Part shown: piece by piece, positions 1 through 64,000 of the stretch | Position numbering within the stretch: position 1 is the first letter of the stretch | Layout: the number at the start of each line of letters is the position of its first letter | Origin: Cupriavidus metallidurans CH34 | Lineage (GTDB): Bacteria > Pseudomonadota > Gammaproteobacteria > Burkholderiales > Burkholderiaceae | NCBI RefSeq assembly: GCF_000196015.1 | Contig: NC_007973.1 | Location: 1,736,001 to 1,800,000, forward strand | Length of the DNA stretch: 64,000 bases | Direction: 5' to 3' | Position numbers and translations under genes: made by a program | The notes under the pieces: model-generated | What the model was told of the DNA's origin: nothing | The model's database searches: none | The model's input: only the letters and a program-made list of their open reading frames with translations

Positions 1-986
1 GCCACCGGCCTGCCTTCGAAACGGAACTCGCTGTCGTAGTCGTCCTCGATGATCCATGCACCGCGCTGCCGCGCGTATTCGAGCAACATGCGCCGGCGCG
101 AGAGGCTCATCATCATGCCAAGCGGATACTGGTGCGAAGGCGTGACGAAGATGAAGCGTGGCGGATTCTGTAGCGTCGCGGGGCTTGGCGCGATCCCTTC
201 ATCGTCGACCGGTACCGGGATTGGCTCCACGCCCGCGCTTGCCAGCAGGCTGCGTGTGCCCCAGTAGCCGGGATCTTCCATCCATGCCTTGTCGCCGGGG
301 TCGGCCAGCAGCCGGGTGGTCAGGTCCACGGCCTGGTGGATGCCGGTGGTCAGGATGATCTGGTCCGGCTCGCAGCGCACGGAACGCACTAGACGCAGGT
401 GTTCGGCCAGCAGCTTCTTCAGCGGCAGGTAGCCGCCGTGATGCGCGTACGTCAGCAACTGCGGGCTTGGATTGCGCCAGTGCTTGTTCAGCAGGCGCGC
501 CCAGACCGCGTGTGGAAATAGCGAGACATCAGGCACGCCTGCGACGAACGCGCCCCATTGGCGATCCGACGCGCTGGCGTGGGACACCAGATGCTGCCCG
601 CGTCGCGACAGCGCGAATCGGTTTGGGTGTTGCTGCACTGCGGGCACAGTGATGGTGCCATTCGCCGCACTCCCGTTGTGCAATGCACGATGGTCGGGAA
701 CGGTATGCGACACGAAGGTGCCACTTCCGGTGGATGCGGTCACATAGCCTTCGGCCAATAACTGCTCGTACGCATACAGGACGGTGTTGCGCGAGACACC
801 GATTTCCTTGGCCAGCAGGCGCGACGCCGGCAGCTTGCTACCCGCTGGCACAGCACCTGCAAGGATCTCCTGACGGATGATGGCGTAGAGCTGTCGGTTC
901 ATATGCTCGCCCGATTTGCCGGTGACTGCACCAGCGGGGCGCTCAAGTCGCTGAAGCAGCAGGTCGGAAAGAATCGTCTCTTTCAA
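1..986 (-). CDS. MocR/GabR-type PLP-dependent transcriptional regulator (3' part outside window)
   Basis: The protein fuses a GntR-type winged helix-turn-helix to an aminotransferase-like domain. Reading leftward from a TTG at 986 it shows the HTH segment GVSRNTVLYAYEQL, then fold-type-I features such as VTPSHQYPLG and, at the window edge, IEDDYDSEFR, which is characteristic of MocR proteins. The PLP lysine would lie beyond position 1. I chose TTG at 986 because GGAG precedes it at a good distance and because this family usually has about 25 residues before the HTH; the ATG at 902 would remove them. The gene diverges from the catabolic operon starting at 1099 and probably controls it, with a PLP-derived or amine ligand. 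The family call is firm; the ligand is unknown. Confidence 0.9.
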   Translation of the reverse strand, partial: MKETILSDLLLQRLERPAGAVTGKSGEHMNRQLYAIIRQEILAGAVPAGSKLPASRLLAKEIGVSRNTVLYAYEQLLAEGYVTASTGSGTFVSHTVPDHRALHNGSAANGTITVPAVQQHPNRFALSRRGQHLVSHASASDRQWGAFVAGVPDVSLFPHAVWARLLNKHWRNPSPQLLTYAHHGGYLPLKKLLAEHLRLVRSVRCEPDQIILTTGIHQAVDLTTRLLADPGDKAWMEDPGYWGTRSLLASAGVEPIPVPVDDEGIAPSPATLQNPPRFIFVTPSHQYPLGMMMSLSRRRMLLEYARQRGAWIIEDDYDSEFRFEGRPV

Positions 987-1020
987 AGTGGCTCCGGGCA
1001 AAAAACAGGATATGGACCTA

Positions 1021-1040
1021 CCGATGGTACCAACCATCGG
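1021..1040. promoter_or_regulatory. Perfect inverted repeat, candidate MocR operator
   Basis: CCGATGGT and ACCATCGG form perfect 8-bp arms around a 4-nt spacer. The repeat sits between the divergent MocR gene (start 986) and the deacylase gene (start 1099). A related ATGG motif recurs nearby at 1050-1053 in inverted form. The position suits a shared operator. That MocR binds it is inference. Confidence 0.5.
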
Positions 1041-1098
1041 ATAATTTTCCATCCGTGCTGATGCTGTTTTTTTTCGATGTCCCCATCGCGGAGCCCCC

Positions 1099-2442
1099 AT
1101 GCCGAATGCAGCCACCGTTGCGTCTCCTGAATCGACAACGCTCACCACGCAGGCGATTGCCGATGCCGTGCGCGCACTCACGCCGTACATGGTGAAAACC
1201 CTGAGTGACTTCGTGGCGGCAGAGAGCCCGTCGGGTGCGGAGCAGCCCGCGGTGGACTTCATGGACGATGCGCTGCGCGAGCTTGGACTGGAGTCGGAAC
1301 GCATCGTCCTGAACACGGCGCAGCTGAAAGACATGCCGCTGTTCTCCACGCCGTGCTGTCCCGATGGTGGACGCTACAACCTGCTGGCCACCCATCGTCC
1401 GCGCGAACGCGGTGGCCGCTCGGTACTGTTCAATGGTCACCTCGACGTGGTGCCAACCGGCCCCGATTCGATGTGGCGCGAGTCACCGTTCAAGTCGTAT
1501 GTCGAGGATGGTTGGCTCTATGGTCGCGGCGCAGGTGACATGAAGGCGGGCATCGTCTGCGCGCTGGCCGCGTTCAAGGCACTGAAGGAACTGGGTGTAC
1601 AGCCTGCCGGCAACGTCGGATTCAACGGCGTGCTGGAAGAAGAGAGCACCGGCAACGGCGCGCTGGCGACGGTGGCTTCGCTGCGTAGCGCCGTGGGCGC
1701 TGGCAAGCTCGCTTCGTTCGATACAGTGCTGATCCCCGAGCCGCTGGGTGAAGCCCTGATGAGCGCGCAGATGGGTGTGTTCTGGATGTATGTGGAACTG
1801 ACGGGCCGCCCCGCCCACGCCGCGTATATGACTACTGGCGTCAATCCCGTGGAGGCCGGCATCGCGGTGATGGATGACCTGCGCCGTCTCGAAGCCGAAT
1901 GGAACCTGCCGGAGAACCGGCCCGCCGCCTATCGCGACCACGCACATCCGATCAACTTCAACCTGGGCCAGATCCACGGTGGCGAATGGAACTCATCCGT
2001 GCCGTGTACCTGCACGCTTGGTATCCGCATCGGCTTCTATCCGCAGATGGATGTCAACGATGCCAAGGCCATCGTTGCCCAGCGCGTTCGTGATGCGCTG
2101 GCGCGTCTGGGTAGCACGCTTGACCTGAACATCCGCTACGAAGGCTTTCACGCGCCGGGCTGCGAGTTCGATCTCGATAATGCGCCGATGCTGGCGCTGG
2201 CCGAGGCGCACCGCAAGGCCCACGGCAATGCGCTGAAGCGTCAGGCCACCACGGCTACCACCGACGCCCGTCACTTCCGCATCACGCTCGATACACCCGT
2301 CACCTGCTACGGCCCCGAAGCTCGCAACATCCACGGCATCGACGAATCGGTGTCGATCGAAAGCATGGTGCGCGTGGCGACCACGTTCGCACAGTTCATG
2401 CACGACTGGTGCGGTGTAGAGCCAGCCGCCGACCAGACCTAG
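1099..2442 (+). CDS. M20-family ArgE/DapE-type deacylase
   Basis: This 447-aa protein is a two-zinc amidohydrolase of the acetylornithine deacetylase / succinyl-diaminopimelate desuccinylase family, which releases an acyl group from an N-acyl amino compound in the cytoplasm. The first zinc motif is FNGHLDVVP (His114, Asp116). The bridging aspartate is in GRGAGDMKAG (Asp147), and the general base is in the glutamate run at residues 180-182. The ATG at 1099 lies directly behind the divergent MocR promoter region, and the gene is first in a long co-directional operon. It is unlikely to be biosynthetic argE or dapE, because the neighbours are an importer, an aminotransferase and an aldehyde dehydrogenase. 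The substrate is unknown; an N-acyl diamine or amino acid is a reasonable inference. Confidence 0.88.
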   Translation: MPNAATVASPESTTLTTQAIADAVRALTPYMVKTLSDFVAAESPSGAEQPAVDFMDDALRELGLESERIVLNTAQLKDMPLFSTPCCPDGGRYNLLATHRPRERGGRSVLFNGHLDVVPTGPDSMWRESPFKSYVEDGWLYGRGAGDMKAGIVCALAAFKALKELGVQPAGNVGFNGVLEEESTGNGALATVASLRSAVGAGKLASFDTVLIPEPLGEALMSAQMGVFWMYVELTGRPAHAAYMTTGVNPVEAGIAVMDDLRRLEAEWNLPENRPAAYRDHAHPINFNLGQIHGGEWNSSVPCTCTLGIRIGFYPQMDVNDAKAIVAQRVRDALARLGSTLDLNIRYEGFHAPGCEFDLDNAPMLALAEAHRKAHGNALKRQATTATTDARHFRITLDTPVTCYGPEARNIHGIDESVSIESMVRVATTFAQFMHDWCGVEPAADQT

Positions 2443-3333
2443 AAACCGGTTTTCCCTCGTTGCTGTACCGCCTGGGCAAATGCGCCACCACGTGGTGGGG
2501 CGTTGCCCGTTGCCCTCGCTTGTCCCAAAAATAGGAAACGACCGATGAAACGCATCACTGCCAGCGTCCAGTCGCGCATCAGGGGGAGCCTGATGTCGAT
2601 GGCCTTTGTTGCCGCCGCCAGCCTCATGGCTGGCACCGCGCTTGCCCAGACCACGGGCGGCACGCTGTCCGGCATCGTGCAACCCGAGCCGCCGATCCTG
2701 GTCAGCGCGCTGAACTCGCAGGCACCCACGCAGTACATCGCCGGCAAGATCTATCAAGGTCTGCTGACCTATGGTCCCGACCTGAAGCCGCGCCCAGAAC
2801 TGGCGAAGTCGTGGCAGATCTCGCCTGATGGCCTGACCTACACGTTCGAACTCCAGCAGGGCGTGAAATGGCACGACGGCAAACCATTCACCTCTGCCGA
2901 CGTGGTGTTCTCGATCGACAAGATGTTGCGCGAGGTACATGTGCGCACGCGCGCCGTGATCAACAAGTACATGGCGTCGATCCGCGCGGTCAACGACAGT
3001 ACCGTCGAGATCAAGCTCAAGGAGCCGTTCCCGCCGTTTATCTCGATGTTCGAAACCGGCACCATGCCGATGATGCCGAAGCACATCTACGACGGCACCG
3101 ACTACCGCAACAACCCGGCCAACCAGAAGCCGGTGGGCACTGGCCCGTTCATGCTCAAGGAGTGGAAGAAGGGCGCCTATATCAAGCTGGCCAAGAACCC
3201 GAACTACTGGAAGAAGGGCAAGCCGTACCTGGACGAACTGGTGTTCTACGTAATCCCGGACTCGGCATCGCGGGCGGTGGCGTTCGAGAAGGGTGACCTT
3301 GCCCCTGTTCCACGAATCCCATAACCGAGGGAA

Positions 3334-4227
3334 TTAGGCAGCCCGGTGTTGCTGAGCTGCGGACCAGTTTTTCTCGAACGTCATGGGGCTGACGTAGCCC
3401 AGCGTCGAGTGGAGTCGGCTGGCATTATAAAAGCCAAGCCAGTCAATTACCTCGTCCATTGCGGCGCGGCGGGTAGCGAACTGGCGACCGTGCAGGCGAG
3501 CGACCTTCAACGACCCCCACAGACTCTCAGTCGGCGCGTTGTCCCAGCAATCGCCCCTGCGGCTCATTGACGAGCGCATGCCATACGCCTTCAGGGCGTC
3601 TTGAAACAGATGGCTGCAATACTGGCTTCCCCGGTCGGTGTGCACAATCACACCGGCTTCCGGGCGGCGCCGGAACCAGGCCATGCGCAGCGCGTCCGTG
3701 ACCAATTCGGCCTTCATGTGTGGTTGCATCGACCAGCCAACCACCTGCCGGCTGAACAGGTCGATGATGACCACCAGGTAGAGCCAGCCTTCGGCGGTCG
3801 CCACATAGGTTATGTCGCTCGTCCAGACTTGATTGGGTGCTGCTGGGCTAAAGTCGCGTTGCAGCAGATTGGGGGCCACCGGCAAATCGTGGTTCGAGTT
3901 GGTTGTCGCGATGTACTTGCGCTTGTGGCGGGCACGGATGCCGTGCAGCGCCATCAGCTTGCGAACACGCTCCTTGCCCACCCGCACCCCACGCGCCAGC
4001 AGTTCCTTCCACATGCGCGGCCAGCCGTACTCCCCCTTGACCCCGGCGTGAATCGCCTTGATGTGGGCCAACAAGGCATCGTCACTGAGTCGGCCTCTAT
4101 CTGGCCTGTCGGTGCTTACTGTGCGTTGCTTGCGCTGGTGATAGCCGCTGGGGCTGACCCCTAACAGCTCACACAGGACCGAGACCGGCCAGTAACGTCG
4201 GTTTCGCTCGATGAACGCATACCTCAC
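3334..4227 (-). CDS. IS3-family transposase OrfB (DDE integrase domain)
   Basis: This is the catalytic half of the IS3 transposase, about 297 aa. It has an N-terminal HTH_21-type region and an rve/integrase core with the DDE residues in WTSDITYV, VIHTDRGSQY and DNAPTESLWG. It begins at a GTG at 4227 that overlaps the orfA stop (GTGTGA). The frame stays open upstream as far as the A7 run at 4257-4263, so the active product is expected to be an OrfAB fusion made by -1 frameshifting. The gene is intact and has no stop or frameshift, so the element may still be mobile. Confidence 0.93.
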   Translation of the reverse strand: MRYAFIERNRRYWPVSVLCELLGVSPSGYHQRKQRTVSTDRPDRGRLSDDALLAHIKAIHAGVKGEYGWPRMWKELLARGVRVGKERVRKLMALHGIRARHKRKYIATTNSNHDLPVAPNLLQRDFSPAAPNQVWTSDITYVATAEGWLYLVVIIDLFSRQVVGWSMQPHMKAELVTDALRMAWFRRRPEAGVIVHTDRGSQYCSHLFQDALKAYGMRSSMSRRGDCWDNAPTESLWGSLKVARLHGRQFATRRAAMDEVIDWLGFYNASRLHSTLGYVSPMTFEKNWSAAQQHRAA

Positions 4228-4523
4228 ACCGACTCCTTCGCAAAGTATGCTGCGGCTTTTTTTAAAATATCGCGCTCCATCTTCAAGCGCGCCACCTCCG
4301 CCCGAAGCCGGGCCAGCTCCATCTGCTCCGGGCTGACCGGCTTCATACCCGCACCAGTCAGCTTGCCTTCCCGCTCCGCCTTGACCCAGTTATGCAGCGT
4401 CTGCGCTCTGATGCCCAGGGTCGCGCTAACCACTGCCATGCTCTGCCCGCTCTTCACCAGCCGTACCGCTTCCAGCTTGAATTCCAGCGTGTACTGCGCC
4501 CGCTTTGTCTTGCTTGTCATCAC
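4224..4523 (-). CDS. IS3-family transposase OrfA (HTH protein)
   Basis: This 99-aa protein has the InsE/HTH_8 pattern, with a helix-turn-helix around GIRAQTLHNWVKAE and a leucine-zipper-like coiled coil (MELARLRAEVARLKMERD) before the C-terminus. It binds the IS ends and regulates transposition. The codons for DILKKAAA contain seven consecutive A bases (4263 down to 4257), a classical -1 slippery site that joins OrfA to OrfB. It starts at ATG 4523. Confidence 0.92.
   Translation of the reverse strand: MMTSKTKRAQYTLEFKLEAVRLVKSGQSMAVVSATLGIRAQTLHNWVKAEREGKLTGAGMKPVSPEQMELARLRAEVARLKMERDILKKAAAYFAKESV
4257..4263 (-). other. Programmed -1 frameshift site (A7) in the IS3 element
   Basis: Seven A residues on the coding (minus) strand, followed by G, lie just before the end of orfA. 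The -1 frame from here is open into orfB. This is the standard arrangement for making the OrfAB transposase in IS3 elements. It is not proved to slip here. Confidence 0.7.
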
Positions 4524-5447
4524 ATCTCTCCTTGCTTCAGTTTAACCTCAGCAAGGGATTCGTTTTGCGGGGGCAAGCTCAGGGTGACGTGCAGGTGCTG
4601 CGCGGTGGCGACGTTGACAACGTCGACGTCAAGCGCCTGCGCGCGCTGCCCAACGTCGAGTACACGACCAAGGGCTGGGAAATGTTCGCGCCGATGACGA
4701 GCCTGCTGCTCAACGAGCGCAAGCCGCCGTTCAATAACGTGAACGTGCGCCGCGCCGTGATGCACGCGCTGAACCGCAAGCTGATCGTCGACAACATCTT
4801 CTTCGGCATGGGCAAGCCGGCTGTGAGCCCGTTCTCGTCGAGCACGCTGTTCTTCGACAAGAACATGCCCAACTTCGACTTCAGCATCAAGAAGGCGCGC
4901 GAGGAGCTCAAGGCATCTGGCGTGGACGTCAGCAAGTATCCGGTGAAGATCCTCTCCACGTCGTATGGCGCCAACTGGGACCGCCTGGACGAGTACATCA
5001 AGCAAATGCTGGAGCAGATCGGGTTCAAGGTCAGCATCGAGTCTGCCGACGCCGGTACGTGGTCATCGCGGGTCAGCAACTGGGACTACGACATGACGGT
5101 GACCTACACGTACCAGTACGGGGATCCGGCACTGGGTGTGGAACGTCTGTACGTGACGCGCAACATGGTCAAGGGCACGCCGTTCGCAAACGTTCAGGGC
5201 TACAGCAACCCGAAGGCTGACGATCTGTGGGCCAAGGGCGGCAACACCATGGACCCGGTGGAACGCCAGAAGCTCTACAGCGAACTGCAGCAGATCCTTG
5301 TGAGCGAGGTGGCCAATGCCAACCTGTTCGAGATCGAGTTCCCGACGCTGTATCGCAAGAACATCAAGAACCTTGTGACCACGGCCATTGGCCTGAACGA
5401 GTCGTTCGACAACGTCTCGATCGAGAAGAACTGATCGCGCCGCCAGG

Positions 5448-5473
5448 CTCCCCGGTGACAGGTTGCCGGGGAG
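5448..5473 (+). promoter_or_regulatory. Intercistronic stem-loop between binding-protein and permease genes
   Basis: CTCCCCGG (5448-5455) pairs perfectly with CCGGGGAG (5466-5473) around a 10-nt loop. No T-run follows, so it is not a simple terminator. Stem-loops at this place in ABC importer operons often stabilise the binding-protein mRNA or reduce read-through into the permease genes. Confidence 0.5.
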
Positions 5474-5501
5474 CGACGGGGATGTGCACGCGGAGGTTAT
5501 C

Positions 5502-6506
5502 GTGAATTTTCTGTCTTTCTTTCTATCCCGGCTGGTCAAGGCACTGGTGGTGGTGATCGGCGTGGTCGTCATCAACTTCTTCCTGATCCGCATGGCGCCC
5601 GGCGATCCGGCCACGGTGATGGCTGGCGAAGCTGGCGCTGGCGATGCCACCTATGTGACGCAGTTGCGTGAGCAGTTCGGGCTGGACCAGCCTGTGCTGA
5701 CGCAACTGGGCATCTATCTCAAGGGGGTGGCGAAGCTCGACCTCGGCTACTCGTATCGTAACCACCTGCCGGTGCTGGACCTGATCCTCGATCGCCTGCC
5801 GGCCACCTTCTTGCTGATGAGCGGGGCATTCCTGTTCTCGATCGTGATGGGGGTGCTGTTGGGCGTGATTGCGGCGCGAACGCGCTACGAAAACCGCCGG
5901 CGCTGGATTGACAGCGCGGTGATGTCCGGCGCGTTGCTGCTGTACGCCACGCCGTTGTTCTGGCTCTCGCTGATGGCCATCATCCTGTTCTCCGTGGTGC
6001 TCGGCTGGTTGCCTGCTTTCGGCATGGAGAGCGTCGGGGCCGGATACACGGGACTGGCCCGCGTGCAGGATATCGCGCTCCATCTGGTGCTGCCGACGAT
6101 TTCGTTGGGCTGCTTCTTCATGGCTGTCTACGTGCGACTGACGCGGGCTTCGATGCTCGAGGTCATGGGCATGGACTTCGTCAAGACGGCGCGCGCCAAG
6201 GGTGTGCCGGCCCGCCGCGTGATTCGTGTGCATGTGCTGCGTAACGCGCTGCTGCCCGTCATCACGTTTGCTGGCATCCAGCTTGGCCAGATGGCCGGTG
6301 GCGCGGTGCTGACCGAAACCGTGTTCTCGTGGCCTGGTATTGGCCGGCTGATGTTCGATGCGCTGCTGCAACGCGACTACCAGTTGCTGCTCGGCATCTT
6401 CTTCGTGACATCGGCGCTGGTGGTGTTCTTCAACCTGGTGACCGACGTGGTCTACCGCTTCATCGACCCCCGTATCGCCATCGGCGGCAAGGAGGCCACG
6501 GCATGA
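5502..6506 (+). CDS. Peptide ABC importer permease, DppB/OppB type
   Basis: This inner-membrane permease of about 334 aa forms half of the translocation channel. It starts at a GTG at 5502 with GGAGG at 5492-5496. Upstream codons of the same frame lack an RBS and lie in the stem-loop region. The N-terminal helix (ALVVVIGVVVINFFLI) followed by RMAPGDPA is typical of DppB. About six membrane segments follow, and the EAA-like loop appears as DFVKTARAKGVPARRV. Its stop overlaps the next start (ATGA). It is intact, but its binding-protein partner is broken, so the importer may be orphaned unless another binding protein serves it. Confidence 0.92.
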   Translation: MNFLSFFLSRLVKALVVVIGVVVINFFLIRMAPGDPATVMAGEAGAGDATYVTQLREQFGLDQPVLTQLGIYLKGVAKLDLGYSYRNHLPVLDLILDRLPATFLLMSGAFLFSIVMGVLLGVIAARTRYENRRRWIDSAVMSGALLLYATPLFWLSLMAIILFSVVLGWLPAFGMESVGAGYTGLARVQDIALHLVLPTISLGCFFMAVYVRLTRASMLEVMGMDFVKTARAKGVPARRVIRVHVLRNALLPVITFAGIQLGQMAGGAVLTETVFSWPGIGRLMFDALLQRDYQLLLGIFFVTSALVVFFNLVTDVVYRFIDPRIAIGGKEATA

Positions 6507-7342
6507 AATCGTTCCTCAAGCGCTATTGCCGCAACTACGGCGCCATGATCGGCCTGATCGTGCTGCTGGCGGTGGTTGTGGTGTCCTTCGTCGCGCCGAT
6601 GCTCTACGAAGAGTCGCCCTGGATGATGGTGGCGGAACCGCTGATGAAGCCGTTCGCGGACATGGCCTATCCGTTCGGCACGGACATGCTGGGCCGCGAC
6701 ATCACCGCCGGGCTGCTGTATGGCGCGCGTGTTTCGCTGCTGGTCGGGGTGATCTCCACGGCGGTGGCGCTGGTCGTCGGCGTGCTCGTGGGGTCCGTGG
6801 CGGGGTACTGCGGTGGCCGGATCGACGACGCGCTGATGCGGGTGACCGAGTTCTTCCAGACCATTCCTCAGTTGGCCATGGCAGTGGTGATCGTGGCCAT
6901 CTTCAATCCGTCGATCTACTCGATCGTTGGCGCGATCTCGGTCGTGTCGTGGCCGCCAGTAGCGCGCCTGGTGCGCGGAGAATTCCTGTCGCTGAAGCAG
7001 CGTGAGTTCGTGCAGGCCGCGATTGTGATCGGCCAGCGTCCACTGCGCATCATCCTGACGCAAATCCTGCCCAATGCGATGTCGCCGATCATCGTTTCGG
7101 CGTCGTTCATGGTGGCCACCGCCATCCTGACCGAGTCGGCGCTGTCGTTCCTGGGGCTTGGCGACCGCAACATGATGAGCTGGGGCTTCATGATCGGCGC
7201 CGCGCGCACCATGATCCGTGAAGCCTGGTGGATGAGCGTCTGGCCCGGCGTGGCAATCCTGCTGACGGTGCTGGCGATCAACCTGATCGGGGAGGGGCTC
7301 AACGATGCCCTGAACCCGCAACTGCGCCGCCGCGGCGAGTAA
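6503..7342 (+). CDS. Peptide ABC importer permease, DppC/OppC type
   Basis: This second channel subunit is about 279 aa. The ATG at 6503 overlaps the stop of the first permease by 4 bp and is preceded by AAGGAGG. The protein has the DppC hallmarks: an N-terminal helix (GLIVLLAVVVVSFVAPML), FGTDMLGRDI near residue 60 and the cytoplasmic EAA loop REFVQAAIVIGQRPLR, with LSFLGLGDRN toward the end. Its translational coupling and membrane topology fit a heterodimer with DppB. It is followed after 11 bp by the ATPase gene. Confidence 0.92.
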   Translation: MKSFLKRYCRNYGAMIGLIVLLAVVVVSFVAPMLYEESPWMMVAEPLMKPFADMAYPFGTDMLGRDITAGLLYGARVSLLVGVISTAVALVVGVLVGSVAGYCGGRIDDALMRVTEFFQTIPQLAMAVVIVAIFNPSIYSIVGAISVVSWPPVARLVRGEFLSLKQREFVQAAIVIGQRPLRIILTQILPNAMSPIIVSASFMVATAILTESALSFLGLGDRNMMSWGFMIGAARTMIREAWWMSVWPGVAILLTVLAINLIGEGLNDALNPQLRRRGE

Positions 7343-7353
7343 GGAGCGCTACG

Positions 7354-8997
7354 ATGACGCAGACCAATTCCTCCCGACAACCGCTGTTGTCGATCCGCGA
7401 TCTTTCCATCGCGCTGCCGGCGGGCGGCGACCGCGCGCACGCGGTCAAGGACATCTCGTATGACCTGCACGCTGGTGAAATCCTCTGCATCGTAGGGGAA
7501 TCCGGCTCGGGAAAATCGATGAGCGCCAACGCGATCATGGGCCTGCTGCCGAGCTACCTGAAGCCTGAGCGCGGCGAGATCCTGTTCCAGGGGCGCGACC
7601 TGCTGAAACTGGACGAAACCACGCTGCTCGGCATGCGTGGCAAGGACATGGCAATGGTGTTCCAGGAGCCGTTGTCCGCGCTGAATCCCGTGATGACCGT
7701 TGGTGACCAGATCGCCGAAGTCATGCGTGTGCACCGCGCCTATCCGGGCGAAGCCTGCCAGCGGCGCGTGCTGGAACTGCTCGAGTTCGTCGGGTTGCCC
7801 GATCCAGCCACGCTGGTGCACAGCTATCCGTTCCGGCTGTCCGGCGGGCAGCGTCAGCGGGTGGTGATCGCGATGGCGCTGGCACTGGAGCCGACGCTGT
7901 TGATCGCGGACGAGCCCACCACGGCGCTGGACGTGACCACCCAGGCGCAGATTCTGGCCCTGATCCGGCGCATCCAGGCCGAGAAAGGCATGGGCGTGAT
8001 GTTCGTTACCCACGACTTCGGCGTCGTGGCCGAGATCGCCGACCGCGTGGCCGTAATGGAAAAGGGCGTGCTGGTCGAGATCGGCACGGCGCAGCAGGTG
8101 CTCAATCACCCGCAGCATCCCTATACCCGGCGGCTGATCAGCGCCGTGCCACATGGCCGCGCGCGCGACGGCGGCCATGCGGACGACCGCACCGTGCTCG
8201 ACGTGCGAAACCTGCGCAAGACCTACGTTTCCGGTGGCGGGCTGTTCTCGAAGAAGCGCGTGACTCACGCCGTGGATGACGTGTCGTTCAGCGTCAAGCG
8301 CGGCGAGACGCTCGGTATCGTGGGCGAATCGGGCTCGGGCAAGTCGACCATCGGCAAATGCCTGCTGCGCCTGACCGGCGTCGACGGTGGCCAGATGCTG
8401 TTCGACGGCCAGGACATTGCGCGCCTCTCCGAGCGCCAGTTCCGCCCGATGCGGCGCGACGTGCAGATGATCTTTCAGGACCCGTTTGCGTCGCTCAATC
8501 CGCGCCATACGGTTGGCCGCATCATCACCGATGGCCCCGTCGCCACAGGCGTGCCACTGGGCGATGCCCAGGCGCGGGCGCGCGAACTGCTGCAACTGGT
8601 TGGACTGGAAGCCTCCGCGTTCGACCGCTATCCAAACCAGTTCTCGGGCGGCCAGCGTCAGCGCATCGGTATCGCCCGGGCCCTGGCGCTGGAGCCGAAG
8701 CTGCTGGTGGCCGACGAATCGGTATCGGCGCTCGATGTCTCCGTACAGGCGCAGGTGCTGCAACTGCTGGCAGACCTGCAGAAGCGGCTCGATATCGCGC
8801 TGATCTTCATCACGCACGACCTGCGCGTGGCCGCGCAGATCTGCCATCAGGTCATCGTCATGCACCGGGGCCGGGTCGTCGAAGCTGGCCCGCCTTCGCA
8901 GATTTTTGATGATCCACAGCACGACTACACCCGTCGCCTGATCGACGCCATTCCCGGCAAGACCTGGGACCCGACGCTGATTCGCGTCGCGGCCTGA
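7354..8997 (+). CDS. Dual-domain ABC importer ATPase (fused DppD-DppF type)
   Basis: This 547-aa protein carries both nucleotide-binding domains of a peptide importer, like GsiA. Domain 1 has Walker [10 protein letters not shown], signature LSGGQRQR and Walker [13 protein letters not shown]. Domain 2 has Walker [10 protein letters not shown], signature [10 protein letters not shown] and Walker [13 protein letters not shown], where Ser replaces the more usual Pro after DE. Each half also carries the oligopeptide-type C-terminal stretch ([10 protein letters not shown] and [10 protein letters not shown]). The ATG at 7354 follows AAGGAG. It powers the DppBC-like channel. Confidence 0.93.
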
Positions 8998-9039
8998 GGT
9001 CTGCCGCACACAGAACCACGAATTCACTGGAGCCAATCA

Positions 9040-10302
9040 ATGAAGAACGCCGAACTGGTCCGTCGCAAGGATGCCGCTACCCCGCGTGGGGTAGGTGTGA
9101 TGTGCAATTTCTACGCCGACCGCGCCGAGAACAGCGAAATCTGGGATGTCGAGGGCAAGCGGTACATCGACTTCGCTGCCGGCATCGCCGTGCTCAACAC
9201 GGGCCATCGTCACCCGCGCCTGGTGGCCGCGCTGCAGGCGCAACTGAATCGCTTCACCCATACGGCGTACCAGATCGTGCCGTACGCCAGCTATGTGGAG
9301 CTGGCCGAGAAGATCAACCAGCGCGCGCCGGGCCGCTCAGCTCGCAAGACGGCCTTCTTCACGACCGGCGCGGAAGCGGTGGAGAACGCCGTCAAGATCG
9401 CGCGCGCCGCCACCGGCCGGCCCGGCGTGATCGCGTTCTCAGGCGGGTTCCATGGCCGCACGATGATGGGCATGGCGCTGACTGGCAAGGTGGCCCCGTA
9501 CAAGACCGGCTTCGGGCCGTTCCCCGGCGAGGTCTTCCACGCGCCTTACCCGTCTGCATTGCATGGCGTGACGGTGGAGGATTCGCGCCGCGCGCTCGAA
9601 CACCTGTTCAAGGCCGATATCGACCCGCGCCGCGTGGCAGCCATCATCTTCGAACCGGTGCAGGGCGAAGGCGGCTTCAACGTGGCGCCGCCGGAGTTCG
9701 TGCGGATGCTGCGCGCTGTGTGCGACGAGCACGGCATCCTGCTGGTGGCCGATGAGGTCCAGACCGGTTTCGGCCGCACGGGCAAGCTGTTCGCGATGGA
9801 GCACTACGACGTCGCGCCGGACCTGACCACGATGGCCAAGAGCCTGGCCGGCGGGATGCCGCTTTCCGCCGTGTGTGGCCGTGCCGAAATCATGGATGCG
9901 CCCGCGCCGGGCGGCCTCGGCGGGACCTACGCCGGCAATCCGCTGGCGGTGGCGTCCGCGCTGGCCGTGCTCGACGTGCTCGAGTCCGAGAACCTGATCG
10001 CGCGAGGCGCGGAGCTTGGCGAACGACTGACGGCCCGCCTGAACAGCCTCAAGCCGCGCGTGCCGCAAATCGCCGAAGTCCGTGGCATCGGCGCAATGGT
10101 GGCCGTGGAGTTCCGTCGCGCCGATGGCAGCCCGGATGCGGAGTTCACCCGCGAAGTGCAGAACCGCGCGCTGGAGAGGGGCCTGTTGCTGCTGTCGTGC
10201 GGCGTGTACGGCAACGTGATTCGCTTCCTGTTCCCGCTGACCATCCAGGACGCCGTGATGAACGAGGGCCTCGACATCCTGGCAGACGTGCTGACTCGCT
10301 GA
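9040..10302 (+). CDS. gabT: 4-aminobutyrate-type class III aminotransferase
   Basis: This is a 420-aa fold-type-I PLP enzyme that moves the amino group of an omega-amino acid or amine to 2-oxoglutarate. The PLP lysine is Lys267 in TTMAKSLAGGMPLS and the ring-nitrogen aspartate is Asp238 in LLVADEVQTGFGRTG. The phosphate-binding turn is TTGAEAVENAVK. Length and motifs match GabT/PuuE. It starts 42 bp after the ATPase gene within the same operon. Together with the PuuC-like dehydrogenase at 14712, it suggests conversion of an amine to a semialdehyde and then an acid. Close relatives also act on 5-aminovalerate or beta-alanine, so the symbol describes the family rather than a proven substrate. 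Confidence 0.88.
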   Translation: MKNAELVRRKDAATPRGVGVMCNFYADRAENSEIWDVEGKRYIDFAAGIAVLNTGHRHPRLVAALQAQLNRFTHTAYQIVPYASYVELAEKINQRAPGRSARKTAFFTTGAEAVENAVKIARAATGRPGVIAFSGGFHGRTMMGMALTGKVAPYKTGFGPFPGEVFHAPYPSALHGVTVEDSRRALEHLFKADIDPRRVAAIIFEPVQGEGGFNVAPPEFVRMLRAVCDEHGILLVADEVQTGFGRTGKLFAMEHYDVAPDLTTMAKSLAGGMPLSAVCGRAEIMDAPAPGGLGGTYAGNPLAVASALAVLDVLESENLIARGAELGERLTARLNSLKPRVPQIAEVRGIGAMVAVEFRRADGSPDAEFTREVQNRALERGLLLLSCGVYGNVIRFLFPLTIQDAVMNEGLDILADVLTR

Positions 10303-10324
10303 CCCGCCGAACGGAGCCACTGAC

Positions 10325-10624
10325 ATGACCCGACCCCAGGCAGTACCGACCGTCCAGGTCGACAACGAACGTGTGGCCGTGACCGAATGGCGCTTCGCCA
10401 AGGGCGCCGAAACCGGGCATCACCACCATGGCTATGACTATGTGGTGGTGCCGATGACCACCGGGCCGCTGCTGCTGCAGACGCCGGAGGGCGAAGTCAC
10501 GAGCCAGCTCGTGGCCGGGCGCGCCTATTACCGGGCAGCCGGCGTCGAGCACAACGTGATCAACGCCCATGACGGTGAATGCGTGTTCGTCGAAATCGAA
10601 ATCAAGCGTGGAGACCAGGCATGA
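10325..10624 (+). CDS. Small cupin-domain protein
   Basis: This 99-aa single-domain beta-barrel protein carries the cupin metal motif GHHHHGYDYVVV (residues about 36-47) and a second conserved strand region near AAGVEHNVIN. Cupins of this size may be isomerases or dioxygenases, or may bind a ligand without catalysis. Its stop overlaps the start of the ThDP enzyme (ATGA at 10621-10624), so the two proteins are probably made together and may act on the same intermediate. No specific activity can be assigned. Confidence 0.8.
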   Translation: MTRPQAVPTVQVDNERVAVTEWRFAKGAETGHHHHGYDYVVVPMTTGPLLLQTPEGEVTSQLVAGRAYYRAAGVEHNVINAHDGECVFVEIEIKRGDQA

Positions 10625-12324
10625 GCGCGCCACGCGAACGGAATGGCGGCCAGATTCTGGTCGAACAGCTGCGCATCCAGGGCACGAAGCGCGTGTTCCT
10701 GGTGCCGGGCGAGAGCTATCTGCCGTGCATCGACGCGCTCTACGACCATCAGGATGCGATCACGCCGATCGTCTGCCGGCAGGAGAGCGGCGCCGGATAC
10801 ATGGCGGAGGCCTACGGCAAGCTGACCGGCGAGCCCGGCGTCTGTTTTGTCACGCGCGGCCCGGGGGCGACCAATGCGAGCATCGCGGTGCATACGGCGT
10901 TTCAGGACTCCACACCGATGATCCTGTTCGTCGGTCAGGTTGGAAACGACTTCTACGAGCGCGAGGCATTCCAGGAGATCGACTACCGTCGCATGTTCGG
11001 CCAGATGGCCAAGTGGGTGGCCCAGATCGATCGCACGGACCGGATCCCCGAGTTCGTGGCGCGAGCCTACGCGGTCGCAACCAGCGGGCGTCCCGGTCCG
11101 GTGGTGCTGGCGTTGCCCGAGGACACGCTCTGGGGCCGCGCCACGGTCGCCGACATGCCGCGTTATGAGCGCGTCCACGGCGCCCCGACGCCGGTGGCGC
11201 TCGACAAGCTCTCCACCTTGCTGGCTGGCGCGAAGCGGCCGTTCCTGCTGGTCGGGGGCTCGGGCTGGACGCCCACGGCCATGCGGCAGATCGAAGGCTT
11301 TGCCGAACGCTTCGGCCTGCCCGTGGGTGTGGCATGGCGACGTCTGGAATGCTTCGACAACGGACATCCGAACTTCGCCGGCCACGTCGGTTGGGGGATG
11401 GTCGATGCGCTGCGCCAGCGGATTCACGAAGCGGATCTGGTGATCGCCGTGGGCACGCGCATGGGCGAGGCCACCACGGAAGGCTACACGCTGGTGGAAA
11501 GCCCGCAGCCACGGCAGAAGCTGGTGCACGTGTATCCCGATCCGGACGAACTCGGCCGGGTATTCCGCCCGACGTTGCCGATTGCCGCCGATGTGGTGTC
11601 GTTCGCGGCGGCCGTGGCGCAGCTATCTCCGGCGCAGACGGTATCCCGAGAGGCGATGACGGCGGTGACGGCGGCCAATGCCAACTTCCTGGCGGAGCAG
11701 GAGCCCAAGGACGCCCCCGGCGCGTTGAACCTGAACCGGGTGGCCTGCCACGTGCGCGACCACGTGCCGGACGATGCCTGCATCACTGTCGGCGCAGGCA
11801 ACTATGCGTTGTTCGCGCACGCCTATCACCGCTTCCATGGCGTGGGCACGAGCCTGGCGCCGACGGTAGGGTCGATGGGTTACGGCTTGCCGGCCGCAAT
11901 CTCGGCCAAGCTCGAGAATCCGTCGCGTACCGTGGTCTGCTACGCGGGCGATGGCTGCTTCCAGATGAACCTGCAGGAACTCGGCGTGGCCATGCAGTAT
12001 CGGCTGGGCATCGTGATCCTTGTTTTCAACAACGGCATGTGGGGCACGATCCGCGCGCATCAGGAACGCGAGTTCCCGGGCCGCACGATTGCGCTCGGCT
12101 TCGACAATCCCGAGTTCAGCCAGCTGGTCAAGGCGTATCACGGCCACGGCGAAGTGGTGGATCGCGATGAGGATTTCGCCCCCGCCTTTGCCCGGGCGCT
12201 GGAATTCGCCAATCGCGAGCAACTCCCCGCGCTGATCGAGCTGCGCTACGAACCCGATGGTATCGCGCCCGGCGTCACGCTCTCCGGCATTCGTGCCGCA
12301 GCGCTGGCGCGGCAATCCGCCTGA
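10621..12324 (+). CDS. ThDP-dependent enzyme of the acetolactate synthase / 2-oxoacid decarboxylase superfamily
   Basis: The protein is about 567 aa with the three-domain ThDP enzyme layout. The N-terminal Pyr domain has the cofactor-activating glutamate Glu55 (CRQESGAGYMAEAYG). The central domain carries a poorly conserved FAD/NAD-like fold. The C-terminal PP domain has the ThDP-Mg motif beginning GDGCFQMNLQE and ending near VFNNGMWG. The ATG at 10621 overlaps the cupin stop. Since Glu55 is kept, it is not a glyoxylate carboligase in the strict sense, as that family lacks this residue. It is a clear paralogue of the protein at 28891-30570. Candidate activities are decarboxylation or carboligation of a 2-oxoacid; the substrate is unknown. 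Confidence 0.88.
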   Translation: MSAPRERNGGQILVEQLRIQGTKRVFLVPGESYLPCIDALYDHQDAITPIVCRQESGAGYMAEAYGKLTGEPGVCFVTRGPGATNASIAVHTAFQDSTPMILFVGQVGNDFYEREAFQEIDYRRMFGQMAKWVAQIDRTDRIPEFVARAYAVATSGRPGPVVLALPEDTLWGRATVADMPRYERVHGAPTPVALDKLSTLLAGAKRPFLLVGGSGWTPTAMRQIEGFAERFGLPVGVAWRRLECFDNGHPNFAGHVGWGMVDALRQRIHEADLVIAVGTRMGEATTEGYTLVESPQPRQKLVHVYPDPDELGRVFRPTLPIAADVVSFAAAVAQLSPAQTVSREAMTAVTAANANFLAEQEPKDAPGALNLNRVACHVRDHVPDDACITVGAGNYALFAHAYHRFHGVGTSLAPTVGSMGYGLPAAISAKLENPSRTVVCYAGDGCFQMNLQELGVAMQYRLGIVILVFNNGMWGTIRAHQEREFPGRTIALGFDNPEFSQLVKAYHGHGEVVDRDEDFAPAFARALEFANREQLPALIELRYEPDGIAPGVTLSGIRAAALARQSA

Positions 12325-12371
12325 GCGACGCAACACGACGACAACCGACGGAACCACCCGTAATTCCCACC

Positions 12372-13445
12372 ATGCGCGCCTTTTTCTCGGATGACCAGTT
12401 GCTGCACCAGCCTCGGCAGTTCATGCGCGCAGGCCGGCTGTGCGAGCCGACGGACGTACCGGCTCGCGCCGCCGTGCTCCAGCGGGCGCTCGACGCCCGT
12501 GGTATCGAACTCGTCGCGCCGCCCGACTACGGCCGCGCGCCGCTGGAAACAGTGCATAGCCCGGCGTACCTCGATTTCCTGACCAGCGCGTTCGAGCGCT
12601 GGATGGCGCAGGCAACGCCTACGCTCGAACCGGGCATCGAGGTGCTGCCGAACCTTTCGCCGTATCACAGCGGCAAGATCGACAAGACGCGGCGTGGCCC
12701 GTGTCCATCGGGCAGCGTGATTGCCGAAGCGGGCTACTACCTCGGGGACCTGAGCTGTCCGCTCGGGCCCCATAGCTGGCAGTCGATCCTGCGCTCGGCG
12801 CATAGCGCGGTGGCGGCGGCGCGGCATGTGTGCGCGCCGCACGACGGCAATGGCATGGCCTATGCGCTGTGCCGGCCGTCCGGCCACCACGCCCACGCTG
12901 ACCGCGCAGGCGGGTTCTGCTACGTCAACAACTCGGCGATCGCCGCGCAGACACTGCTGGAGCGCTTCGACAAGGTCGCCGTGCTCGACGTGGACGCCCA
13001 TCATGGCGATGGCACGCAGCAGATCTTCTACCAGCGTTCCGACGTGATGACGATTTCGCTGCACGCGGACCCCAGCAGCTACTACCCGTTTTACACGGGC
13101 TACGCCACCGAGCGCGGTCATGGCGCGGGCTATGGCTACAACCTCAATTTCCCGCTGCCGCACGGCACAGGCGATGCTGGATTCCTGTCGGCGCTGGACA
13201 GCGCGCTCGATGCGCTGCGCGACTACCGTCCGCAGGCGCTGGTGCTGGCGCTTGGCTTCGACACGTACAAGCACGACCCGATCAGCGTGCTGCAGGTGGG
13301 GCTGGAAGCCTATCGGGGCGTGGGCGAGCGTATCCACGCGCTGGGCGTGCCGACGGTGGTGGTGCAGGAGGGCGGTTACGAAGTGGATGCGATCGGTATC
13401 GCGCTGGAAGCATTTCTCGCGGGCTTCGTGCCTGCGATGGCATGA
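12372..13445 (+). CDS. Histone-deacetylase-family amidohydrolase, acetylpolyamine amidohydrolase type
   Basis: This 357-aa zinc hydrolase belongs to the arginase/deacetylase superfamily. It has the active-site HH pair (residues 172-173, GHHAHADRAGGF), the zinc ligands Asp208 and His210 in VLDVDAHHGDG, and the third ligand aspartate in LALGFDTYKHDP. The N-terminus (MRAFFSDDQLLHQP) resembles bacterial acetylpolyamine amidohydrolases, which remove acetyl groups from N-acetylputrescine-like compounds. No strong Shine-Dalgarno precedes ATG 12372, so translation may depend on the upstream gene 47 bp away. With GabT- and PuuC-like neighbours, a role in breakdown of an acylated amine is a fair inference. 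Confidence 0.88.
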   Translation: MRAFFSDDQLLHQPRQFMRAGRLCEPTDVPARAAVLQRALDARGIELVAPPDYGRAPLETVHSPAYLDFLTSAFERWMAQATPTLEPGIEVLPNLSPYHSGKIDKTRRGPCPSGSVIAEAGYYLGDLSCPLGPHSWQSILRSAHSAVAAARHVCAPHDGNGMAYALCRPSGHHAHADRAGGFCYVNNSAIAAQTLLERFDKVAVLDVDAHHGDGTQQIFYQRSDVMTISLHADPSSYYPFYTGYATERGHGAGYGYNLNFPLPHGTGDAGFLSALDSALDALRDYRPQALVLALGFDTYKHDPISVLQVGLEAYRGVGERIHALGVPTVVVQEGGYEVDAIGIALEAFLAGFVPAMA

Positions 13446-13458
13446 ATCAGGAGTACAC

Positions 13459-14715
13459 ATGACGACTTTGAACATCGACGGCCAGCGGCTCTGGCAGTCC
13501 CTGATGGATCTGGCTGCCATCGGCGCGACGCCAAAGGGCGGCAACGCGCGGCTGGCACTGACCGCGCTGGACGGACAGGGGCGCGATCTCGTGACAGGCT
13601 GGATGCGCGATGCCGGCCTGACGGTGACCGTGGACCAGGTGGGCAACATCTTTGGCCGTCGCGCGGGCCGCAACAATGACCTGCCGCCTGTCATGACCGG
13701 CAGCCACATCGACACGCAGCCCACCGGCGGCAAGTTCGACGGGTGCTTTGGCGTGCTGGCGGGTCTGGAGGTGATGCGCACGCTCAACGACCACGGCGTG
13801 CAGACGGAGGCGCCGCTGGAACTTGCCATCTGGACCAACGAGGAAGGCACGCGTTTCGTGCCCGTGATGATGGGCTCGGGCGTGTTCGCTGGCGTGTTCC
13901 CGCTGGAAGTGGCCCTGAACGCCACGGATACGGCGGGCAAGCGCGTGGCGGACGAACTGGAGGCGATCGGCTATGCCGGCAAGCTGCCGGTTGGCGGGCG
14001 ACCCGTGGGCGCGTACTTCGAGGCCCACATCGAGCAGGGTCCGATCCTGGAGGCTGCCGACAACGTGATCGGCGTGGTCACAGGCTCGCTGGGGCTGCGT
14101 TGGTATGACGTGACCGTGACCGGCATGGAGGCTCACGCAGGCCCCACGCCGATGCCGCTGCGGCGCGATGCGCTCTACGGCGCCACGCACGTGATGCAGG
14201 AGGTGATCCGTATCGCCAACGATTTCGCGCCGCATGGGCGCGGTACGGTGGGCGTGGTCAACGTTCACCCCGCCTCGCGCAATGTGATTCCCGGTGCGGT
14301 GACGTTCACGGTGGACCTGCGTCACCAGGACGCGGAGCAACTCAAGGTGATGGATGCGCGTTTCCGCGCGGCCTGCGCGGCGCTGGCCGAAGGCAAGACC
14401 ACGGGAACGGCGCTCGACGTGAAGATCGAGGACGTGCAGTACTTCGCGCCCACGCCGTTCGCGCCGGAGCTGGTTGGCCACGTCCGGGCAGAGGCGCAGG
14501 CACGCGGCTTCAGCCATCAGGACATCGTGACGGGCGCGGGTCACGACGCGGTGTATATCGCCGGCGTGGCGCCGACCGCGATGATCTTCGTGCCGTGCAA
14601 GGACGGCATCAGCCACAACGAGGTGGAAGACGCCCGGCCCGAGCATCTGGAGGCTGGCGCAAACGTATTGCTTGGCGCCATGGTGGCGCAGGCGGGCAAG
14701 GGGCGTGACCAATGA
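13459..14715 (+). CDS. Zn-dependent M20 amidohydrolase, N-carbamoyl-amino-acid hydrolase / allantoate amidohydrolase family
   Basis: This 418-aa cytoplasmic hydrolase has the bimetal motifs MTGSHIDTQPTGGKFDG (His and Asp ligands), WTNEEGTRF (glutamates) and a later HIEQGPILE, all typical of the hydantoinase/carbamoylase branch of M20. It cleaves N-carbamoyl or ureido groups, releasing ammonia and CO2, although some members are plain amidases. The ATG at 13459 follows CAGGAG closely. Upstream codons in the same frame run inside the HDAC-like gene and are not used. Its end overlaps the aldehyde dehydrogenase start (ATGA). It is the third amide-cleaving enzyme of the operon. Confidence 0.88.
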   Translation: MTTLNIDGQRLWQSLMDLAAIGATPKGGNARLALTALDGQGRDLVTGWMRDAGLTVTVDQVGNIFGRRAGRNNDLPPVMTGSHIDTQPTGGKFDGCFGVLAGLEVMRTLNDHGVQTEAPLELAIWTNEEGTRFVPVMMGSGVFAGVFPLEVALNATDTAGKRVADELEAIGYAGKLPVGGRPVGAYFEAHIEQGPILEAADNVIGVVTGSLGLRWYDVTVTGMEAHAGPTPMPLRRDALYGATHVMQEVIRIANDFAPHGRGTVGVVNVHPASRNVIPGAVTFTVDLRHQDAEQLKVMDARFRAACAALAEGKTTGTALDVKIEDVQYFAPTPFAPELVGHVRAEAQARGFSHQDIVTGAGHDAVYIAGVAPTAMIFVPCKDGISHNEVEDARPEHLEAGANVLLGAMVAQAGKGRDQ

Positions 14716-16211
14716 GCGAACTCAAGGATCTCGAATACTGGCGGGGCCGGGCGCGGGCGCTGCCGATTCCGGCACACGCTTATATCGACGGCCAGTGGAC
14801 CAGCGCGGCCGATGGCGCGACGTTCGACTGCATCAACCCGGCCACGGGCGAACAACTGGCGCGTGTGGCGGCCTGCGGCGCAGCGGACGTCGACCGTGCC
14901 GTGGCTGCGGCCCGGCGCGCGTTCGAGGCCGGAGTCTGGTCGGCGATGCCCCGGCGCGAGCGCAAGGCCGTGCTATTGCGTCTGGCGGCCCTGATCGAGA
15001 CGCACCGGGAAGAACTGGCGCTGCTGGAGACGCTGGACATGGGCAAGCCGATCGGCGACACCATGCTTTATGACATCCCCGAAGCGGCTCGCACCTATGC
15101 GTGGTATGCCGAGGCGATCGACAAGGTCTATGACGAGATCGCGCCGACCGATGCGGGCGTGCTGGCCACGATCACGCGCGAGCCGCTTGGCGTCGTGGCG
15201 GCCGTGGTGCCGTGGAACTATCCGCTGCTGATGGCGAGCTGGAAGGTGGCGCCGGCGCTGGCCGCGGGCAACAGCGTGGTGCTGAAGCCGGCCGAGCAAT
15301 CGCCGCTGACCGCGATCCGCCTGGCCGCGCTGGCGGAAGAGGCTGGCGTGCCGCCCGGCGTCTTCAACGTGGTGCCCGGGTTAGGCGCAGAGGCAGGGCA
15401 GGCGTTGGGCCGCCATCCCGATGTCGACTGCCTGGCGTTCACGGGTTCCACGGCTACCGGCAAGCGGTTTATGGAATATAGCGGCCAGTCGAATCTCAAG
15501 CGCGTCTGGCTCGAATGCGGTGGCAAGTCACCGCATATCGTGTTCGACGACTGCCCGGACCTCGACCGCGCCGCGCTGGCCGCCGCCATCGGCATCTTCA
15601 ACAACCAGGGGGAGATTTGCATCGCGGGCTCGCGGCTCTACGTGCAGCGCGGCATCTACGACACGTTCATGGCGAAGCTGGAGGCGCATGCGGCGGCCAT
15701 GCAGCCGGGGGATCCGCTCGACCCGCGCTCCGCGATGGGCGCGATCGTCGACGGGCGGCAGTTCGACCGTGTGATGTCGTATGTGGAAGCCGGCCAGAGG
15801 GAGGGGGCAAGGCTGCGTGCGGGCGGTCAGGCCGCGCGCGCCGATTCCGGGGGCTGGTTTGTGCAGCCGACGATCTTCGAGTGCCCGACGCAGTCGCTGT
15901 CGATCGTCAAGGAGGAGATTTTCGGCCCGGTGCTGGCCGTGACCGTGTTCGACACCGAGGCCGAAGCCGTGGCGATGGCCAACGACTCGGCGTACGGGCT
16001 AGGCGCGGGGCTGTGGACGTCGGACCTGTCGCGCGCGCATCGTGTCTCGCGCCGGCTGCGTAGCGGGCTGGTCTGGGTCAACTGCTACATGGACGGCGAC
16101 ATCACCGTGCCGTTCGGCGGCGTCAAGCAGTCGGGGTTCGGGCGCGACAAGTCGTTGCACGCGCTGGAGAAGTACCAGGACCTGAAGACGACCTGGATCC
16201 GGCTCGAGTAG
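14712..16211 (+). CDS. NAD(P)-dependent aldehyde dehydrogenase, PuuC-like
   Basis: This 499-aa enzyme has the full ALDH signature. The NAD-binding core includes VPWNYPLLM, LKPAEQSPLT and FTGSTATGK, the general base is Glu268 in WLECGGKSP, and the nucleophile is Cys303 in NNQGEICIAGSR. The ECGGKSP and CIAGSR contexts resemble gamma-glutamyl-gamma-aminobutyraldehyde dehydrogenase (PuuC) and related aminoaldehyde dehydrogenases. Starting by a 4-bp overlap, it closes the operon; the next gene (16245) is convergent. It probably oxidises the aldehyde produced from the amine after transamination. Substrate specificity is inferred, not shown. Confidence 0.9.
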   Translation: MSELKDLEYWRGRARALPIPAHAYIDGQWTSAADGATFDCINPATGEQLARVAACGAADVDRAVAAARRAFEAGVWSAMPRRERKAVLLRLAALIETHREELALLETLDMGKPIGDTMLYDIPEAARTYAWYAEAIDKVYDEIAPTDAGVLATITREPLGVVAAVVPWNYPLLMASWKVAPALAAGNSVVLKPAEQSPLTAIRLAALAEEAGVPPGVFNVVPGLGAEAGQALGRHPDVDCLAFTGSTATGKRFMEYSGQSNLKRVWLECGGKSPHIVFDDCPDLDRAALAAAIGIFNNQGEICIAGSRLYVQRGIYDTFMAKLEAHAAAMQPGDPLDPRSAMGAIVDGRQFDRVMSYVEAGQREGARLRAGGQAARADSGGWFVQPTIFECPTQSLSIVKEEIFGPVLAVTVFDTEAEAVAMANDSAYGLGAGLWTSDLSRAHRVSRRLRSGLVWVNCYMDGDITVPFGGVKQSGFGRDKSLHALEKYQDLKTTWIRLE

Positions 16212-16244
16212 TTGCTGCGGCCTGTCGGCGCACCGGTGACCTCA

Positions 16245-17789
16245 TCAATCCATCGCCGCGTGCGCCAGGCTGTCGTCGGCGTGCTTCGCGCCGGGGCGGA
16301 TCAACAGGATCAGCGGCACCACCACCAGCGTGGCGATGAACATCGCCTTGAAGTCGTTCAGATAGGCGATCATCGCTGCCTGCTGGTTGATGGTCTGGTT
16401 CAGCACCGCGATGTCGATCCGCGAGCCATGCGTGAGCATCGACTGCAGCGCCGGGTTGTACGGGTTGATATGCGTGACCAGGTCGCTGTGCGCCACCTGC
16501 GCGTTGCGGGTCATCATGGTCTGGATCAGCGAGATGCCGATGCTGCTGCCGATATTGCGCATCAGGCTGTATGTGGCCGTGCCATCGGCGCGCAGGGACG
16601 GCTCCAGTGTGGAGAACGTCAGCGCCGACAGCGGTACGAACACGAGCCCCAGGCCGAAGCCCTGGATGATGCCCGGTACGACGATATCCGACATCGAAAG
16701 CACCACGGTGTAGCCCATCATCTGCCACAGTGCGAAGGCGGAGATCAGGAAGCCGGCCAACAGGAGCAGCCGCGCATCCACGCGCCGCAGCAGCCGGCCC
16801 GCCAGCATCATCGCGATCATCGTGCCCAGCCCGCTTGGCGCGGTAACCAGCCCCGTGGTGGCCACCGGATAGCCCATCAGGTTCTGCAGCATCGGCGGCA
16901 GCAGCGCGCGGGTGGCATACATGACCGCGCCGATCACGAAGATGAAACAGGCCCCGGTGACGAAATTACGGTCCTTGAGCAGCGCGGAACGGAAGAACGA
17001 CTTTTCGCCGGCTGTGGCCGTATGGATCAGGAAGTAGGCGAAGGCGATCACGCAGATCAGCGCCTCGACGCGGATTTCGAGCGAGCCGAACCAGTCAAGT
17101 TGTTCGCCGCGGTCCAGCATGGCCTGCAACGCCCCGATAGCGAGACTCAGCGTGGCGAAGCCGAACGCGTCGAATCTCATGCTGCGCGCCGGGGTGCGGT
17201 TCGGTAGCGAGGCCAGCACGCCGAACAACGCGAACAGGCCGATCGGCACGTTGATGAAGAACACCCAGCGCCAGTTGTAGCTGTCGGTCAGCCAGCCGCC
17301 CAGTGTGGGCCCGAGAATTGGCCCGACCATCACGCCCATGCCCCACACGGCCATGGCCTGCCCCTGGCGCGACGGTGGATTGATATCGAGCAGGATCGAC
17401 TGGGACAGCGGCACCAGCGCCGCCCCAAAAACCCCTTGCAGCAGCCGCGCGGCCACGATCTGGGTGAGGGAGTCCGCCATCCCGCACAGCGCCGAAGCCA
17501 CGGTAAATCCGCCGATCGAGATAGCCAGCAGCCGCTTGACGCCGAGCTGGTCGGACAGCCAGCCGGTCAGCGGCGTGGCGATGGCTGCGGCGACGATGTA
17601 GGAAGTCAGCACCCATGTGATTTCGTCCTGCGAGGCCGAAAGCGTACCCTGCATGTGCGGCAGGGCCACGTTGGCGATGGTGCTGTCGAGCGTCTGGATC
17701 AGCGTGGCCAGCATGATCGAAAGGGTGATCATCGGCCGGTTGAGCGGGGTGGCGGCTGGCTGTGCCGCGCCGGAAACCACGGAGGACAT
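16245..17789 (-). CDS. MFS multidrug efflux pump, DHA2 family (EmrB/QacA type)
   Basis: An inner-membrane proton antiporter of about 514 aa with 14 predicted membrane segments. It shows DHA2 features: LDSTIANVALP in the first helix, WVLTSYIVAAAIATPLTGWLSD for motif A, and GPILGPTLGG for motif C. I placed the start at the ATG at 17789 (MSSVVSGAAQ). Two upstream in-frame ATGs exist, but the nearer one lies inside the palindrome at 17819-17836, which looks like an operator. No accompanying membrane-fusion (EmrA) or outer-membrane gene is present. Divergence from marR points to MarR-controlled export of a toxic compound or metabolite. Confidence 0.9.
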   Translation of the reverse strand: MSSVVSGAAQPAATPLNRPMITLSIMLATLIQTLDSTIANVALPHMQGTLSASQDEITWVLTSYIVAAAIATPLTGWLSDQLGVKRLLAISIGGFTVASALCGMADSLTQIVAARLLQGVFGAALVPLSQSILLDINPPSRQGQAMAVWGMGVMVGPILGPTLGGWLTDSYNWRWVFFINVPIGLFALFGVLASLPNRTPARSMRFDAFGFATLSLAIGALQAMLDRGEQLDWFGSLEIRVEALICVIAFAYFLIHTATAGEKSFFRSALLKDRNFVTGACFIFVIGAVMYATRALLPPMLQNLMGYPVATTGLVTAPSGLGTMIAMMLAGRLLRRVDARLLLLAGFLISAFALWQMMGYTVVLSMSDIVVPGIIQGFGLGLVFVPLSALTFSTLEPSLRADGTATYSLMRNIGSSIGISLIQTMMTRNAQVAHSDLVTHINPYNPALQSMLTHGSRIDIAVLNQTINQQAAMIAYLNDFKAMFIATLVVVPLILLIRPGAKHADDSLAHAAMD

Positions 17790-17818
17790 TGGGGGGGGCT
17801 GGAAGGGCTGGCGCAGAT

Positions 17819-17836
17819 TAATAAGCGTGCTTATTA
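17819..17836. promoter_or_regulatory. Perfect palindrome TAATAAGC-GT-GCTTATTA, candidate MarR operator
   Basis: The two 8-bp arms are exact reverse complements separated by GT. This AT-rich site lies between the divergent mfs (start 17789) and marR (start 17926) genes, in otherwise GC-rich sequence. Size and symmetry match typical MarR-family operators. Binding by the adjacent MarR protein is a strong inference but untested. Confidence 0.75.
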
Positions 17837-17913
17837 TAATCATGGACTGGCGTTTTTGGGCGATCACGCGAGTTACGGACGGCCAGAAAAGCGGATCGAG
17901 CGCCCCGACTCCC

Positions 17914-17919
17914 TATAAT
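17914..17919 (+). promoter_or_regulatory. Consensus -10 box (TATAAT) six bases before the marR start
   Basis: A perfect sigma70 -10 hexamer ends 6 bases before the ATG at 17926, and no Shine-Dalgarno is present. Transcription would start at or very near the A of the start codon, predicting a leaderless marR mRNA. A clear -35 box is not visible. Confidence 0.55.
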
Positions 17920-17925
17920 CGCGCG

Positions 17926-18396
17926 ATGGAAACAAATCTTGAAAGGCGCTTCGGCTTTCTCGTGGCGGACGTTGGCCGGCTGACCGGCAGGCGATTTGAC
18001 GAGTTGTCCCGCGCGACGCTAGACCTGACGCGTGCGCAGTACCGTGCGCTTGCGTGTCTGACGCACTATGGGGAAATCAATCAGGCCTGCCTGGCGGACC
18101 TGATGGAAGTGGCGCCGATTTCAGCCGGGCGGCTGCTGGACCGGATGGAGGAGGGTGGCTGGATCGTGCGTCGGCCCAATCCGGCGGATCGCCGCGAGCG
18201 CATGGTCAGCGTGACGGAAAAAGCGGAGCAGGCACTGCATGCCGCGCGCGAGGTGGGGGATGTGGTGACATCGGAGGCGCTCAACGGCTTCAACGCCGAA
18301 GAAGCGGAGCAATTCATCGGCTTTCTGCAGCGCGCCCGGGGGAATCTGTCGAAGCCGGCCCTGGCCCAGACGCAAGCGCAGGCGCAGGGAAAGTAA
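17926..18396 (+). CDS. MarR-family transcriptional regulator
   Basis: This 156-aa winged-helix protein has the recognition region NQACLADLMEVAPISAGRLL and the wing with the DRR motif (NPADRRERMVSVT), both diagnostic of MarR. It probably represses the divergent MFS pump and itself through the palindrome at 17819-17836. I chose ATG 17926 because the protein begins METNLERRFGF in the usual MarR register and a TATAAT lies just upstream. The C-terminal tail is Gln/Ala-rich. Its last 83 bp overlap the end of the convergent histidine kinase gene. Confidence 0.9.
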   Translation: METNLERRFGFLVADVGRLTGRRFDELSRATLDLTRAQYRALACLTHYGEINQACLADLMEVAPISAGRLLDRMEEGGWIVRRPNPADRRERMVSVTEKAEQALHAAREVGDVVTSEALNGFNAEEAEQFIGFLQRARGNLSKPALAQTQAQAQGK

Positions 18397-19750
18397 CCAC
18401 CACGGTCAGGCCGCCGCCCGGCGTGCTTTCCAGCGCGACGGCGGCGCCATGAATGCGGGCGATCTCCCGCACGATCGACAGCCCCAGGCCGCTGCCATCG
18501 CGGCTAGCGCTCGACTCTCCACGATAGAAGCGCTTGAAGATCGACTCGCGCTCGAACGCGGGCACGCCGGGACCGTTGTCCTCTACGGCCAGCCGTTGCC
18601 CGTCGACGCGCACCGTGACCATCGCGCCGGCGCCCGCATAGCGGATAGCGTTGTCGATCAGATTCCCGAGCAGTTCCTGCAGCAGTTCGGTCTGGCCGTC
18701 GATGTCGGCCGGGCCGCGACCCTCGAAACCCAGATCCACCCCCGCGCGCCGGGCCAGCGGCGCCCATTCAAGCGCCACGTTCTGCGCCAGCGTATCCAAT
18801 CGCAGGTGCCGCAGCGTGGGCGCGTAGCCGCTGTCTGGCTCGAGCCGCGACAGCGACAGCAGCTGGGCGACTTCCTTGGCGGCCTGCTGCACGGATCCAT
18901 GCAGCCGCTCGACGTGCGCGCGCACGCTCGGCAGGTCCTTCTCGCGCAGTGCGAGTTCCGATTCGGCCTGGATGATGGCCAACGGCGTCTTGAGTTGGTG
19001 CGCGGCATCGGCAAAGAAACGCTTGCGGCCTTCTATCATGCGGTGCAGCCGGGCCACATACTGGTTCACTGCGGCCACCAGTGGCTTCATTTCGACCGGC
19101 AGCGCGGTGTCTTCCAATGGCTCCAGATCGTCGGGGCCGCGTGCGGACATGGCGTCGGACAGCCGTTGCAGCGGCAGCAGGCCCCGCCGCACGCCAAGCC
19201 AGACGATGCCCAGCGCCAGGCTGATCAGCATCAGTTCCTGCAGCAGCGAGCCGACCAGGATGTCGCTGGCAAGCTGCTCGCGCGGCTCGGTCGATTCGGC
19301 CAGCAGCACCCAGACCATTTGCGTGCGGGCCGAGCGGACGTCGTGCAGCGGCAGTGGCATGGCTGCCATGCGGACGGGCACGCCAAGGTACTCGGCGTCG
19401 TAGAACTGGGTGCGATAGAGCGAATTCACCGGTCCTTCCGGCATCGGCAGCCCTTCATAGCCGGTGATCGTCGTGCCACGCTCGTCGCGAATCTGGTAGT
19501 AGACGCGCGAGCCATCCTCGGCGTCGAAGACTTCCAGGGCCAGATTGGGGATTTCCACTTCGACGCGTCCGTCGCGCAGCGAAATCCCTTCGCGCATGGA
19601 CTTGAGCGATGCGGCCAGCGTGCGGTCGAATGCCTGGTGGGCCGCGGACATCGCGCGCCGATCGGTCAGCCACGCGTCGAATGCCAGCAGCCCCAGCAGC
19701 GGTATCAGCAGCCAGAGCGTGATCTGCAGCCTCAGGCTGCCTGTTTTCAT
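18314..19750 (-). CDS. Sensor histidine kinase, TctE/QseC-like
   Basis: This 478-aa inner-membrane kinase has two transmembrane helices (near residues 8-27 and 160-185) flanking a periplasmic 2CSK_N-type sensor. A HAMP linker follows, then the H-box FFADAAHQLKTPLAI. The ATPase domain has an N-box (LLGNLIDNAIRYA) and the G boxes VEDNGPGVP and GSGLGLSIV. It overlaps its response regulator by 4 bp (ATGA), with the regulator first. TctE relatives sense tricarboxylates or related acids in the periplasm. A porin gene diverges from the pair, which fits control of outer-membrane uptake. The actual signal is unknown. The 3' end overlaps marR tail to tail. Confidence 0.9.
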   Translation of the reverse strand: MKTGSLRLQITLWLLIPLLGLLAFDAWLTDRRAMSAAHQAFDRTLAASLKSMREGISLRDGRVEVEIPNLALEVFDAEDGSRVYYQIRDERGTTITGYEGLPMPEGPVNSLYRTQFYDAEYLGVPVRMAAMPLPLHDVRSARTQMVWVLLAESTEPREQLASDILVGSLLQELMLISLALGIVWLGVRRGLLPLQRLSDAMSARGPDDLEPLEDTALPVEMKPLVAAVNQYVARLHRMIEGRKRFFADAAHQLKTPLAIIQAESELALREKDLPSVRAHVERLHGSVQQAAKEVAQLLSLSRLEPDSGYAPTLRHLRLDTLAQNVALEWAPLARRAGVDLGFEGRGPADIDGQTELLQELLGNLIDNAIRYAGAGAMVTVRVDGQRLAVEDNGPGVPAFERESIFKRFYRGESSASRDGSGLGLSIVREIARIHGAAVALESTPGGGLTVVVTFPAPALASGPGPASTDSPGRAAESR

Positions 19751-20439
19751 TGGCGCGCGTCCGACGTGGCGGTGTCGCGTGATTCCAGCAGATAGCCGAG
19801 CCCGCGCAGCGTGACGATGCTCACGCCGCTGCCTTCCAGCTTCTTGCGCAGGCGGTAGACGTAGATTTCGATGGCGTCGGCATTGACCGACTCATCGATG
19901 CCGAAAATCTTCTCCGACAGCGCGGCCTTGTTAACGGCGCGGCCATCGCGCATCAGCAGCACTTCCAGCACGGCGCGTTCGCGCCCCGTGAGTTGCAGCA
20001 GTTCACCGTGCAGCGTGAAGGCACGGCTCACGCTGTCATAGCGCAGCGGGCCGCATTCGAGCGCGGTGCGGTCATGGCCGTGGCTGCGGCGGATCAGCGC
20101 GCGCGCCCGGGCCTCCAGTTCGTTCAGCGCGAATGGTTTGGCCAGGTAGTCGTCGGCACCCAGGTCCAGCCCGCGCACGCGGTCTTCCACCGAGCCATGC
20201 GCGGTCAGGATCAGCACTGGTACCGGATTGCGCCGCTGACGCAGCCGACGCAGCACTTCCAGACCGTCCAGGCGGGGCATGCCGATGTCGAGGATGGCCA
20301 GGGCGTAGTCCTGCGTGGTCAGCAGATGATCGGCGCTGGCGCCGTCATGCATGCAGTCGACGGCAAAGCCACTCTGGCTCAGGGAATCCACCAGCGATTC
20401 GGCCAGTTTGAGATTGTCTTCGGCAAGCAGGATACGCAT
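19747..20439 (-). CDS. OmpR-family response regulator, TctD-like
   Basis: This 230-aa regulator has a receiver domain with the acidic pocket (LLAEDNLKLAE), the phospho-acceptor aspartate in YALAILDIGMPRLDG and the lysine in DDYLAKPF. A C-terminal winged-helix domain follows (ADAIEIYVYRLRKKLEGSG). It is co-transcribed with the kinase at 18314-19750. It probably acts on its own promoter and on the divergent porin gene, where an inverted repeat lies at 20503-20524. Confidence 0.92.
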   Translation of the reverse strand: MRILLAEDNLKLAESLVDSLSQSGFAVDCMHDGASADHLLTTQDYALAILDIGMPRLDGLEVLRRLRQRRNPVPVLILTAHGSVEDRVRGLDLGADDYLAKPFALNELEARARALIRRSHGHDRTALECGPLRYDSVSRAFTLHGELLQLTGRERAVLEVLLMRDGRAVNKAALSEKIFGIDESVNADAIEIYVYRLRKKLEGSGVSIVTLRGLGYLLESRDTATSDARQ

Positions 20440-20502
20440 GGGAGGGATACAGCGGGCAGGTCTAAGTCTTGTCTCGGGCGAACCAGTGTCGCGCGACGAG
20501 TG

Positions 20503-20524
20503 ATACCTGCATTGGGTCAGGTAT
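20503..20524. promoter_or_regulatory. Inverted repeat ATACCTG-N8-CAGGTAT, candidate response-regulator site
   Basis: Two perfect 7-bp arms are separated by 8 bases in the region between the divergent TctD-like regulator (start 20439) and the porin gene (start 20658). It is the most symmetrical element in that intergenic region. OmpR-family regulators more often use direct repeats, so the assignment is tentative. Confidence 0.4.
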
Positions 20525-20657
20525 GCCTAGTTAGGGAAATCCCGATCGTGGTGCATAACCCACGCCGCAGATACCCACGAATCGAAAGCGAACTGAAAGT
20601 GAGGCCCAAATACCATCCGTGCCGTTCCACAACTACAAGCAGACAAAGGAGACTTGT

Positions 20658-21722
20658 ATGAAACGGAAGGCATTGGCCCTGGCTACGTTGGGTTGCGTGG
20701 CATCGGGTGGCGCAGCAGCTCAGTCGAGCGTGACCCTGTACGGTCTGGTCGATTCGGGTATCGAGTACGTGAGCCACGCAGGGCCAACCGGCAGCTCGGT
20801 GGTCAAGATGACGTCGGGCGGCAAGAACACGTCGCGTTGGGGTCTGCGCGGCACTGAAGACCTTGGCGGCGGGCTGAAGGCAATCTTCACGCTGGAATCC
20901 GGCATTGCCCTCGACACCGGCAAGCTCGACACGGACAACACGCTGTTCGATCGTCGCGCCTGGGTGGGCCTGCAGGACAAGACGCTGGGCAGCATCCGCA
21001 TGGGCCGTGACTTCACCACGACCTATGACTTCATGCTCCCGTTCGACCCGATGGGTTACGCGCCGAACTATTCGTGGGCCACGTCGGCCACCGCCACGGG
21101 CGGCCGCAAGGACGGCATGTTCTCCCGCTCCACCAACGTGCTGCGCTATGACGGCAAGTTCGGTCCGGTCAAGGTGGGCGGCACGATGGCGATGGGCGAA
21201 GTGCCTGGCAGCTTCAAGAGCTCGTCCAAGTACGACCTGGGCGTGGGCTATGAAGCCGGCAAGTTTGCCGCGGCCCTGACCTGGGATCGCCAGAACGGCG
21301 CGGGCACCAGCACCACGCCGGCTGACAGCGTCGACTACATCCAGGGCATCCACGCTGGCGCCAGCTACGACTTCGGTTCGCTGTCCGTCTACGCGGGCTA
21401 CCGGAACTACCGCAAGACGTTCACGACGTCGGCCGCCAAGCAACTCAGCGACATGTACTGGCTGGGCGCCGCGTACGACTTCACGCCGGCCTTCACGCTG
21501 TACGGCGCGATCTACAAGCAGAACATCAAGGGCGACACCGACGCAGATCCGATCCTGTTCTCGCTGCGTGCCCAGTACAATCTTTCCAAACGCACCATGG
21601 CCTATCTGTCCGCCGGCTATGCCAAGGCGCGCAATGGTCAGAACGTGAGTGTCTCGCGTGACAATATTGGCTATGCCAATAACCAGGTCGGCGTGACGGC
21701 GGGTCTGCAGCACCGCTTCTGA
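20658..21722 (+). CDS. Outer-membrane porin, Burkholderia-type trimeric (Porin_4)
   Basis: This 354-aa outer-membrane beta-barrel protein has a signal peptide ending near GGAAAQSS. The mature N-terminus is SVTLYGLVDSGIEYV and the protein ends in a C-terminal aromatic (HRF), the usual signal for BAM insertion. The GLRGTEDLGGGLKAIFTLE phrase is a family hallmark. A strong AAAGGAGA ribosome site precedes ATG 20658. It forms a passive channel for small solutes. Divergence from the TctDE-like system suggests induction by an organic acid. A strong terminator follows. A second porin is at 35127. Confidence 0.93.
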   Translation: MKRKALALATLGCVASGGAAAQSSVTLYGLVDSGIEYVSHAGPTGSSVVKMTSGGKNTSRWGLRGTEDLGGGLKAIFTLESGIALDTGKLDTDNTLFDRRAWVGLQDKTLGSIRMGRDFTTTYDFMLPFDPMGYAPNYSWATSATATGGRKDGMFSRSTNVLRYDGKFGPVKVGGTMAMGEVPGSFKSSSKYDLGVGYEAGKFAAALTWDRQNGAGTSTTPADSVDYIQGIHAGASYDFGSLSVYAGYRNYRKTFTTSAAKQLSDMYWLGAAYDFTPAFTLYGAIYKQNIKGDTDADPILFSLRAQYNLSKRTMAYLSAGYAKARNGQNVSVSRDNIGYANNQVGVTAGLQHRF

Positions 21723-21768
21723 TCTCGCTTTCTGATCGTTGTTTTCGACCGTCGTGGTGGACGGTCGC

Positions 21769-21802
21769 CCGGCGGTGCGAGGGGCTCGCGCCGCCGGTTT
21801 TT
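21769..21802 (+). terminator. Rho-independent terminator after the porin gene
   Basis: CCGGCGG (21769-21775) pairs with CCGCCGG (21791-21797), with an inner CGAG/CTCG pairing, and TTTTT follows immediately. It lies 47 bp past the porin stop. Confidence 0.85.
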
Positions 21803-21841
21803 GCGTTTTTTTTTGCGTTTACGGCCCAACCGAATTTCGTT

Positions 21842-22327
21842 TCAGCCCAGCAGGCCATGCCGTTCGTGCCATTCCCGCAGAGACTCGGCCGGCCATGTGC
21901 GGGCGTGCCGGTGTCCCTTGCCGCGTGGCACGTCGACCCAGGGGGCTGCGTAATCGAGCGCTGCCTCGATGACTTCGGGGGGCTTCGGTAGCGGTGTGTC
22001 GATGGCGCTCGCGTTCGGGTGCACCAGTTCCGGCCAGCGCGGATCCCACAGCCATAGCGGGCTGCCGCATTTCACGCAGAAATGCCGGAACGCCTTCGAT
22101 CGCACCGGTCGCTTGCCGGGCTCGCGAATTACCGCGTGAAACCGTCCGACATGGGTCTTGCCGCGCACGCGCAGCGTGCTGGCATCGCCCCCGAGATTGA
22201 TCCCGTATCCGCCACCGCCGCCAGTCTTGCGGCAGATCGAACAATGGCAATGCATAAACGGGTAGGGCGAATCCGATTCCAGGCTGAACCGCACGGCGCC
22301 GCACTGGCATGAGCCTTCGAGATGCAT
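21842..22327 (-). CDS. GFA (glutathione-dependent formaldehyde-activating-like) zinc protein
   Basis: This 161-aa protein of the CENP-V/GFA family has the zinc-binding cysteines in SCQCGAVRF, HCHCSICRKTGG and FCVKCGSPLW. I chose ATG 22327 (MHLEGSCQ) because GGAGG sits at the right distance; upstream codons in the frame lack an RBS. Family members include glutathione-hydroxymethyl carriers, but most have no proven activity. It stands alone, converging with the porin. No specific substrate can be named. Confidence 0.85.
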   Translation of the reverse strand: MHLEGSCQCGAVRFSLESDSPYPFMHCHCSICRKTGGGGGYGINLGGDASTLRVRGKTHVGRFHAVIREPGKRPVRSKAFRHFCVKCGSPLWLWDPRWPELVHPNASAIDTPLPKPPEVIEAALDYAAPWVDVPRGKGHRHARTWPAESLREWHERHGLLG

Positions 22328-22599
22328 GTAGCCTCCGGGAATGGGGTGTCGATGTGATCCAGTGTGGGTGACGCGATGCGGGGATTCAAGGCGGAACGTC
22401 CGCACTTCGGGTCACGCTCAAGGCTCGTCCTCGATCCAGAGAGGCATTGTCAGTGGATGCCGGCGTGAATATGATGGGGCGTTCATCGCCACGACGCGAA
22501 TGTAACGACGCGGCTCCAGTGGTGCGCCGACCGGGTGACTATTTCTTCCACTGAAATGATCAGACCCGGCCGATTGACCTGACATGGAAGACGGCAACC

Positions 22600-23814
22600 A
22601 TGGAATTGTTACTCCAGGCAGTGCTATTCCTCGCATCGGCCCTTGTGGTGGTGCCGCTCTCCATCAGGCTCGGGTTCGGTTCCGTCCTCGGCTATCTGGT
22701 CGCCGGGATGCTCATCGGTCCCTCCGCGCTCGGGTTCGTCACGGATGTCAATGCCGTGCTGCACATTGCCGAGCTCGGCATCATGCTGATGATGTTCATC
22801 ATCGGCATCGAGATGGATGTTCGAAAACTCTGGAACCTGCGGCGATCGATCTTTGGCCACGGCGGTGCCCAGGTCCTGCTTTGCGCGGTACTGCTGGCTC
22901 TCGCATTCACCGCCTTCGGGGTGAACTGGCGTGTAGGGGTTGCCGCTGGCTTTGCACTGTCCCTGTCGTCGACGGCGATGGTGATCGCGATTCTGGAGCA
23001 GCGCGGGCTGATGCAGGCGCCGATTGGCCGGGCGAGCTTTGGCATCCTGTTGTTCCAGGACATGGCCGCCATCCCGATGATTGCGCTGTTGCCGCTGCTT
23101 TCCCCCGCACCGGCCACTACCAACACGATCGCGGGGTGGATCGTCGCGCTCGAGGCGCTGGGCATGCTGGCTGCCGTAGTGTTTGGCGGAACCATTCTGC
23201 TGCGGTATCTGTTGCCGATCATCCGGCGCAGCGGCACGCGGGACATGGTGACCGTATTCGCGTTGCTCTGGGTGATCGGCATCGCGTTGCTGATGCAAAG
23301 CGTGCATCTGTCGATGTCTTTGGGCGCGTTCGTGGCGGGGGTGTTGCTGGCGGGCTCCGACTGCCGCGAGGAAATCGAGGCGGACATCAGCCCCATCAAG
23401 GGCGTATTGCTCGGCCTTTTCTTCATGGCCGTGGGCATGTCGATCAAGTTCGATGTCCTGGCAAGCAAGCCGTTCCTCGTTGCCGTACTGCTCCTGGTGC
23501 TGCTGGTCGCCAAGATATCAGGCCTGCTTTTCCTCGCAAGGCAGATTCAGTTGCCGCGGGGTGACCGAGTTTACTTTGCGGTGCTTCTTTCACAGGGTGG
23601 TGAGTTCGCGTTCGTCGTGATGGCCGTGGCCGAGGCGGCACGCCTGTTGAATGGCGAGCAGGCGTCCATCGTGACCGCCGTGGTGGCGCTATCCATGGCC
23701 GCAACGCCGTTGTTGCTGATGGCATTGCGCACGAAGGAGGTCGCGAGGGACGTGGAGCGTCCGCTGCCGGCCGCCAACCGCCACGCTGACGCACCGGATG
23801 CCGATCTGCATTGA
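22600..23814 (+). CDS. CPA2-family cation:proton antiporter (KefB-like, no RCK domain)
   Basis: This 404-aa inner-membrane protein of about 12 helices belongs to the Na/H exchanger CPA2 fold. The first helices show VLGYLVAGMLIGPSALG, and the later SSTAMVIAILEQRG and LLFQDMAAIPMIAL are the conserved gate and ion-binding segments of KefB/KefC. It stops where Kef proteins would continue into a cytoplasmic TrkA-N (RCK) domain of about 200 aa, so it lacks nucleotide-dependent gating. It may exchange K+ or Na+ for protons. It is monocistronic and followed by a convergent LysR gene. Confidence 0.88.
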   Translation: MELLLQAVLFLASALVVVPLSIRLGFGSVLGYLVAGMLIGPSALGFVTDVNAVLHIAELGIMLMMFIIGIEMDVRKLWNLRRSIFGHGGAQVLLCAVLLALAFTAFGVNWRVGVAAGFALSLSSTAMVIAILEQRGLMQAPIGRASFGILLFQDMAAIPMIALLPLLSPAPATTNTIAGWIVALEALGMLAAVVFGGTILLRYLLPIIRRSGTRDMVTVFALLWVIGIALLMQSVHLSMSLGAFVAGVLLAGSDCREEIEADISPIKGVLLGLFFMAVGMSIKFDVLASKPFLVAVLLLVLLVAKISGLLFLARQIQLPRGDRVYFAVLLSQGGEFAFVVMAVAEAARLLNGEQASIVTAVVALSMAATPLLLMALRTKEVARDVERPLPAANRHADAPDADLH

Positions 23815-23871
23815 CACTGCATGAACGCGGGATATCCGCACGATGATGGCCCGAGGGGGCTCGGATCTTGC

Positions 23872-24807
23872 TTAGATGAGCCGCGCCCCCGGCCAGGCCC
23901 CCGACATCACGATATTCCGGACCGAAAGCCGCACCGTCTGCATGATGTCCCAGAGTTCCGGCACAGGTGGCCGGTTCCGTGCCGTGGCCAGCGCTACCTG
24001 GCGGGTGACCACCGGATCGACCAGCCGCGCGGAATGCAGGCGGCCTTGTGCGACGCGGTCCGCCACTGCGGCGAATGGCAACAGCGTCGCGCCACAACCG
24101 TCTTCGACGAGCCGCATCGACACCGTGTTCGACGCATCGCATTCCAGCGCCATGTTCAGCGTGGTGCCGACCCGTGCGGCCAGCGATTCGGCCAGCACGC
24201 GCAGGCCGTGCCCGGTGCTGGGCAGGATCATCGGCACTTCACCCAGGCGGCGGGCCTGGAACGTCGGTCCGAGATGGCTCCACGACGTGGGCGTGACCAG
24301 TGTCAGGTCTTCCTCGAGCAGGATGTCGACCTTGAGCGCGCCTTGCTGCTCAGGCAGGTAGAGCAGGGCGACGTCGATCTCTCCGGCGGCTAGCCACGCC
24401 AGAATAGGGCTGGCCAGCCCTTCCACGAAACGCAGCTTTGTTGCCGGAAAGCGTGTCTTCAGCGCGGTGCCAATGGCCGCGAAGGCGGTGTTGGCGATGG
24501 TTGGCTGAGCCGCGATCACGAGCTGTGCCGGGCCCTGGGCGGTCGAGGCGCGCACGGCGGCGCGCGCCTCGGTCAGCGTGGCGGCCACCTGCCGTGCGTA
24601 GCCTAGCAGCGTATTGCCCGCTTCGGTCAGCACCACGCCGCGGCCGCTGCGGTGAAACAGGCGCGTGTCCAGCGACGCCTCGAGCCGTGCGATCTGCCGG
24701 CTTACGGTCGACTGGTCCGCGCCCAGTTCCAGCGCCGCGCGCGAAATGCTCTGCGTGTTGGCCACGCAGATAAAGCACGCGAGATCGTCGGAGTTAAGTG
24801 CCGACAT
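23872..24807 (-). CDS. LysR-family transcriptional regulator
   Basis: This 311-aa regulator has an N-terminal winged HTH (SRAALELGADQSTVSRQIARLE) and a periplasmic-binding-like effector domain starting near residue 90. Its ATG at 24807 shares one base with the stop of the reductase gene (TGATG), so it is the last gene of the catabolic cluster 23872-28641. LysR proteins bind T-N11-A motifs; symmetrical sites of this kind occur at 28799-28824 in the divergent promoter region at the head of the cluster. It is probably the cluster's own activator. Confidence 0.9.
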   Translation of the reverse strand: MSALNSDDLACFICVANTQSISRAALELGADQSTVSRQIARLEASLDTRLFHRSGRGVVLTEAGNTLLGYARQVAATLTEARAAVRASTAQGPAQLVIAAQPTIANTAFAAIGTALKTRFPATKLRFVEGLASPILAWLAAGEIDVALLYLPEQQGALKVDILLEEDLTLVTPTSWSHLGPTFQARRLGEVPMILPSTGHGLRVLAESLAARVGTTLNMALECDASNTVSMRLVEDGCGATLLPFAAVADRVAQGRLHSARLVDPVVTRQVALATARNRPPVPELWDIMQTVRLSVRNIVMSGAWPGARLI

Positions 24808-25718
24808 CAGCCTTTGGTCGGAGCGTTGGTCGGCTTGTCACCGATCGCGAACGACGACATGTGCTCGATCGCTTTGACCAGTCCCGAGTGATCCCAGCCC
24901 GCGCCGCCCTGCGCCACGCATACGTTGAACAGTTGCTGGCACGACGCGGTGTTAGGCAGGCCCAGACCGAGCGCCTTGGCAGTGGACAGCGCCAGGTTCA
25001 GGTCCTTCTGATGCAGTTCGATGCGGAATCCCGGTTCGAAGGTGCGCTTGATCATGCGCTCGCCGTGCACTTCCAGAATGCGCGAACTCGCAAAGCCGCC
25101 CATCAGCGCCTGCCGCACGCGTGCCGGATCGGCGCCGGCCTTGGCAGCCAGCACCAGCGCCTCGCTGACAGCTTCGATCGTCAGCGCGACGATGACCTGA
25201 TTCGCCACCTTGGCCACCTGTCCGTCGCCGGCATTGCCGACCAGCGTGATGTTCTTGCCCATCAGTTGCAGCAGCGGCAGCACCTTGTCGAAGACATCCT
25301 GCTTGCCACCGGCCATGATCGACAGCGTGGCGGCCTTCGCGCCAACCTCGCCGCCGGAAACCGGCGCGTCAACGTAGTCGCAGCCGAGCTTCTCGATGCG
25401 TGCCGCGAATTCGCGCGTCTCGATTGGCGAGATCGAGCTCATATCCACCACGATCTTGCCCGGGGACAGGCCCTCGGCCACGCCCTGTTCGCCGAACAGC
25501 ACGCGTGCGACGTCGGGGGTGTCCGGCAGCATCAGGAAGATGACGTCGGCCTGCCGCGCCACATCGGCCGCACTGGCGCACGACTTGACGCCCGCATCCA
25601 GCAACGCCTGCGGCACGCCGCTGCGCGTATGAGCATGGACGGCGTGGCCGCCCGTTTGCAGATGCAGCGCCATGGGCTTGCCCATTACGCCGAGTCCGAT
25701 AAATCCGATCTTGCTCAT
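24807..25718 (-). CDS. NAD(P)-dependent 3-hydroxyacid dehydrogenase, 2-hydroxy-3-oxopropionate (tartronate semialdehyde) reductase type
   Basis: This beta-hydroxyacid dehydrogenase has about 303 aa from ATG 25718, where it begins MSKIGFIGLGVMGKPMA, the canonical Rossmann start. An overlapping GTG at 25745 would add nine residues. The substrate motif is DAPVSGGEVGAKAATL and the catalytic lysine is in GNAGDGQVAKVANQ. Family members such as GarR reduce tartronate semialdehyde to glycerate; 3-hydroxyisobutyrate dehydrogenase is the main alternative. The adjacent HpaI-type aldolase makes a GarR-like role more likely. Confidence 0.85.
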   Translation of the reverse strand: MSKIGFIGLGVMGKPMALHLQTGGHAVHAHTRSGVPQALLDAGVKSCASAADVARQADVIFLMLPDTPDVARVLFGEQGVAEGLSPGKIVVDMSSISPIETREFAARIEKLGCDYVDAPVSGGEVGAKAATLSIMAGGKQDVFDKVLPLLQLMGKNITLVGNAGDGQVAKVANQVIVALTIEAVSEALVLAAKAGADPARVRQALMGGFASSRILEVHGERMIKRTFEPGFRIELHQKDLNLALSTAKALGLGLPNTASCQQLFNVCVAQGGAGWDHSGLVKAIEHMSSFAIGDKPTNAPTKG

Positions 25719-25741
25719 GTCGATATCCGGTTGAAGGGGAG

Positions 25742-26527
25742 TCACACGGTAAAGCGCTCGCGCAACGCGCGTGCCGCGTCGCGCAGCAGTGCGTTGTCGA
25801 TACCCACCGCAACAAAATGCGCGCCCATGTCCAGGTAGCGCTTGGCGTCGGCTTCCACGGGCGTCAGCGTGCCAATGGCCTTGCCGGCGCGGTTGGCCGC
25901 TTCATAGATCTGCCGCACGGCTGCCTGGACCTCAGGATGGTTCGGGTTGCCCAGATGCCCGTAGGCTGCGGCCAGGTCGTTGGGGCCGATGAAGATGCCG
26001 TCAACGCCGGGTTCCGCGCAGATTTCGTCGGCCGCTTCCACGCCCTTGCGGCTTTCGATCTGTACCAGCACGCAGATATTGTCGTTGATGGTCTTGAAGA
26101 AGTCCGGCAACGTGCCATAGCGGTTCTGGCGCTGCGCGCCGGAGACGCCACGGATGCCGTCAGGCGGGTAGCGCGTGGCGCGCACGGCACGACGGGCTTC
26201 TTCCGCCGATTCCACGAACGGAATCAGGAAATTGTAGAAGCCGATATCGAGCAGCCGCTTGAGCATCACTGGGTCGTTCCACGGCGGGCGAACCACCGGC
26301 GCGCTGGTGCTGTCCTTGAGCGCCATGAGTTGCGGCATGAACGTCAGCACGTCATTGGGTGAGTGTTCTCCGTCGAGCAGCAGCCAGTCAAATCCGGCCA
26401 GGCCGATGATCTCGGTGGTCACGGGCTGGCCCAGCGAGCTCCACAGGCCAATCAGGCGCTTGCGCGCGAGCACGTCGGCCCGGAAACGGTTTGGCAGGGG
26501 GGTGATCTGCGGCAGATGTTGGGTCAT
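25742..26527 (-). CDS. HpcH/HpaI-family class II aldolase
   Basis: This 261-aa TIM-barrel aldolase matches 4-hydroxy-2-oxoheptanedioate and 2-dehydro-3-deoxyglucarate aldolases. It shows the arginine and metal-site phrases [42 protein letters not shown] and [14 protein letters not shown]. It cleaves a 2-oxo-4-hydroxy acid into pyruvate and an aldehyde such as tartronate semialdehyde, glyoxylate or succinate semialdehyde. It follows the Ldh2-type dehydrogenase by 15 bp and overlaps the alternative reductase start. In the pathway it would produce the aldehyde that the GarR-type enzyme reduces. Confidence 0.88.
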
Positions 26528-26542
26528 GCGGTTACTCCTGGT

Positions 26543-27637
26543 TCAATCGGTCGCCAGCGCCGAGACCGGCCCCGGCGACTTGCCACGCGCCTGAAGCACG
26601 CGAGCGGCGGCATCGTCTAGCTGGGCCAGCGTGCTGCTGTCCACGGGGATGAAATCGGCGCGGGCGCGGCGCCATTCGCGTTCCGTGTCGCCGGGCAGGC
26701 GGATCTGGTCATTGCCCGGCTGCAGCCGTGACGCCTTGACCCATTCGACAAACGCCTCGACCTCGTGGCCGAAGGTGGTGCTGCTGCCCAGTCGTGCCGG
26801 ATCGAAGATGATCGCCAGCATGTTGTTCCACACCGCATGTTCGTGCGTGAGCGTCTCCGGACGGATCGTATGGCCACCGGTCACCGCCGCGCCGAGCAGT
26901 TCGCACATCACGGCCAGCACGTAGCCCTTGTGCTCGCCGAACGTGCGCAGCGCGCCCTGCGGGCCGCCAGCGCCCGGGAACATGACCGAGGGATCGTCGG
27001 TGGGGTGACCGTTCGGGTCCATCAAGGAGCCCGGCGGTACCGCCACGCCCTTGTTGTGGGCCACGCGCACCTTGCCAAGCGCGATGGCGCTGGTGGCGAA
27101 GTCGAGCACCAGAGGCGGCTGCGCGGGTAGCGGCACGCCGATCGTGAACGGATTGGTGCCGAAGCGCGCGTCGTAGCCGCCGTGTGGCGCGACGATCGGC
27201 TTGGAGAGGACGTTGACGAAATGGATCGAGATCATGCCGGCTGCCGTGGCCTGCTCGGCCCAGTGGCCGACCCGGCCCAGATGGTGCGAGCGGCGCAGGC
27301 CAAGCACGCAGACACCATGCTCGCGGGCGCGTTCGATGCCCATCCCCATGGCCTGTTCGGTCACCGCCTGGCCCATGCCGCGATTGCCGTCCAGGCTCAG
27401 GATGCCGCCCGATTCGTGCACCACGCTGACCTTCTGGTTGAGCTGGAGCTGATCGCCTTGCCACGACATCACATACTTCGGGATCATCCCCACGCCGTGA
27501 GAGTCGTGGCCCGACAGGTTGGCGCCCACGAGGTGATCGGCGGTCAGCCGGGCCTCGCGGGCATCGGAGCCTGCCGCCAGCCAGAGATCGACCACCCACT
27601 GATGCAGGCCGGCGGTCGGAATACGGTGTTCACTCAT
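26543..27637 (-). CDS. Ldh2/malate-dehydrogenase-2 family NAD(P)-dependent oxidoreductase (YiaK/ComC type)
   Basis: This 364-aa protein, starting MSEHRIPTAGLHQW at ATG 27637, belongs to the unusual non-Rossmann malate/L-lactate/ureidoglycolate dehydrogenase family. Hallmarks are NLSGHDSHGVGMIP, LRRSHHLGRVGHWAEQA, RFGTNPFTIGVP and LDFATSAIALGKV. It oxidises a 2-hydroxyacid or reduces a 2-oxoacid. It is translated two bases after the stop of the upstream binding protein gene, so the two are tightly coupled. In this cluster it may make the 2-oxoacid that the HpaI aldolase cleaves. Confidence 0.88.
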   Translation of the reverse strand: MSEHRIPTAGLHQWVVDLWLAAGSDAREARLTADHLVGANLSGHDSHGVGMIPKYVMSWQGDQLQLNQKVSVVHESGGILSLDGNRGMGQAVTEQAMGMGIERAREHGVCVLGLRRSHHLGRVGHWAEQATAAGMISIHFVNVLSKPIVAPHGGYDARFGTNPFTIGVPLPAQPPLVLDFATSAIALGKVRVAHNKGVAVPPGSLMDPNGHPTDDPSVMFPGAGGPQGALRTFGEHKGYVLAVMCELLGAAVTGGHTIRPETLTHEHAVWNNMLAIIFDPARLGSSTTFGHEVEAFVEWVKASRLQPGNDQIRLPGDTEREWRRARADFIPVDSSTLAQLDDAAARVLQARGKSPGPVSALATD

Positions 27638-27639
27638 GC

Positions 27640-28641
27640 TTACTCCAGGTGAATATTGGCCACCTTGATCAGGTTTGCCCATTTGGCAACTTCGCTTTTC
27701 TGGAAGTTGCCCAGTTCGGTGGGGCCGGCGCCCGAGGGTTCGATGCCCATCGCTGCCAGCTTGCTGCGCACATCGGGCTGGCGAATGATCTTGCCGATCT
27801 CGCCGGAGAGCTTGTTGATGATCGGCATCGGTGTGCCAGCCGGCGCGAAGATCGCCTGCCATGACACGATTTCATAGCCGGACAGGCCGGGGGCGGACTC
27901 GGCCATGGTCGGCACGTCGGGCAGTTCCGGCGCGCGCTTTGCGCCAGTCGTGGCCAGCGCGCGGAACTTGCCGGCCTGGATCATCGGCATCGCCGCCACG
28001 CTGTTCTCGAACACGATGTCGACCTGGTTGCCCAGCAGCGCCTGCACAGCCTGGCTGCTGCCTTTGTAGGGAACATGGGTCATGCGCAGCCCGGCCATGT
28101 TGGCGAACAGTTCGGCTGCCAGATGCTGCGACGTGCCGTTGCCCGACGACCCGAAGTTGACCGAGCCCGGCTTGGCCTTGGCCGCGGCGATCACGTCCTG
28201 CACGCTCTTCCATGGGCTGTTGGCATTGACCACCAGCACGTTCGGCAGGGTGCCGATCAGTGCCACAGGCTGGAAGTTCTTGACCGGGTCATACGGCATC
28301 TTCGGATACAGGCTGATATTGATCGCGTGGGAGCTGATCGTGCCGCCGAGCAGGGTATAGCCATCGGGGGCGGCCTTGGCCACGTAGTCCGAGCCGATGT
28401 TGCCGCCCGCGCCCGCGCGGTTTTCCACCACGATCGACTGGCCCAGCGTCTGCGACAGGCGCTGCCCGATCAGGCGGCCCAGCAGATCGGTAGTGCCGCC
28501 CGCCGCGAATGGCACCACGTAGGTGATGGGCTTGCTGGGCCAGTGATCGGCAGACTGCGCGCCGGCCTGCGTGGCGATGGTCATGCATCCGGCACAAAGC
28601 ACGGCCAGCATGGGCCGCATCCGACGATGGGTGAAAAACAT
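27640..28641 (-). CDS. Bug-family (tripartite tricarboxylate transporter) substrate-binding protein
   Basis: This 333-aa periplasmic binding protein has a signal peptide cut near ATQAGAQSAD and the Bug fold. PITYVVPFAAGGTTDLLGR and VENRAGAGGNIGSDYVAK are the two phosphate-like loops that grip a carboxylate, and FGSSGNGTSQHLAAELF follows later. ATG 28641 is preceded by AGGAGA. No tctA or tctB membrane genes are nearby, so it is an orphan binding protein, as is common in this group of bacteria. It must use a transporter encoded elsewhere or act as a sensor. It heads the minus-strand cluster. Confidence 0.9.
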   Translation of the reverse strand: MFFTHRRMRPMLAVLCAGCMTIATQAGAQSADHWPSKPITYVVPFAAGGTTDLLGRLIGQRLSQTLGQSIVVENRAGAGGNIGSDYVAKAAPDGYTLLGGTISSHAINISLYPKMPYDPVKNFQPVALIGTLPNVLVVNANSPWKSVQDVIAAAKAKPGSVNFGSSGNGTSQHLAAELFANMAGLRMTHVPYKGSSQAVQALLGNQVDIVFENSVAAMPMIQAGKFRALATTGAKRAPELPDVPTMAESAPGLSGYEIVSWQAIFAPAGTPMPIINKLSGEIGKIIRQPDVRSKLAAMGIEPSGAGPTELGNFQKSEVAKWANLIKVANIHLE

Positions 28642-28798
28642 TGCGTTGTCTCCTGTTACGCGAACGGGTGAGTACGGCGTTGCGGTACGATATTCGCTGT
28701 GTTTTCTTCTTGTTCTGCCTGTCGGTTCCGTGGGCAGATCCGGGCGTCTTGTTCCGCGCCTCGCCAGCAAATCTACACGCGCGAGTGCCACGCTGACT

Positions 28799-28824
28799 TG
28801 CAGAATCTGCATAACAGAAATGCA
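28799..28824. promoter_or_regulatory. Overlapping palindromes, candidate LysR binding site
   Basis: TGCAGA-A-TCTGCA (28799-28811) is a perfect 13-bp palindrome. It overlaps TGCAT-N7-ATGCA (28808-28824), which matches the T-N11-A architecture of LysR sites. The block lies 67-92 bases before the divergent ThDP gene (28891) and 158-183 before the binding-protein gene (28641). Confidence 0.5.
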
Positions 28825-28890
28825 CGATAGACCGCGCGAGGGCGCGCGTCAAACGGAACAATCGCAGACATTCCATCGCAGGCTTTCGAT

Positions 28891-30570
28891 ATGACCGCTA
28901 ACGCTTCTTCTCCCGTCGCCCGCACTGGCGGACGTGTCCTCGTCGATCAACTTCGCATCCACGGCACCGAGCGCATTTTTTGCGTGCCGGGGGAGAGCTT
29001 TCTGGATGTTCTGGACGCGCTGCATGACCAGCCGGCGATCGACCTGATCGTTACCAAGCACGAAGGGGCGGCCGCCAACATGGCGGAGGCGGACGGCAAG
29101 CTGACCGGGCGTCCCGGCATCTGCTTCGTGACGCGCGGACCGGGCGCCACGCACGCAAGCTGCGGCGTGCATATCGCCGCGCAGGATTCCACGCCGATGA
29201 TCCTGTTCGTTGGCCAGATCGCGCGCGAGCACAAGGGGCGGGAAGCGTTCCAGGAAGTGGATTACGCCGCGGTCTTCGGCTCGATGGCCAAGTGGGCGGC
29301 CGAAATCGATGATCCCGCGCGGATTCCGGAGATGGTGGCCCGTGCCTTCCAGGTGGCTACGTCGGGCCGTCCCGGCCCGGTGGTGCTGGCATTGCCGGAG
29401 GACGTACTCGACAACATGGTGGACTGCGTCGACGCGGCGCCGTATCGCGCGGTGGCAGCGGCCCCGCGTGCCGAAGATGCCCAGGCGCTGGCCTCGGCCC
29501 TGCGCGCGGCGGAGCGTCCGCTCGTGATCGCCGGTGGCGCCAACTGGACGGAAGCCACTGTGCGCGACTTCGCGGCCTTCGTGCACGCATGGGATTTGCC
29601 GGTGGCCTGCGCCTTCCGCCGCCAGGACGTGCTCGACAATCGTGATCCGCATTACGTCGGGCACCTGAGCCTGGGCGTCAATCCGAAGCTTGCTGAGCGC
29701 GTGGAAACCGCCGACCTGATCGTCGCATTCGGCACGCGCCTCGGGGACATCGCCACCGATGGCTACACAATGCTCGAGGTGCCGCGGCCGAAACAGAAGC
29801 TCGTGCATATCCATGCCGACAGCTTCGAGTTGGGCCGCGTCTACCAGGCCGCGCTGCCGATCCATGCCGGGGTGGAACCCGGCGCGGCGATGCTCGCATC
29901 GCTGCAGCCGCCAGCGCAGGTACCGTGGAAGTCGTGGACGGCGGGCGCGCGCGCGGATCACGAGGCCTTTGTCACACCGCCGAAGCCGCATTCGGAATTG
30001 AGCGGCGTGAATATGTCCGCCGCGATTTCGCACCTGAGCAGCGTGCTGCCCGAGGATTCGGTCGTGACCAACGGTGCAGGCAACTATGCCGTCTGGCTGC
30101 ACCGCTTCTACGCCTACAAGCGCCCCCGTACCGAACTGGCGCCGACCTGTGGCGCGATGGGCTATGGCCTGCCGGCGGCGATCGCAGCCAAGTTGCGTCA
30201 TCCGGAAAAGACCGTGGTCTGTCTGGCCGGCGACGGCTGCTTCCTGATGTACCCGCAGGAGATCGCCACCGCTGCGGCGCATGGCGTCAACCTGATCGTG
30301 GTGGTGGTCAACAACCGTATGTACGGCACGATCCGGATGCATCAGGAGCGCCGCTACCCGGGCCGTCAAAGCGGCACGACGATCGTCAATCCGGATTTCG
30401 TTGGCATGGCGCGCGCCTGCGGCGCCTGGGCCGAGCGCGTGGAGAAAACCGAGGATTTCGCGGCGGCCTTCGAGCGGGCCCGCAATGCCGGCAAGCCCGC
30501 CGTGCTGGAACTGCTGACCGACCCGCTTCAGATCACGCCCGCCATGCGGGTGACCGAAATGCCGACCTGA
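28891..30570 (+). CDS. ThDP-dependent enzyme of the acetolactate synthase superfamily (paralogue of 10621-12324)
   Basis: This 559-aa protein has the ThDP activating glutamate Glu58 (TKHEGAAANMAEADG) and the PP-domain motif GDGCFLMYPQE ending near VNNRMYG. Long stretches agree with the protein at 10621, for example ICFVTRGPGATHAS and SGRPGPVVLALPED, so the two are true paralogues rather than remote relatives. The presence of Glu58 argues against classical glyoxylate carboligase. It diverges from the LysR/aldolase cluster and shares its promoter region, which suggests that it acts on a 2-oxoacid or glyoxylate-like product of that route. It is followed by a terminator at 30648. Confidence 0.88.
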   Translation: MTANASSPVARTGGRVLVDQLRIHGTERIFCVPGESFLDVLDALHDQPAIDLIVTKHEGAAANMAEADGKLTGRPGICFVTRGPGATHASCGVHIAAQDSTPMILFVGQIAREHKGREAFQEVDYAAVFGSMAKWAAEIDDPARIPEMVARAFQVATSGRPGPVVLALPEDVLDNMVDCVDAAPYRAVAAAPRAEDAQALASALRAAERPLVIAGGANWTEATVRDFAAFVHAWDLPVACAFRRQDVLDNRDPHYVGHLSLGVNPKLAERVETADLIVAFGTRLGDIATDGYTMLEVPRPKQKLVHIHADSFELGRVYQAALPIHAGVEPGAAMLASLQPPAQVPWKSWTAGARADHEAFVTPPKPHSELSGVNMSAAISHLSSVLPEDSVVTNGAGNYAVWLHRFYAYKRPRTELAPTCGAMGYGLPAAIAAKLRHPEKTVVCLAGDGCFLMYPQEIATAAAHGVNLIVVVVNNRMYGTIRMHQERRYPGRQSGTTIVNPDFVGMARACGAWAERVEKTEDFAAAFERARNAGKPAVLELLTDPLQITPAMRVTEMPT

Positions 30571-30628
30571 AATCGGATCGGCCATTAAGGTCGGAAACGT
30601 CGGAAAGGTTGGGTTGCTCCGACTGATC

Positions 30629-30946
30629 CTAGAAGAGCGTTGCCTGCGGCCGGACTTCGTGTCCGGCCGTTTTCATTTGGGCAGCCGGCTGGTTCAGGAT
30701 CTGGCGAATCTGCGCCAGATAGCGCTCGCCCACGGCGCGATGGGTCTTGCGCGCTTCCTCGGCGAAGCTCCGGCGCGATGGCGCCCGGATATTGAGCAGC
30801 CGGCAGATGGTGGAAAGATAAGGCTTCTTCCCATCCGCTGCGACACGCCTGGCGGCAGACATCAGGGCGGCATCGCCAATCCGGCCTCGCAGCCACACCA
30901 GTACCTGTCGGTCGTATTCGTTTTGCACGCGGATCAGGTGTTCCAT
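30629..30946 (-). CDS. Small SOS-box-controlled protein of unknown function
   Basis: This basic protein of about 105 aa starts at ATG 30946, which has GGAGG seven bases upstream. I do not recognise the family. It is rich in Arg and Ala, has no membrane segment, and has a helical middle with the phrase KPYLSTICRLLNIRAPSRRSF that could be a DNA- or protein-binding helix pair. Two LexA-type boxes lie directly upstream (30972-31006), so it is expected to be induced by DNA damage. Roles in division arrest or DNA repair are guesses from regulation alone. The last 20 or so codons contain, on the opposite strand, the terminator of the ThDP gene. Confidence 0.8.
   Translation of the reverse strand: MEHLIRVQNEYDRQVLVWLRGRIGDAALMSAARRVAADGKKPYLSTICRLLNIRAPSRRSFAEEARKTHRAVGERYLAQIRQILNQPAAQMKTAGHEVRPQATLF
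30648..30672 (+). terminator. Rho-independent terminator of the ThDP gene, inside the opposing small gene
   Basis: GGCCGGAC (30648-30655) and GTCCGGCC (30661-30668) pair perfectly around TTCGT, with GTTTTC after the stem. It is 78 bp past the ThDP stop and lies within the C-terminal codons of the minus-strand SOS gene. Confidence 0.7.
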
Positions 30947-30971
30947 CTGATACCTCCGAGAATTCCTAGGA

Positions 30972-30987
30972 CTGTTCATCCATACAG
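30972..30987 (-). promoter_or_regulatory. LexA (SOS) box 1
   Basis: CTGT-N8-ACAG, read on either strand. It begins 26 bases upstream of the ATG at 30946. It fits the CTGT-N8-ACAG consensus known for LexA in gamma- and betaproteobacteria. Its centre is less AT-rich than that of box 2. Confidence 0.7.
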
Positions 30988-30990
30988 TTA

Positions 30991-31006
30991 CTGTAAATAT
31001 ATACAG
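30991..31006 (-). promoter_or_regulatory. LexA (SOS) box 2, near-consensus
   Basis: On the minus strand this reads CTGTATATATTTACAG, with an AT-alternating centre almost identical to the best E. coli SOS boxes; the flanking bases (CA before, TA after) extend the match. It is separated from box 1 by only three bases. Confidence 0.85.
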
Positions 31007-31488
31007 TGATCAGGAATTTTCAAGGGGACAGTATAGGAATCCTGGCCGTGGGGTGGCCGGTATCAGCCTTTGCCCCCTTTACGTCCCGAAATAGGGGAGA
31101 TAGCGGCAGATGGTGCCCATAACACCCTGCAGTCGGGCGCCATGAAGATGGGGGGCAAGTGGTGTCGCTCGGTAATGGCGGATTTCACGATTGAACTTAT
31201 GAATTTCATTCCTGAAACCATCGCATCAAACCGCTGCGATTGATATTCCCTGACAAATCAACGAGATACGCGCACCGCCACCTTGTGGCCCGCTTTTTGC
31301 GTTTTCGACCCCTGCAGACGTACACGTGAATGTGCGCGCAAGTTGATCGTCAATCCCGCTCACCGTGCAGTGCCGACGGGCTGATCTCCGACTTCTCCGG
31401 CATGGGCAGGACCTGCCCACCGCCGTCTTCTGACTTCTGGCCATGGCGTGTCCCCACGCGTGGCCTGTTCGCTTAGGTTGCATGCCCT
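31007..31488. other. Intergenic region before pyc, no gene seen
   Basis: 482 bp between the SOS boxes and the pyruvate carboxylase start. Short open frames here lack ribosome sites and resemble nothing I know. It should contain the pyc promoter, but I could not pick a confident -35/-10 pair or a riboswitch-like structure. Confidence 0.6.
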
Positions 31489-34400
31489 ATGGACTTCGCC
31501 CCGATCAAGTCGTTGTTGATTGCCAACCGTTCCGAGATCGCGATTCGCGTGATGCGGGCCGCCGCCGAGATGAGCATCCGCACAGTCGCTATCTACTCGA
31601 AGGAGGACCGGCTCGCGCTTCATCGCTTCAAGGCCGATGAGAGCTATCTGGTTGGCGACGGCAAGAAGCCGCTGGCGGCTTACCTCGATATCGAAGACGT
31701 TCTGCGGATCGCCCGGCAGGCAAAGGTCGACGCGATTCACCCGGGGTATGGTTTTCTGTCCGAGAACCCGGACTTCGCCCAGGCGGTCATCGACGCTGGC
31801 ATTCGCTGGATCGGGCCATCGCCTGAAGTCATGCGGATGCTCGGCAACAAGGTGGCGGCGCGTAATGCGGCCATTGCGGCGGGTGTGCCCGTCATGCCGG
31901 CGACCGATCCGCTGCCGCTCGATCTGGCCGAGTGCAAGCGCCTGGCGGCCGGCATTGGCTATCCGTTGATGCTCAAGGCGAGCTGGGGTGGTGGTGGCCG
32001 TGGCATGCGGGTACTGGAGAGCGAACAGGACCTGGAGCCTTCGCTGGCGGCGGCCCGTCGCGAGGCGCTGGCCGCGTTTGGCAACGACGAGGTGTACCTG
32101 GAGAAGCTGGTGCGCAACGCGCGCCACGTCGAGGTGCAGATCCTGGGCGACACGCACGGCAATCTCGTGCATCTGCACGAGCGTGACTGCACGGTGCAGC
32201 GGCGCAACCAGAAGGTTATCGAACGCGCGCCTGCGCCATACATGGATGCGGCCGGTCGCGCGTCACTGTGCGACGCGGCGCTGCGCCTGATGGGCGCGGT
32301 CGGCTATTCGCACGCCGGCACGGTGGAATTCCTGATGGATGCGGACACGAACAAGTTCTACTTCATCGAGGTCAATCCACGTATCCAGGTGGAACACACG
32401 GTCACCGAAATGATCACGGGGATCGACATCGTCAAGGCACAGATCCGCGTCACGGAAGGCGGCCGGATCGGCATGACCGAAGACACGCTCGACGAGAACG
32501 GCGATATCACCACGCGCGCGGCGGGCGTGCCGCCGCAGGCCCAGATTCCGCTCAATGGCCACGCGCTGCAATGCCGGATCACGTCCGAGGACCCTGAGAA
32601 TGGCTTCCTGCCGGACTATGGCCGTCTCACCGCGTATCGCAGCGCGGCCGGCTTCGGGGTGCGCCTGGATGCCGGCACCGCCTATGGCGGCGCGGTGATC
32701 ACGCCGTACTACGATTCGCTGCTGGTCAAGGTCACCACCTGGGCGCCGACGGCCGCCGAGTCGATCCGCCGCATGGATCGCGCCCTGCGCGAGTTCCGCA
32801 TTCGCGGGGTGTCCTCCAACCTGCAGTTCCTGGAGAACGTCATCAACCATCCCGCGTTTGGGAGCGGTGACGTCACCACGCGCTTTATCGACCTGACGCC
32901 GGAACTGCTGGCCTTCACCAAACGGCGTGATACCGCCACCAAGCTGTTGAGCTATCTGGGCGACGTCAGCATCAACGGTCATCAGGAAATGACGGGCCGC
33001 GCGGTGCCGCAGTTGCCGCTTCCGAGGCCAGTCCTGCCGGTGGTTGACACCACCAGACCGCTTCCCCTCGGCACGCGCGATCGACTGCGTGAACTGGGCG
33101 CGGAGAAATTCGCAAGCTGGATGCTGGATCAGAAGCAGGTGCTGCTGACCGACACCACCATGCGCGATGCGCACCAGTCGTTGTTTGCCACACGGATGCG
33201 TACGGCAGACATGCTGCCGATCGCGCCGTTCTACGCCAGCGAGCTGTCGCAACTGTTTTCGATGGAGTGCTGGGGCGGCGCCACGTTCGACGTGGCCTTG
33301 CGCTTCCTGAAGGAAGACCCGTGGCAGCGCCTGGCGCAACTGCGCGAGCGCGTGCCGAACATCCTGTTCCAGATGCTGCTGCGCGGCTCGAATGCCGTCG
33401 GTTACACGAACTACGCGGACAACGTGGTGCGTTTCTTCGTCAAGCAGGCCGCCAGTACCGGCGTGGACGTATTCCGCGTGTTCGATTCGTTGAACTGGGT
33501 GCGCAACATGCGCGTGGCGATCGACGCCGTAGGCGAAACCGGCGCGCTGTGCGAAGGTGCGATTTGCTATACGGGCGATCTGTTCGATGGCTCCCGCCCC
33601 AAGTACGACCTGAAGTACTACGTGGGCATCGCCCGCGAACTGCAACGCGCTGGCGTGCACGTGCTCGGCATCAAGGACATGGCGGGTATCTGCCGCCCCC
33701 AGGCCGCTGCGGCGCTGGTCAAGGCGCTGAAGGAAGAGACCGGGCTGCCCGTGCATTTCCACACACACGATACCAGCGGCATTTCAGCGGCATCGGCACT
33801 GGCTGCCATCGAGGCGGGCTGCGATGCCGTCGACGGCGCGCTGGACGCGATGAGCGGGCTCACGTCGCAACCGAACCTGTCGAGTATTGTCGCCGCGCTG
33901 GCCGGCAGCGAGCGCGATCCCGGACTCAGTCTGGACCGCCTGCACGAAGCGTCGATGTATTGGGAGGGCGTGCGCCGCTACTACGCGCCGTTCGAGTCCG
34001 AAATTCGCGCTGGTACTGCCGACGTCTATCGCCACGAGATGCCGGGTGGCCAGTACACGAACCTGCGCGAGCAGGCTCGCTCGCTTGGCATCGAGCATCG
34101 ATGGACCGAAGTGTCGCGCGCCTACGCCGACGTCAACCGGATGTTCGGTGACATCGTGAAGGTGACGCCTACGTCGAAGGTGGTTGGCGATCTGGCGCTG
34201 ATGATGGTGGCCAACGATATGACGGCAGCGGATGTGTGCGATCCGAACAAGGAGGTGGCATTCCCCGAATCCGTGGTGTCGCTGTTCAAGGGCGAACTGG
34301 GCTTCCCGCCGGATGGCTTCCCGGCCGAGCTTTCGCGCAAGGTGCTCCGAGGTGAGCCGCCCGCGCCGTACCGTCCGGGCGACCTGATCCCGGCCGTCGA

Positions 34401-34992
34401 TCTCGATGTCGTCCGCGCACAGGGTGAGGCCGCCTGCGAGCAGCCGCTCGATGACATGCAACTGGCGTCGTACCTGATGTATCCGAAGCAGACGGTCGAG
34501 TACCACGCGCATGTGCGCGCCTATAGCGATACATCGGTGCTGCCGACCCCGGCCTATCTGTACGGGCTGCAGCCCCAGGAAGAAGTGGCCGTCGACATTG
34601 CGGCGGGCAAGACACTCCTCGTCTCGCTGCAAGGCACTCACCCCGATGCCGAAGAGGGCGTGATCAAGGTCCAGTTCGAGCTGAACGGCCAGTCGCGCAC
34701 GGCCCTGATCGAGCAGCGCAGTACGGTCAGCGTGGCCACGGCCCGACAGGGCCGCCAGGTTGCGGATCCCGAGAACCCGTTGCACATCGCCGCGCCGATG
34801 CCGGGCTCGATCGTGACCGTGGCGGTGCAGCCCGGGCAGCGTGTGGCAGCCGGCACGACGCTGCTCGCGCTGGAGGCGATGAAGATGGAGACCCACATCG
34901 CGGCCGATCGCGACGGCGAGATCGCTGCCGTGCACGTCAAGCCTGGCGACCGCGTGGCAGCGAAGGATCTGCTGATCGAGTTGAAGGGTTGA
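31489..34992 (+). CDS. pyc: Pyruvate carboxylase (single-chain)
   Basis: This 1167-aa biotin enzyme makes oxaloacetate from pyruvate, bicarbonate and ATP. The N-terminal biotin carboxylase domain (about 1-470) shows KSLLIANRSEIAIR, the glycine-rich KASWGGGGRGMRV and IEVNPRIQVEHTVTE. The carboxyltransferase barrel (about 540-810) has the metal-site phrases LTDTTMRDAHQSLFATR and VHFHTHDTSG. The C-terminal biotinyl domain has EAMKMETH with the biotin lysine at 1132. Length and order match full alpha4-type pyruvate carboxylases. It stands alone with a long leader. It would feed the TCA cycle when carbon enters as pyruvate, as expected from the HpaI-aldolase route upstream. Confidence 0.95.
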   Translation: MDFAPIKSLLIANRSEIAIRVMRAAAEMSIRTVAIYSKEDRLALHRFKADESYLVGDGKKPLAAYLDIEDVLRIARQAKVDAIHPGYGFLSENPDFAQAVIDAGIRWIGPSPEVMRMLGNKVAARNAAIAAGVPVMPATDPLPLDLAECKRLAAGIGYPLMLKASWGGGGRGMRVLESEQDLEPSLAAARREALAAFGNDEVYLEKLVRNARHVEVQILGDTHGNLVHLHERDCTVQRRNQKVIERAPAPYMDAAGRASLCDAALRLMGAVGYSHAGTVEFLMDADTNKFYFIEVNPRIQVEHTVTEMITGIDIVKAQIRVTEGGRIGMTEDTLDENGDITTRAAGVPPQAQIPLNGHALQCRITSEDPENGFLPDYGRLTAYRSAAGFGVRLDAGTAYGGAVITPYYDSLLVKVTTWAPTAAESIRRMDRALREFRIRGVSSNLQFLENVINHPAFGSGDVTTRFIDLTPELLAFTKRRDTATKLLSYLGDVSINGHQEMTGRAVPQLPLPRPVLPVVDTTRPLPLGTRDRLRELGAEKFASWMLDQKQVLLTDTTMRDAHQSLFATRMRTADMLPIAPFYASELSQLFSMECWGGATFDVALRFLKEDPWQRLAQLRERVPNILFQMLLRGSNAVGYTNYADNVVRFFVKQAASTGVDVFRVFDSLNWVRNMRVAIDAVGETGALCEGAICYTGDLFDGSRPKYDLKYYVGIARELQRAGVHVLGIKDMAGICRPQAAAALVKALKEETGLPVHFHTHDTSGISAASALAAIEAGCDAVDGALDAMSGLTSQPNLSSIVAALAGSERDPGLSLDRLHEASMYWEGVRRYYAPFESEIRAGTADVYRHEMPGGQYTNLREQARSLGIEHRWTEVSRAYADVNRMFGDIVKVTPTSKVVGDLALMMVANDMTAADVCDPNKEVAFPESVVSLFKGELGFPPDGFPAELSRKVLRGEPPAPYRPGDLIPAVDLDVVRAQGEAACEQPLDDMQLASYLMYPKQTVEYHAHVRAYSDTSVLPTPAYLYGLQPQEEVAVDIAAGKTLLVSLQGTHPDAEEGVIKVQFELNGQSRTALIEQRSTVSVATARQGRQVADPENPLHIAAPMPGSIVTVAVQPGQRVAAGTTLLALEAMKMETHIAADRDGEIAAVHVKPGDRVAAKDLLIELKG

Positions 34993-35012
34993 AGCGTTGA
35001 AGCGTTGAAGGG
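34981..35012. repeat. Four tandem copies of an 8-bp unit (TTGAAGNG) spanning the pyc stop
   Basis: TTGAAGGG, TTGAAGCG, TTGAAGCG and TTGAAGGG follow each other without gaps. The pyc stop codon (34990-34992) lies in the second copy. Unit gain or loss would not change the protein, because the stop is in the array's 5' half. Confidence 0.8.
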
Positions 35013-35047
35013 GGCGGGCGTTAAAGGGAAGGGCATTCGGCCAGACG

Positions 35048-35073
35048 CAAAAAAGGCCCGCCAAGGCGGGCCT
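35048..35073 (-). terminator. Rho-independent terminator of the porin gene
   Basis: On the minus strand AGGCCCGCC-TT-GGCGGGCCT forms a 9-bp stem followed by a T6 run. It is 54 bp beyond the porin stop at 35127. On the + strand it could also help to end pyc transcripts, but it lacks a T-run on that side. Confidence 0.85.
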
Positions 35074-35126
35074 GCAATGACGAAGGAAACCTCCGTCGTG
35101 GAGCGTGTCTGGTATGTGCTTGCCGA

Positions 35127-36230
35127 TCAGAAGCGATGGCGGATGCCGATGATCGCGCCGAACTGGTTCTGGCCCGCACCGACCTGTTCGGTGGCGGCCG
35201 TCAGCGTGGTCGCGTTGGCGTTCAGCGACGGGCCGAAGCCGGAAAGTCCCATAGCCGATCCGTTGCTGTTCTGGGCGTAGGCGGCAATGGCGTAGAGGTC
35301 CGTACGCTTCGAGAACGCATAGGTACCCGAAAGCACGAAGCTGTACGGATCGCCGCTGCTGTTGCGCACGTCGGTGTAGTAGGCTGCGCCGGTCACGGTG
35401 ACCGCAGGCGTCACCTGGTAGCTCGCGCCAAGCCAGTACAGGTTGGTGCGCAGCGAGCTGGTGGCGAAATCGCCGTAGTACCAGCGGTAGCCGGCAAAAG
35501 CCCGACCTCGGCCGAAGTTGTAGCTGGCGCCGATGCTGGCGCGGCGCTCGCGATTGTCATCGGTAGCAACGGTGCTGCCGCGCACTTCGTCGTAGACCAC
35601 GCGCGCCGACAGCGGTCCCGCATCGTAGCCGGCCGCGGCCGACCAGTTGCGGCCAGCCTTGTAGTCGCCCGGAATCTCGCCACCGGCCTTGCTGTCGTAG
35701 CCGGTGCTGTAGAACAGCCCGTAGTAGACCGCGCCAAGCTTGCCGGTCAGCTTCAGCGAGTTGTCGGCCCGGCCCGACATCCACTTGTCGTGCATCAGCA
35801 CCGAGTAGCGCGTGGCGATGGCCATCGGGTCATACGTGAGCGAGAAGTCATAGAGTACGGTCTGATGACGACCCAGCGTCAGCGATCCGTACTGGTTCTG
35901 CAGGCCCACGAATGCCTGGCGGCCGAACAGCCGGCCGGCCTGGTTGGCGTTGCCGGTGTCCAGGTCGAAACCGTTCTCCAGCGTGAAGATGGCTTTCAGG
36001 CCACCACCAAGATCCTCGCTGCCACGCAGGCCCCAACGCGAGGTCGACAGGTTGCCGGCCGACAGGCGGACAACGCTGTTGCTACCGCCGGCGGTGTTCG
36101 GTACGTGGGTCAGGTATTCCACGCCGGCATCGACGACGCCATAGAGCGTAATGCTGCCGTCGGCGTGGGCCGTGGCGGGCAGGGTGGGCAGAATGGCCAG
36201 CGCGGCCAGGCAGGTTATACGGGTCTTCAT
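35127..36230 (-). CDS. Outer-membrane porin, Burkholderia-type trimeric (Porin_4)
   Basis: This 367-aa beta-barrel protein has a signal peptide ending near ATAHADGS. The mature start is SITLYGVVDAGVEYL, the GLRGSEDLGGGLKAIFTLE hallmark is present and the C-terminus is HRF. It resembles the porin at 20658 in layout but is clearly divergent in the loops, so it is not a recent duplicate. AAGGA lies upstream of ATG 36230. It has its own terminator. The substrate range is unknown. Confidence 0.92.
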   Translation of the reverse strand: MKTRITCLAALAILPTLPATAHADGSITLYGVVDAGVEYLTHVPNTAGGSNSVVRLSAGNLSTSRWGLRGSEDLGGGLKAIFTLENGFDLDTGNANQAGRLFGRQAFVGLQNQYGSLTLGRHQTVLYDFSLTYDPMAIATRYSVLMHDKWMSGRADNSLKLTGKLGAVYYGLFYSTGYDSKAGGEIPGDYKAGRNWSAAAGYDAGPLSARVVYDEVRGSTVATDDNRERRASIGASYNFGRGRAFAGYRWYYGDFATSSLRTNLYWLGASYQVTPAVTVTGAAYYTDVRNSSGDPYSFVLSGTYAFSKRTDLYAIAAYAQNSNGSAMGLSGFGPSLNANATTLTAATEQVGAGQNQFGAIIGIRHRF

Positions 36231-36606
36231 GCTTCGTGATCCTTGTTATCAGACGCACGCACGCCTCCTTGCGGGCTCGGGCGCGGTGCGGCGTCAGGAA
36301 TGTAACGAGAGGAGACGAAGCAAAGAAGAGTGGAATTGGTGACAGTTTGTTCGTGGCTGTGAACAATGCCAGGGGCGTGTTGAAGGGAGAAAGGATGTCC
36401 AATCTGGTTGCGCGATGAAGGTGCCACACCTTTTCGCGGCCATTGGCGCGCTTTCCGATCCCGGTGGACGGGTCACCAAACCGTTTCAGTTTTCCGTTCA
36501 GGAGTAGCGCTGGCTCGATCAGGCCTATCGACGAATTGCCATACCACGTCGAGTCGCAGCATCATGCGCGGCGCGTCGACGCCACGCATGACTCTAAAGA
36601 TGTTCG
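36231..36606. other. Intergenic region, no gene seen
   Basis: 376 bp between the porin start and the end of the LivK-type gene, both on the minus strand. It must hold the porin promoter. An imperfect GC-rich palindrome lies around 36563-36588 with no T-run. No open frame with a ribosome site is convincing. Confidence 0.5.
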
Positions 36607-37845
36607 TTACTTCTTCAGCAACGGGCATTGCGACTTCGAAGGCGGAATGAACGCCTGGTCTCCAGGCACCGTGGCCAGTAGCTTGTAGTAGTCCCACGGA
36701 TACTTCGATTCCTCGGGCTTCTTCACTTCGAACAGGTACATGTCGTGCACCATGCGGCCGTCCTCGCGGATGCGTCCGTTCTTTGCGAAGAAGTCGTTGA
36801 TCGGCGTGGCTTTCATCTGCTTCATGACCGCCGCGGTCTCGTCGGTACCGGTTGCCTGCACAGCCTTCAGGTAGTGCGAGACCGATGAGTAGACACCGGC
36901 CTGGCTCATGTTCGGCATCTTCTTGACCTTCTCGAAATAACGGCGTGACCACGCGCGCGTGGCGTCATTCATGTCCCAGTAAAACGCCTCGGTCAGCACC
37001 AGACCCTGGGCGGTCTTCAGGCCGATGGCATGGATGTCGTTGATGTAAAGCAGCAGCCCGGCCAGCTTCTGATTGCCATTGCGTGTCAGGCCGAACTCGG
37101 ATGCGGCCTTGATCGCGTTGACAGTGTCACCACCGGCATTGGCCAGTCCTACCACCTGTGCCTTGCTGGCCTGGGCCTGCAGCAGATAAGAGGCGAAGTC
37201 GCTCGTGTTGAGAGGATGCCGTGCGGCGCCCAGCACGCGGCCGCCGGCCTCATTGACCACGGCGGTGGCCGATTGCTGCAGTGTATGGCCGAAGGCGTAG
37301 TCGGCCGTCAGGAAAAACCACGTTTTGCCGCCACGCTCGACCATGGCGCGCGCGGTGGTGTTGGCCAGCGCGTAGGTGTCATATGCGTAGTGGACGGACA
37401 CGGGCGTGCACAGATCATTTGTGATGCGCTCCGTGCCGGGGCCCGAGAACACCACGATCTTGTTCTTTTGCTTGGCGACGTCCAGCACGGCCAGCGCGGG
37501 CGCCGATGCGGCCACGTCGAGGATCGCGTCCACGTGGTCCTGATCGAACCATTCGCGCGCCTTGTTGGCGGCGATATCGGCCTTGTTCTGGTGATCGACC
37601 ACCACCAGTTCTATCTTCTTGCCAAGTACCTTGCCGCCGAAGTCGTCGATCGCCATCTGCGCGGCGGCGGCACTACCGCGCCCGGTGACGTCGGAGTACA
37701 GGCCGCTCATGTCGAGCAGTAGTCCGATCTTGACGATATCGTCGGAGATACCGGGCTTGGGTTGCGCGTGGACGTGCGCGGCCACGCTGGTGAATGCCGC
37801 CGTGACCAGTACCGCGGCAGCGAGCTTTTGTGCTTTTGTTTTCAT
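36607..37845 (-). CDS. LivK-type ABC transporter substrate-binding protein (Peripla_BP_6)
   Basis: This 412-aa periplasmic protein has a signal peptide cut near AHVHAQPK and the type I binding fold of branched-chain amino acid, urea and aromatic-acid binders. It begins KIGLLLDMSGLYSDVTGRGS, then LVVVDHQNKADIAANKARE. ATG 37845 is preceded by AAGGAGGAG; an upstream extension in frame has no RBS. No livHMGF genes are in the window, so it works with a transporter encoded elsewhere. It lies 82 bp behind the cyclase-family gene on the same strand and may bind the substrate of that enzyme. Confidence 0.9.
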   Translation of the reverse strand: MKTKAQKLAAAVLVTAAFTSVAAHVHAQPKPGISDDIVKIGLLLDMSGLYSDVTGRGSAAAAQMAIDDFGGKVLGKKIELVVVDHQNKADIAANKAREWFDQDHVDAILDVAASAPALAVLDVAKQKNKIVVFSGPGTERITNDLCTPVSVHYAYDTYALANTTARAMVERGGKTWFFLTADYAFGHTLQQSATAVVNEAGGRVLGAARHPLNTSDFASYLLQAQASKAQVVGLANAGGDTVNAIKAASEFGLTRNGNQKLAGLLLYINDIHAIGLKTAQGLVLTEAFYWDMNDATRAWSRRYFEKVKKMPNMSQAGVYSSVSHYLKAVQATGTDETAAVMKQMKATPINDFFAKNGRIREDGRMVHDMYLFEVKKPEESKYPWDYYKLLATVPGDQAFIPPSKSQCPLLKK

Positions 37846-37888
37846 GCGTCTCCTCCTTGGTGTTCGGGTGTCCTTCCGGGTTCTTCTG

Positions 37889-37925
37889 GCTTTTTCCCCT
37901 CGCCCACGCGAGGGAGAGGGGAGCA
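37889..37925. repeat. REP-like GC-rich palindrome
   Basis: CCCTCGC (37897-37903) and GCGAGGG (37908-37914) pair around CCAC, flanked by T5 on the left and by a GAGAGGGGAGC tail. It resembles the intergenic palindromes found many times in Ralstonia/Cupriavidus-type genomes. It sits between the cyclase and LivK-type genes and could also attenuate read-through. Confidence 0.4.
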
Positions 37926-37927
37926 AG

Positions 37928-38986
37928 TCAGACTGTCGCGATCGGCGTCGTCGGCGATCCCACGGCACCCGGCAGCCTGAGCGGTGGCGCGGTCAGCATG
38001 AAGCGGGTGCGACGATGCGCGCGCAGCCAGTCGGCCAGTTCGCGCAGATACCAGAGTTCGCCGAGCGGCAATCCCAACTTGAACAGGCAGTGATGATGCA
38101 GCGGCAGCAGCGGGTGGGTTTTCGCGTCGGCCGGCGCCGGGCGTGCCGGATAGCGTTCGACGGCATAGTTGTCCGCGATCAGCGCGGCGATGCCGGCATC
38201 GGTGATCCAGTTGAGCAGGCGGTCGTCGCGCCCATCCAGGGCGCAGCAGCTGTGGTGCAGCACATTCTCGTCGGGCTCGCGTTGCATCGACAGCACCACC
38301 TCGGCAAAGCCGGTGCGCAGCAGCAGCATGTCGCCGCGTTCCACTTCCACCTGGTGTGTCTCCATCGCCCGCATCAGGTCTTCGTAGCCCACATTGCGGT
38401 ATCCGGTGCCGTAGACGTCGGCCAGATCGACCAGCACGCCTCGGCCTTGCATGCCCTTGACGGCGAAATTCTCGATGCCGAGCGCATCGGCATGGCTGCC
38501 GTGGCCGTGGCCGCAATCGTGGGCTTCGAAGTGGTCATCCTCGGCGTAGTCCACGGGTCCAACGATGTCGGCATTGGCCCGGTAGCCGTTGTAGTAGACC
38601 CGTTCCGGACGGCCATCGCCGTCGGCGTCGAACAGCGCGCCAACGTGGGCCAATGAGTCCCACTGCGTCGAATACTGCAGACACAGCAATACCTGATCGT
38701 CGCTGATCACATCGGTGGCGGCAGGGTCCACCTTGGCCAGCGGGAAGTTCAGATAGGGGATGTCGTCGCGGAATGTCGGGCGCAACTGAGGCGGGTGGCG
38801 TCGCGGATTGAGCTTGTTGCCACCGGGGTAATCGAGCGGTAGCGAGAGGCAGAAACTGATGCCTGCCTGTATCTCTTTCGCCCCTCTGATCACCTGCTCG
38901 GGCCCGATCAGATTGACGCGGCCGAGTTGATCATCCGGCCCGAATTCGCCCCAGTTGGAGCCTTCTGGACGCTGCTTCCAACGCAT
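37928..38986 (-). CDS. Cyclase-family (kynurenine-formamidase-like) metal hydrolase
   Basis: This 352-aa protein of the PF04199 cyclase family contains the metal-binding phrase STQWDSLAHVGALFD, a variant of the HxGTHxDxxxH site, plus HGSHADALGIENF and GRGVLVDLADVYG. It begins MRWKQRPEGSNWGEFGPDDQ at ATG 38986, behind AGAGGAGA; in-frame upstream codons lack an RBS. The long subgroup with STQWDS is usually uncharacterised but hydrolyses amides or cyclic esters in known relatives. It probably forms a unit with the LivK-type binding protein downstream. Confidence 0.85.
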   Translation of the reverse strand: MRWKQRPEGSNWGEFGPDDQLGRVNLIGPEQVIRGAKEIQAGISFCLSLPLDYPGGNKLNPRRHPPQLRPTFRDDIPYLNFPLAKVDPAATDVISDDQVLLCLQYSTQWDSLAHVGALFDADGDGRPERVYYNGYRANADIVGPVDYAEDDHFEAHDCGHGHGSHADALGIENFAVKGMQGRGVLVDLADVYGTGYRNVGYEDLMRAMETHQVEVERGDMLLLRTGFAEVVLSMQREPDENVLHHSCCALDGRDDRLLNWITDAGIAALIADNYAVERYPARPAPADAKTHPLLPLHHHCLFKLGLPLGELWYLRELADWLRAHRRTRFMLTAPPLRLPGAVGSPTTPIATV

Positions 38987-39149
38987 GCTTCGTGTCTCCT
39001 CTTGTCGGATTGATGCTTCGCCTTGATAACCGGCATGGTCTCGCCATGTTGCGCGTTTATAGACGAAAAGGCGACGCAAGATCATTTTGCGTCGCATCAA
39101 AACTATGCGGAGGGATGGCAGCGCAGGGCGGAATCCGGGAGGCCCGGAA

Positions 39150-39180
39150 AGCAAAACGCCGGTCTCGTGGACCGGCGTTT
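39150..39180 (-). terminator. Terminator hairpin downstream of the small membrane gene
   Basis: AAACGCCGGT (39154-39163) pairs with ACCGGCGTTT (39171-39180). On the minus strand the stem is followed by TTTTGC. It is about 37 bp past the stop of the small gene at 39217. Confidence 0.75.
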
Positions 39181-39216
39181 CGGCAAGGTGACGGTGCTTG
39201 CAGCGTCTGTGGCGCG

Positions 39217-39420
39217 TCAGGTGGGGTGATCTTCCGCGCGAGCGCCAGCTGCGGAGTCGAGTAGTTGTTGCTGCTTGAGCAGCGGGTCATTCTTGAGTAC
39301 CCAGCGGGCACCGAAGGCCAATGCAACGATGCAGGCCAGCATATACGCAACTATCGCAGTGAGAGTAAGCATGATCTTCACAGGAAGCGGTTGCGACCGC
39401 ATTGCCAGCGTTCGGAACAT
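39217..39420 (-). CDS. Small single-helix membrane protein, unknown function
   Basis: A 67-aa protein if it starts at ATG 39420 (MFRTLAMRSQ). One strong membrane helix is visible (IMLTLTAIVAYMLACIVALAF), with a positively charged N-terminus and a polar C-terminus. No Shine-Dalgarno precedes it, and an upstream start would add about 37 poorly conserved-looking residues. The terminator just downstream supports a real transcript. I do not recognise a family. Confidence 0.5.
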   Translation of the reverse strand: MFRTLAMRSQPLPVKIMLTLTAIVAYMLACIVALAFGARWVLKNDPLLKQQQLLDSAAGARAEDHPT

Positions 39421-39617
39421 GATTCGATCATGTAAACGTGGCGGGCCGGATGGGAACGGATTGTATGTGAGAGAAGACCTGAATCCGGCCGGAAACCGCC
39501 TGAAATTTTCTGTATGCCGATCTAAGCGCATTTAATATCGGCGAAATATACGGTGTGCGGAGCTCCGGAAGCTCCGCGGCGGGGCGGCGAGGCTGCCGTC
39601 CCGCGACCCATCCGAAG

Positions 39618-40067
39618 TCAGAGGAAACATCCCATCTGGAACTGCGTCGCCCGGGCGGCGTTCACCGCCTCACGGTAGCGGTCTGCCCGGCTCCAGTATT
39701 CGGTGTGCTCCATGGCCCATTCCGTGCCTCGGATCTGGTAATCGAGAACGCGGCACTGGTTCCAGAACACATTCATCAAGCGCCAGTCCTGCTCGGCGTC
39801 ACGTTCGTCCCAAGCCTGGATCTGCTGCGAAATCTGCGCCTGATGTTGCAGGTAGTCCATCTCCGCCTGTCGCGCCTTGGGTGTGGCGCGGGGGACGGTG
39901 ACTACGCTGCCGCGCATGGTCCGCGTAGTGTTGGTGTAGCCGGCGGGGCATGAGGGCGTTGCCGTATAGAGCGTGTCCTGGCTGCTTTCACACTTGGTGA
40001 CGGCAGTCGCGGCGCCCGCGCCTGTAGCGGTCAGCGTCAGCAACATCACGGCAAGGAGTCTGGACAT
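39618..40067 (-). CDS. Secreted hypothetical protein
   Basis: This 149-aa protein has a signal peptide (LLAVMLLTLTATGAGAA) and starts at ATG 40067 behind GGAGG. The mature part has four cysteines and a helical, charged middle (ARQAEMDYLQHQAQISQQI), and it is rich in Trp and Gln toward the C-terminus. I know no named domain with this pattern. It follows the Nudix-MBL gene on the same strand after about 130 bp and may be transcribed separately. Confidence 0.7.
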   Translation of the reverse strand: MSRLLAVMLLTLTATGAGAATAVTKCESSQDTLYTATPSCPAGYTNTTRTMRGSVVTVPRATPKARQAEMDYLQHQAQISQQIQAWDERDAEQDWRLMNVFWNQCRVLDYQIRGTEWAMEHTEYWSRADRYREAVNAARATQFQMGCFL

Positions 40068-40203
40068 GATGGCGCCTCCGATGCATCTCAATGCCATCAA
40101 TGTAGGCAGCGCGCCGGCGTACCGCCAAGACCGGCGTGGTATCCAGATATTTCAAGCGATGGTGGCGGTTTTGCGGCGCCGCAGCAAGATGCCTGCCGAG
40201 CCG

Positions 40204-41904
40204 TTACAGCCCGCCCGGCAAGAGGTGCCAGATACCTTCCACCTCGCGTGCCAAGCCGTCGGCCTCCAGCTTGCGCAGATGTGCCAGCAGCGAGCGTTGG
40301 GCGATCGGGTGCTTGCCCGGAGGCACGTCGTCGTAGACGCTGGCGAGCAGCGTGGCGAGATCCGTCGGGGCCAGCGCGCGCAGCGCGTTCATGACCTTGG
40401 CTTCACGTTGCTGGCGATGCCGGATCAGCAGGCGGATCGCGTCATGCGGCCGGCCCATCAGGAAGCCATGACCGGGGGCAATCCACTCGATGTCCTCGTC
40501 GAGCAGCGCCCGCAGGGACCCCAGGTATGCGCGCATATCGCCATCGGGCGGGTTGATCACGACGGTCGAGCCCTGCATCACGTGGTCGCCCGTGAACAGC
40601 GTCTTCTCTTCCTCGAGCAGATAGCAGAGATGGTTCGACGCATGGCCTGGGGTGTGGACCACGCGCAGCGTCGTCTGGGGCCCAAGGGCGATACGGTCGC
40701 CGTGCCGCGGCATGTGGTCGGGCGCGAAGGTCGGGTCCTGCCGGTCAGTCACTGCCGTGACCAGCCCGATGACGGGCGCGCCCGTGGCGGCGCGCAGTCG
40801 CACGGCGCCCGGCGAATGGTCCATATGCGTGTGCGTGGCGAAGATCCATTTGACGGGACCAGGCGCGGCGGCCATGACGGCGTCGAAGTGGGCAGGATCA
40901 TCGGGACCCGGGTCGATCACGGCCCAGGTGTTGTCCGCTCCGGCCACGAAGTACGTATTGGTACCCGGCCCGGTCATGACGCTGCCGTTGTTGGCCGTTA
41001 CGCGCCAGACGCGATCGGACAGTTTTACGGCATGGCCCGGCTCCAGCGCGTAGCGGCCGTGCCCGGCGCCATCGGGGTCGATGCGGGAGATTTCCGCATA
41101 CGGTGCCTCTTCCGGCATCACCGGGCGCTGGCCCTTGGGTCCGCTCGCCAGACGTGGCATGACCAGAGGGATATTGCGCTGCTGCTGCGCGAAATCGAAG
41201 CAAGTCTGCGCGTTCTGGAAATGCGCGATCGACTGCAGGATCTTGCGCGTGGCATTGACCAGCGTGAAATTGCTGGCCGGGTCGATAGCCTCGGCCGGAC
41301 GCAGCCAGCGGTGCTCCACGGCTTCCACACCGTCGTGGAGAGCGGTCTGGCCAGAGGGCAGCATGGCCATGAAGAAGCGCGTGTCGAAGCGCTTGGGCAG
41401 TCCGGGTGGCGTGAGCCAGTAGGCGCTGTACGCCAGTCGGTCGACGGCCAGCCGCAACCCCAGCATCTCGCAAACGTGCGCCAGCCCCTTGCCACCGTAG
41501 CCGGCCGCCTCGCGCAACTGGCGGCGCACGCTTTCCGCCAGACTGTCGAGTTGCACCAACTGCCCGCGTGTGTCGTAGGCGAACAGCAGGTTGGCTTCCT
41601 CGAACGCTTCTCGCACCGCGCATAGGTAGTAGTCGAGTCCGTTCGCCGCGACGCTGAGCCGCGCGCTGGCGGCTGAGTCCTCGAGTCCGCTGCACAGGCT
41701 GTGCAACGTGGCGTCCTGCGGGTCGAGCGTGCCGCCGGGAAACACGAAGGCGCCGGCGCTGCGATCGTCGTCGCGCTGCGGGCGGCGCATCATCAGCACC
41801 TCCATGCCGCGTGTTCCGTCACGCAGTACGAGCATGCTGGCGGCGGCGCGCATGGCCTTGGAACGGGCAACCGGGGAAGTGGGATCGGGGAGGGTGGTGG
41901 ACAT
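40204..41904 (-). CDS. Fusion of a NUDT19-like Nudix domain and a LACTB2-like metallo-beta-lactamase domain
   Basis: A 566-aa two-domain protein. The N-terminal part (about 15-240) is a Nudix hydrolase whose box is split by about 40 residues: GGTLDPQ at 57-63 and REAFEEANLL at 98-107, as in the NUDT19/RP2p type, which often acts on CoA compounds. The C-terminal part (about 285-566) is an MBL-fold hydrolase with THTHMDH at 357-363, a GDHVMQG metal site and a winged-helix tail, close to LACTB2-type endoribonucleases or thioesterase-like enzymes. It starts at ATG 41904 and is intact. The fusion suggests that one compound is cleaved in two steps, for example a CoA thioester; this is inference. 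Confidence 0.88.
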   Translation of the reverse strand: MSTTLPDPTSPVARSKAMRAAASMLVLRDGTRGMEVLMMRRPQRDDDRSAGAFVFPGGTLDPQDATLHSLCSGLEDSAASARLSVAANGLDYYLCAVREAFEEANLLFAYDTRGQLVQLDSLAESVRRQLREAAGYGGKGLAHVCEMLGLRLAVDRLAYSAYWLTPPGLPKRFDTRFFMAMLPSGQTALHDGVEAVEHRWLRPAEAIDPASNFTLVNATRKILQSIAHFQNAQTCFDFAQQQRNIPLVMPRLASGPKGQRPVMPEEAPYAEISRIDPDGAGHGRYALEPGHAVKLSDRVWRVTANNGSVMTGPGTNTYFVAGADNTWAVIDPGPDDPAHFDAVMAAAPGPVKWIFATHTHMDHSPGAVRLRAATGAPVIGLVTAVTDRQDPTFAPDHMPRHGDRIALGPQTTLRVVHTPGHASNHLCYLLEEEKTLFTGDHVMQGSTVVINPPDGDMRAYLGSLRALLDEDIEWIAPGHGFLMGRPHDAIRLLIRHRQQREAKVMNALRALAPTDLATLLASVYDDVPPGKHPIAQRSLLAHLRKLEADGLAREVEGIWHLLPGGL

Positions 41905-41995
41905 GATGGACTGCGCGGGAAGTCTCTGCGGATTCTTGTTCTAAGTCGCCAAGCATACCTCAGCGAATGTGCCCGAAACCGTGCAACTAGGGAAG

Positions 41996-44365
41996 TTACT
42001 GGGGAAACAGCGTCATTTGCCCAGTCAGCAATGTCTCGAAATCGTCGTCCAGAAACGGCAGGATCGCATCGGCAATCGGCTGCAACTGTCGTGTGACGTA
42101 GTGCTCATAGTCGATTGGCGATGCGCGTGTTTCCAGTGGTTCGGGGCCGGCCACCGTCATCAGGTAGCTGATCCAGCCGCCACGCTGGTACTGGCGCGGC
42201 CTGCCGTGCAGTACGTTGTACTCGTCGGCGATGCGTGCCGCCCGTACGTGCGGTGGCACGTTGCGCTGGTATTCGTCGAGCTGGCGGCGCAGGCGCTTAC
42301 GGTAGATCAACTGCTCGTCGAGTTCGCCGGCGAGCGTGCGGTGGACGGTGTCGCGCACATAGTCCCGATAGGGCTCGCGGTTGAAGATCTTCGCGTAGAG
42401 CGTCTGCTGGAACTGCTGCGCCAGCGGTGACCAGTCGGTGCGCACGGTTTCCAGGCCCTTGAACACCATCTCGGCCGTGCCGTCGGCGCGCATCACCTGG
42501 CCCGCGTAGCGCTTCTTGCTGCCGAGATCGGCGCCACGGATGGTCGGCATCAGGAAGCGCCGGAAATGGGTCTCGAACTGCAGCTCGAGCGCGGACTCCA
42601 GGCCGTAGGTCTGCCACAGATGATCTCGCCACCAGTCGTTCACGTACGCCACCAGGCTGCGGCCGATCTGCGCGGCGTCGGCCTCAGACCTCGCGCGACG
42701 CAGCCACACGAACGTCGAATCGGTGTCGCCGTAGATCACCTCGTAGCCCCGCGCCTCGATAAGCGCGCGCGTCTGGCGCATGATCTCGTGGCCGCGCATC
42801 GTGATCGACGACGCCAGTCGTGGGTCGAAGAAGCGGCAGCCGCTGGAACCCAGCACGCCGTAGAACGCGTTCATGATGATCTTGAGCGCCTGCGAGAGCG
42901 GCTTGTTCTTGTCTCGCTTGGCGGCTTCGCGGCCCTGCCACACGCGCGCGACGATGGCCGGCAGGCAGTGCTTCGTGCGTGAGAACCGCGCGCCCCGGAA
43001 GCCGGGCACCGATTCGGCATCGTCAGGGTGGGCCAGGCCCTCGACCAGTCCGATCGGGTCAATCAGGAACGTGCGGATGATCGACGGATACAGGCTCTTG
43101 TAGTCGAGCACGAGCACCGATTCATAGAGTCCGGGGCGGGAATCCATGACAAAGCCACCAGGGCTGGCTTCCGGCGCCTTCTCGCCAAGACTAGGCGCGA
43201 CGTAGCCTTGCCGATGCATCAGCGGCATGTAGAGATGCGTGAAAGCCGCGACCGAACCGCCACTACGATCCGCCGGCAGGCCGGTCACCGTCGCGCGTTC
43301 CAACAGGAAGGGAAGCAGCTCCGCTTTCTCGAAAATGCGCGTGACCAGTTCGCAGTCGCGGAGGTTGTAGCGGGCCAGTGCCGGCTTGTCTTCGGCGAAC
43401 ATCCGGTCGATCGCATCCATGCGGTCGTACGGGTTGTCGATAGCCTTGCCTTCGCCCAGCAGCGTCCGGGCCACGGATTCGAGACTGAACGACGGGAAGT
43501 TCCAGGTGGCCGAGCGAAGGGCCTCGATGCCGTCGATGATCAGCCGGCCCGCCGCTGCCGCGAAGTAGTGCTGCTGCTGGTTGTGCTCGCGCCACTCCAG
43601 TTCCGCGCCGCCACGACCCAGGCGCAGCGGAATCTGGTGCTGGCGCGCGTGTTCGCGCAGCACACGCAGGTCGAATTGCACCAGATTCCAGCCGATGATC
43701 GCGTCGGGATCGTGGCGGGCCAACCAGTCGTTGAGGGCCTCCAGCAGCAGAGGACGGGTTGCGTGGTACTCGAGCGCGAAGTCGATATCCGCCGCCGGTT
43801 GCGCGGGGGTGGGGCCCAGCATGTAGACCTGCCGCTCGCCACAGCCCTCCAGCGCGATGGAATAGAGTTCGCCGAACGCATTAGTTTCGATGTCGAGCGA
43901 GACCAGGCGCAGCTTGGGCCGGTAGCCGGCCGCCGGCTTCATCTGGGCGTCGCGCAGCACGCCGTCCGCCCCGGGCTGGCCGTCGAACCAGACCGGGGCG
44001 GTGATGAACCGCTCCATCAGATAGCGCTCTGGCGGGCGGACGTCGGCCTCGTAGACGCTGACGCCCGCGTCGCGGAGCGCCTTTTCAATCCGCATGAGCT
44101 GACGGTGCTGGTCGCAGTAGATCCCTGTCACCGGGCGTCGCTGGAAGTCCTGCAAGTTCAGCGGGCGGAACTCGACATCGCGCTCGCCACGCAGCAGCGC
44201 CTCGGCCGTCTCGCGTTGCGCGGCCGGTATGAACGCCGTGGATGGCTGCCGGGGCAGGCGCAGTCGGCGCGGGCCCTCATCGGTGGCGAGCCAGAACTCG
44301 ACTTCCGTGCCTGCGGGCGTGTCGCGCCAGTGACGGGTCAGGAGAAAACCCTGCTGTAGTGCCAA
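41996..44365 (-). CDS. polB: DNA polymerase II (family B)
   Basis: This 789-aa polymerase with proofreading has exonuclease motif [10 protein letters not shown] (Asp158, Glu160), motif II around GWNLVQFD and motif III YNLRDCE. Polymerase motif A is DYKSLYPSI (421-429), motif B is [13 protein letters not shown] and motif C is YGDTDS (545-550). All catalytic residues are present. It resembles E. coli Pol II, which restarts stalled forks and is SOS-induced there. No CTGT-N8-ACAG box lies within 100 bp upstream here, so SOS control is not supported. It diverges from the MscS gene. Confidence 0.95.
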
Positions 44366-44503
44366 CTTCGAAACCTTCGGGGGCCTGTATCTGGCGGGAA
44401 TTCTAGCGGACGGACCGAACTTAAATCACAACACGAATGATTTCACTTGCCTGAGGCGCCAAACGTGGGTGATATCGGCGATTGTGAACGGCTAGGCGGA
44501 TGC

Positions 44504-46177
44504 ATGGAGATGATGGATTCACTGATACCACGGGGAGTGAAGCGAAGCAGCGGCGGCAGGGTGCCCGTCGCGCTATGGATCGCGCTGCTGTGGTGGCTGA
44601 CCATGCCTTTCGCCACGTGGGCTGCCGAGGCGTCCACGTCACCTGCGGCGCCGCCCGCTGATCTGGTGCTGATGAACCTGCCGGTGGTGACGCTACGCGC
44701 GGAACTTGGTGGCACGCCACCCGCGGTGCGGGTCGCCCGCGCGCAGGAGCGGTTCGACAAGCTTGACCGGCGCGAGCTCGGCGAACCCGTGACCCAATTG
44801 CCGGGCCGACTGGGCAACGTGTCCGGCGTGGCAGTGCAGGTCGGTAACCGCATCCTGTTTTCGGTCGTCGATGGCGACCTGGACCCCGAACAGCCAGGGC
44901 AGACCGTGGAGTCCGTGGCTGCCACGGCCGCCGCGCAACTCCAGACTGCGCTCGATGCCCGCCGCGACCAGTTGCACTGGCCCACCATACTGCGTGGCAC
45001 AAGCTACTCGCTGGCTGCGTTGCTGCTCCTGCTCGGCCTGTTGTGGTCCATCGCGCGCGGCCGTCGTCGCCTCGATCTGATGCTCCGCCGCGCGCTGGAA
45101 TCACGCTTGCGCACACGGACGTCGGGTCGTTTCGACTGGTCCGGCGCGCTGCTGCAGCTTGCCAACAGCATCGCGCAGATCGTCGGCGCGGCGCTGATCG
45201 CGCTACTCATCTTCCTGTGGCTCGATTTCGCGCTCGAACAGTTCCCGCTGACCCGGCCGCTGGGCCAGCGCATGGGGGCGTTCCTGCTCGGCCTGCTGGG
45301 GCATGTCGGCACGTCCATGCTAGACGCCGTCCCGGGGCTGGTGACCGTGGCGGTCATCCTGCTTATCACACGTGCCGTGCACAAGCTGGTAGCCGCGATC
45401 TTTATTGCGGTGCAGCGGGGCCAGGTCACGGTGCCCGGCATGCACCCGGAAACCGCCGGCGCTACGCGGCGCATCGCGTCGACCGTGGTCTGGGCGCTGG
45501 GGCTGACGTTTGCATACCCGTACATTCCGGGCTCGCAGAGCGATGTATTCAAGGGCCTTTCGGTGCTGTTCGGGTTCATGGTGACGCTGGGATCGGCAAA
45601 TATCGTCAACCAGATCATGAGCGGCATGGTGCTGGTGTATTCACGCGCGCTCCGGCGCGGCGACATGGTCGATATCGGCGGCACGATCGGCACAGTGACG
45701 TCACTGGATTCGCTGTCGGTCAAGATCGTCAACGTGCGGCGAGAGGAAGTGACGCTGCCGAACGCGGTGGTGGTCGGCAGCGCGATTCACAATTACTCTC
45801 GCCGGGGTGGTTCGGAAGCGAATGTGGGCGCGCTGGTCTCCACGTCGGTCACCATCGGCTATGACGCGCCATGGCGCCAGATTCACGGCATGTTGATCCG
45901 CGCGGCCGCCACCGTGCCGGGGCTTGGCAACAATCCGCCCCCTTACGTGCTTCAGCGTGGTCTGCAGGACTTCTACGTCGAATACGAACTGTTTTGCTCG
46001 ATTGACGACCCACGGCGGCGCTTCGAGCTTCTATCGGTCCTGCACGCGGCGATCCAGGACGAATTCAACCGCAACGGGGTACAGATCATGTCCCCGCACT
46101 ACATGGACCAGCCCGTCGCTCCGGTGGTGGTATCGCCAGACAATCAGTACGCGGCGCCAGGCGCGGAGAAGACGTAG
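44504..46177 (+). CDS. MscS-family mechanosensitive channel
   Basis: This protein of about 557 aa has a cleavable N-terminal segment (WIALLWWLTMPFATWAAEAS), a periplasmic domain of about 120 residues, four to five membrane helices, and the MscS core. The pore helix runs through GLSVLFGFMVTLGSANIVNQ and the beta domain carries GDMVDIGGTIGTV and VTLPNAVVVGS. It is longer than E. coli MscS (286 aa), as is common for this subclass. The start is taken at ATG 44504 after AGGCGGA; 44447 is a weaker alternative. It releases solutes on osmotic downshift. Confidence 0.9.
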   Translation: MEMMDSLIPRGVKRSSGGRVPVALWIALLWWLTMPFATWAAEASTSPAAPPADLVLMNLPVVTLRAELGGTPPAVRVARAQERFDKLDRRELGEPVTQLPGRLGNVSGVAVQVGNRILFSVVDGDLDPEQPGQTVESVAATAAAQLQTALDARRDQLHWPTILRGTSYSLAALLLLLGLLWSIARGRRRLDLMLRRALESRLRTRTSGRFDWSGALLQLANSIAQIVGAALIALLIFLWLDFALEQFPLTRPLGQRMGAFLLGLLGHVGTSMLDAVPGLVTVAVILLITRAVHKLVAAIFIAVQRGQVTVPGMHPETAGATRRIASTVVWALGLTFAYPYIPGSQSDVFKGLSVLFGFMVTLGSANIVNQIMSGMVLVYSRALRRGDMVDIGGTIGTVTSLDSLSVKIVNVRREEVTLPNAVVVGSAIHNYSRRGGSEANVGALVSTSVTIGYDAPWRQIHGMLIRAAATVPGLGNNPPPYVLQRGLQDFYVEYELFCSIDDPRRRFELLSVLHAAIQDEFNRNGVQIMSPHYMDQPVAPVVVSPDNQYAAPGAEKT

Positions 46178-46195
46178 CCGTAGTCACTCAGCCCG

Positions 46196-46924
46196 TCAGC
46201 GCGGGGATTTCAGCAAGGCGCCATGGAACACGACTGGCCCGCTCGGCCCATCCGGATTGGTGGACCCGCCGAGTGGCTCGATGCTGACCGCCAGGGTCGG
46301 CACGTTGGCGGGCAGCGTGGCCAGCGGCAGGCGAACCTGGCGCGCGCGGCCAATCACGCCCAGCGACTGAGGCTTGCCATCCACGGGGAGCGCCCAAAGC
46401 TGGAGGACCTGCTGGTTTGTCAGCGTCAGGTCGTCGAGCCTGCGAACCACCAGGGCGGGGCCGGTTGGATCCCAACTGACCAGCATGGCAGCCCGGGATT
46501 GTTGCGACTGCAGCAAGGCAACCACTGTGGAGGGACTCGGCCGTCGCTCGGGCCCGAGGCCTATGGTGGCAATAACGGCGATCAGCGCGATGACCGTCAT
46601 CGCCGCCGTGGCGCCTCGCCAGAAGCTCGCGGCCTGCCAGACGTGACGCCAGCCAGTCGTGCGTGTCGGCTGTGCCTCGGCGGGATCGGCTTTCCAGCCT
46701 AGCCGTCGCTCGATGCCGCACCAGACGGCTTCTACGGGAACGGCCCGCGCTTGCAGCTCGGCCACCCCAGCCAGTCGTGCCTGCCAATGGGCAATCGCCA
46801 CGCGCACGGCGGGCTCCTGGCGCGCCATTTGCTCCATGCGACGGCGCGCGCCACCGCGCAGCACGCCCAATGCGTACTGGGCGGCCATGCGGTCGAGCAG
46901 GTCAGGGTGGCGCACAAGATTCAT
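46196..46924 (-). CDS. RskA-type anti-sigma factor
   Basis: This 242-aa membrane protein has an N-terminal cytoplasmic anti-sigma region (LLDRMAAQYALGVLRGGARR), one membrane helix (AMTVIALIAVIATIGL) and a periplasmic RskA_C domain (LQLWALPVDGKPQSLGVI). The ATG at 46924 overlaps the sigma stop (ATGA), so the two are made in a coupled way. No canonical ZAS zinc motif is visible, as in many RskA proteins. It should hold the ECF factor inactive until a membrane or periplasmic signal causes its proteolysis. Confidence 0.9.
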   Translation of the reverse strand: MNLVRHPDLLDRMAAQYALGVLRGGARRRMEQMARQEPAVRVAIAHWQARLAGVAELQARAVPVEAVWCGIERRLGWKADPAEAQPTRTTGWRHVWQAASFWRGATAAMTVIALIAVIATIGLGPERRPSPSTVVALLQSQQSRAAMLVSWDPTGPALVVRRLDDLTLTNQQVLQLWALPVDGKPQSLGVIGRARQVRLPLATLPANVPTLAVSIEPLGGSTNPDGPSGPVVFHGALLKSPR

Positions 46925-47520
46925 GGCGTGGCCTCCAGGCAGGCGCGCAGCTTCTCCAGACCACGGCGGATCCACGATTTGATCGTGCCCAGCGGCACGC
47001 GCAGCCGCGCGGCCAGTTCGGCATGGCTGAGGTCCTGCAGGTAGGCCAGCACCACCGCCTCGCGCTGCTGGCCGTCCAGGCGCTGCAGGCAACGGTTCAG
47101 CGCGCGGGCTTGTTCGCTGGCCTGTGCCAGTTCGACCGGACCATCGTGTTCGTCTTCGAGATCGGCTTCCGGGGTGTCCTCCAGGGACGTGGCCGATGCC
47201 AGCCGCGCCACATGCGCCCGGCGCAGGCAGTCGAGCGCCCGGTTGCGCACAATCGTCGTCATCCACGTCATCGGAGCGGCCACTTGCGGTCGGTAATCGG
47301 CGGCGTGGTGCCAGATGCTGACAAAACTCTCCTGCACCACGTCCTCCGCCCAGTCACGCCTGCGAGTGATACGCAGCGCGAGGCCGAACAGTTTCGGCAC
47401 GACCTGATCGTAAAGCGCGCGCAGCGCCAGCCGATCCCCCAACGCCACCCGGCCGAGCAATACATCAAGCCCCGTGGGTGCGTCGGGCAACGAAGAAGGA
47501 GGTTCCGGGGACAGGGCCAC
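46921..47520 (-). CDS. ECF sigma-70 factor (SigK/RpoE-like)
   Basis: This 199-aa sigma factor has region 2 (ALYDQVVPKLFGLALRITRR then DWAEDVVQESFVSIW) and region 4 (REAVVLAYLQDLSHAELAAR then VPLGTIKSWIRRG). It starts at a GTG at 47520 with GGAG upstream. The partner anti-sigma gene overlaps its end. The divergent ferritin-like gene (47672) is a likely regulon member because the two share a 151-bp promoter region. Confidence 0.92.
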   Translation of the reverse strand: MALSPEPPSSLPDAPTGLDVLLGRVALGDRLALRALYDQVVPKLFGLALRITRRRDWAEDVVQESFVSIWHHAADYRPQVAAPMTWMTTIVRNRALDCLRRAHVARLASATSLEDTPEADLEDEHDGPVELAQASEQARALNRCLQRLDGQQREAVVLAYLQDLSHAELAARLRVPLGTIKSWIRRGLEKLRACLEATP

Positions 47521-47671
47521 GCGGCACTCCAGGCTGATGGGGTTGGCGGGATTATAGGCAGCAGGGAGTCAGCGGTGCATCCGCCGGGTGGATGGCTGCG
47601 TATAAGCCGATAACGCACGGGCAATGTGTTTCGCCTGCCAGCGTTCATCGCCCAAATCAAGGAGGGTTCCC

Positions 47672-48292
47672 ATGAAAACCAAGCCTGACCTTTCTTTGCC
47701 GTTCGCCGGCTCCGCCTGCGACGCCGACCTTGCTCCCGATCTGGTCCGCCGCGGCTGGCTCAAGGCACCGGGTGCATTCGCACTCGGGTCGCTGGCCGTG
47801 ATGTCGCTTGGCGAGGCCATGCCCGCCTGGGGGCAAACGCATTCCACCAGCACGAAGGACGACATCAATATCCTCAACACGGCACTTGGCCTGGAGTACC
47901 AGGCGATCGCCGCGTACCAGGTGGGCGCCGAAAGCGGGCTGCTGCAGAAGCCGGTGCTCGACACCGCCGTCAAGTTCCAGACGCACCACAAGGCCCATGC
48001 GGATGTGCTGGCCAACACGGTGATGAAGCTGGGCGGCACGCCGGTCAAGACCCGGAAGGCCAGCGAATACAACTTCCCGGCTGCGGATCTGAAAACCCAG
48101 GCCGATGTCCTGCGGTTCGCCGCCGGGCTGGAGAAGGGCGCTACTGCTGCCTACCTGGGCGTACTGCCGAGCTTCCACAACCGGGAACTCGCCAAATCCG
48201 CCGGCAGCATCCTTGGCGATGAGGCCATGCACTGGGCGATTCTGCTGAGTGTGCTGGGCGAGGACCCGGTGCCGGGGGCGTTCGTGGGTTGA
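47672..48292 (+). CDS. Exported ferritin-like domain protein (Ferritin_2 type)
   Basis: This 206-aa protein starts at ATG 47672 behind AAGGAGGG. The N-terminus has a twin-arginine-like signal (VRRGWLKAPGAFALGSLAVM) with cleavage near PAWGQ. The mature part is a four-helix bundle with helix phrases LEYQAIAAYQVGAE, HHKAHADVL and DEAMHWAILLS, which could supply Glu/His metal ligands. Relatives include desiccation- and stress-associated proteins. Divergence from the ECF sigma gene suggests envelope or oxidative stress control. Confidence 0.85.
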   Translation: MKTKPDLSLPFAGSACDADLAPDLVRRGWLKAPGAFALGSLAVMSLGEAMPAWGQTHSTSTKDDINILNTALGLEYQAIAAYQVGAESGLLQKPVLDTAVKFQTHHKAHADVLANTVMKLGGTPVKTRKASEYNFPAADLKTQADVLRFAAGLEKGATAAYLGVLPSFHNRELAKSAGSILGDEAMHWAILLSVLGEDPVPGAFVG

Positions 48293-48420
48293 CGAGGGAG
48301 CGCGAGTGAGTGGCCCGACCAGTCACAGGTTGCGCGAGCCATCTCACGTAAAAGGGGCGGAGGATCTGTCGCGTGGAAAAGCGCTACGCACCTCCTGATT
48401 GGGTGCAGGCGGCCTGGGCA

Positions 48421-49863
48421 CTACTGAGCCACGCGCCCGTTATTACTTTTACCTTCGCCCCCTTCTTCCTCCGACCTGGATTGCATATCCCCGTTGTACC
48501 AATCCACGCGGCGTGTCACCGTCATAATGCTGGCCAGCACCAGGAAGAGCAGGGTCGAACCCAGCAGTAGCGCGTTGTCCTCGGAAACCAGAATGCCGTA
48601 CAGCGCGCCATACAGCGCCGCAATCAACGCCGCGAAACTCGCGCCTCGGCGCCAGCTGTGGAGGACGAACGTCAGGTAGAAGGCGAGCAGTCCGATGCAC
48701 GCGGCACTCGCGGCCAGATAGGCGAGCAGGAATGTCACGTGCTCGGAAAGGCTGACGAGCATGAGGAAGAACAGGGTCAGCGCCAGTCCAACGAGCAGGT
48801 ACTGGATCGGATGAATCCGCAGTCCCTTGATCTGCTCGAATACATAGAAGCCGGCGAAGGTCAGTAGTACGAACAGCAGCCCATACTTGATGGCACGCTC
48901 GACGCGTACATAGCCGTTGACCGGATCGATCAGCGTGACGGAGATGGACTCCGCGGCGTTCGCCGGGGCGGTCACGGCTGGTTGCGTACGCTCGCCATTC
49001 TCCATGGGCAGAAGGCGCTCTCGCACGTGGGTGTTGAGCGCGTTGACCGACCATTCGGCGCGGAAGCCACTGGCGTCCACCGTGCGCTGGCGTGGCAGGA
49101 AGTCGCCATCGAAACTGGGGTGCGGCCATGCGGATCGCATACTGAACGTATTCATGTCCGCGACCGGCGCGAACGCGATGGAACGGCTTCCAAGCAGGGA
49201 AAGCGTGAGCGAGAACGGCACGACGCGCGCGTCGGCGGGCTTGCCGGCCGCACCGCGGAGGTCGAGCTCCGCATGGAGCCCCTGGCCCAACCCGTTGAGT
49301 TGCGCGCCTTGCTCCATTTCCAGCGACTTTCCGGCGAGTTGCATGACCGGCGCCGCAGCAAGGCCGCGCATGTCGGACACGCCCAGTGCCACGAACGGCT
49401 CGCCCAGTTCGAAGCGGACATGCCCGGCGGATTTCTCGAATGCGGTGGCCGCCTTCAGGTCAGGCAAGACGAAGGTGCCCGTCCACTGGCTCGCCGCCTC
49501 ATAAACAATCGCCTTGTGGATGCCTCGGTACCGTTCGCTGGGCTTGATCTCGGTTTGAACCTGGAGGGACTTCGGGAAGACCAGCAACTGTCGCGTGGCC
49601 TCCCGGTACTGCGTCTGTGTCTTGCGGCCCTTGGCATCCTTTGCTTCGGATTCCACGAGGACTTCCTTGTAGGGCAGGACGATGATCGGGCCAGTCAAGG
49701 TTTGCGGGCCGGCATAACTACGCCAGATGCTTTGCTCGGCGGACTCCTGGAGCTGGCTGCGCTCCTCCACTAGATTGAAGACCATCTGCAGGGCGGCCCA
49801 CAGCACCAGGATCAGGCCCGCCGCGACCAGAATCTTGTAGGGGTACGAGCGAAAGTTTTTCAT
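48421..49863 (-). CDS. creD: Inner-membrane protein CreD
   Basis: This 480-aa protein has an N-terminal anchor (ILVAAGLILVLWAALQMVFN), a large periplasmic domain and about five C-terminal membrane helices. WRSYAGPQTLTGPIIVLPY near the start is a CreD hallmark. CreD is the main target of CreBC and affects envelope integrity and beta-lactam tolerance in pseudomonads and Stenotrophomonas. A cre-tag lies 66-81 bases before its ATG (49929-49944), and its regulators are encoded just upstream. Confidence 0.92.
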   Translation of the reverse strand: MKNFRSYPYKILVAAGLILVLWAALQMVFNLVEERSQLQESAEQSIWRSYAGPQTLTGPIIVLPYKEVLVESEAKDAKGRKTQTQYREATRQLLVFPKSLQVQTEIKPSERYRGIHKAIVYEAASQWTGTFVLPDLKAATAFEKSAGHVRFELGEPFVALGVSDMRGLAAAPVMQLAGKSLEMEQGAQLNGLGQGLHAELDLRGAAGKPADARVVPFSLTLSLLGSRSIAFAPVADMNTFSMRSAWPHPSFDGDFLPRQRTVDASGFRAEWSVNALNTHVRERLLPMENGERTQPAVTAPANAAESISVTLIDPVNGYVRVERAIKYGLLFVLLTFAGFYVFEQIKGLRIHPIQYLLVGLALTLFFLMLVSLSEHVTFLLAYLAASAACIGLLAFYLTFVLHSWRRGASFAALIAALYGALYGILVSEDNALLLGSTLLFLVLASIMTVTRRVDWYNGDMQSRSEEEGGEGKSNNGRVAQ

Positions 49864-49928
49864 GACTGTCTTGCGAGTGAAGATGCAGCAAGACTAGCGA
49901 TCGCGGGTGAGGAGGGCGTGTGGTTGGC

Positions 49929-49944
49929 GTGAAGCCGTTGTGAA
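49929..49944 (-). promoter_or_regulatory. cre-tag (TTCAC-N6-TTCAC) upstream of creD
   Basis: The minus strand reads TTCACAACGGCTTCAC, an exact match to the CreB direct-repeat motif known from E. coli, Aeromonas and Pseudomonas. It lies in the 121-bp gap between creC and creD, correctly oriented for creD. Confidence 0.85.
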
Positions 49945-49984
49945 GGCTGCGCTCCGTCTTTCGCGTTACGTCATGTGTTGCGCG

Positions 49985-51430
49985 TCATGCGGAGATGGGC
50001 AGGACCATCACGGCGCTGGCGCCACCGCCCTCTCTGTTGGTAACGGTAGCGCTGCCGTGGTGCAGCAGGGCTACTTCGCGAACCAGACATAGGCCAAGCC
50101 CGGTGCTGCGCTCGCCGCCACCGGGGCGGGGCAGGGAATAGAAGCGCTCGAACAGCCGCGAAAGCGCGTACTCGGGGATGCCGGGCCCTCGGTCCTCGAT
50201 CCTGAGCGTGATCTGATCCTGATGGGGGCCGGGTTCCAGGACCACGTCGACGTCGGTCCCCGACGGCGCGAAATCCAGGGCATTCTCGATCAGGTTGACG
50301 ATTGCCTGCCGCAGCAGGAACACGTCGCCGGAGACGTCGAAGGATTGTCCCTGCGCCGGTGGCTGCCAATGCAGGCTTACGCCGCGTTGGCGCGCCCGTG
50401 GCTCCAGTGACGCAAGAATATGCTCGATCTCCTGCGCCAGCCGCACGGGTTCGCGCTTCTCCAGACGCTGGCGTTGTTCGACTTCGGCGAGTGCCAGAAG
50501 CTTGCGGATCAACAAATCGAGCCGCTGCGCCTGACTGCGGATATTGCCGAGAAAGCGTTGGCGGTCTGCCGTCGGCATGTCCTCCTGAAGCAGTTCCGCC
50601 GCGCCGCCGATGGCGGCCAGCGGGCTCTTCATTTCGTGCGTCAGCGTGTGGATATAGTGCTCAACGTACTGCTTGTCTTCCAGACGCACGCGCATGGTTT
50701 CCACCGCTCGGCCGAGTTCCGCGAGTTCGCTGGCGCCGCGCAAGGGCATCTCGGCGCGCTCGCCGGCCGCGACGGCCCGAGTATAGCGCTGCAGCTTGCG
50801 TAGCCCGTACACGAGCCAGAGCGTGCACACCAGTCCAATGACCGCGGCGCCGCCGATCAGCAACAGCCCGTACATCAGGATAGTCCGCTGACTGCGCGCG
50901 ATGAACGGCGCCACGGTCTGATTCGGCTTGGCCACGGTCAGCACGCCGATGATCCGTTCGCCGTCGCGGATCGGGGCTGCCACATACATGATCGTGCTGC
51001 TGTCGTCGTTGGGGTCGGAGGGTGTGCTGCGAGCGCCATACTTGCCTTGCAAGGTCAGGTAGACATCGTTCCACCGGGAGTAGTCTTGCCCGACCGCCGC
51101 GCCGGACGAATCGAAGCGAACGATGCCACGATCATCGGTGATGTAGATGCGGTAACCGACGGCACCCTTGTGCATCCCCCACACGCTGGCTTCGACGGGC
51201 TGCTCATGCAGCCGCGCCAGATGATTCGCGAAACTGCCGTCGGAGAGATGACCGCTCTTGAAATCGTCGGTGGCCAGCACGGCGAGGACGTTGGCGGTGT
51301 CCACGAGGGTATCTTCCATGGCCTGACGCACGCCAGGTTTTACTTCCTGGACAAACACGCGCAAGGTCAGGAACGCTGCCAGCCCGACGATCAGGAAGAA
51401 GCCGAAGAAGATGCGCAGGCCGATATGCAT
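49985..51430 (-). CDS. creC: Sensor histidine kinase CreC
   Basis: This 481-aa kinase has an N-terminal helix, a periplasmic sensor region up to about residue 180, a second helix (ILMYGLLLIGGAAVIGLVC) and HAMP. The H-box is THEMKSPLAAI, the N-box is LIENALDFAPSG, and the G boxes are EDRGPGIP and STGLGLCLV. Gene order and length match CreC. It is read 18 bp after creB. It responds to metabolic state and to inhibition of cell-wall synthesis in known species; the signal here is unverified. Confidence 0.9.
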   Translation of the reverse strand: MHIGLRIFFGFFLIVGLAAFLTLRVFVQEVKPGVRQAMEDTLVDTANVLAVLATDDFKSGHLSDGSFANHLARLHEQPVEASVWGMHKGAVGYRIYITDDRGIVRFDSSGAAVGQDYSRWNDVYLTLQGKYGARSTPSDPNDDSSTIMYVAAPIRDGERIIGVLTVAKPNQTVAPFIARSQRTILMYGLLLIGGAAVIGLVCTLWLVYGLRKLQRYTRAVAAGERAEMPLRGASELAELGRAVETMRVRLEDKQYVEHYIHTLTHEMKSPLAAIGGAAELLQEDMPTADRQRFLGNIRSQAQRLDLLIRKLLALAEVEQRQRLEKREPVRLAQEIEHILASLEPRARQRGVSLHWQPPAQGQSFDVSGDVFLLRQAIVNLIENALDFAPSGTDVDVVLEPGPHQDQITLRIEDRGPGIPEYALSRLFERFYSLPRPGGGERSTGLGLCLVREVALLHHGSATVTNREGGGASAVMVLPISA

Positions 51431-51448
51431 GGAATGCCCTTATCTTCC

Positions 51449-52147
51449 TTATCGTGATTCGAGTGAGTAGCCCATGCCGCGATGGGTCCGGATCGGGTCG
51501 CCAGCGGGGGCGATCTCGCGGAGCTTGGCTCGGAGCGTCTTGACGTGCGTGTCGACGGTACGATCGACCGTATCGAGCGAATCGTGCCAGACCAGATCCA
51601 TGAGCTGCGAGCGGGCGAAGATGCGCCCCGGGTGTTGCACCAGAAGCGCCAGCAGGCGGTATTCGTAGCGGGTGAGGTCCAGCCATCGGCCACGATAGGC
51701 CAGGCGGGCGCCGTCGGTGTCATGGACGAAATCGGCTTCCTCCTGGGCCATTGGCGATGGGTGGGGTGAGTCGCTGGCGCCCTTGGCGCGACGGAGGATC
51801 ACGCGCACGCGAGCGGCAAGCTCACGTGGCGAGAATGGCTTTACCACGTAGTCATCCGCGCCAATTTCGAGCCCGACGATGCGGTCGATTTCCTCGTGCC
51901 GGGCAGTCAGGAAGATGACGGGAACGTCCGAAAACGTCCGCATCGAGCGGCAAACCTCAAAACCGCTGATATCTGGCAGCCCAACGTCGAGGATAACGAG
52001 ATCGGGGCGTCGTGATCGCACGCGATCCAATGCCTCACTCCCCAGCGTGCAAGTCTCGACCTGCATACCTTCCGTGCGTAGGGCGTACAGAATCGTGTCC
52101 GCAATGGCTGATTCATCTTCCACTACAAGTACGGCTGGCTGTTTCAT
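51449..52147 (-). CDS. creB: OmpR-family response regulator CreB
   Basis: This 232-aa regulator has the receiver pocket (VLVVEDESAIAD), the acceptor aspartate in DLVILDVGLPDISG and the lysine in DDYVVKPFSPREL. The winged helix ends VDTHVKTLRAKLREI. The ATG at 52147 (MKQPAVLVVEDE) is the family start; a longer frame upstream lacks an RBS. It lies 22 bp after the FAD oxidoreductase gene and just before creC, so all three are probably one transcript. It should bind the cre-tag at 49929. Confidence 0.92.
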   Translation of the reverse strand: MKQPAVLVVEDESAIADTILYALRTEGMQVETCTLGSEALDRVRSRRPDLVILDVGLPDISGFEVCRSMRTFSDVPVIFLTARHEEIDRIVGLEIGADDYVVKPFSPRELAARVRVILRRAKGASDSPHPSPMAQEEADFVHDTDGARLAYRGRWLDLTRYEYRLLALLVQHPGRIFARSQLMDLVWHDSLDTVDRTVDTHVKTLRAKLREIAPAGDPIRTHRGMGYSLESR

Positions 52148-52169
52148 TACACAAGTCTCGCTATCAGGT

Positions 52170-53282
52170 TTAAATCTCTGCCGCGACGCCGCGTTTGTGG
52201 AAATAGATGCGTTCCGCGACCCATCGCAAAGGCGCCGAATGCAACAGGACATCGAACGCCCAATCCGACTGGAAATGGTCGAACGCCCAACGTAGCAGCC
52301 GCTTGGTCCGAAAACGCGGCGCGCTCTGTTCGGCCACCTGCTCTGGCGTTGCGGCGCCGGTCCGAAGGTGCGCCGCAATGGCCCGCCCGACAGCTTCGCC
52401 ATGCCGCCACGCCGCGTGAATGCCGCCGGCCGTCACCGGCGACACGATACCAGCCGCATCGCCCGTTAGCAGTACGCCATCCCGGGCCAACGGATATACC
52501 GGGCCGCCACAGGGTATCAGGCCGGCACGGGTGGTGGTCGGTGCCGCGTCCTCCGGTACACCGAGCAGGTGCCGGACACGCCGAAGAAAGCCGTCGATAT
52601 CCGGCGCTGCCCGACGCCGTGGCGCATGGCGCAGCGCCAGGCCAGCTTGCACACCGGTGGGATTCTGGGCCACCCAACCGATATACCCAGGCGCGAAGTG
52701 CTTGCTGGCGAAGCAATGCAGGGCATCTGGATCGGAGAGTTGCAGGCCGGCAAACTCGTATTCGACGCCGTAGAGGAAGGCGTTACCTTGCCCGAGTCCG
52801 GCGATCTGGGCCACCCTTGACCTCGCGCCGTCGGCACCTACCAGGTACCGCGTGCGGCCGACGCCCGGCACGGACCATCCGGCACCGGATCGTGACGCTT
52901 GACTGAAAGAGGTGCCGAGACGCAGGTCGACCCCGTGATTTACCAGCTCCGAGGCCAGCCAGCGCATCAGATTCGGCGTATCGGTGGTGAGAAAGTAGTA
53001 ACCGGGCGCCGCCAACGCGAGGCTGCGCAGCGCCGGCGAATAGAGGTGAACCTTCTCGATGCGTCGCAGGCAATCGGCAGGAGCGCGGCCGAGCCATGTC
53101 TGCTCGGCCGCCTCCTTGACCAGGATGCCAGTGGTGTGAAGCTTGCTCCCGGGGTCTGTCTTTCGCTCAAGCACTACCACGCGCAATCCCGCGCGTGCCG
53201 CAGCCAGCGCGCAGGCAGCGCCTGCAAAGCTCGCGCCGACGATTACCACATCATGGTCAAAGTCCTGGGTTCGCGTCGCCAT
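52170..53282 (-). CDS. FAD-dependent oxidoreductase of the geranylgeranyl-reductase-like family
   Basis: This 370-aa flavoprotein has an N-terminal dinucleotide fold (VVIVGASFAGAACALAAARA, a GxSxxG variant) and the second FAD motif LLTGDAAGIVSPVTAGGIH, as in geranylgeranyl reductases and related monooxygenases. ATG 53282 follows AGAGGAA. It is the first gene of the likely FAD-creB-creC transcript, which is not part of the classical cre locus. Its substrate, perhaps a prenyl or other lipid, is unknown. Confidence 0.85.
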   Translation of the reverse strand: MATRTQDFDHDVVIVGASFAGAACALAAARAGLRVVVLERKTDPGSKLHTTGILVKEAAEQTWLGRAPADCLRRIEKVHLYSPALRSLALAAPGYYFLTTDTPNLMRWLASELVNHGVDLRLGTSFSQASRSGAGWSVPGVGRTRYLVGADGARSRVAQIAGLGQGNAFLYGVEYEFAGLQLSDPDALHCFASKHFAPGYIGWVAQNPTGVQAGLALRHAPRRRAAPDIDGFLRRVRHLLGVPEDAAPTTTRAGLIPCGGPVYPLARDGVLLTGDAAGIVSPVTAGGIHAAWRHGEAVGRAIAAHLRTGAATPEQVAEQSAPRFRTKRLLRWAFDHFQSDWAFDVLLHSAPLRWVAERIYFHKRGVAAEI

Positions 53283-53471
53283 CTCGGTTCCTCTTTGGTG
53301 ATTGGATGGCCGGGAGTATCCAGTGCGTGGGTGAAGGCAGGATGAGGTGAAAGTGAAGGGGGGAGGGTGCCGGGCACTTGGCACGAATTTGTGAAGTGGA
53401 GTCTACGCTTCCACGTCAGCATATAGCGACAAGAAGGCGATACTGGATTTGTTGAAGCCGTACTGCAATCT

Positions 53472-53951
53472 TCATGCTGTTGGCTCAGGAGGTTGGTGCT
53501 CGGCGGCGTTGGTGGGCGAACTCGCGTTCGCGCTTGGCAAAACCTTTCCGCGCCGCACGCCATCGATCTCGGCGATCAGTTCCTTTTCACTGGGCATCGG
53601 ATCACTGTCAAAGCGCAGGAGTCTGTCGCCCGCGAAGTATGCGGTCAGTCGTCGTTGCTGCACGATATCGCGACGACCACGCCGGAAGGTGAAAACATAG
53701 TCCCAGCGATCTGCATGGAAGACATCGGTCAGCAAAGGCGTGCCAAGCAGGAAGCTCACCTGATCCCGGGTCATGCCGGGCCTGAGCTGGGCGACCGCCT
53801 CACGCGACACAAAGTTGCCCTGTTCGATAGTGATCTGATAGGGCGTGATGGCGTGTGCCAAAGAGAGTGAGCCGCGGTCATAGGCGGCGCAGCCGGTGAG
53901 CAGAGCCAATGCGATCCCATAGGACGCGGCGCGAGCGTAGTTGGAGGACAT
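53472..53951 (-). CDS. BamE/SmpA-like outer-membrane lipoprotein
   Basis: This 159-aa protein has a lipoprotein signal (IALALLTGC, lipobox cysteine at about residue 21) and a SmpA/OmlA (BamE) domain with the hallmark AQLRPGMTRDQVSFLLGTP and WDYVFTFRRG. The Pro- and Ala-rich tail is longer than in housekeeping BamE, so this is probably a second copy rather than the essential BAM subunit. The start at ATG 53951 has no clear SD. It lies 35 bp after a small membrane gene. Confidence 0.82.
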   Translation of the reverse strand: MSSNYARAASYGIALALLTGCAAYDRGSLSLAHAITPYQITIEQGNFVSREAVAQLRPGMTRDQVSFLLGTPLLTDVFHADRWDYVFTFRRGRRDIVQQRRLTAYFAGDRLLRFDSDPMPSEKELIAEIDGVRRGKVLPSANASSPTNAAEHQPPEPTA

Positions 53952-53986
53952 GTGTAGCAAGTTCTGTTCTGGCGGACAGCGCTCCG

Positions 53987-54172
53987 TCAGAGATAGCGAG
54001 AGACCAGGATGATGGCGGCCGGAATGCACACGAACACCGTGCTCAGAACGCCGCCAAATGCCCCGCCATGTTCGTCTGTGCTCGTTTTTCGCGAAACGAA
54101 CCACGGCACAAGTAGCGCGCAGAGGAGGACGGCAACGGGCGTGACGTTGAGTAGGGCCAGCATATCGTCCAT
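53987..54172 (-). CDS. Small two-helix membrane protein, unknown function
   Basis: A 61-aa protein starting at ATG 54172. Two hydrophobic helices (LLNVTPVAVLLCALLVPWFV and LSTVFVCIPAAIILVSRYL) flank a polar loop. There is no strong SD and no recognised family. It is on the same strand as, and close to, the BamE-like gene, which suggests an envelope role; confidence is moderate. Confidence 0.5.
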   Translation of the reverse strand: MDDMLALLNVTPVAVLLCALLVPWFVSRKTSTDEHGGAFGGVLSTVFVCIPAAIILVSRYL

Positions 54173-54272
54173 GGTGAGGCCCGCGGCGTGGGTTCTGACT
54201 CTTCCAGTATTGGTAAACGGCCGAGCCTGGAAACTCGGAAATTTCCGATTCATCGGATGAAAGGGTGGGCGG

Positions 54273-54569
54273 TCAGCCCGATGTCGTCCAGCCGCATGTT
54301 GTCGATGAGCGGATGACTGGGTAGCCGTAGGCTCGGCGTTTGATGACCCTGATGGTGTTGTTGATACCCTCGACCACGCTGGTATTGAGCGGATGCCCGC
54401 ATCGGGCGAGGGTGCCGTGCCAATAGGTCTGCAGGCGCTGGCCGAACAACGCCATGGCCGGAATCTGACTTTGCCTTGTCTGGGTGCACCAACGTTCCCA
54501 ATCCTTCTGGGCCCATGCCGGACGGCGGTAGAACCACAGGCGCTTGAGCGCGGGGCAAAGTACATTGCC
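54273..54569 (-). pseudogene. ISL3-family transposase remnant
   Basis: The minus strand encodes the C-terminal part of an ISL3 transposase. It includes FYRRPAWAQKDWERW and then TYWHGTLARCGHPLNTSVVE, which holds the family's conserved Glu, followed by NTIRVIKRRAYGY. The frame then runs into unrelated codons and stops at 54273. About 75% of the gene and both IS ends are missing. It is inactive debris between the small membrane gene and the reductase gene. Confidence 0.75.
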
Positions 54570-54793
54570 GCAGAACTACCAGGATGCCCTGGAGGGGGTG
54601 ATCGCCGCCAATTGGAGGTAAAGCGAAGGCTGGCTACTGCTTGGCGGCTGGCCGGCCTCGTCCCGCACCCCGATAGCTGTAGCCGTGATCGGCATACGTA
54701 TGACATGGCAGGTGTCATGTGGAGCACAATGCAATCTCAAAGCAATGCGTCAGGCAAAGCGAGATGCTGCGGTAAAACGGAAAGGGGCGATCA

Positions 54794-55780
54794 ATGGGAC
54801 TCTTGGTGAATGGTGAATGGCAGGACAGGTGGTATGACACTACCTCCACCGGTGGCCGTTTCGTGCGTAAGAATGCGGCTTTCCGCAACTGGGTCACATG
54901 CGATGGCGCGGCGGGTCCCACTGGTATAGGTGGATTCCGCGCGGAGGTGGGCCGCTACCACCTCTATGTCAGTCTGGCTTGCCCTTGGGCACACCGGACA
55001 CTGATCATGCGCGAACTCAAGGGGCTGGAAGACATGATCAGTTTTTCGGTCGTGCACTGGCTGATGCGCGAGGAGGGCTGGACCTTTGCCGACGGCCCTG
55101 GGGTGATACCAGACTCCGTCAGTGGCGCGCGCGTGCTGCATCAGGTCTACACATTAGCCAACCCAAATTACACCGGGCGGGTGACCGTGCCTGTGCTGTG
55201 GGACAGGCAGCAGGCCACGATCGTCAGCAATGAATCGTCGGAAATCATCCGTATGATGAACAGTGCATTCGACAGGCTTGGGGCGAGGCTAGGGGATTAC
55301 TACCCGCTTGATCTGCGCGCGCAGATCGATGCCATCAACGCGCGGATCTACGACACCGTCAACAACGGTGTGTACAAGGCAGGTTTCGCCACCTCTCAGG
55401 CGGCCTACGAGGAAAGCGTGCGGTCGTTGTTCGATACGCTGGACTGGCTGGAGGCACAGCTTTCCCAGCAGCGCTGGCTGGTCGGAAATCGTTTTACCGA
55501 AGCCGACATCCGGCTCTTTACCACACTGATCCGTTTCGACGCCGTATATGTAGGGCACTTCAAGTGCAACCTGCGCCGAATCGTCGACTATCCAGCCTTG
55601 TCAGCCTATTTGCGGGATATCTACCAACGGCCAGGCATCGCAGGCACGGTCGATTTCCTGCACATCAAGGGCCACTACTATGAAAGCCATCGGATGCTGA
55701 ACCCCACGGGGATCGTGCCGCTGGGTCCAATGCTTGATCTGTCCTCGCCGCATGGGCGAGAGCGGTTGGGGCAGGACTGA
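54794..55780 (+). CDS. yqjG: Glutathionyl-hydroquinone reductase (Xi-class GST, YqjG-like)
   Basis: This 328-aa cytoplasmic GST-fold enzyme reduces glutathionyl-hydroquinones to hydroquinones. The catalytic cysteine lies in SLACPWAHRTLI (about residue 63). The N-terminal thioredoxin-like domain ends near TVPVLWDRQQATIVSNESSE and the C-terminal all-helical domain includes RWLVGNRFTEADIRLF. Length and the CPWA motif are diagnostic of the Xi class. ATG 54794 follows GGGGCG weakly. It is monocistronic. Confidence 0.92.
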   Translation: MGLLVNGEWQDRWYDTTSTGGRFVRKNAAFRNWVTCDGAAGPTGIGGFRAEVGRYHLYVSLACPWAHRTLIMRELKGLEDMISFSVVHWLMREEGWTFADGPGVIPDSVSGARVLHQVYTLANPNYTGRVTVPVLWDRQQATIVSNESSEIIRMMNSAFDRLGARLGDYYPLDLRAQIDAINARIYDTVNNGVYKAGFATSQAAYEESVRSLFDTLDWLEAQLSQQRWLVGNRFTEADIRLFTTLIRFDAVYVGHFKCNLRRIVDYPALSAYLRDIYQRPGIAGTVDFLHIKGHYYESHRMLNPTGIVPLGPMLDLSSPHGRERLGQD

Positions 55781-56157
55781 CAGTTTGCTTTCGGCTGTCG
55801 CTTGTTCGGGCGGACGGCATTGCGCGCGACAGGCCTGTATTTTATGCATGGTGCAGATGACCGCGGTGGCGCATTGCCCGGTCGCGACCGCCATAAAAGG
55901 CCCGCCGGCGACCGGGGAACCTCCGGTGGGTGAAGGGCGCGGCGGTCTTGCGGATGATCCACGCCGATCGCAGCCCGCTGCATTGGGGCGCGGGAACTGT
56001 ACGCTTGCGCATGCTCATTCCGGATGGCTCAGATTCGGCGGTCGGCATCGGCATTGGGTGGCCGGCATGGTGGTCTCCCGCAATTGGTCTGCTCGAAATA
56101 ACTGAGAAGAGCCAATGGGCACTGTCACGTTGCGCGTGATAGCACCCGCGTGACACA
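55781..56157. other. Intergenic region, no gene seen
   Basis: 377 bp between the convergent reductase and GH99-like genes. Short open frames on both strands lack ribosome sites and show no domain. No strong terminator with a T-run was found. Confidence 0.5.
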
Positions 56158-57579
56158 TTAATTTCTCATGGCCGTCGCCAAGTCCGCAGGCGGCTGGCTG
56201 CCTTCGTGTACCGCACGTGCCGCGCGCCCGGTGACCTGCAGATACCAGTCGCCCGGAATCTGGCAGCCGTCCAGCGCTGGTGTAACCATTTCCACTCCGG
56301 CTGGGAGGGCGTTCGGGTCAGCAAGTGTAGGGAGCAGCGCCGTACCTTCATCCATTTCGTCGAACATTGCCACGAAGATGCCCGTCCTCCCTGCGCTCAA
56401 GAGGTTCGTCACCTGATGCCATAGGAAGCGCCCACAGTTGCGAGGGATCTCATTCAGCGGTCTATCGGTACCTCGTTGATGCATCAGGTTGTGCCAGGAG
56501 AAGCCGGGAAACACCACGGGAAGGTATTCAATGCCAAGCCGCTGTGTTTCCTCCCTGTCAGGTATGACGAACGTTTCCAGAAAGGCATCGGCATTTACAT
56601 CGTTGTCGAAGCTACCTACGCTCCACGGACTGATTACGTCATAGCTGCGATAGATCTGGCTCCAACTGGCATCGGATTTGGAACCCGCGCCCAGCGTCCG
56701 CCACGCTTCGGGCACACCACCGATTAGTGTTGCCGCCAGTAGTCCGCCGGCCCCGATGTGTAGATCGGAGATAAGCTGTGAGACGAGGGCAGGGTCGCCT
56801 GGACGATCGGGAAAGCCAAATCCCCATAGCTGCAGTACGGGGCGATCACGATCCCTGAGATAAGCGGTGCTGGCTGTCAGTTTCAGGTCGTTCACAACAT
56901 GACGCCAGTCCGTCCGGATGGCGTCGGTGACCGTGGCGGCATCCGCGCCCGAAACGTCATAGGTAATATAGAAGACCCGTCCACTCGCTTGCGCAGCATG
57001 CATGGCATTCAGCAACACCGTATCGCTGCGCGCTCGCTTGACCGGGTCTGTCGTCTCCGATACAAAACGTTGTACGGCCGCGCCGTCGATCCCGTAAGTG
57101 CGCATCCACTCGAAATGCAAGGCCACTACTTGCGGGTTCTGTGCCGAATAAAGTAGCAGCGGCGCGCCGCTGCGGACAAACAGTCCGGTGTTGCACAACT
57201 GATTGGCCGGCAGCGCCTGCATATCGGGCAACTGATCCACGGTAAGCGACCCAGGGACAATGGCACCGACAAACCAGTGCTGCCAGAACAAGTTTCCCGA
57301 TGCGTCATCACCCGGACAGCCATACCATCCTTGGTAACCAACCAACACAAGAGCCGAAAGGGCGCCTGCTGGCTGCTGCGTAGGCTGCGCGGTTTGAGCC
57401 GGCTGAGTTGGCGTCGCTGAAGGAGTTGGTGTAATGGTCTGGCCTGAGCCCGATCCCCCATCACACGCAGCCATTACGCCGGCAGCAAAGCACATTGCCC
57501 CAAATCGCGCCATGGCCCGCAGCAGTTCGTTCCAATGTCTGTGGTCTGCCATATCTGCACAAGCTAAGAGTGAGATCAT
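56158..57579 (-). CDS. GH71/GH99-like glycoside hydrolase lipoprotein
   Basis: This 473-aa protein, exported by a lipobox (GVMAAC), has a Thr/Pro/Gln-rich linker and then a TIM-barrel domain resembling GH99/GH71-like hydrolases. It shows LVLVGYQGWYGCPGDD at the barrel start and VAMFDEMDEGTALLPT, where known GH99 enzymes have the catalytic glutamates (EWxEGT). It may cut alpha-linked mannose- or xylose-type glycans at the surface. It starts 12 bp after the fimbrial-type subunit gene, so the two may be translated together. The start at 57579 is uncertain, with later ATGs at 57552 and 57513. Confidence 0.82.
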   Translation of the reverse strand: MISLLACADMADHRHWNELLRAMARFGAMCFAAGVMAACDGGSGSGQTITPTPSATPTQPAQTAQPTQQPAGALSALVLVGYQGWYGCPGDDASGNLFWQHWFVGAIVPGSLTVDQLPDMQALPANQLCNTGLFVRSGAPLLLYSAQNPQVVALHFEWMRTYGIDGAAVQRFVSETTDPVKRARSDTVLLNAMHAAQASGRVFYITYDVSGADAATVTDAIRTDWRHVVNDLKLTASTAYLRDRDRPVLQLWGFGFPDRPGDPALVSQLISDLHIGAGGLLAATLIGGVPEAWRTLGAGSKSDASWSQIYRSYDVISPWSVGSFDNDVNADAFLETFVIPDREETQRLGIEYLPVVFPGFSWHNLMHQRGTDRPLNEIPRNCGRFLWHQVTNLLSAGRTGIFVAMFDEMDEGTALLPTLADPNALPAGVEMVTPALDGCQIPGDWYLQVTGRAARAVHEGSQPPADLATAMRN

Positions 57580-57591
57580 CGGCCACGCACG

Positions 57592-58005
57592 CTAGTTGTA
57601 TGTCACGCTTACTAACGCGCTGGCGAATCCGGGACCGGAGGTAACGAAAAGCGTGCCGCCATTCGGTCCGATGCGCTGGGAGGTTCCAGGAAGAAGGGCG
57701 GTGGCCGCCCCTTTGGCATCTAGGTAGCGAAGCGTCAAAGGCGCATGTTCGGGCAACCCTTCGACCTGCAGCTTGGCGCTTGGCCGGTTGGAGGGCGAAC
57801 TCGAAAACACGAGATCGGCCCCGGAGGTTTCCAGTGCGGCCGTCCTGACGATTGCCGCTGGAACGGCACGTATCTCATAGGGTGGCGCAACGATGCGTCC
57901 CGAGAAGCGAATGACTCCGCTCTCTGCATGGCTTGCGACGGGCAGCGCGCAGATGGACAGCAACAGCGCGCCCATACGGCGTGGATATGCAATCAGTCGA
58001 TTCAT
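57592..58005 (-). CDS. Fimbrial-subunit-like secreted protein
   Basis: A 137-aa protein with a signal peptide (GALLLSICALPVASHAES) and a small beta-rich domain. It opens GVIRFSGRIVAPPYEI and closes GFASALVSVTYN, which fits the donor-strand style of type 1 pilus subunits. Unlike FimA it has no cysteine pair. It lies 3.4 kb from a chaperone gene at 61425, separated by transposon debris, so it may be a detached subunit of that fimbrial locus. Confidence 0.6.
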   Translation of the reverse strand: MNRLIAYPRRMGALLLSICALPVASHAESGVIRFSGRIVAPPYEIRAVPAAIVRTAALETSGADLVFSSSPSNRPSAKLQVEGLPEHAPLTLRYLDAKGAATALLPGTSQRIGPNGGTLFVTSGPGFASALVSVTYN

Positions 58006-58650
58006 GTCAGCCCCTTGCTCTCGGCATTGCCATTGGCGTCGCGAGTACATGGGCGGCACAGAGAAGGCGCGCGCACGATACCTGCTCGGCCTGCGCTGGC
58101 GGGCCAAGTCGATGGATTCCGTTAGTGGATGCGGGAAGCTCTGGCGCAGTCCCCCGGACACGCCGATGTGTCCTGGATGTGCGCGATTGCGTGGCCGTGC
58201 TGGCCACGTGGGCGTCTAAGGTGGTTCGTGCATGCAGTGACCCCTGTTCAGCGATTGTCGTTATCGTCCGGAAGCCTGAGGGTCGGATCCCCTGCGGTTC
58301 GGAATTGTCCGAATTTTATGTCGGAAAATTCCCAATGCGACTCGCAATATCACAACTTGTTGCAAGTTCGATGTGCAGGATGCGCGCGTATCGAGAGGGC
58401 GCTTTGGCATAGGCTGTCCCAGCGTTGGCACTGACGCACGACGTCGATCGTTGTCTGACCATCGTCAACTTCGAGTACGGGCGAGACACCGAGCACCTCC
58501 AACGTCTCCCGTAGTTGGCGTCTTGCAGGTTTCATCCCCGATGTCGCCATTGAGATAAGAAAACTTATCGCAATGGCACCAAGATAGAACAAAAACTGGC
58601 TGCCCTGCTCAATTTGCGATGCCCAAGGAGGGCCTTGCTGCCGCGGCGGG
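58006..58650. other. Region between fimbrial-like gene and yoeB fragment
   Basis: 645 bp. The part near 58295-58335 has repeated TTCCGA/TTCGGA motifs, including TTCGGA-ATTG-TCCGAA (58298-58313). A minus-strand frame near 58450-58640 contains one possible membrane helix (FLFYLGAIAISFLISM), but without a start or family I would not call it a gene. Confidence 0.4.
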
Positions 58651-58839
58651 CTACTTGTCGCCGTAATGCAGGCGACAGGCAATGATGGCTAGCTCCGTGT
58701 CATCGGCGAAATACACTAGGCGATTAGTGTCGTCAATGCGGCGCGACCAGTAACCTGACAAGTTGCCTTTAAGGGACTCTGGCTTGCCAATGCCTTCAAA
58801 GGGCTCACGCTGCGCATCCTGGATCAGTGCATTGATGGG
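58651..58839 (-). pseudogene. yoeB-type mRNA interferase toxin, 5'-truncated
   Basis: The 62 codons ending at the TAG (58651-58653) encode the C-terminal three quarters of a YoeB/Txe toxin: [37 protein letters not shown] and IIACRLHY. The catalytic Glu, Arg and His-Tyr positions are kept. About 26 N-terminal residues and the antitoxin gene (yefM) are missing. The break falls exactly at the terminal inverted repeat of the IS6 element. Confidence 0.85.
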
Positions 58840-59677
58840 TTCTGTCGCGATAAGGCCGGTTGGTCGAAGTCGGTGGGCTGGAGTGCGCTGGTCTATGAAA
58901 CCAGGGAATGGAATTGCTGCGCGGCGGACAAGCGAATGCCTTCGGGTCCCCGCATCTGCCCTTGGCGATCATATGCATGGTTTCGATGCCGCCGATAAGG
59001 ATGCGCGCGCAACGGAAATTCTTGAACCCGAGCATGGGTCGTGCTCGTCGTTTGATGGCCCGATGGTCCTGCTCGACGATGTTGTTCAGGTACTTGCGCT
59101 GACGGATCCTGATGGGCGTCTCTCGATGCGCATTCACGGCGTGCAGCGCGGCCAGGTTGGCCGCGCTTTTGTCGATAGCCACGGTATCAGGAGCGCCGTT
59201 CTGGCCGATGGCCTTTTCGAAGTAACGCCGGGCCGCAACCTTGTCACGGCGGGCACACAGCAGGAAGTCGATGGTGTTGCCGGCTTTGTCCACGGCACGA
59301 TAGAGGTATGCCCACTTGCCCCGCACCTTGAGGTAGGTCTCGTCCATGCGCCAGCTCTTGCTAACCGACTGCTTGTGACGACGAAACGCCTTCTCGAACA
59401 GCGGCAGTAGCTTGATGACCCAGCGGCGGACCGTCGAATGATCGACCGCGAGGCCACGCTCGGCCATCATCTCCTCCAGATCACGCAGGCTCAGCGAATA
59501 GGCCACGTACCAGCGCACACACAGCAAGATCACGTCCAGCGGATGGTGCAGGCGCTTGAGCACCTTCGCTACGCCAGCAGGCAGCTCCTTTATCACAGAT
59601 ACTTTCTTCACGACGCGCTTCCGTTCCGGGCAATGTCTGCTGAAATCTCACCCCGGCACCCTTAGCGCGACAGAACC
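58838..59677 (-). mobile_element. IS6-family insertion sequence (840 bp)
   Basis: GGTTCTGTCGCG (58838-58849) and its reverse complement (59666-59677) are perfect terminal repeats. The 840-bp length and single transposase fit IS6. Flanking 8-mers do not match, so there is no target duplication; this is typical where an IS6 element has deleted neighbouring DNA. Confidence 0.9.
58893..59611 (-). pseudogene. IS6-family transposase with a C-terminal frameshift
   Basis: The frame opens at ATG 59611 (MKKVSVIKELPAG). It shows the DDE residues in SWRMDETYLKVRG, TVAIDKSAANLAAL and IVEQDHRAIKRR. After HMIAKG the reading shifts at a short C run (58959-58961 on the + strand). Restoring one base gives the normal family end, QFHSLVS and a TAG at 58893-58895. 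As written, the frame instead runs to 58805, adding unrelated residues. This is either a real single-base deletion or a base-calling error. Confidence 0.85.
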
Positions 59678-59767
59678 AAGAAGCTTGCCCCTGAACCACT
59701 ATTAACTCAACCAAACCAGCCTCCACGGTTCCCGGGGCGGTTCAGAGGGGCGTCGCTAAAAGGCTGC

Positions 59768-60001
59768 TTACAGTGACAGCCATCGACGCAGTCCGTACAG
59801 GCCGACCACTCCCGTGACCGACAATACCATGGTCGCCGTATGATCCACATACCAAGTCGCAATGGCGGGACTGACCGCACCAGCGACTAACACACCAACG
59901 GTCACGACGCCAAGGAGAAGTGCGAAACGCTCTTCCTGCCGCGCTTGTTTGATGTTCCACGCATAGTCTTCGCGCTTTGAATCGGCGATATCCTCTTTCA
60001 T
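59768..60001 (-). CDS. Small membrane protein, unknown function
   Basis: A 77-aa protein from ATG 60001 with GGGGAG at a good distance. An acidic/basic N-terminus (KEDIADSKREDYAW) is followed by two hydrophobic helices (FALLLGVVTVGVLVAGAV and TMVLSVTGVVGLYGL). It is isolated between IS6 and IS66 debris, so it may be cargo or a surviving island gene. I know no family for it. Confidence 0.6.
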   Translation of the reverse strand: MKEDIADSKREDYAWNIKQARQEERFALLLGVVTVGVLVAGAVSPAIATWYVDHTATMVLSVTGVVGLYGLRRWLSL

Positions 60002-60086
60002 GGTCTGCTCCCCCTATAAGTTGTTGCTCTTTTCGACATCGCCGGCGCACTCTAAACTCCTCTCAGAGTGGTGCCGTAATTGCCCA

Positions 60087-60353
60087 ATGCAGGAGCGCGG
60101 CCGCAAGCCACTGGACCCAAACCTCTCCCGCGACGTCGTACGTCACGACCTGCCCGAGTCTGAACGCTTCTGCGCCAACGATGGTTGCGCAGCGAGCAAC
60201 TCGGCGTGATTCCCGAACAGATCCGTGGCGCTCTATCCAACATCAGCACGTGAAGTACGCCTGCGCCCGTGTTGCGACCTGGGCATCAAGGTCACACCAG
60301 CGCTGGCACGCATCATTCCTCGTGGCCTATTCACCGAATCCACGCTGGCGTGG
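60087..60353 (+). pseudogene. IS66-family transposase remnant
   Basis: The + strand encodes pieces of the IS66 Orf3 protein in three frames: RGRKPLDPNL and RHDLPESERFCANDG, then QLGVIPEQIR and HVKYACAR, then CCDLGIKVTPALARIIPRGL and TESTLAW. At least two frameshifts and the loss of the remainder make it inactive. It ends abruptly where the IS110 remnant begins. Confidence 0.8.
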
Positions 60354-61254
60354 CGCGCCAGCTTGTGCGCCAGCGCCTTGATCGCGACAATCCTGTTACG
60401 TGCGCGTTTCTAGCGCTCGAAGAAGCGCCTGGCCTCCAGGCACAAGCACATGGCGAAGCTGGCCGCCTTGACAAATGCCCACGCCAGATACTTGTTGCCG
60501 TCCTTTGTGTCGACCTCGCCTTTCTTCCTTCTGTTGCTTTCGCGCCGACTGTCGACACAGCGGCAGTACGAAGGGAAATCACCAACCTCGGTGAAACGCG
60601 AGATGGTTCCGGTTCCCAGCATGATCGTGGTTGCGAGAACGGGACCAATGCCGGGCATCGAGGATTCCAATCTGCTCCTTCAAGGTTTGCATCACCGCCA
60701 GATTGGCCTGCATCGTGAGTGCCACATCCGGCGCAAAGCCGAATTCGCTGACCTGTGCCTGATCCAGATGCTTGACCCGTTCACTCGGCATTTTCCCACC
60801 AGTGTTGCGTGAGAGAAGGTTCTCGATCGCGAGGATCTGGGCCGTTCGACACTGCACCAATTGCATACGCTTGCGCGAGAGATCGTGCACCGGAAGTTCC
60901 TCCACTGCACAAATGTAGCCTTCTCGCAATAGCCCCAAACGCGGCAGTTGGGCGAAAGGGGAGGCATCCGCGAAGTCCTCACTATATTTCAGGCCCTCGT
61001 ACTGCTTGATTGTCGCGGGGTTCGCCAGATGCACTTGGTAGCCATCTTTCATCAGGCAATCCACCAGCCAGTATCAATTGGACGTGGCTTCGATCACCAC
61101 CACCACCAGTTCATCACGATGCAGCACTAGGGCCGTTCGGATCTAGACCGGATCGTTTGATAACCGCCGTTGGTAGATAACCCGGTCAGCTTCGCCGCTG
61201 ACGACAACCACACGGTTGTTCGAGTGCAGGTCGATCCCACTAAACTTGCTCACG
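60354..61254 (-). pseudogene. IS110-family (IS1111 type) transposase remnant
   Basis: The minus strand reads SKFSGIDLHSNNRVVVVSGE from a GTG near 61254, then VHLANPATIKQYEGLKYSED, SRKRMQLVQCRTAQILAIEN, and in another frame MPGIGPVLATTIMLGTGTIS, YCRCVDS, DGNKYLAWAFVKAASFA and AIKALAHKLAR. There are at least two in-frame stops in the N-terminal part, one frameshift near 60650 and a stop after RRFFER. The DEDD and serine regions are still traceable. It is inactive and abuts the IS66 piece. Confidence 0.85.
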
Positions 61255-61424
61255 CCGGCACTCCTGTGCGTCAAGTCGGTGTTCGCAGCTTGACTCTACT
61301 CCAGCCGTTCGACCCGAACGGAAGGCGACTGGCTATATGACTATCAGAACCGAGCGATTCCTTCTTCATCCCCGCATCCTACGGCATCGTTTCGTCCAAT
61401 GTGGCGGTGTCGACGGATTACATT

Positions 61425-62252
61425 CTAATTTTCAATATCAATATTTCGTTCTCCATAAAATGGATTTCCATCATCATCGATTAGAGAGAATCGGATCCTT
61501 GCAGAATTACCGATGCCTTTTACCTCGCCGAGATGGGCGATGGTCTGAGAGTAAGGCGCGATCATTTCTACAGATGAGACTTGTGATATTCGCCCGATAT
61601 CGGTCTGAATTTTAGAAAATGTTACATAATATGGCGTTGGATTCCTAATCTCCAAGAGAGATTCATCAGTCATGATCTTGACAGAGAACGCAAGGCGCTT
61701 TGGGATCTCGTCCGATGAAAAGGGAAGCTTACGGGGTCGAACGAAAACTTTGATCTGCGTTCGCATCGTTACCGTAACCAACTGGCTCTCTGCCATGCTG
61801 CCATTTGGCGTTGAAGGTATCTCATAAATGTTGAGCCAAAATAATGACTCACGATCTGACGGAAGCGCGGCTCCAGAGTTTATTAATCGGAGACTTGTCT
61901 GATCACCGCGGCCTAAGCGAAAGATTGGCGGAATCACAACTATCGGCGCGGTTGATTCTTGTGGTAGGGCGTCTATCCTGCCGTCGTCGATCCAGGCCTG
62001 AGCAAGAACTGGATAATCGTTGACATTAAATACTTGTAGAGACTGCTCGGCAGCATCAGCTGCGTAAACAACCCGAGAGACTTCTGGTGTCACACCAGCA
62101 ATTGCCTGCGGGTTCCACGCCTGCATAATCATCACACCGAAGATAATTACGAATCTAAGTGCATGGAACCCGGAGGGAAATCGCCAATCATTCCAGATTC
62201 TTTTGATTCGAGTTGCGCGAATCTTCGGTTCGTCGCGCCCTATTGGGGACAT
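61425..62252 (-). CDS. Fimbrial periplasmic chaperone (PapD-like)
   Basis: This 275-aa protein has an N-terminal export segment with its hydrophobic core at ALRFVIIFGVMIMQAW, then the two Ig-like domains of PapD chaperones: VTPEVSRVVYAADAAEQSLQ, IVVIPPIFRLGRGDQTSLRL and LFWLNIYEIPS. It carries pilin subunits through the periplasm to the usher. The gene is clearly richer in A and T than its neighbours, suggesting transfer. It is last in the usher-adhesin-chaperone order on this strand. Confidence 0.85.
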   Translation of the reverse strand: MSPIGRDEPKIRATRIKRIWNDWRFPSGFHALRFVIIFGVMIMQAWNPQAIAGVTPEVSRVVYAADAAEQSLQVFNVNDYPVLAQAWIDDGRIDALPQESTAPIVVIPPIFRLGRGDQTSLRLINSGAALPSDRESLFWLNIYEIPSTPNGSMAESQLVTVTMRTQIKVFVRPRKLPFSSDEIPKRLAFSVKIMTDESLLEIRNPTPYYVTFSKIQTDIGRISQVSSVEMIAPYSQTIAHLGEVKGIGNSARIRFSLIDDDGNPFYGERNIDIEN

Positions 62253-62316
62253 CGCTAATACACCTTGTAAGATAGGAGTGATTACTAATCTTTGAGTCCA
62301 GATATAAGTAACATAG

Positions 62317-63744
62317 TCACTGGACCCGGACGATCACTTGGGCGGTTGCATTGAATCGCCCGGCAGTCACCGGCGTAACGCCAGGCGCGAACGCCTTGAG
62401 GGTTGCATTGAAGGAGCGTGTATACGAAGTCACTCCGCCGCTCGCTGGCCCGTTCGCCGTTGCGTCGTTTAGCACGGAATCCCAACCGTCGATGGTACCG
62501 CCTGTTGTAACGTACTGATTTGTGAGCAAGTTCAATGGCGTGCCGTTTGGTCTGGACAGTGCTACGCCTACACCAGTCGCAACACTCAGATCGGTACCAT
62601 AGCCATCGGAGAGTAGATAAGTTACGCCACTTCCTGCAGTTTTCAGGCCTGCCGCGACGGCGCTTTGCGCATTGGCGGGCTGGACGAGCACTCCTAGAGC
62701 AGTCTGATTCGCGGCTGTTCCACTTATGAACGCAGACAGTCCGGAAGGTGTTGAGCTCTGACACTGCATTTGTATAGTCACCGGCAGTTGTCTTGTGTTT
62801 CCCTGATTCAGTTCCCGAACAGATATTATTGGAAAGCGTACTAAAGGTGTCGCGTTGGTTACCGCGCAGGTTGCAGCCCTTCTAACTGTGACCGTCTGGT
62901 ACGCATTGATTGCGCCTGGCCATGTGCTATACCAGCCTGAATAGTTGGATGCGGAGTCAGCGCCTACAGCAAGGTTGCCTTTGATGACCGTCCCAGTGGC
63001 TCCCCCGACGAAGGCGACATATCCTTGTGGCTGAGATTGCGCCCAGCTTCCTGTGCCATTCGTACCACCAGATTGGCAAACCGTACACTGAAACATCTCC
63101 AGCTTGTATTGGCTGAAGTTTTTTGCTTTGACGAGAATCCATCCCTGAGTGTCACGGTCGAGGCCGGTTAGGGGCCGGGCTTTCCAGGCCCGACTAAGAT
63201 AATCGCCTGTAGCAATATTTGTTATCCGTGACGCGACCCCCGTATAGTACGAAAGGTAGGTTCCCGGGATGCCAGATTGCGCACTTACGTCAGTTGCGCC
63301 CGCGTAAGCGGCATCGCCGTTTGTCGCATAGTACTCGTACAAGGTTCCATCTGCATCCGGAGAGCATCGGAACAATACCTGCTCAGGGCTATAGCTTCCA
63401 ACGCCACTTCCCCCGAGGTTATTGATTGACGAAACGCCGCTTCCAAGCAGCGTGCCATCTGGTACCAAAGCGGGTATGTTGACCGAGATGGTCATGGGAT
63501 ACGCGCCTTGCCCTGCCGTATCGGCTGCGCCAATCCAGCTCCTCGCAACAGTACCGGGATCGGTATAGAGGTAGGAGTTTGGATTCGTTGTCGTTCCCGT
63601 GATCGCCCAGCATCCTTTGGATGTCGACTGTGCCAACGCCAACATTGGTCCTGCTATACCGACAATAAAGAGCAGTGCAGCAAGTGAAGGAATGAGATTT
63701 CCTTCCCCGAAACGAATAGTGAATATCTGTAAGCGGCGGATCAT
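62317..63744 (-). CDS. Fimbrial tip adhesin / large fimbrial protein
   Basis: This 475-aa secreted protein has a signal (LAALLFIVGIAGPMLALAQS) and a large N-terminal receptor-type domain with a possible CTVC pair. The C-terminal FimA-like pilin domain ends RFNATAQVIVRVQ, the motif taken up by the chaperone and usher. Its two-domain size is typical of tip adhesins. It is read just after the usher gene and before the chaperone. The ligand is unknown. Confidence 0.8.
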   Translation of the reverse strand: MIRRLQIFTIRFGEGNLIPSLAALLFIVGIAGPMLALAQSTSKGCWAITGTTTNPNSYLYTDPGTVARSWIGAADTAGQGAYPMTISVNIPALVPDGTLLGSGVSSINNLGGSGVGSYSPEQVLFRCSPDADGTLYEYYATNGDAAYAGATDVSAQSGIPGTYLSYYTGVASRITNIATGDYLSRAWKARPLTGLDRDTQGWILVKAKNFSQYKLEMFQCTVCQSGGTNGTGSWAQSQPQGYVAFVGGATGTVIKGNLAVGADSASNYSGWYSTWPGAINAYQTVTVRRAATCAVTNATPLVRFPIISVRELNQGNTRQLPVTIQMQCQSSTPSGLSAFISGTAANQTALGVLVQPANAQSAVAAGLKTAGSGVTYLLSDGYGTDLSVATGVGVALSRPNGTPLNLLTNQYVTTGGTIDGWDSVLNDATANGPASGGVTSYTRSFNATLKAFAPGVTPVTAGRFNATAQVIVRVQ

Positions 63745-63750
63745 GGGCGG

Positions 63751-64000
63751 TTATTCCGAGTTCCTGCCGGTTTCGGCAGATGTATTTGCCATTGACATTT
63801 GCTCTTGAACTCGCACGGCAGTTTTTTCCGTGTGAGCTGAACGGCATTTCCCCTCAAAGCGCTGCATTACGTTCTTCGCATCTGCTGTCTTGAGGTCATA
63901 GCTGATGACGCACAGATCCTCCTTCCGTTCGCCCCATTTGACGGTCAGTGTGCCTCGGTCGTCTGGCACACGCGCATAGACTTGATTGCCTTGGCCAACG
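63751..64000 (-). CDS. Fimbrial outer-membrane usher, C-terminal end (5' part outside window)
   Basis: The visible C-terminal portion (about 83 codons) begins at the window edge with VGQGNQVYARVPDDRGTLTV and reads to KADAKN-like end sequences. This matches the C-terminal plug/beta domain of FimD/PapC ushers, which form the outer-membrane pore for pilus assembly. It ends with an extra basic and Ser/Thr-rich tail (SAHTEKTAVRVQEQMS) and is followed after 6 bp by the adhesin gene. The bulk of the gene lies beyond 64000. Confidence 0.8.
   Translation of the reverse strand, partial: VGQGNQVYARVPDDRGTLTVKWGERKEDLCVISYDLKTADAKNVMQRFEGKCRSAHTEKTAVRVQEQMSMANTSAETGRNSE

Follow-up and report, generated by a model that had tools for sequence, protein, structure and literature searches.

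The CppA-like gene of Cupriavidus metallidurans CH34 is very probably under LexA control, as judged from two tandem boxes that overlap its predicted promoter. Its product ends in a beta-clamp-type QxxLF motif, and this C-terminal, clade-restricted motif is the new element described here. We propose a model in which a stand-alone, LexA-repressed SOS gene would encode a product acting at the replication clamp; taken as a whole, the model has slightly less than an even chance of being right.

Two predicted LexA boxes at the promoter of a small gene

Two CTGT-N8-ACAG boxes separated by 3 bp are present at 30972-30987 and 30991-31006 of the window (the whole 64-kb stretch of DNA that was analysed), which confirms the arrangement reported in the original prediction. 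Both are predicted LexA boxes on the minus strand. The first one, CTGTATGGATGAACAG, is proximal to the gene and lies at the start of the inferred transcript, while the second, CTGTATATATTTACAG, is the distal box and contains the predicted -10 hexamer. In its minus-strand reading, the distal box shares 15 of 16 positions with CTGTATATATATACAG, the ideal SOS box, and one of the two copies had indeed been described as close to ideal. Downstream of the boxes, a minus-strand gene (30629-30946; ATG at 30946, stop codon at 30629-30631) encodes a 105-aa CppA-like protein, and the ribosome-binding site GGAGG (30957-30953, minus strand) precedes its ATG by 6 nt. The protein is basic (pI 11.1), with 19 lysine and arginine residues against 9 aspartate and glutamate residues; the earlier description of a basic 105-aa product with a strong ribosome site was thus accurate. 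When codons 1-32 were compared with those of 29 homologs, third positions accounted for 395 of the 520 differences, and the codon changes were 338 synonymous against 94 non-synonymous. The gene thus appears to be genuine and conserved among soil bacteria. An ORF on the plus strand (30614-31009) was dismissed because conservation, promoter and boxes all belong to the minus-strand gene. Read by eye, the neighbours are a convergent TPP-enzyme-like gene downstream and a divergent carboxylase-like gene upstream.

Between 30540 and 31480, a single sigma-70-like promoter is predicted; it lies on the minus strand and reads TTGAAA-16-TATATT. Its -35 hexamer, TTGAAA, corresponds to 31018-31023 and its -10 hexamer, TATATT, to 30996-31001, within the distal box; a local-type LexA box hence overlaps the predicted promoter of the CppA-like gene. 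Of 81 upstream regions compared, 75 have a CTTG element whose spacing to the distal box is nearly fixed, the TTG being located 17 or 18 bases 5′ of the box in 72 of them and 16 bases in 3; at L093, L096 and L114 a single box is recognisable, and the -35 distance leans there on a poor distal box. That the distal box is near-invariant fits a double duty as -10 element and operator. The proximal box, as inferred from the promoter position, would span the first transcribed bases. Because the -10 hexamer is comprised in the distal box and the proximal box would cover the transcript start, two LexA repressors would lock the promoter, as at lexA.

Box specificity and conservation across genera

CTGT-N8-ACAG occurs four times in the window, against 0.58 expected, and none of 100 shuffles gave such a high number; the remaining two matches are GC-rich. 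Over the whole host genome (6,913,352 bp in four contigs), the single pattern occurs at 55 places against 43 for the reversed-pattern control, a modest excess, and a single box by itself is therefore little proof. We then considered tandem pairs, defined as two perfect boxes with a gap of 1-8 bp and again controlled with the reversed pattern. The 6.9-Mb host genome contains two, located at lexA and at the CppA-like gene, and the control gave none; the many box pairs unrelated to genes that would have spoken against the original prediction are not there. The tandem pattern is present in 59 of 60 Cupriavidus genomes, at exactly two places in 55 of them, and the control pattern at one place across all 60. 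The outliers have three places (G019 and G033), one (G047 and G058) or none (G045). Among the genomes with places listed, one pair is located at the CppA-like gene in 36 of 37; genome G016 carries the gene without a perfect pair at it.

A PWM built from eight other sites of the host genome was used to score 43 distinct sites, drawn from 50 of the 55 genome places. Eighteen of the 43 score at least 14 and all others less than 8; the two boxes at the CppA-like gene score 26.2 and 18.4. The same pattern is found 5′ of genes read by eye as encoding LexA (a tandem pair), RecA, UvrA, ImuA, DinB and a UvrD-like helicase, a DnaE2-type polymerase gene coming after the ImuA-like gene. Both the shared box at lexA, recA, uvrA, imuA and dinB and the conservation across genera argue strongly for the originally proposed LexA/SOS control.

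Other sites of the host genome deserve mention. A strong box, CTGTATAAATATACAG, lies 10 bp 5′ of a frame that resembles by eye a radical-SAM protein (L013, G000:C3:821596), perhaps splB as given in PMC3323433. The 16-mer CTGTTTTCGCATACAG, on either strand, occurs four times (G000:C3:3430339, C3:3615572, C4:150961 and C4:475511), perhaps within a repeated element. At L056 (G000:C4:1758960-1760980), the box CTGTATATTTGTACAG at 1007-1022 is followed 54 bp later by an open frame; its hypothetical product, starting with MSQDDTAFLEDD, has no Pfam match, and the gene is a second candidate SOS gene without an assigned role.

Searches of the 60 Cupriavidus genomes detected the CppA-like gene in 58, with one match in 57 of these; G058, which is 97% complete, gave no match. 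Family-wide, it is present in 198 of 398 Burkholderiaceae genomes and in 9 of 25 genera. An order-wide draw of 300 genomes gave six with a match, two of them outside Burkholderiaceae. Within its own genus, two perfect boxes are present at each of the 30 loci taken, which were the best among 59 places with a match. The named loci, the best 80 of 107, come from Cupriavidus, Paraburkholderia, Caballeronia, Burkholderia, Trinickia, one Ralstonia sp. and one 'Rhodoferax' MAG; two perfect boxes lie within 110 nt at 56 of them, a single one at 17 and none at 7, and the 639,686 bases of these loci contain only two more. Five of the seven loci without a perfect box have a pair with one mismatch per box, and L108 and L131 have neither. 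According to PMC3323433, a gene may be ascribed to a LexA regulon when a box lies 5′ of its homologs in three or more species; the CppA-like gene, which has one or more perfect boxes at 73 of the 80 named loci, would be ascribed to it. Eight genera beyond Cupriavidus, represented by 20 genomes, provided a set of 21 loci that may overlap with the named ones; it includes 15 with a perfect box, 5 with a one-mismatch box and one with none, this last being a second copy, of the plasmid CppA type. Start codons in this set were picked by script, which leaves the distance to the box uncertain at L174 and L177.

Apart from the CppA-like gene, each gene family of the neighbourhood recurs at 21 of the 80 loci at most, some of these families being antisense ORFs, and no conserved neighbour common to different clades was found at these loci. 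The boxes therefore travel with the CppA-like gene. Directly downstream of a Paraburkholderia/Caballeronia paralogue, a DUF2471-type gene is found in 8 of 14 loci (L107, L111, L116, L121, L122, L123, L130 and L135), the other six being without a match to the search string; the assignment comes from one scored protein, that of L121 (E 5.4e-7). Depending on the start chosen, this gene overlaps the paralogue by 1 bp or begins 28-38 bp after it, and may be co-induced.

A PF25860 protein with a clade-specific QxxLF tail

The protein had been taken to belong to no known family, a view that its relatives overturn. All 106 relatives found carry the precomputed Pfam label PF25860 in the protein database, and so do the 120 hits listed out of 525 in another search. 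These include plasmid-type proteins named 'cryptic plasmid protein A', found in Chromobacterium, Ralstonia, Neisseria and a Cupriavidus MAG. Membership of PF25860 means here homology to labelled proteins, the Pfam copy used being one without the PF25860 model. The sensitive profile search suggested along with the original prediction gave by itself no convincing match, whether to a toxin, a division inhibitor or a defence system, when run against Pfam, NCBIfam, PHROGs and PADLOC; it was the label on the relatives that provided a family. In PHROGs, the protein scored 0.0083 against a short family of unknown function. Its relative P0081 matched PHROG 2440, annotated as 'transcriptional regulator', below threshold (E 0.0072) and gave a value of 0.023 in PADLOC. 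A match to UreF (E 0.034) was under its cut-off, as were those of two other relatives to HTH_18 (P0103, E 0.19) and MarR_2 (L184, E 0.12), and no helix-turn-helix family was found at cut-off. The core has no match to polymerase or repair families in these searches.

AlphaFold2 predicts a confident helical core for the protein (pLDDT 83.8) and for its relative P0033 (pLDDT 89.9), the order in the P0033 model being long helix, short helix, long helix. When the sequence was compared with solved structures, a single match was obtained, with E 1.4. Foldseek searches of two models against the PDB and of one against BFVD gave none with E below 0.001, a result that does not by itself prove a new fold; a second look at folds with VIA, at 2 and 6 chains only, gave no match. 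Conservation in the core concerns N9, D12, R13, W18 and K-P-Y-x-S, the near-invariant polar residues being N9, D12, R13 and S44/45. A4 comprises the proteins that passed a filter of 76% identity and 150 aa (56 of 289), with P0028 then removed.

On plasmids, members of the family have rep, par, mob or toxin-antitoxin genes nearby. When a CppA-type query was used in tblastn, 179 plasmid records were obtained, 143 of them from Neisseria. According to PMC3032703, plasmid pJD1 is present in about 96% of gonococcal strains, and its CppA gene is the last one in a transcript with mobilisation genes. No phage relatives of the protein were found. The frame at L202:597-1244 combines a T5orf172 domain (E 4.6e-4) with a distantly related CppA core (E 3.4e-6), which hints at a DNA-related role. 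As to the boxes, no perfect one is present in 250 nt at the CppA genes of the Deefgea, Chromobacterium, Hydrogenophilus and N. lactamica plasmids, nor in the stretches fetched from two further families of the order, one with a CppA-type gene and one with the distant fusion to T5orf172; for relatives outside Burkholderiaceae, a box was found in 0 of 6 examined. Three plasmid copies of a longer type from Burkholderiaceae have one or two boxes, and L187, the single CppA-type copy looked at within this family, has none. The simplest story would be that LexA control was gained, or retained, in the Burkholderiaceae branch.

The protein ends in QATLF (30632-30646, minus strand), which resembles a beta-clamp-binding motif. 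The consensus was taken from PMC12309361, where the bacterial motif is given as commonly QL[S/D]LF and generally QxxLF, with positions 1, 4 and 5 weighing most. Throughout one Cupriavidus clade, the protein ends, or nearly ends, in QxxLF (QATLF here; QGSLF, QASLF, QTSLF etc. elsewhere), and P0009 and P0011 keep the motif though their tails extend past it. We built a tree of 67 rows from the first 88 residues, the tail being thus excluded and P0019 and P0028, which have chimeric tails, omitted. QxxLF is present in 21 of 21 rows of that clade, which is weakly supported (81/55, and seen in 80% of bootstrap trees), and in 0 of the 46 other rows. A single gain is thus sufficient, and as the motif is missing from 46 of the 67 rows, clamp binding cannot be ancestral to the family. 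The Q, L and F codons show synonymous drift in 17 loci, and the linkers 5′ of the motif vary in length and letters. In the structural model, the tail carrying the pentapeptide is exposed and flexible (pLDDT about 50). QxxLF is a short motif with three fixed residues, and we rate clamp binding through this tail as evenly balanced between true and false.

A terminator-like hairpin is located on the plus strand at 30646-30670, opposite to and inside the 3′ coding end of the CppA-like gene, this stretch being thus used twice, as plus-strand hairpin and as minus-strand protein tail. The residues TAGHEVRP, just ahead of QATLF, overlap the hairpin and the motif itself lies beside it; because of this overlap, the opposite-strand hairpin may be a further reason why GHEARP is conserved.

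Possible roles and comparison with known systems

In the model that we favour, two LexA repressors would hold the promoter shut until DNA damage, when RecA-driven LexA cleavage would release a burst of the 12-kDa basic helical CppA (PF25860) protein. In the Cupriavidus clade, the protein would dock with its flexible QxxLF tail on the beta clamp of replication, and the conserved core would act on DNA or on the replisome, whether by slowing the fork, by competing with Pol III or by helping with polymerase exchange. The clamp-type motif at the C-terminus points toward replication rather than toward a toxin or a division inhibitor, and we put forward action at the level of replication as a tentative proposal, somewhat likelier to fail than to hold. 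Rather unlikely in its full extent is the further reading that a plasmid-type CppA was captured by the Burkholderiaceae SOS network, came under double LexA control and received a clade-specific clamp tail, thus becoming a damage-induced clamp modulator. If true, such a modulator would be of a new kind. Besides those of lexA, the perfect tandem LexA boxes of these large-genome bacteria are usually found at a gene to which the literature consulted gives no function. The role of this gene would test whether SOS responses include lineage-specific replication brakes, and would also offer a way into the function of the cryptic plasmid protein A family.

An alternative, itself unlikely, is that the gene encodes a LexA-controlled small helical DNA-binding or regulatory protein whose target after damage would be DNA or transcription; the clamp tail would then be a late addition. 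The strong basicity, the near-invariant polar residues, the plasmid relatives close to rep, par or mobilisation genes, the distant fusion to T5orf172 and the sub-threshold matches of P0081, P0103 and L184 are consistent with it; however, no helix-turn-helix family reached the cut-off and the helix-helix-helix core found no match among solved structures. It is improbable that a domesticated plasmid-maintenance gene tunes here the SOS response or a plasmid-host conflict. PsiB is an example of such tuning, and the likeness would be one of action and not of kinship. The company of rep, par, mob or toxin-antitoxin genes on plasmids and the boxes seen in the Burkholderiaceae branch only would suit this idea, but in Cupriavidus the gene is a near-universal, single-copy chromosomal one. 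The toxin or division inhibitor of the original prediction found no support. Tandem boxes and tight repression would suit a product that needs to be kept silent, yet the same box layout is common to lexA itself, no toxin-antitoxin-type or other partner gene adjoins the CppA-like gene and no long hydrophobic stretch is present in its product (both judged by eye), and none of Pfam, NCBIfam, PHROGs and PADLOC returned a convincing match to a toxin or inhibitor family; an inhibitor of growth or division comparable to SulA, SidA or YneA, or a toxin comparable to TisB, is accordingly quite improbable. Finally, that the boxes are due to chance or serve another regulator is barely credible, since single sites do exceed the control only modestly but perfect pairs in the host genome are confined to lexA and the CppA-like gene and kept across genera, and both boxes score among SOS-type sites.

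A LexA-regulated hypothetical gene, hypA, was predicted in a 2012 study (Sanchez-Alberola et al.; PMC3323433) that took in R. metallidurans, R. eutropha and C. taiwanensis; as described there, hypA has no homologs outside beta-Proteobacteria with multiple chromosomes. It resembles the CppA-like gene by description, and both this gene and that of L056 are candidates for hypA. The literature consulted, with subscription papers mostly outside it and sources available in part, gives no function to the CppA-like gene.

With respect to known systems, CppA of the Neisseria plasmid pJD1 has in common with the present protein the core N-x-x-D-R ... W-L ... P-Y-x-S. Unlike the latter, the CppA genes of the Deefgea, Chromobacterium, Hydrogenophilus and N. 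lactamica plasmids lack the QxxLF tail. In QxxLF clamp binders, Q, L and F are fixed within the pentapeptide, and the same holds for the present tail, where binding is predicted from the sequence; Pol III alpha (DnaE1) of the host genome likewise contains a QxxLF, namely QVSLF. SocB of Caulobacter is a small protein thought to stop replication via the clamp, and by description the CppA-like protein, small as well, would be alike.
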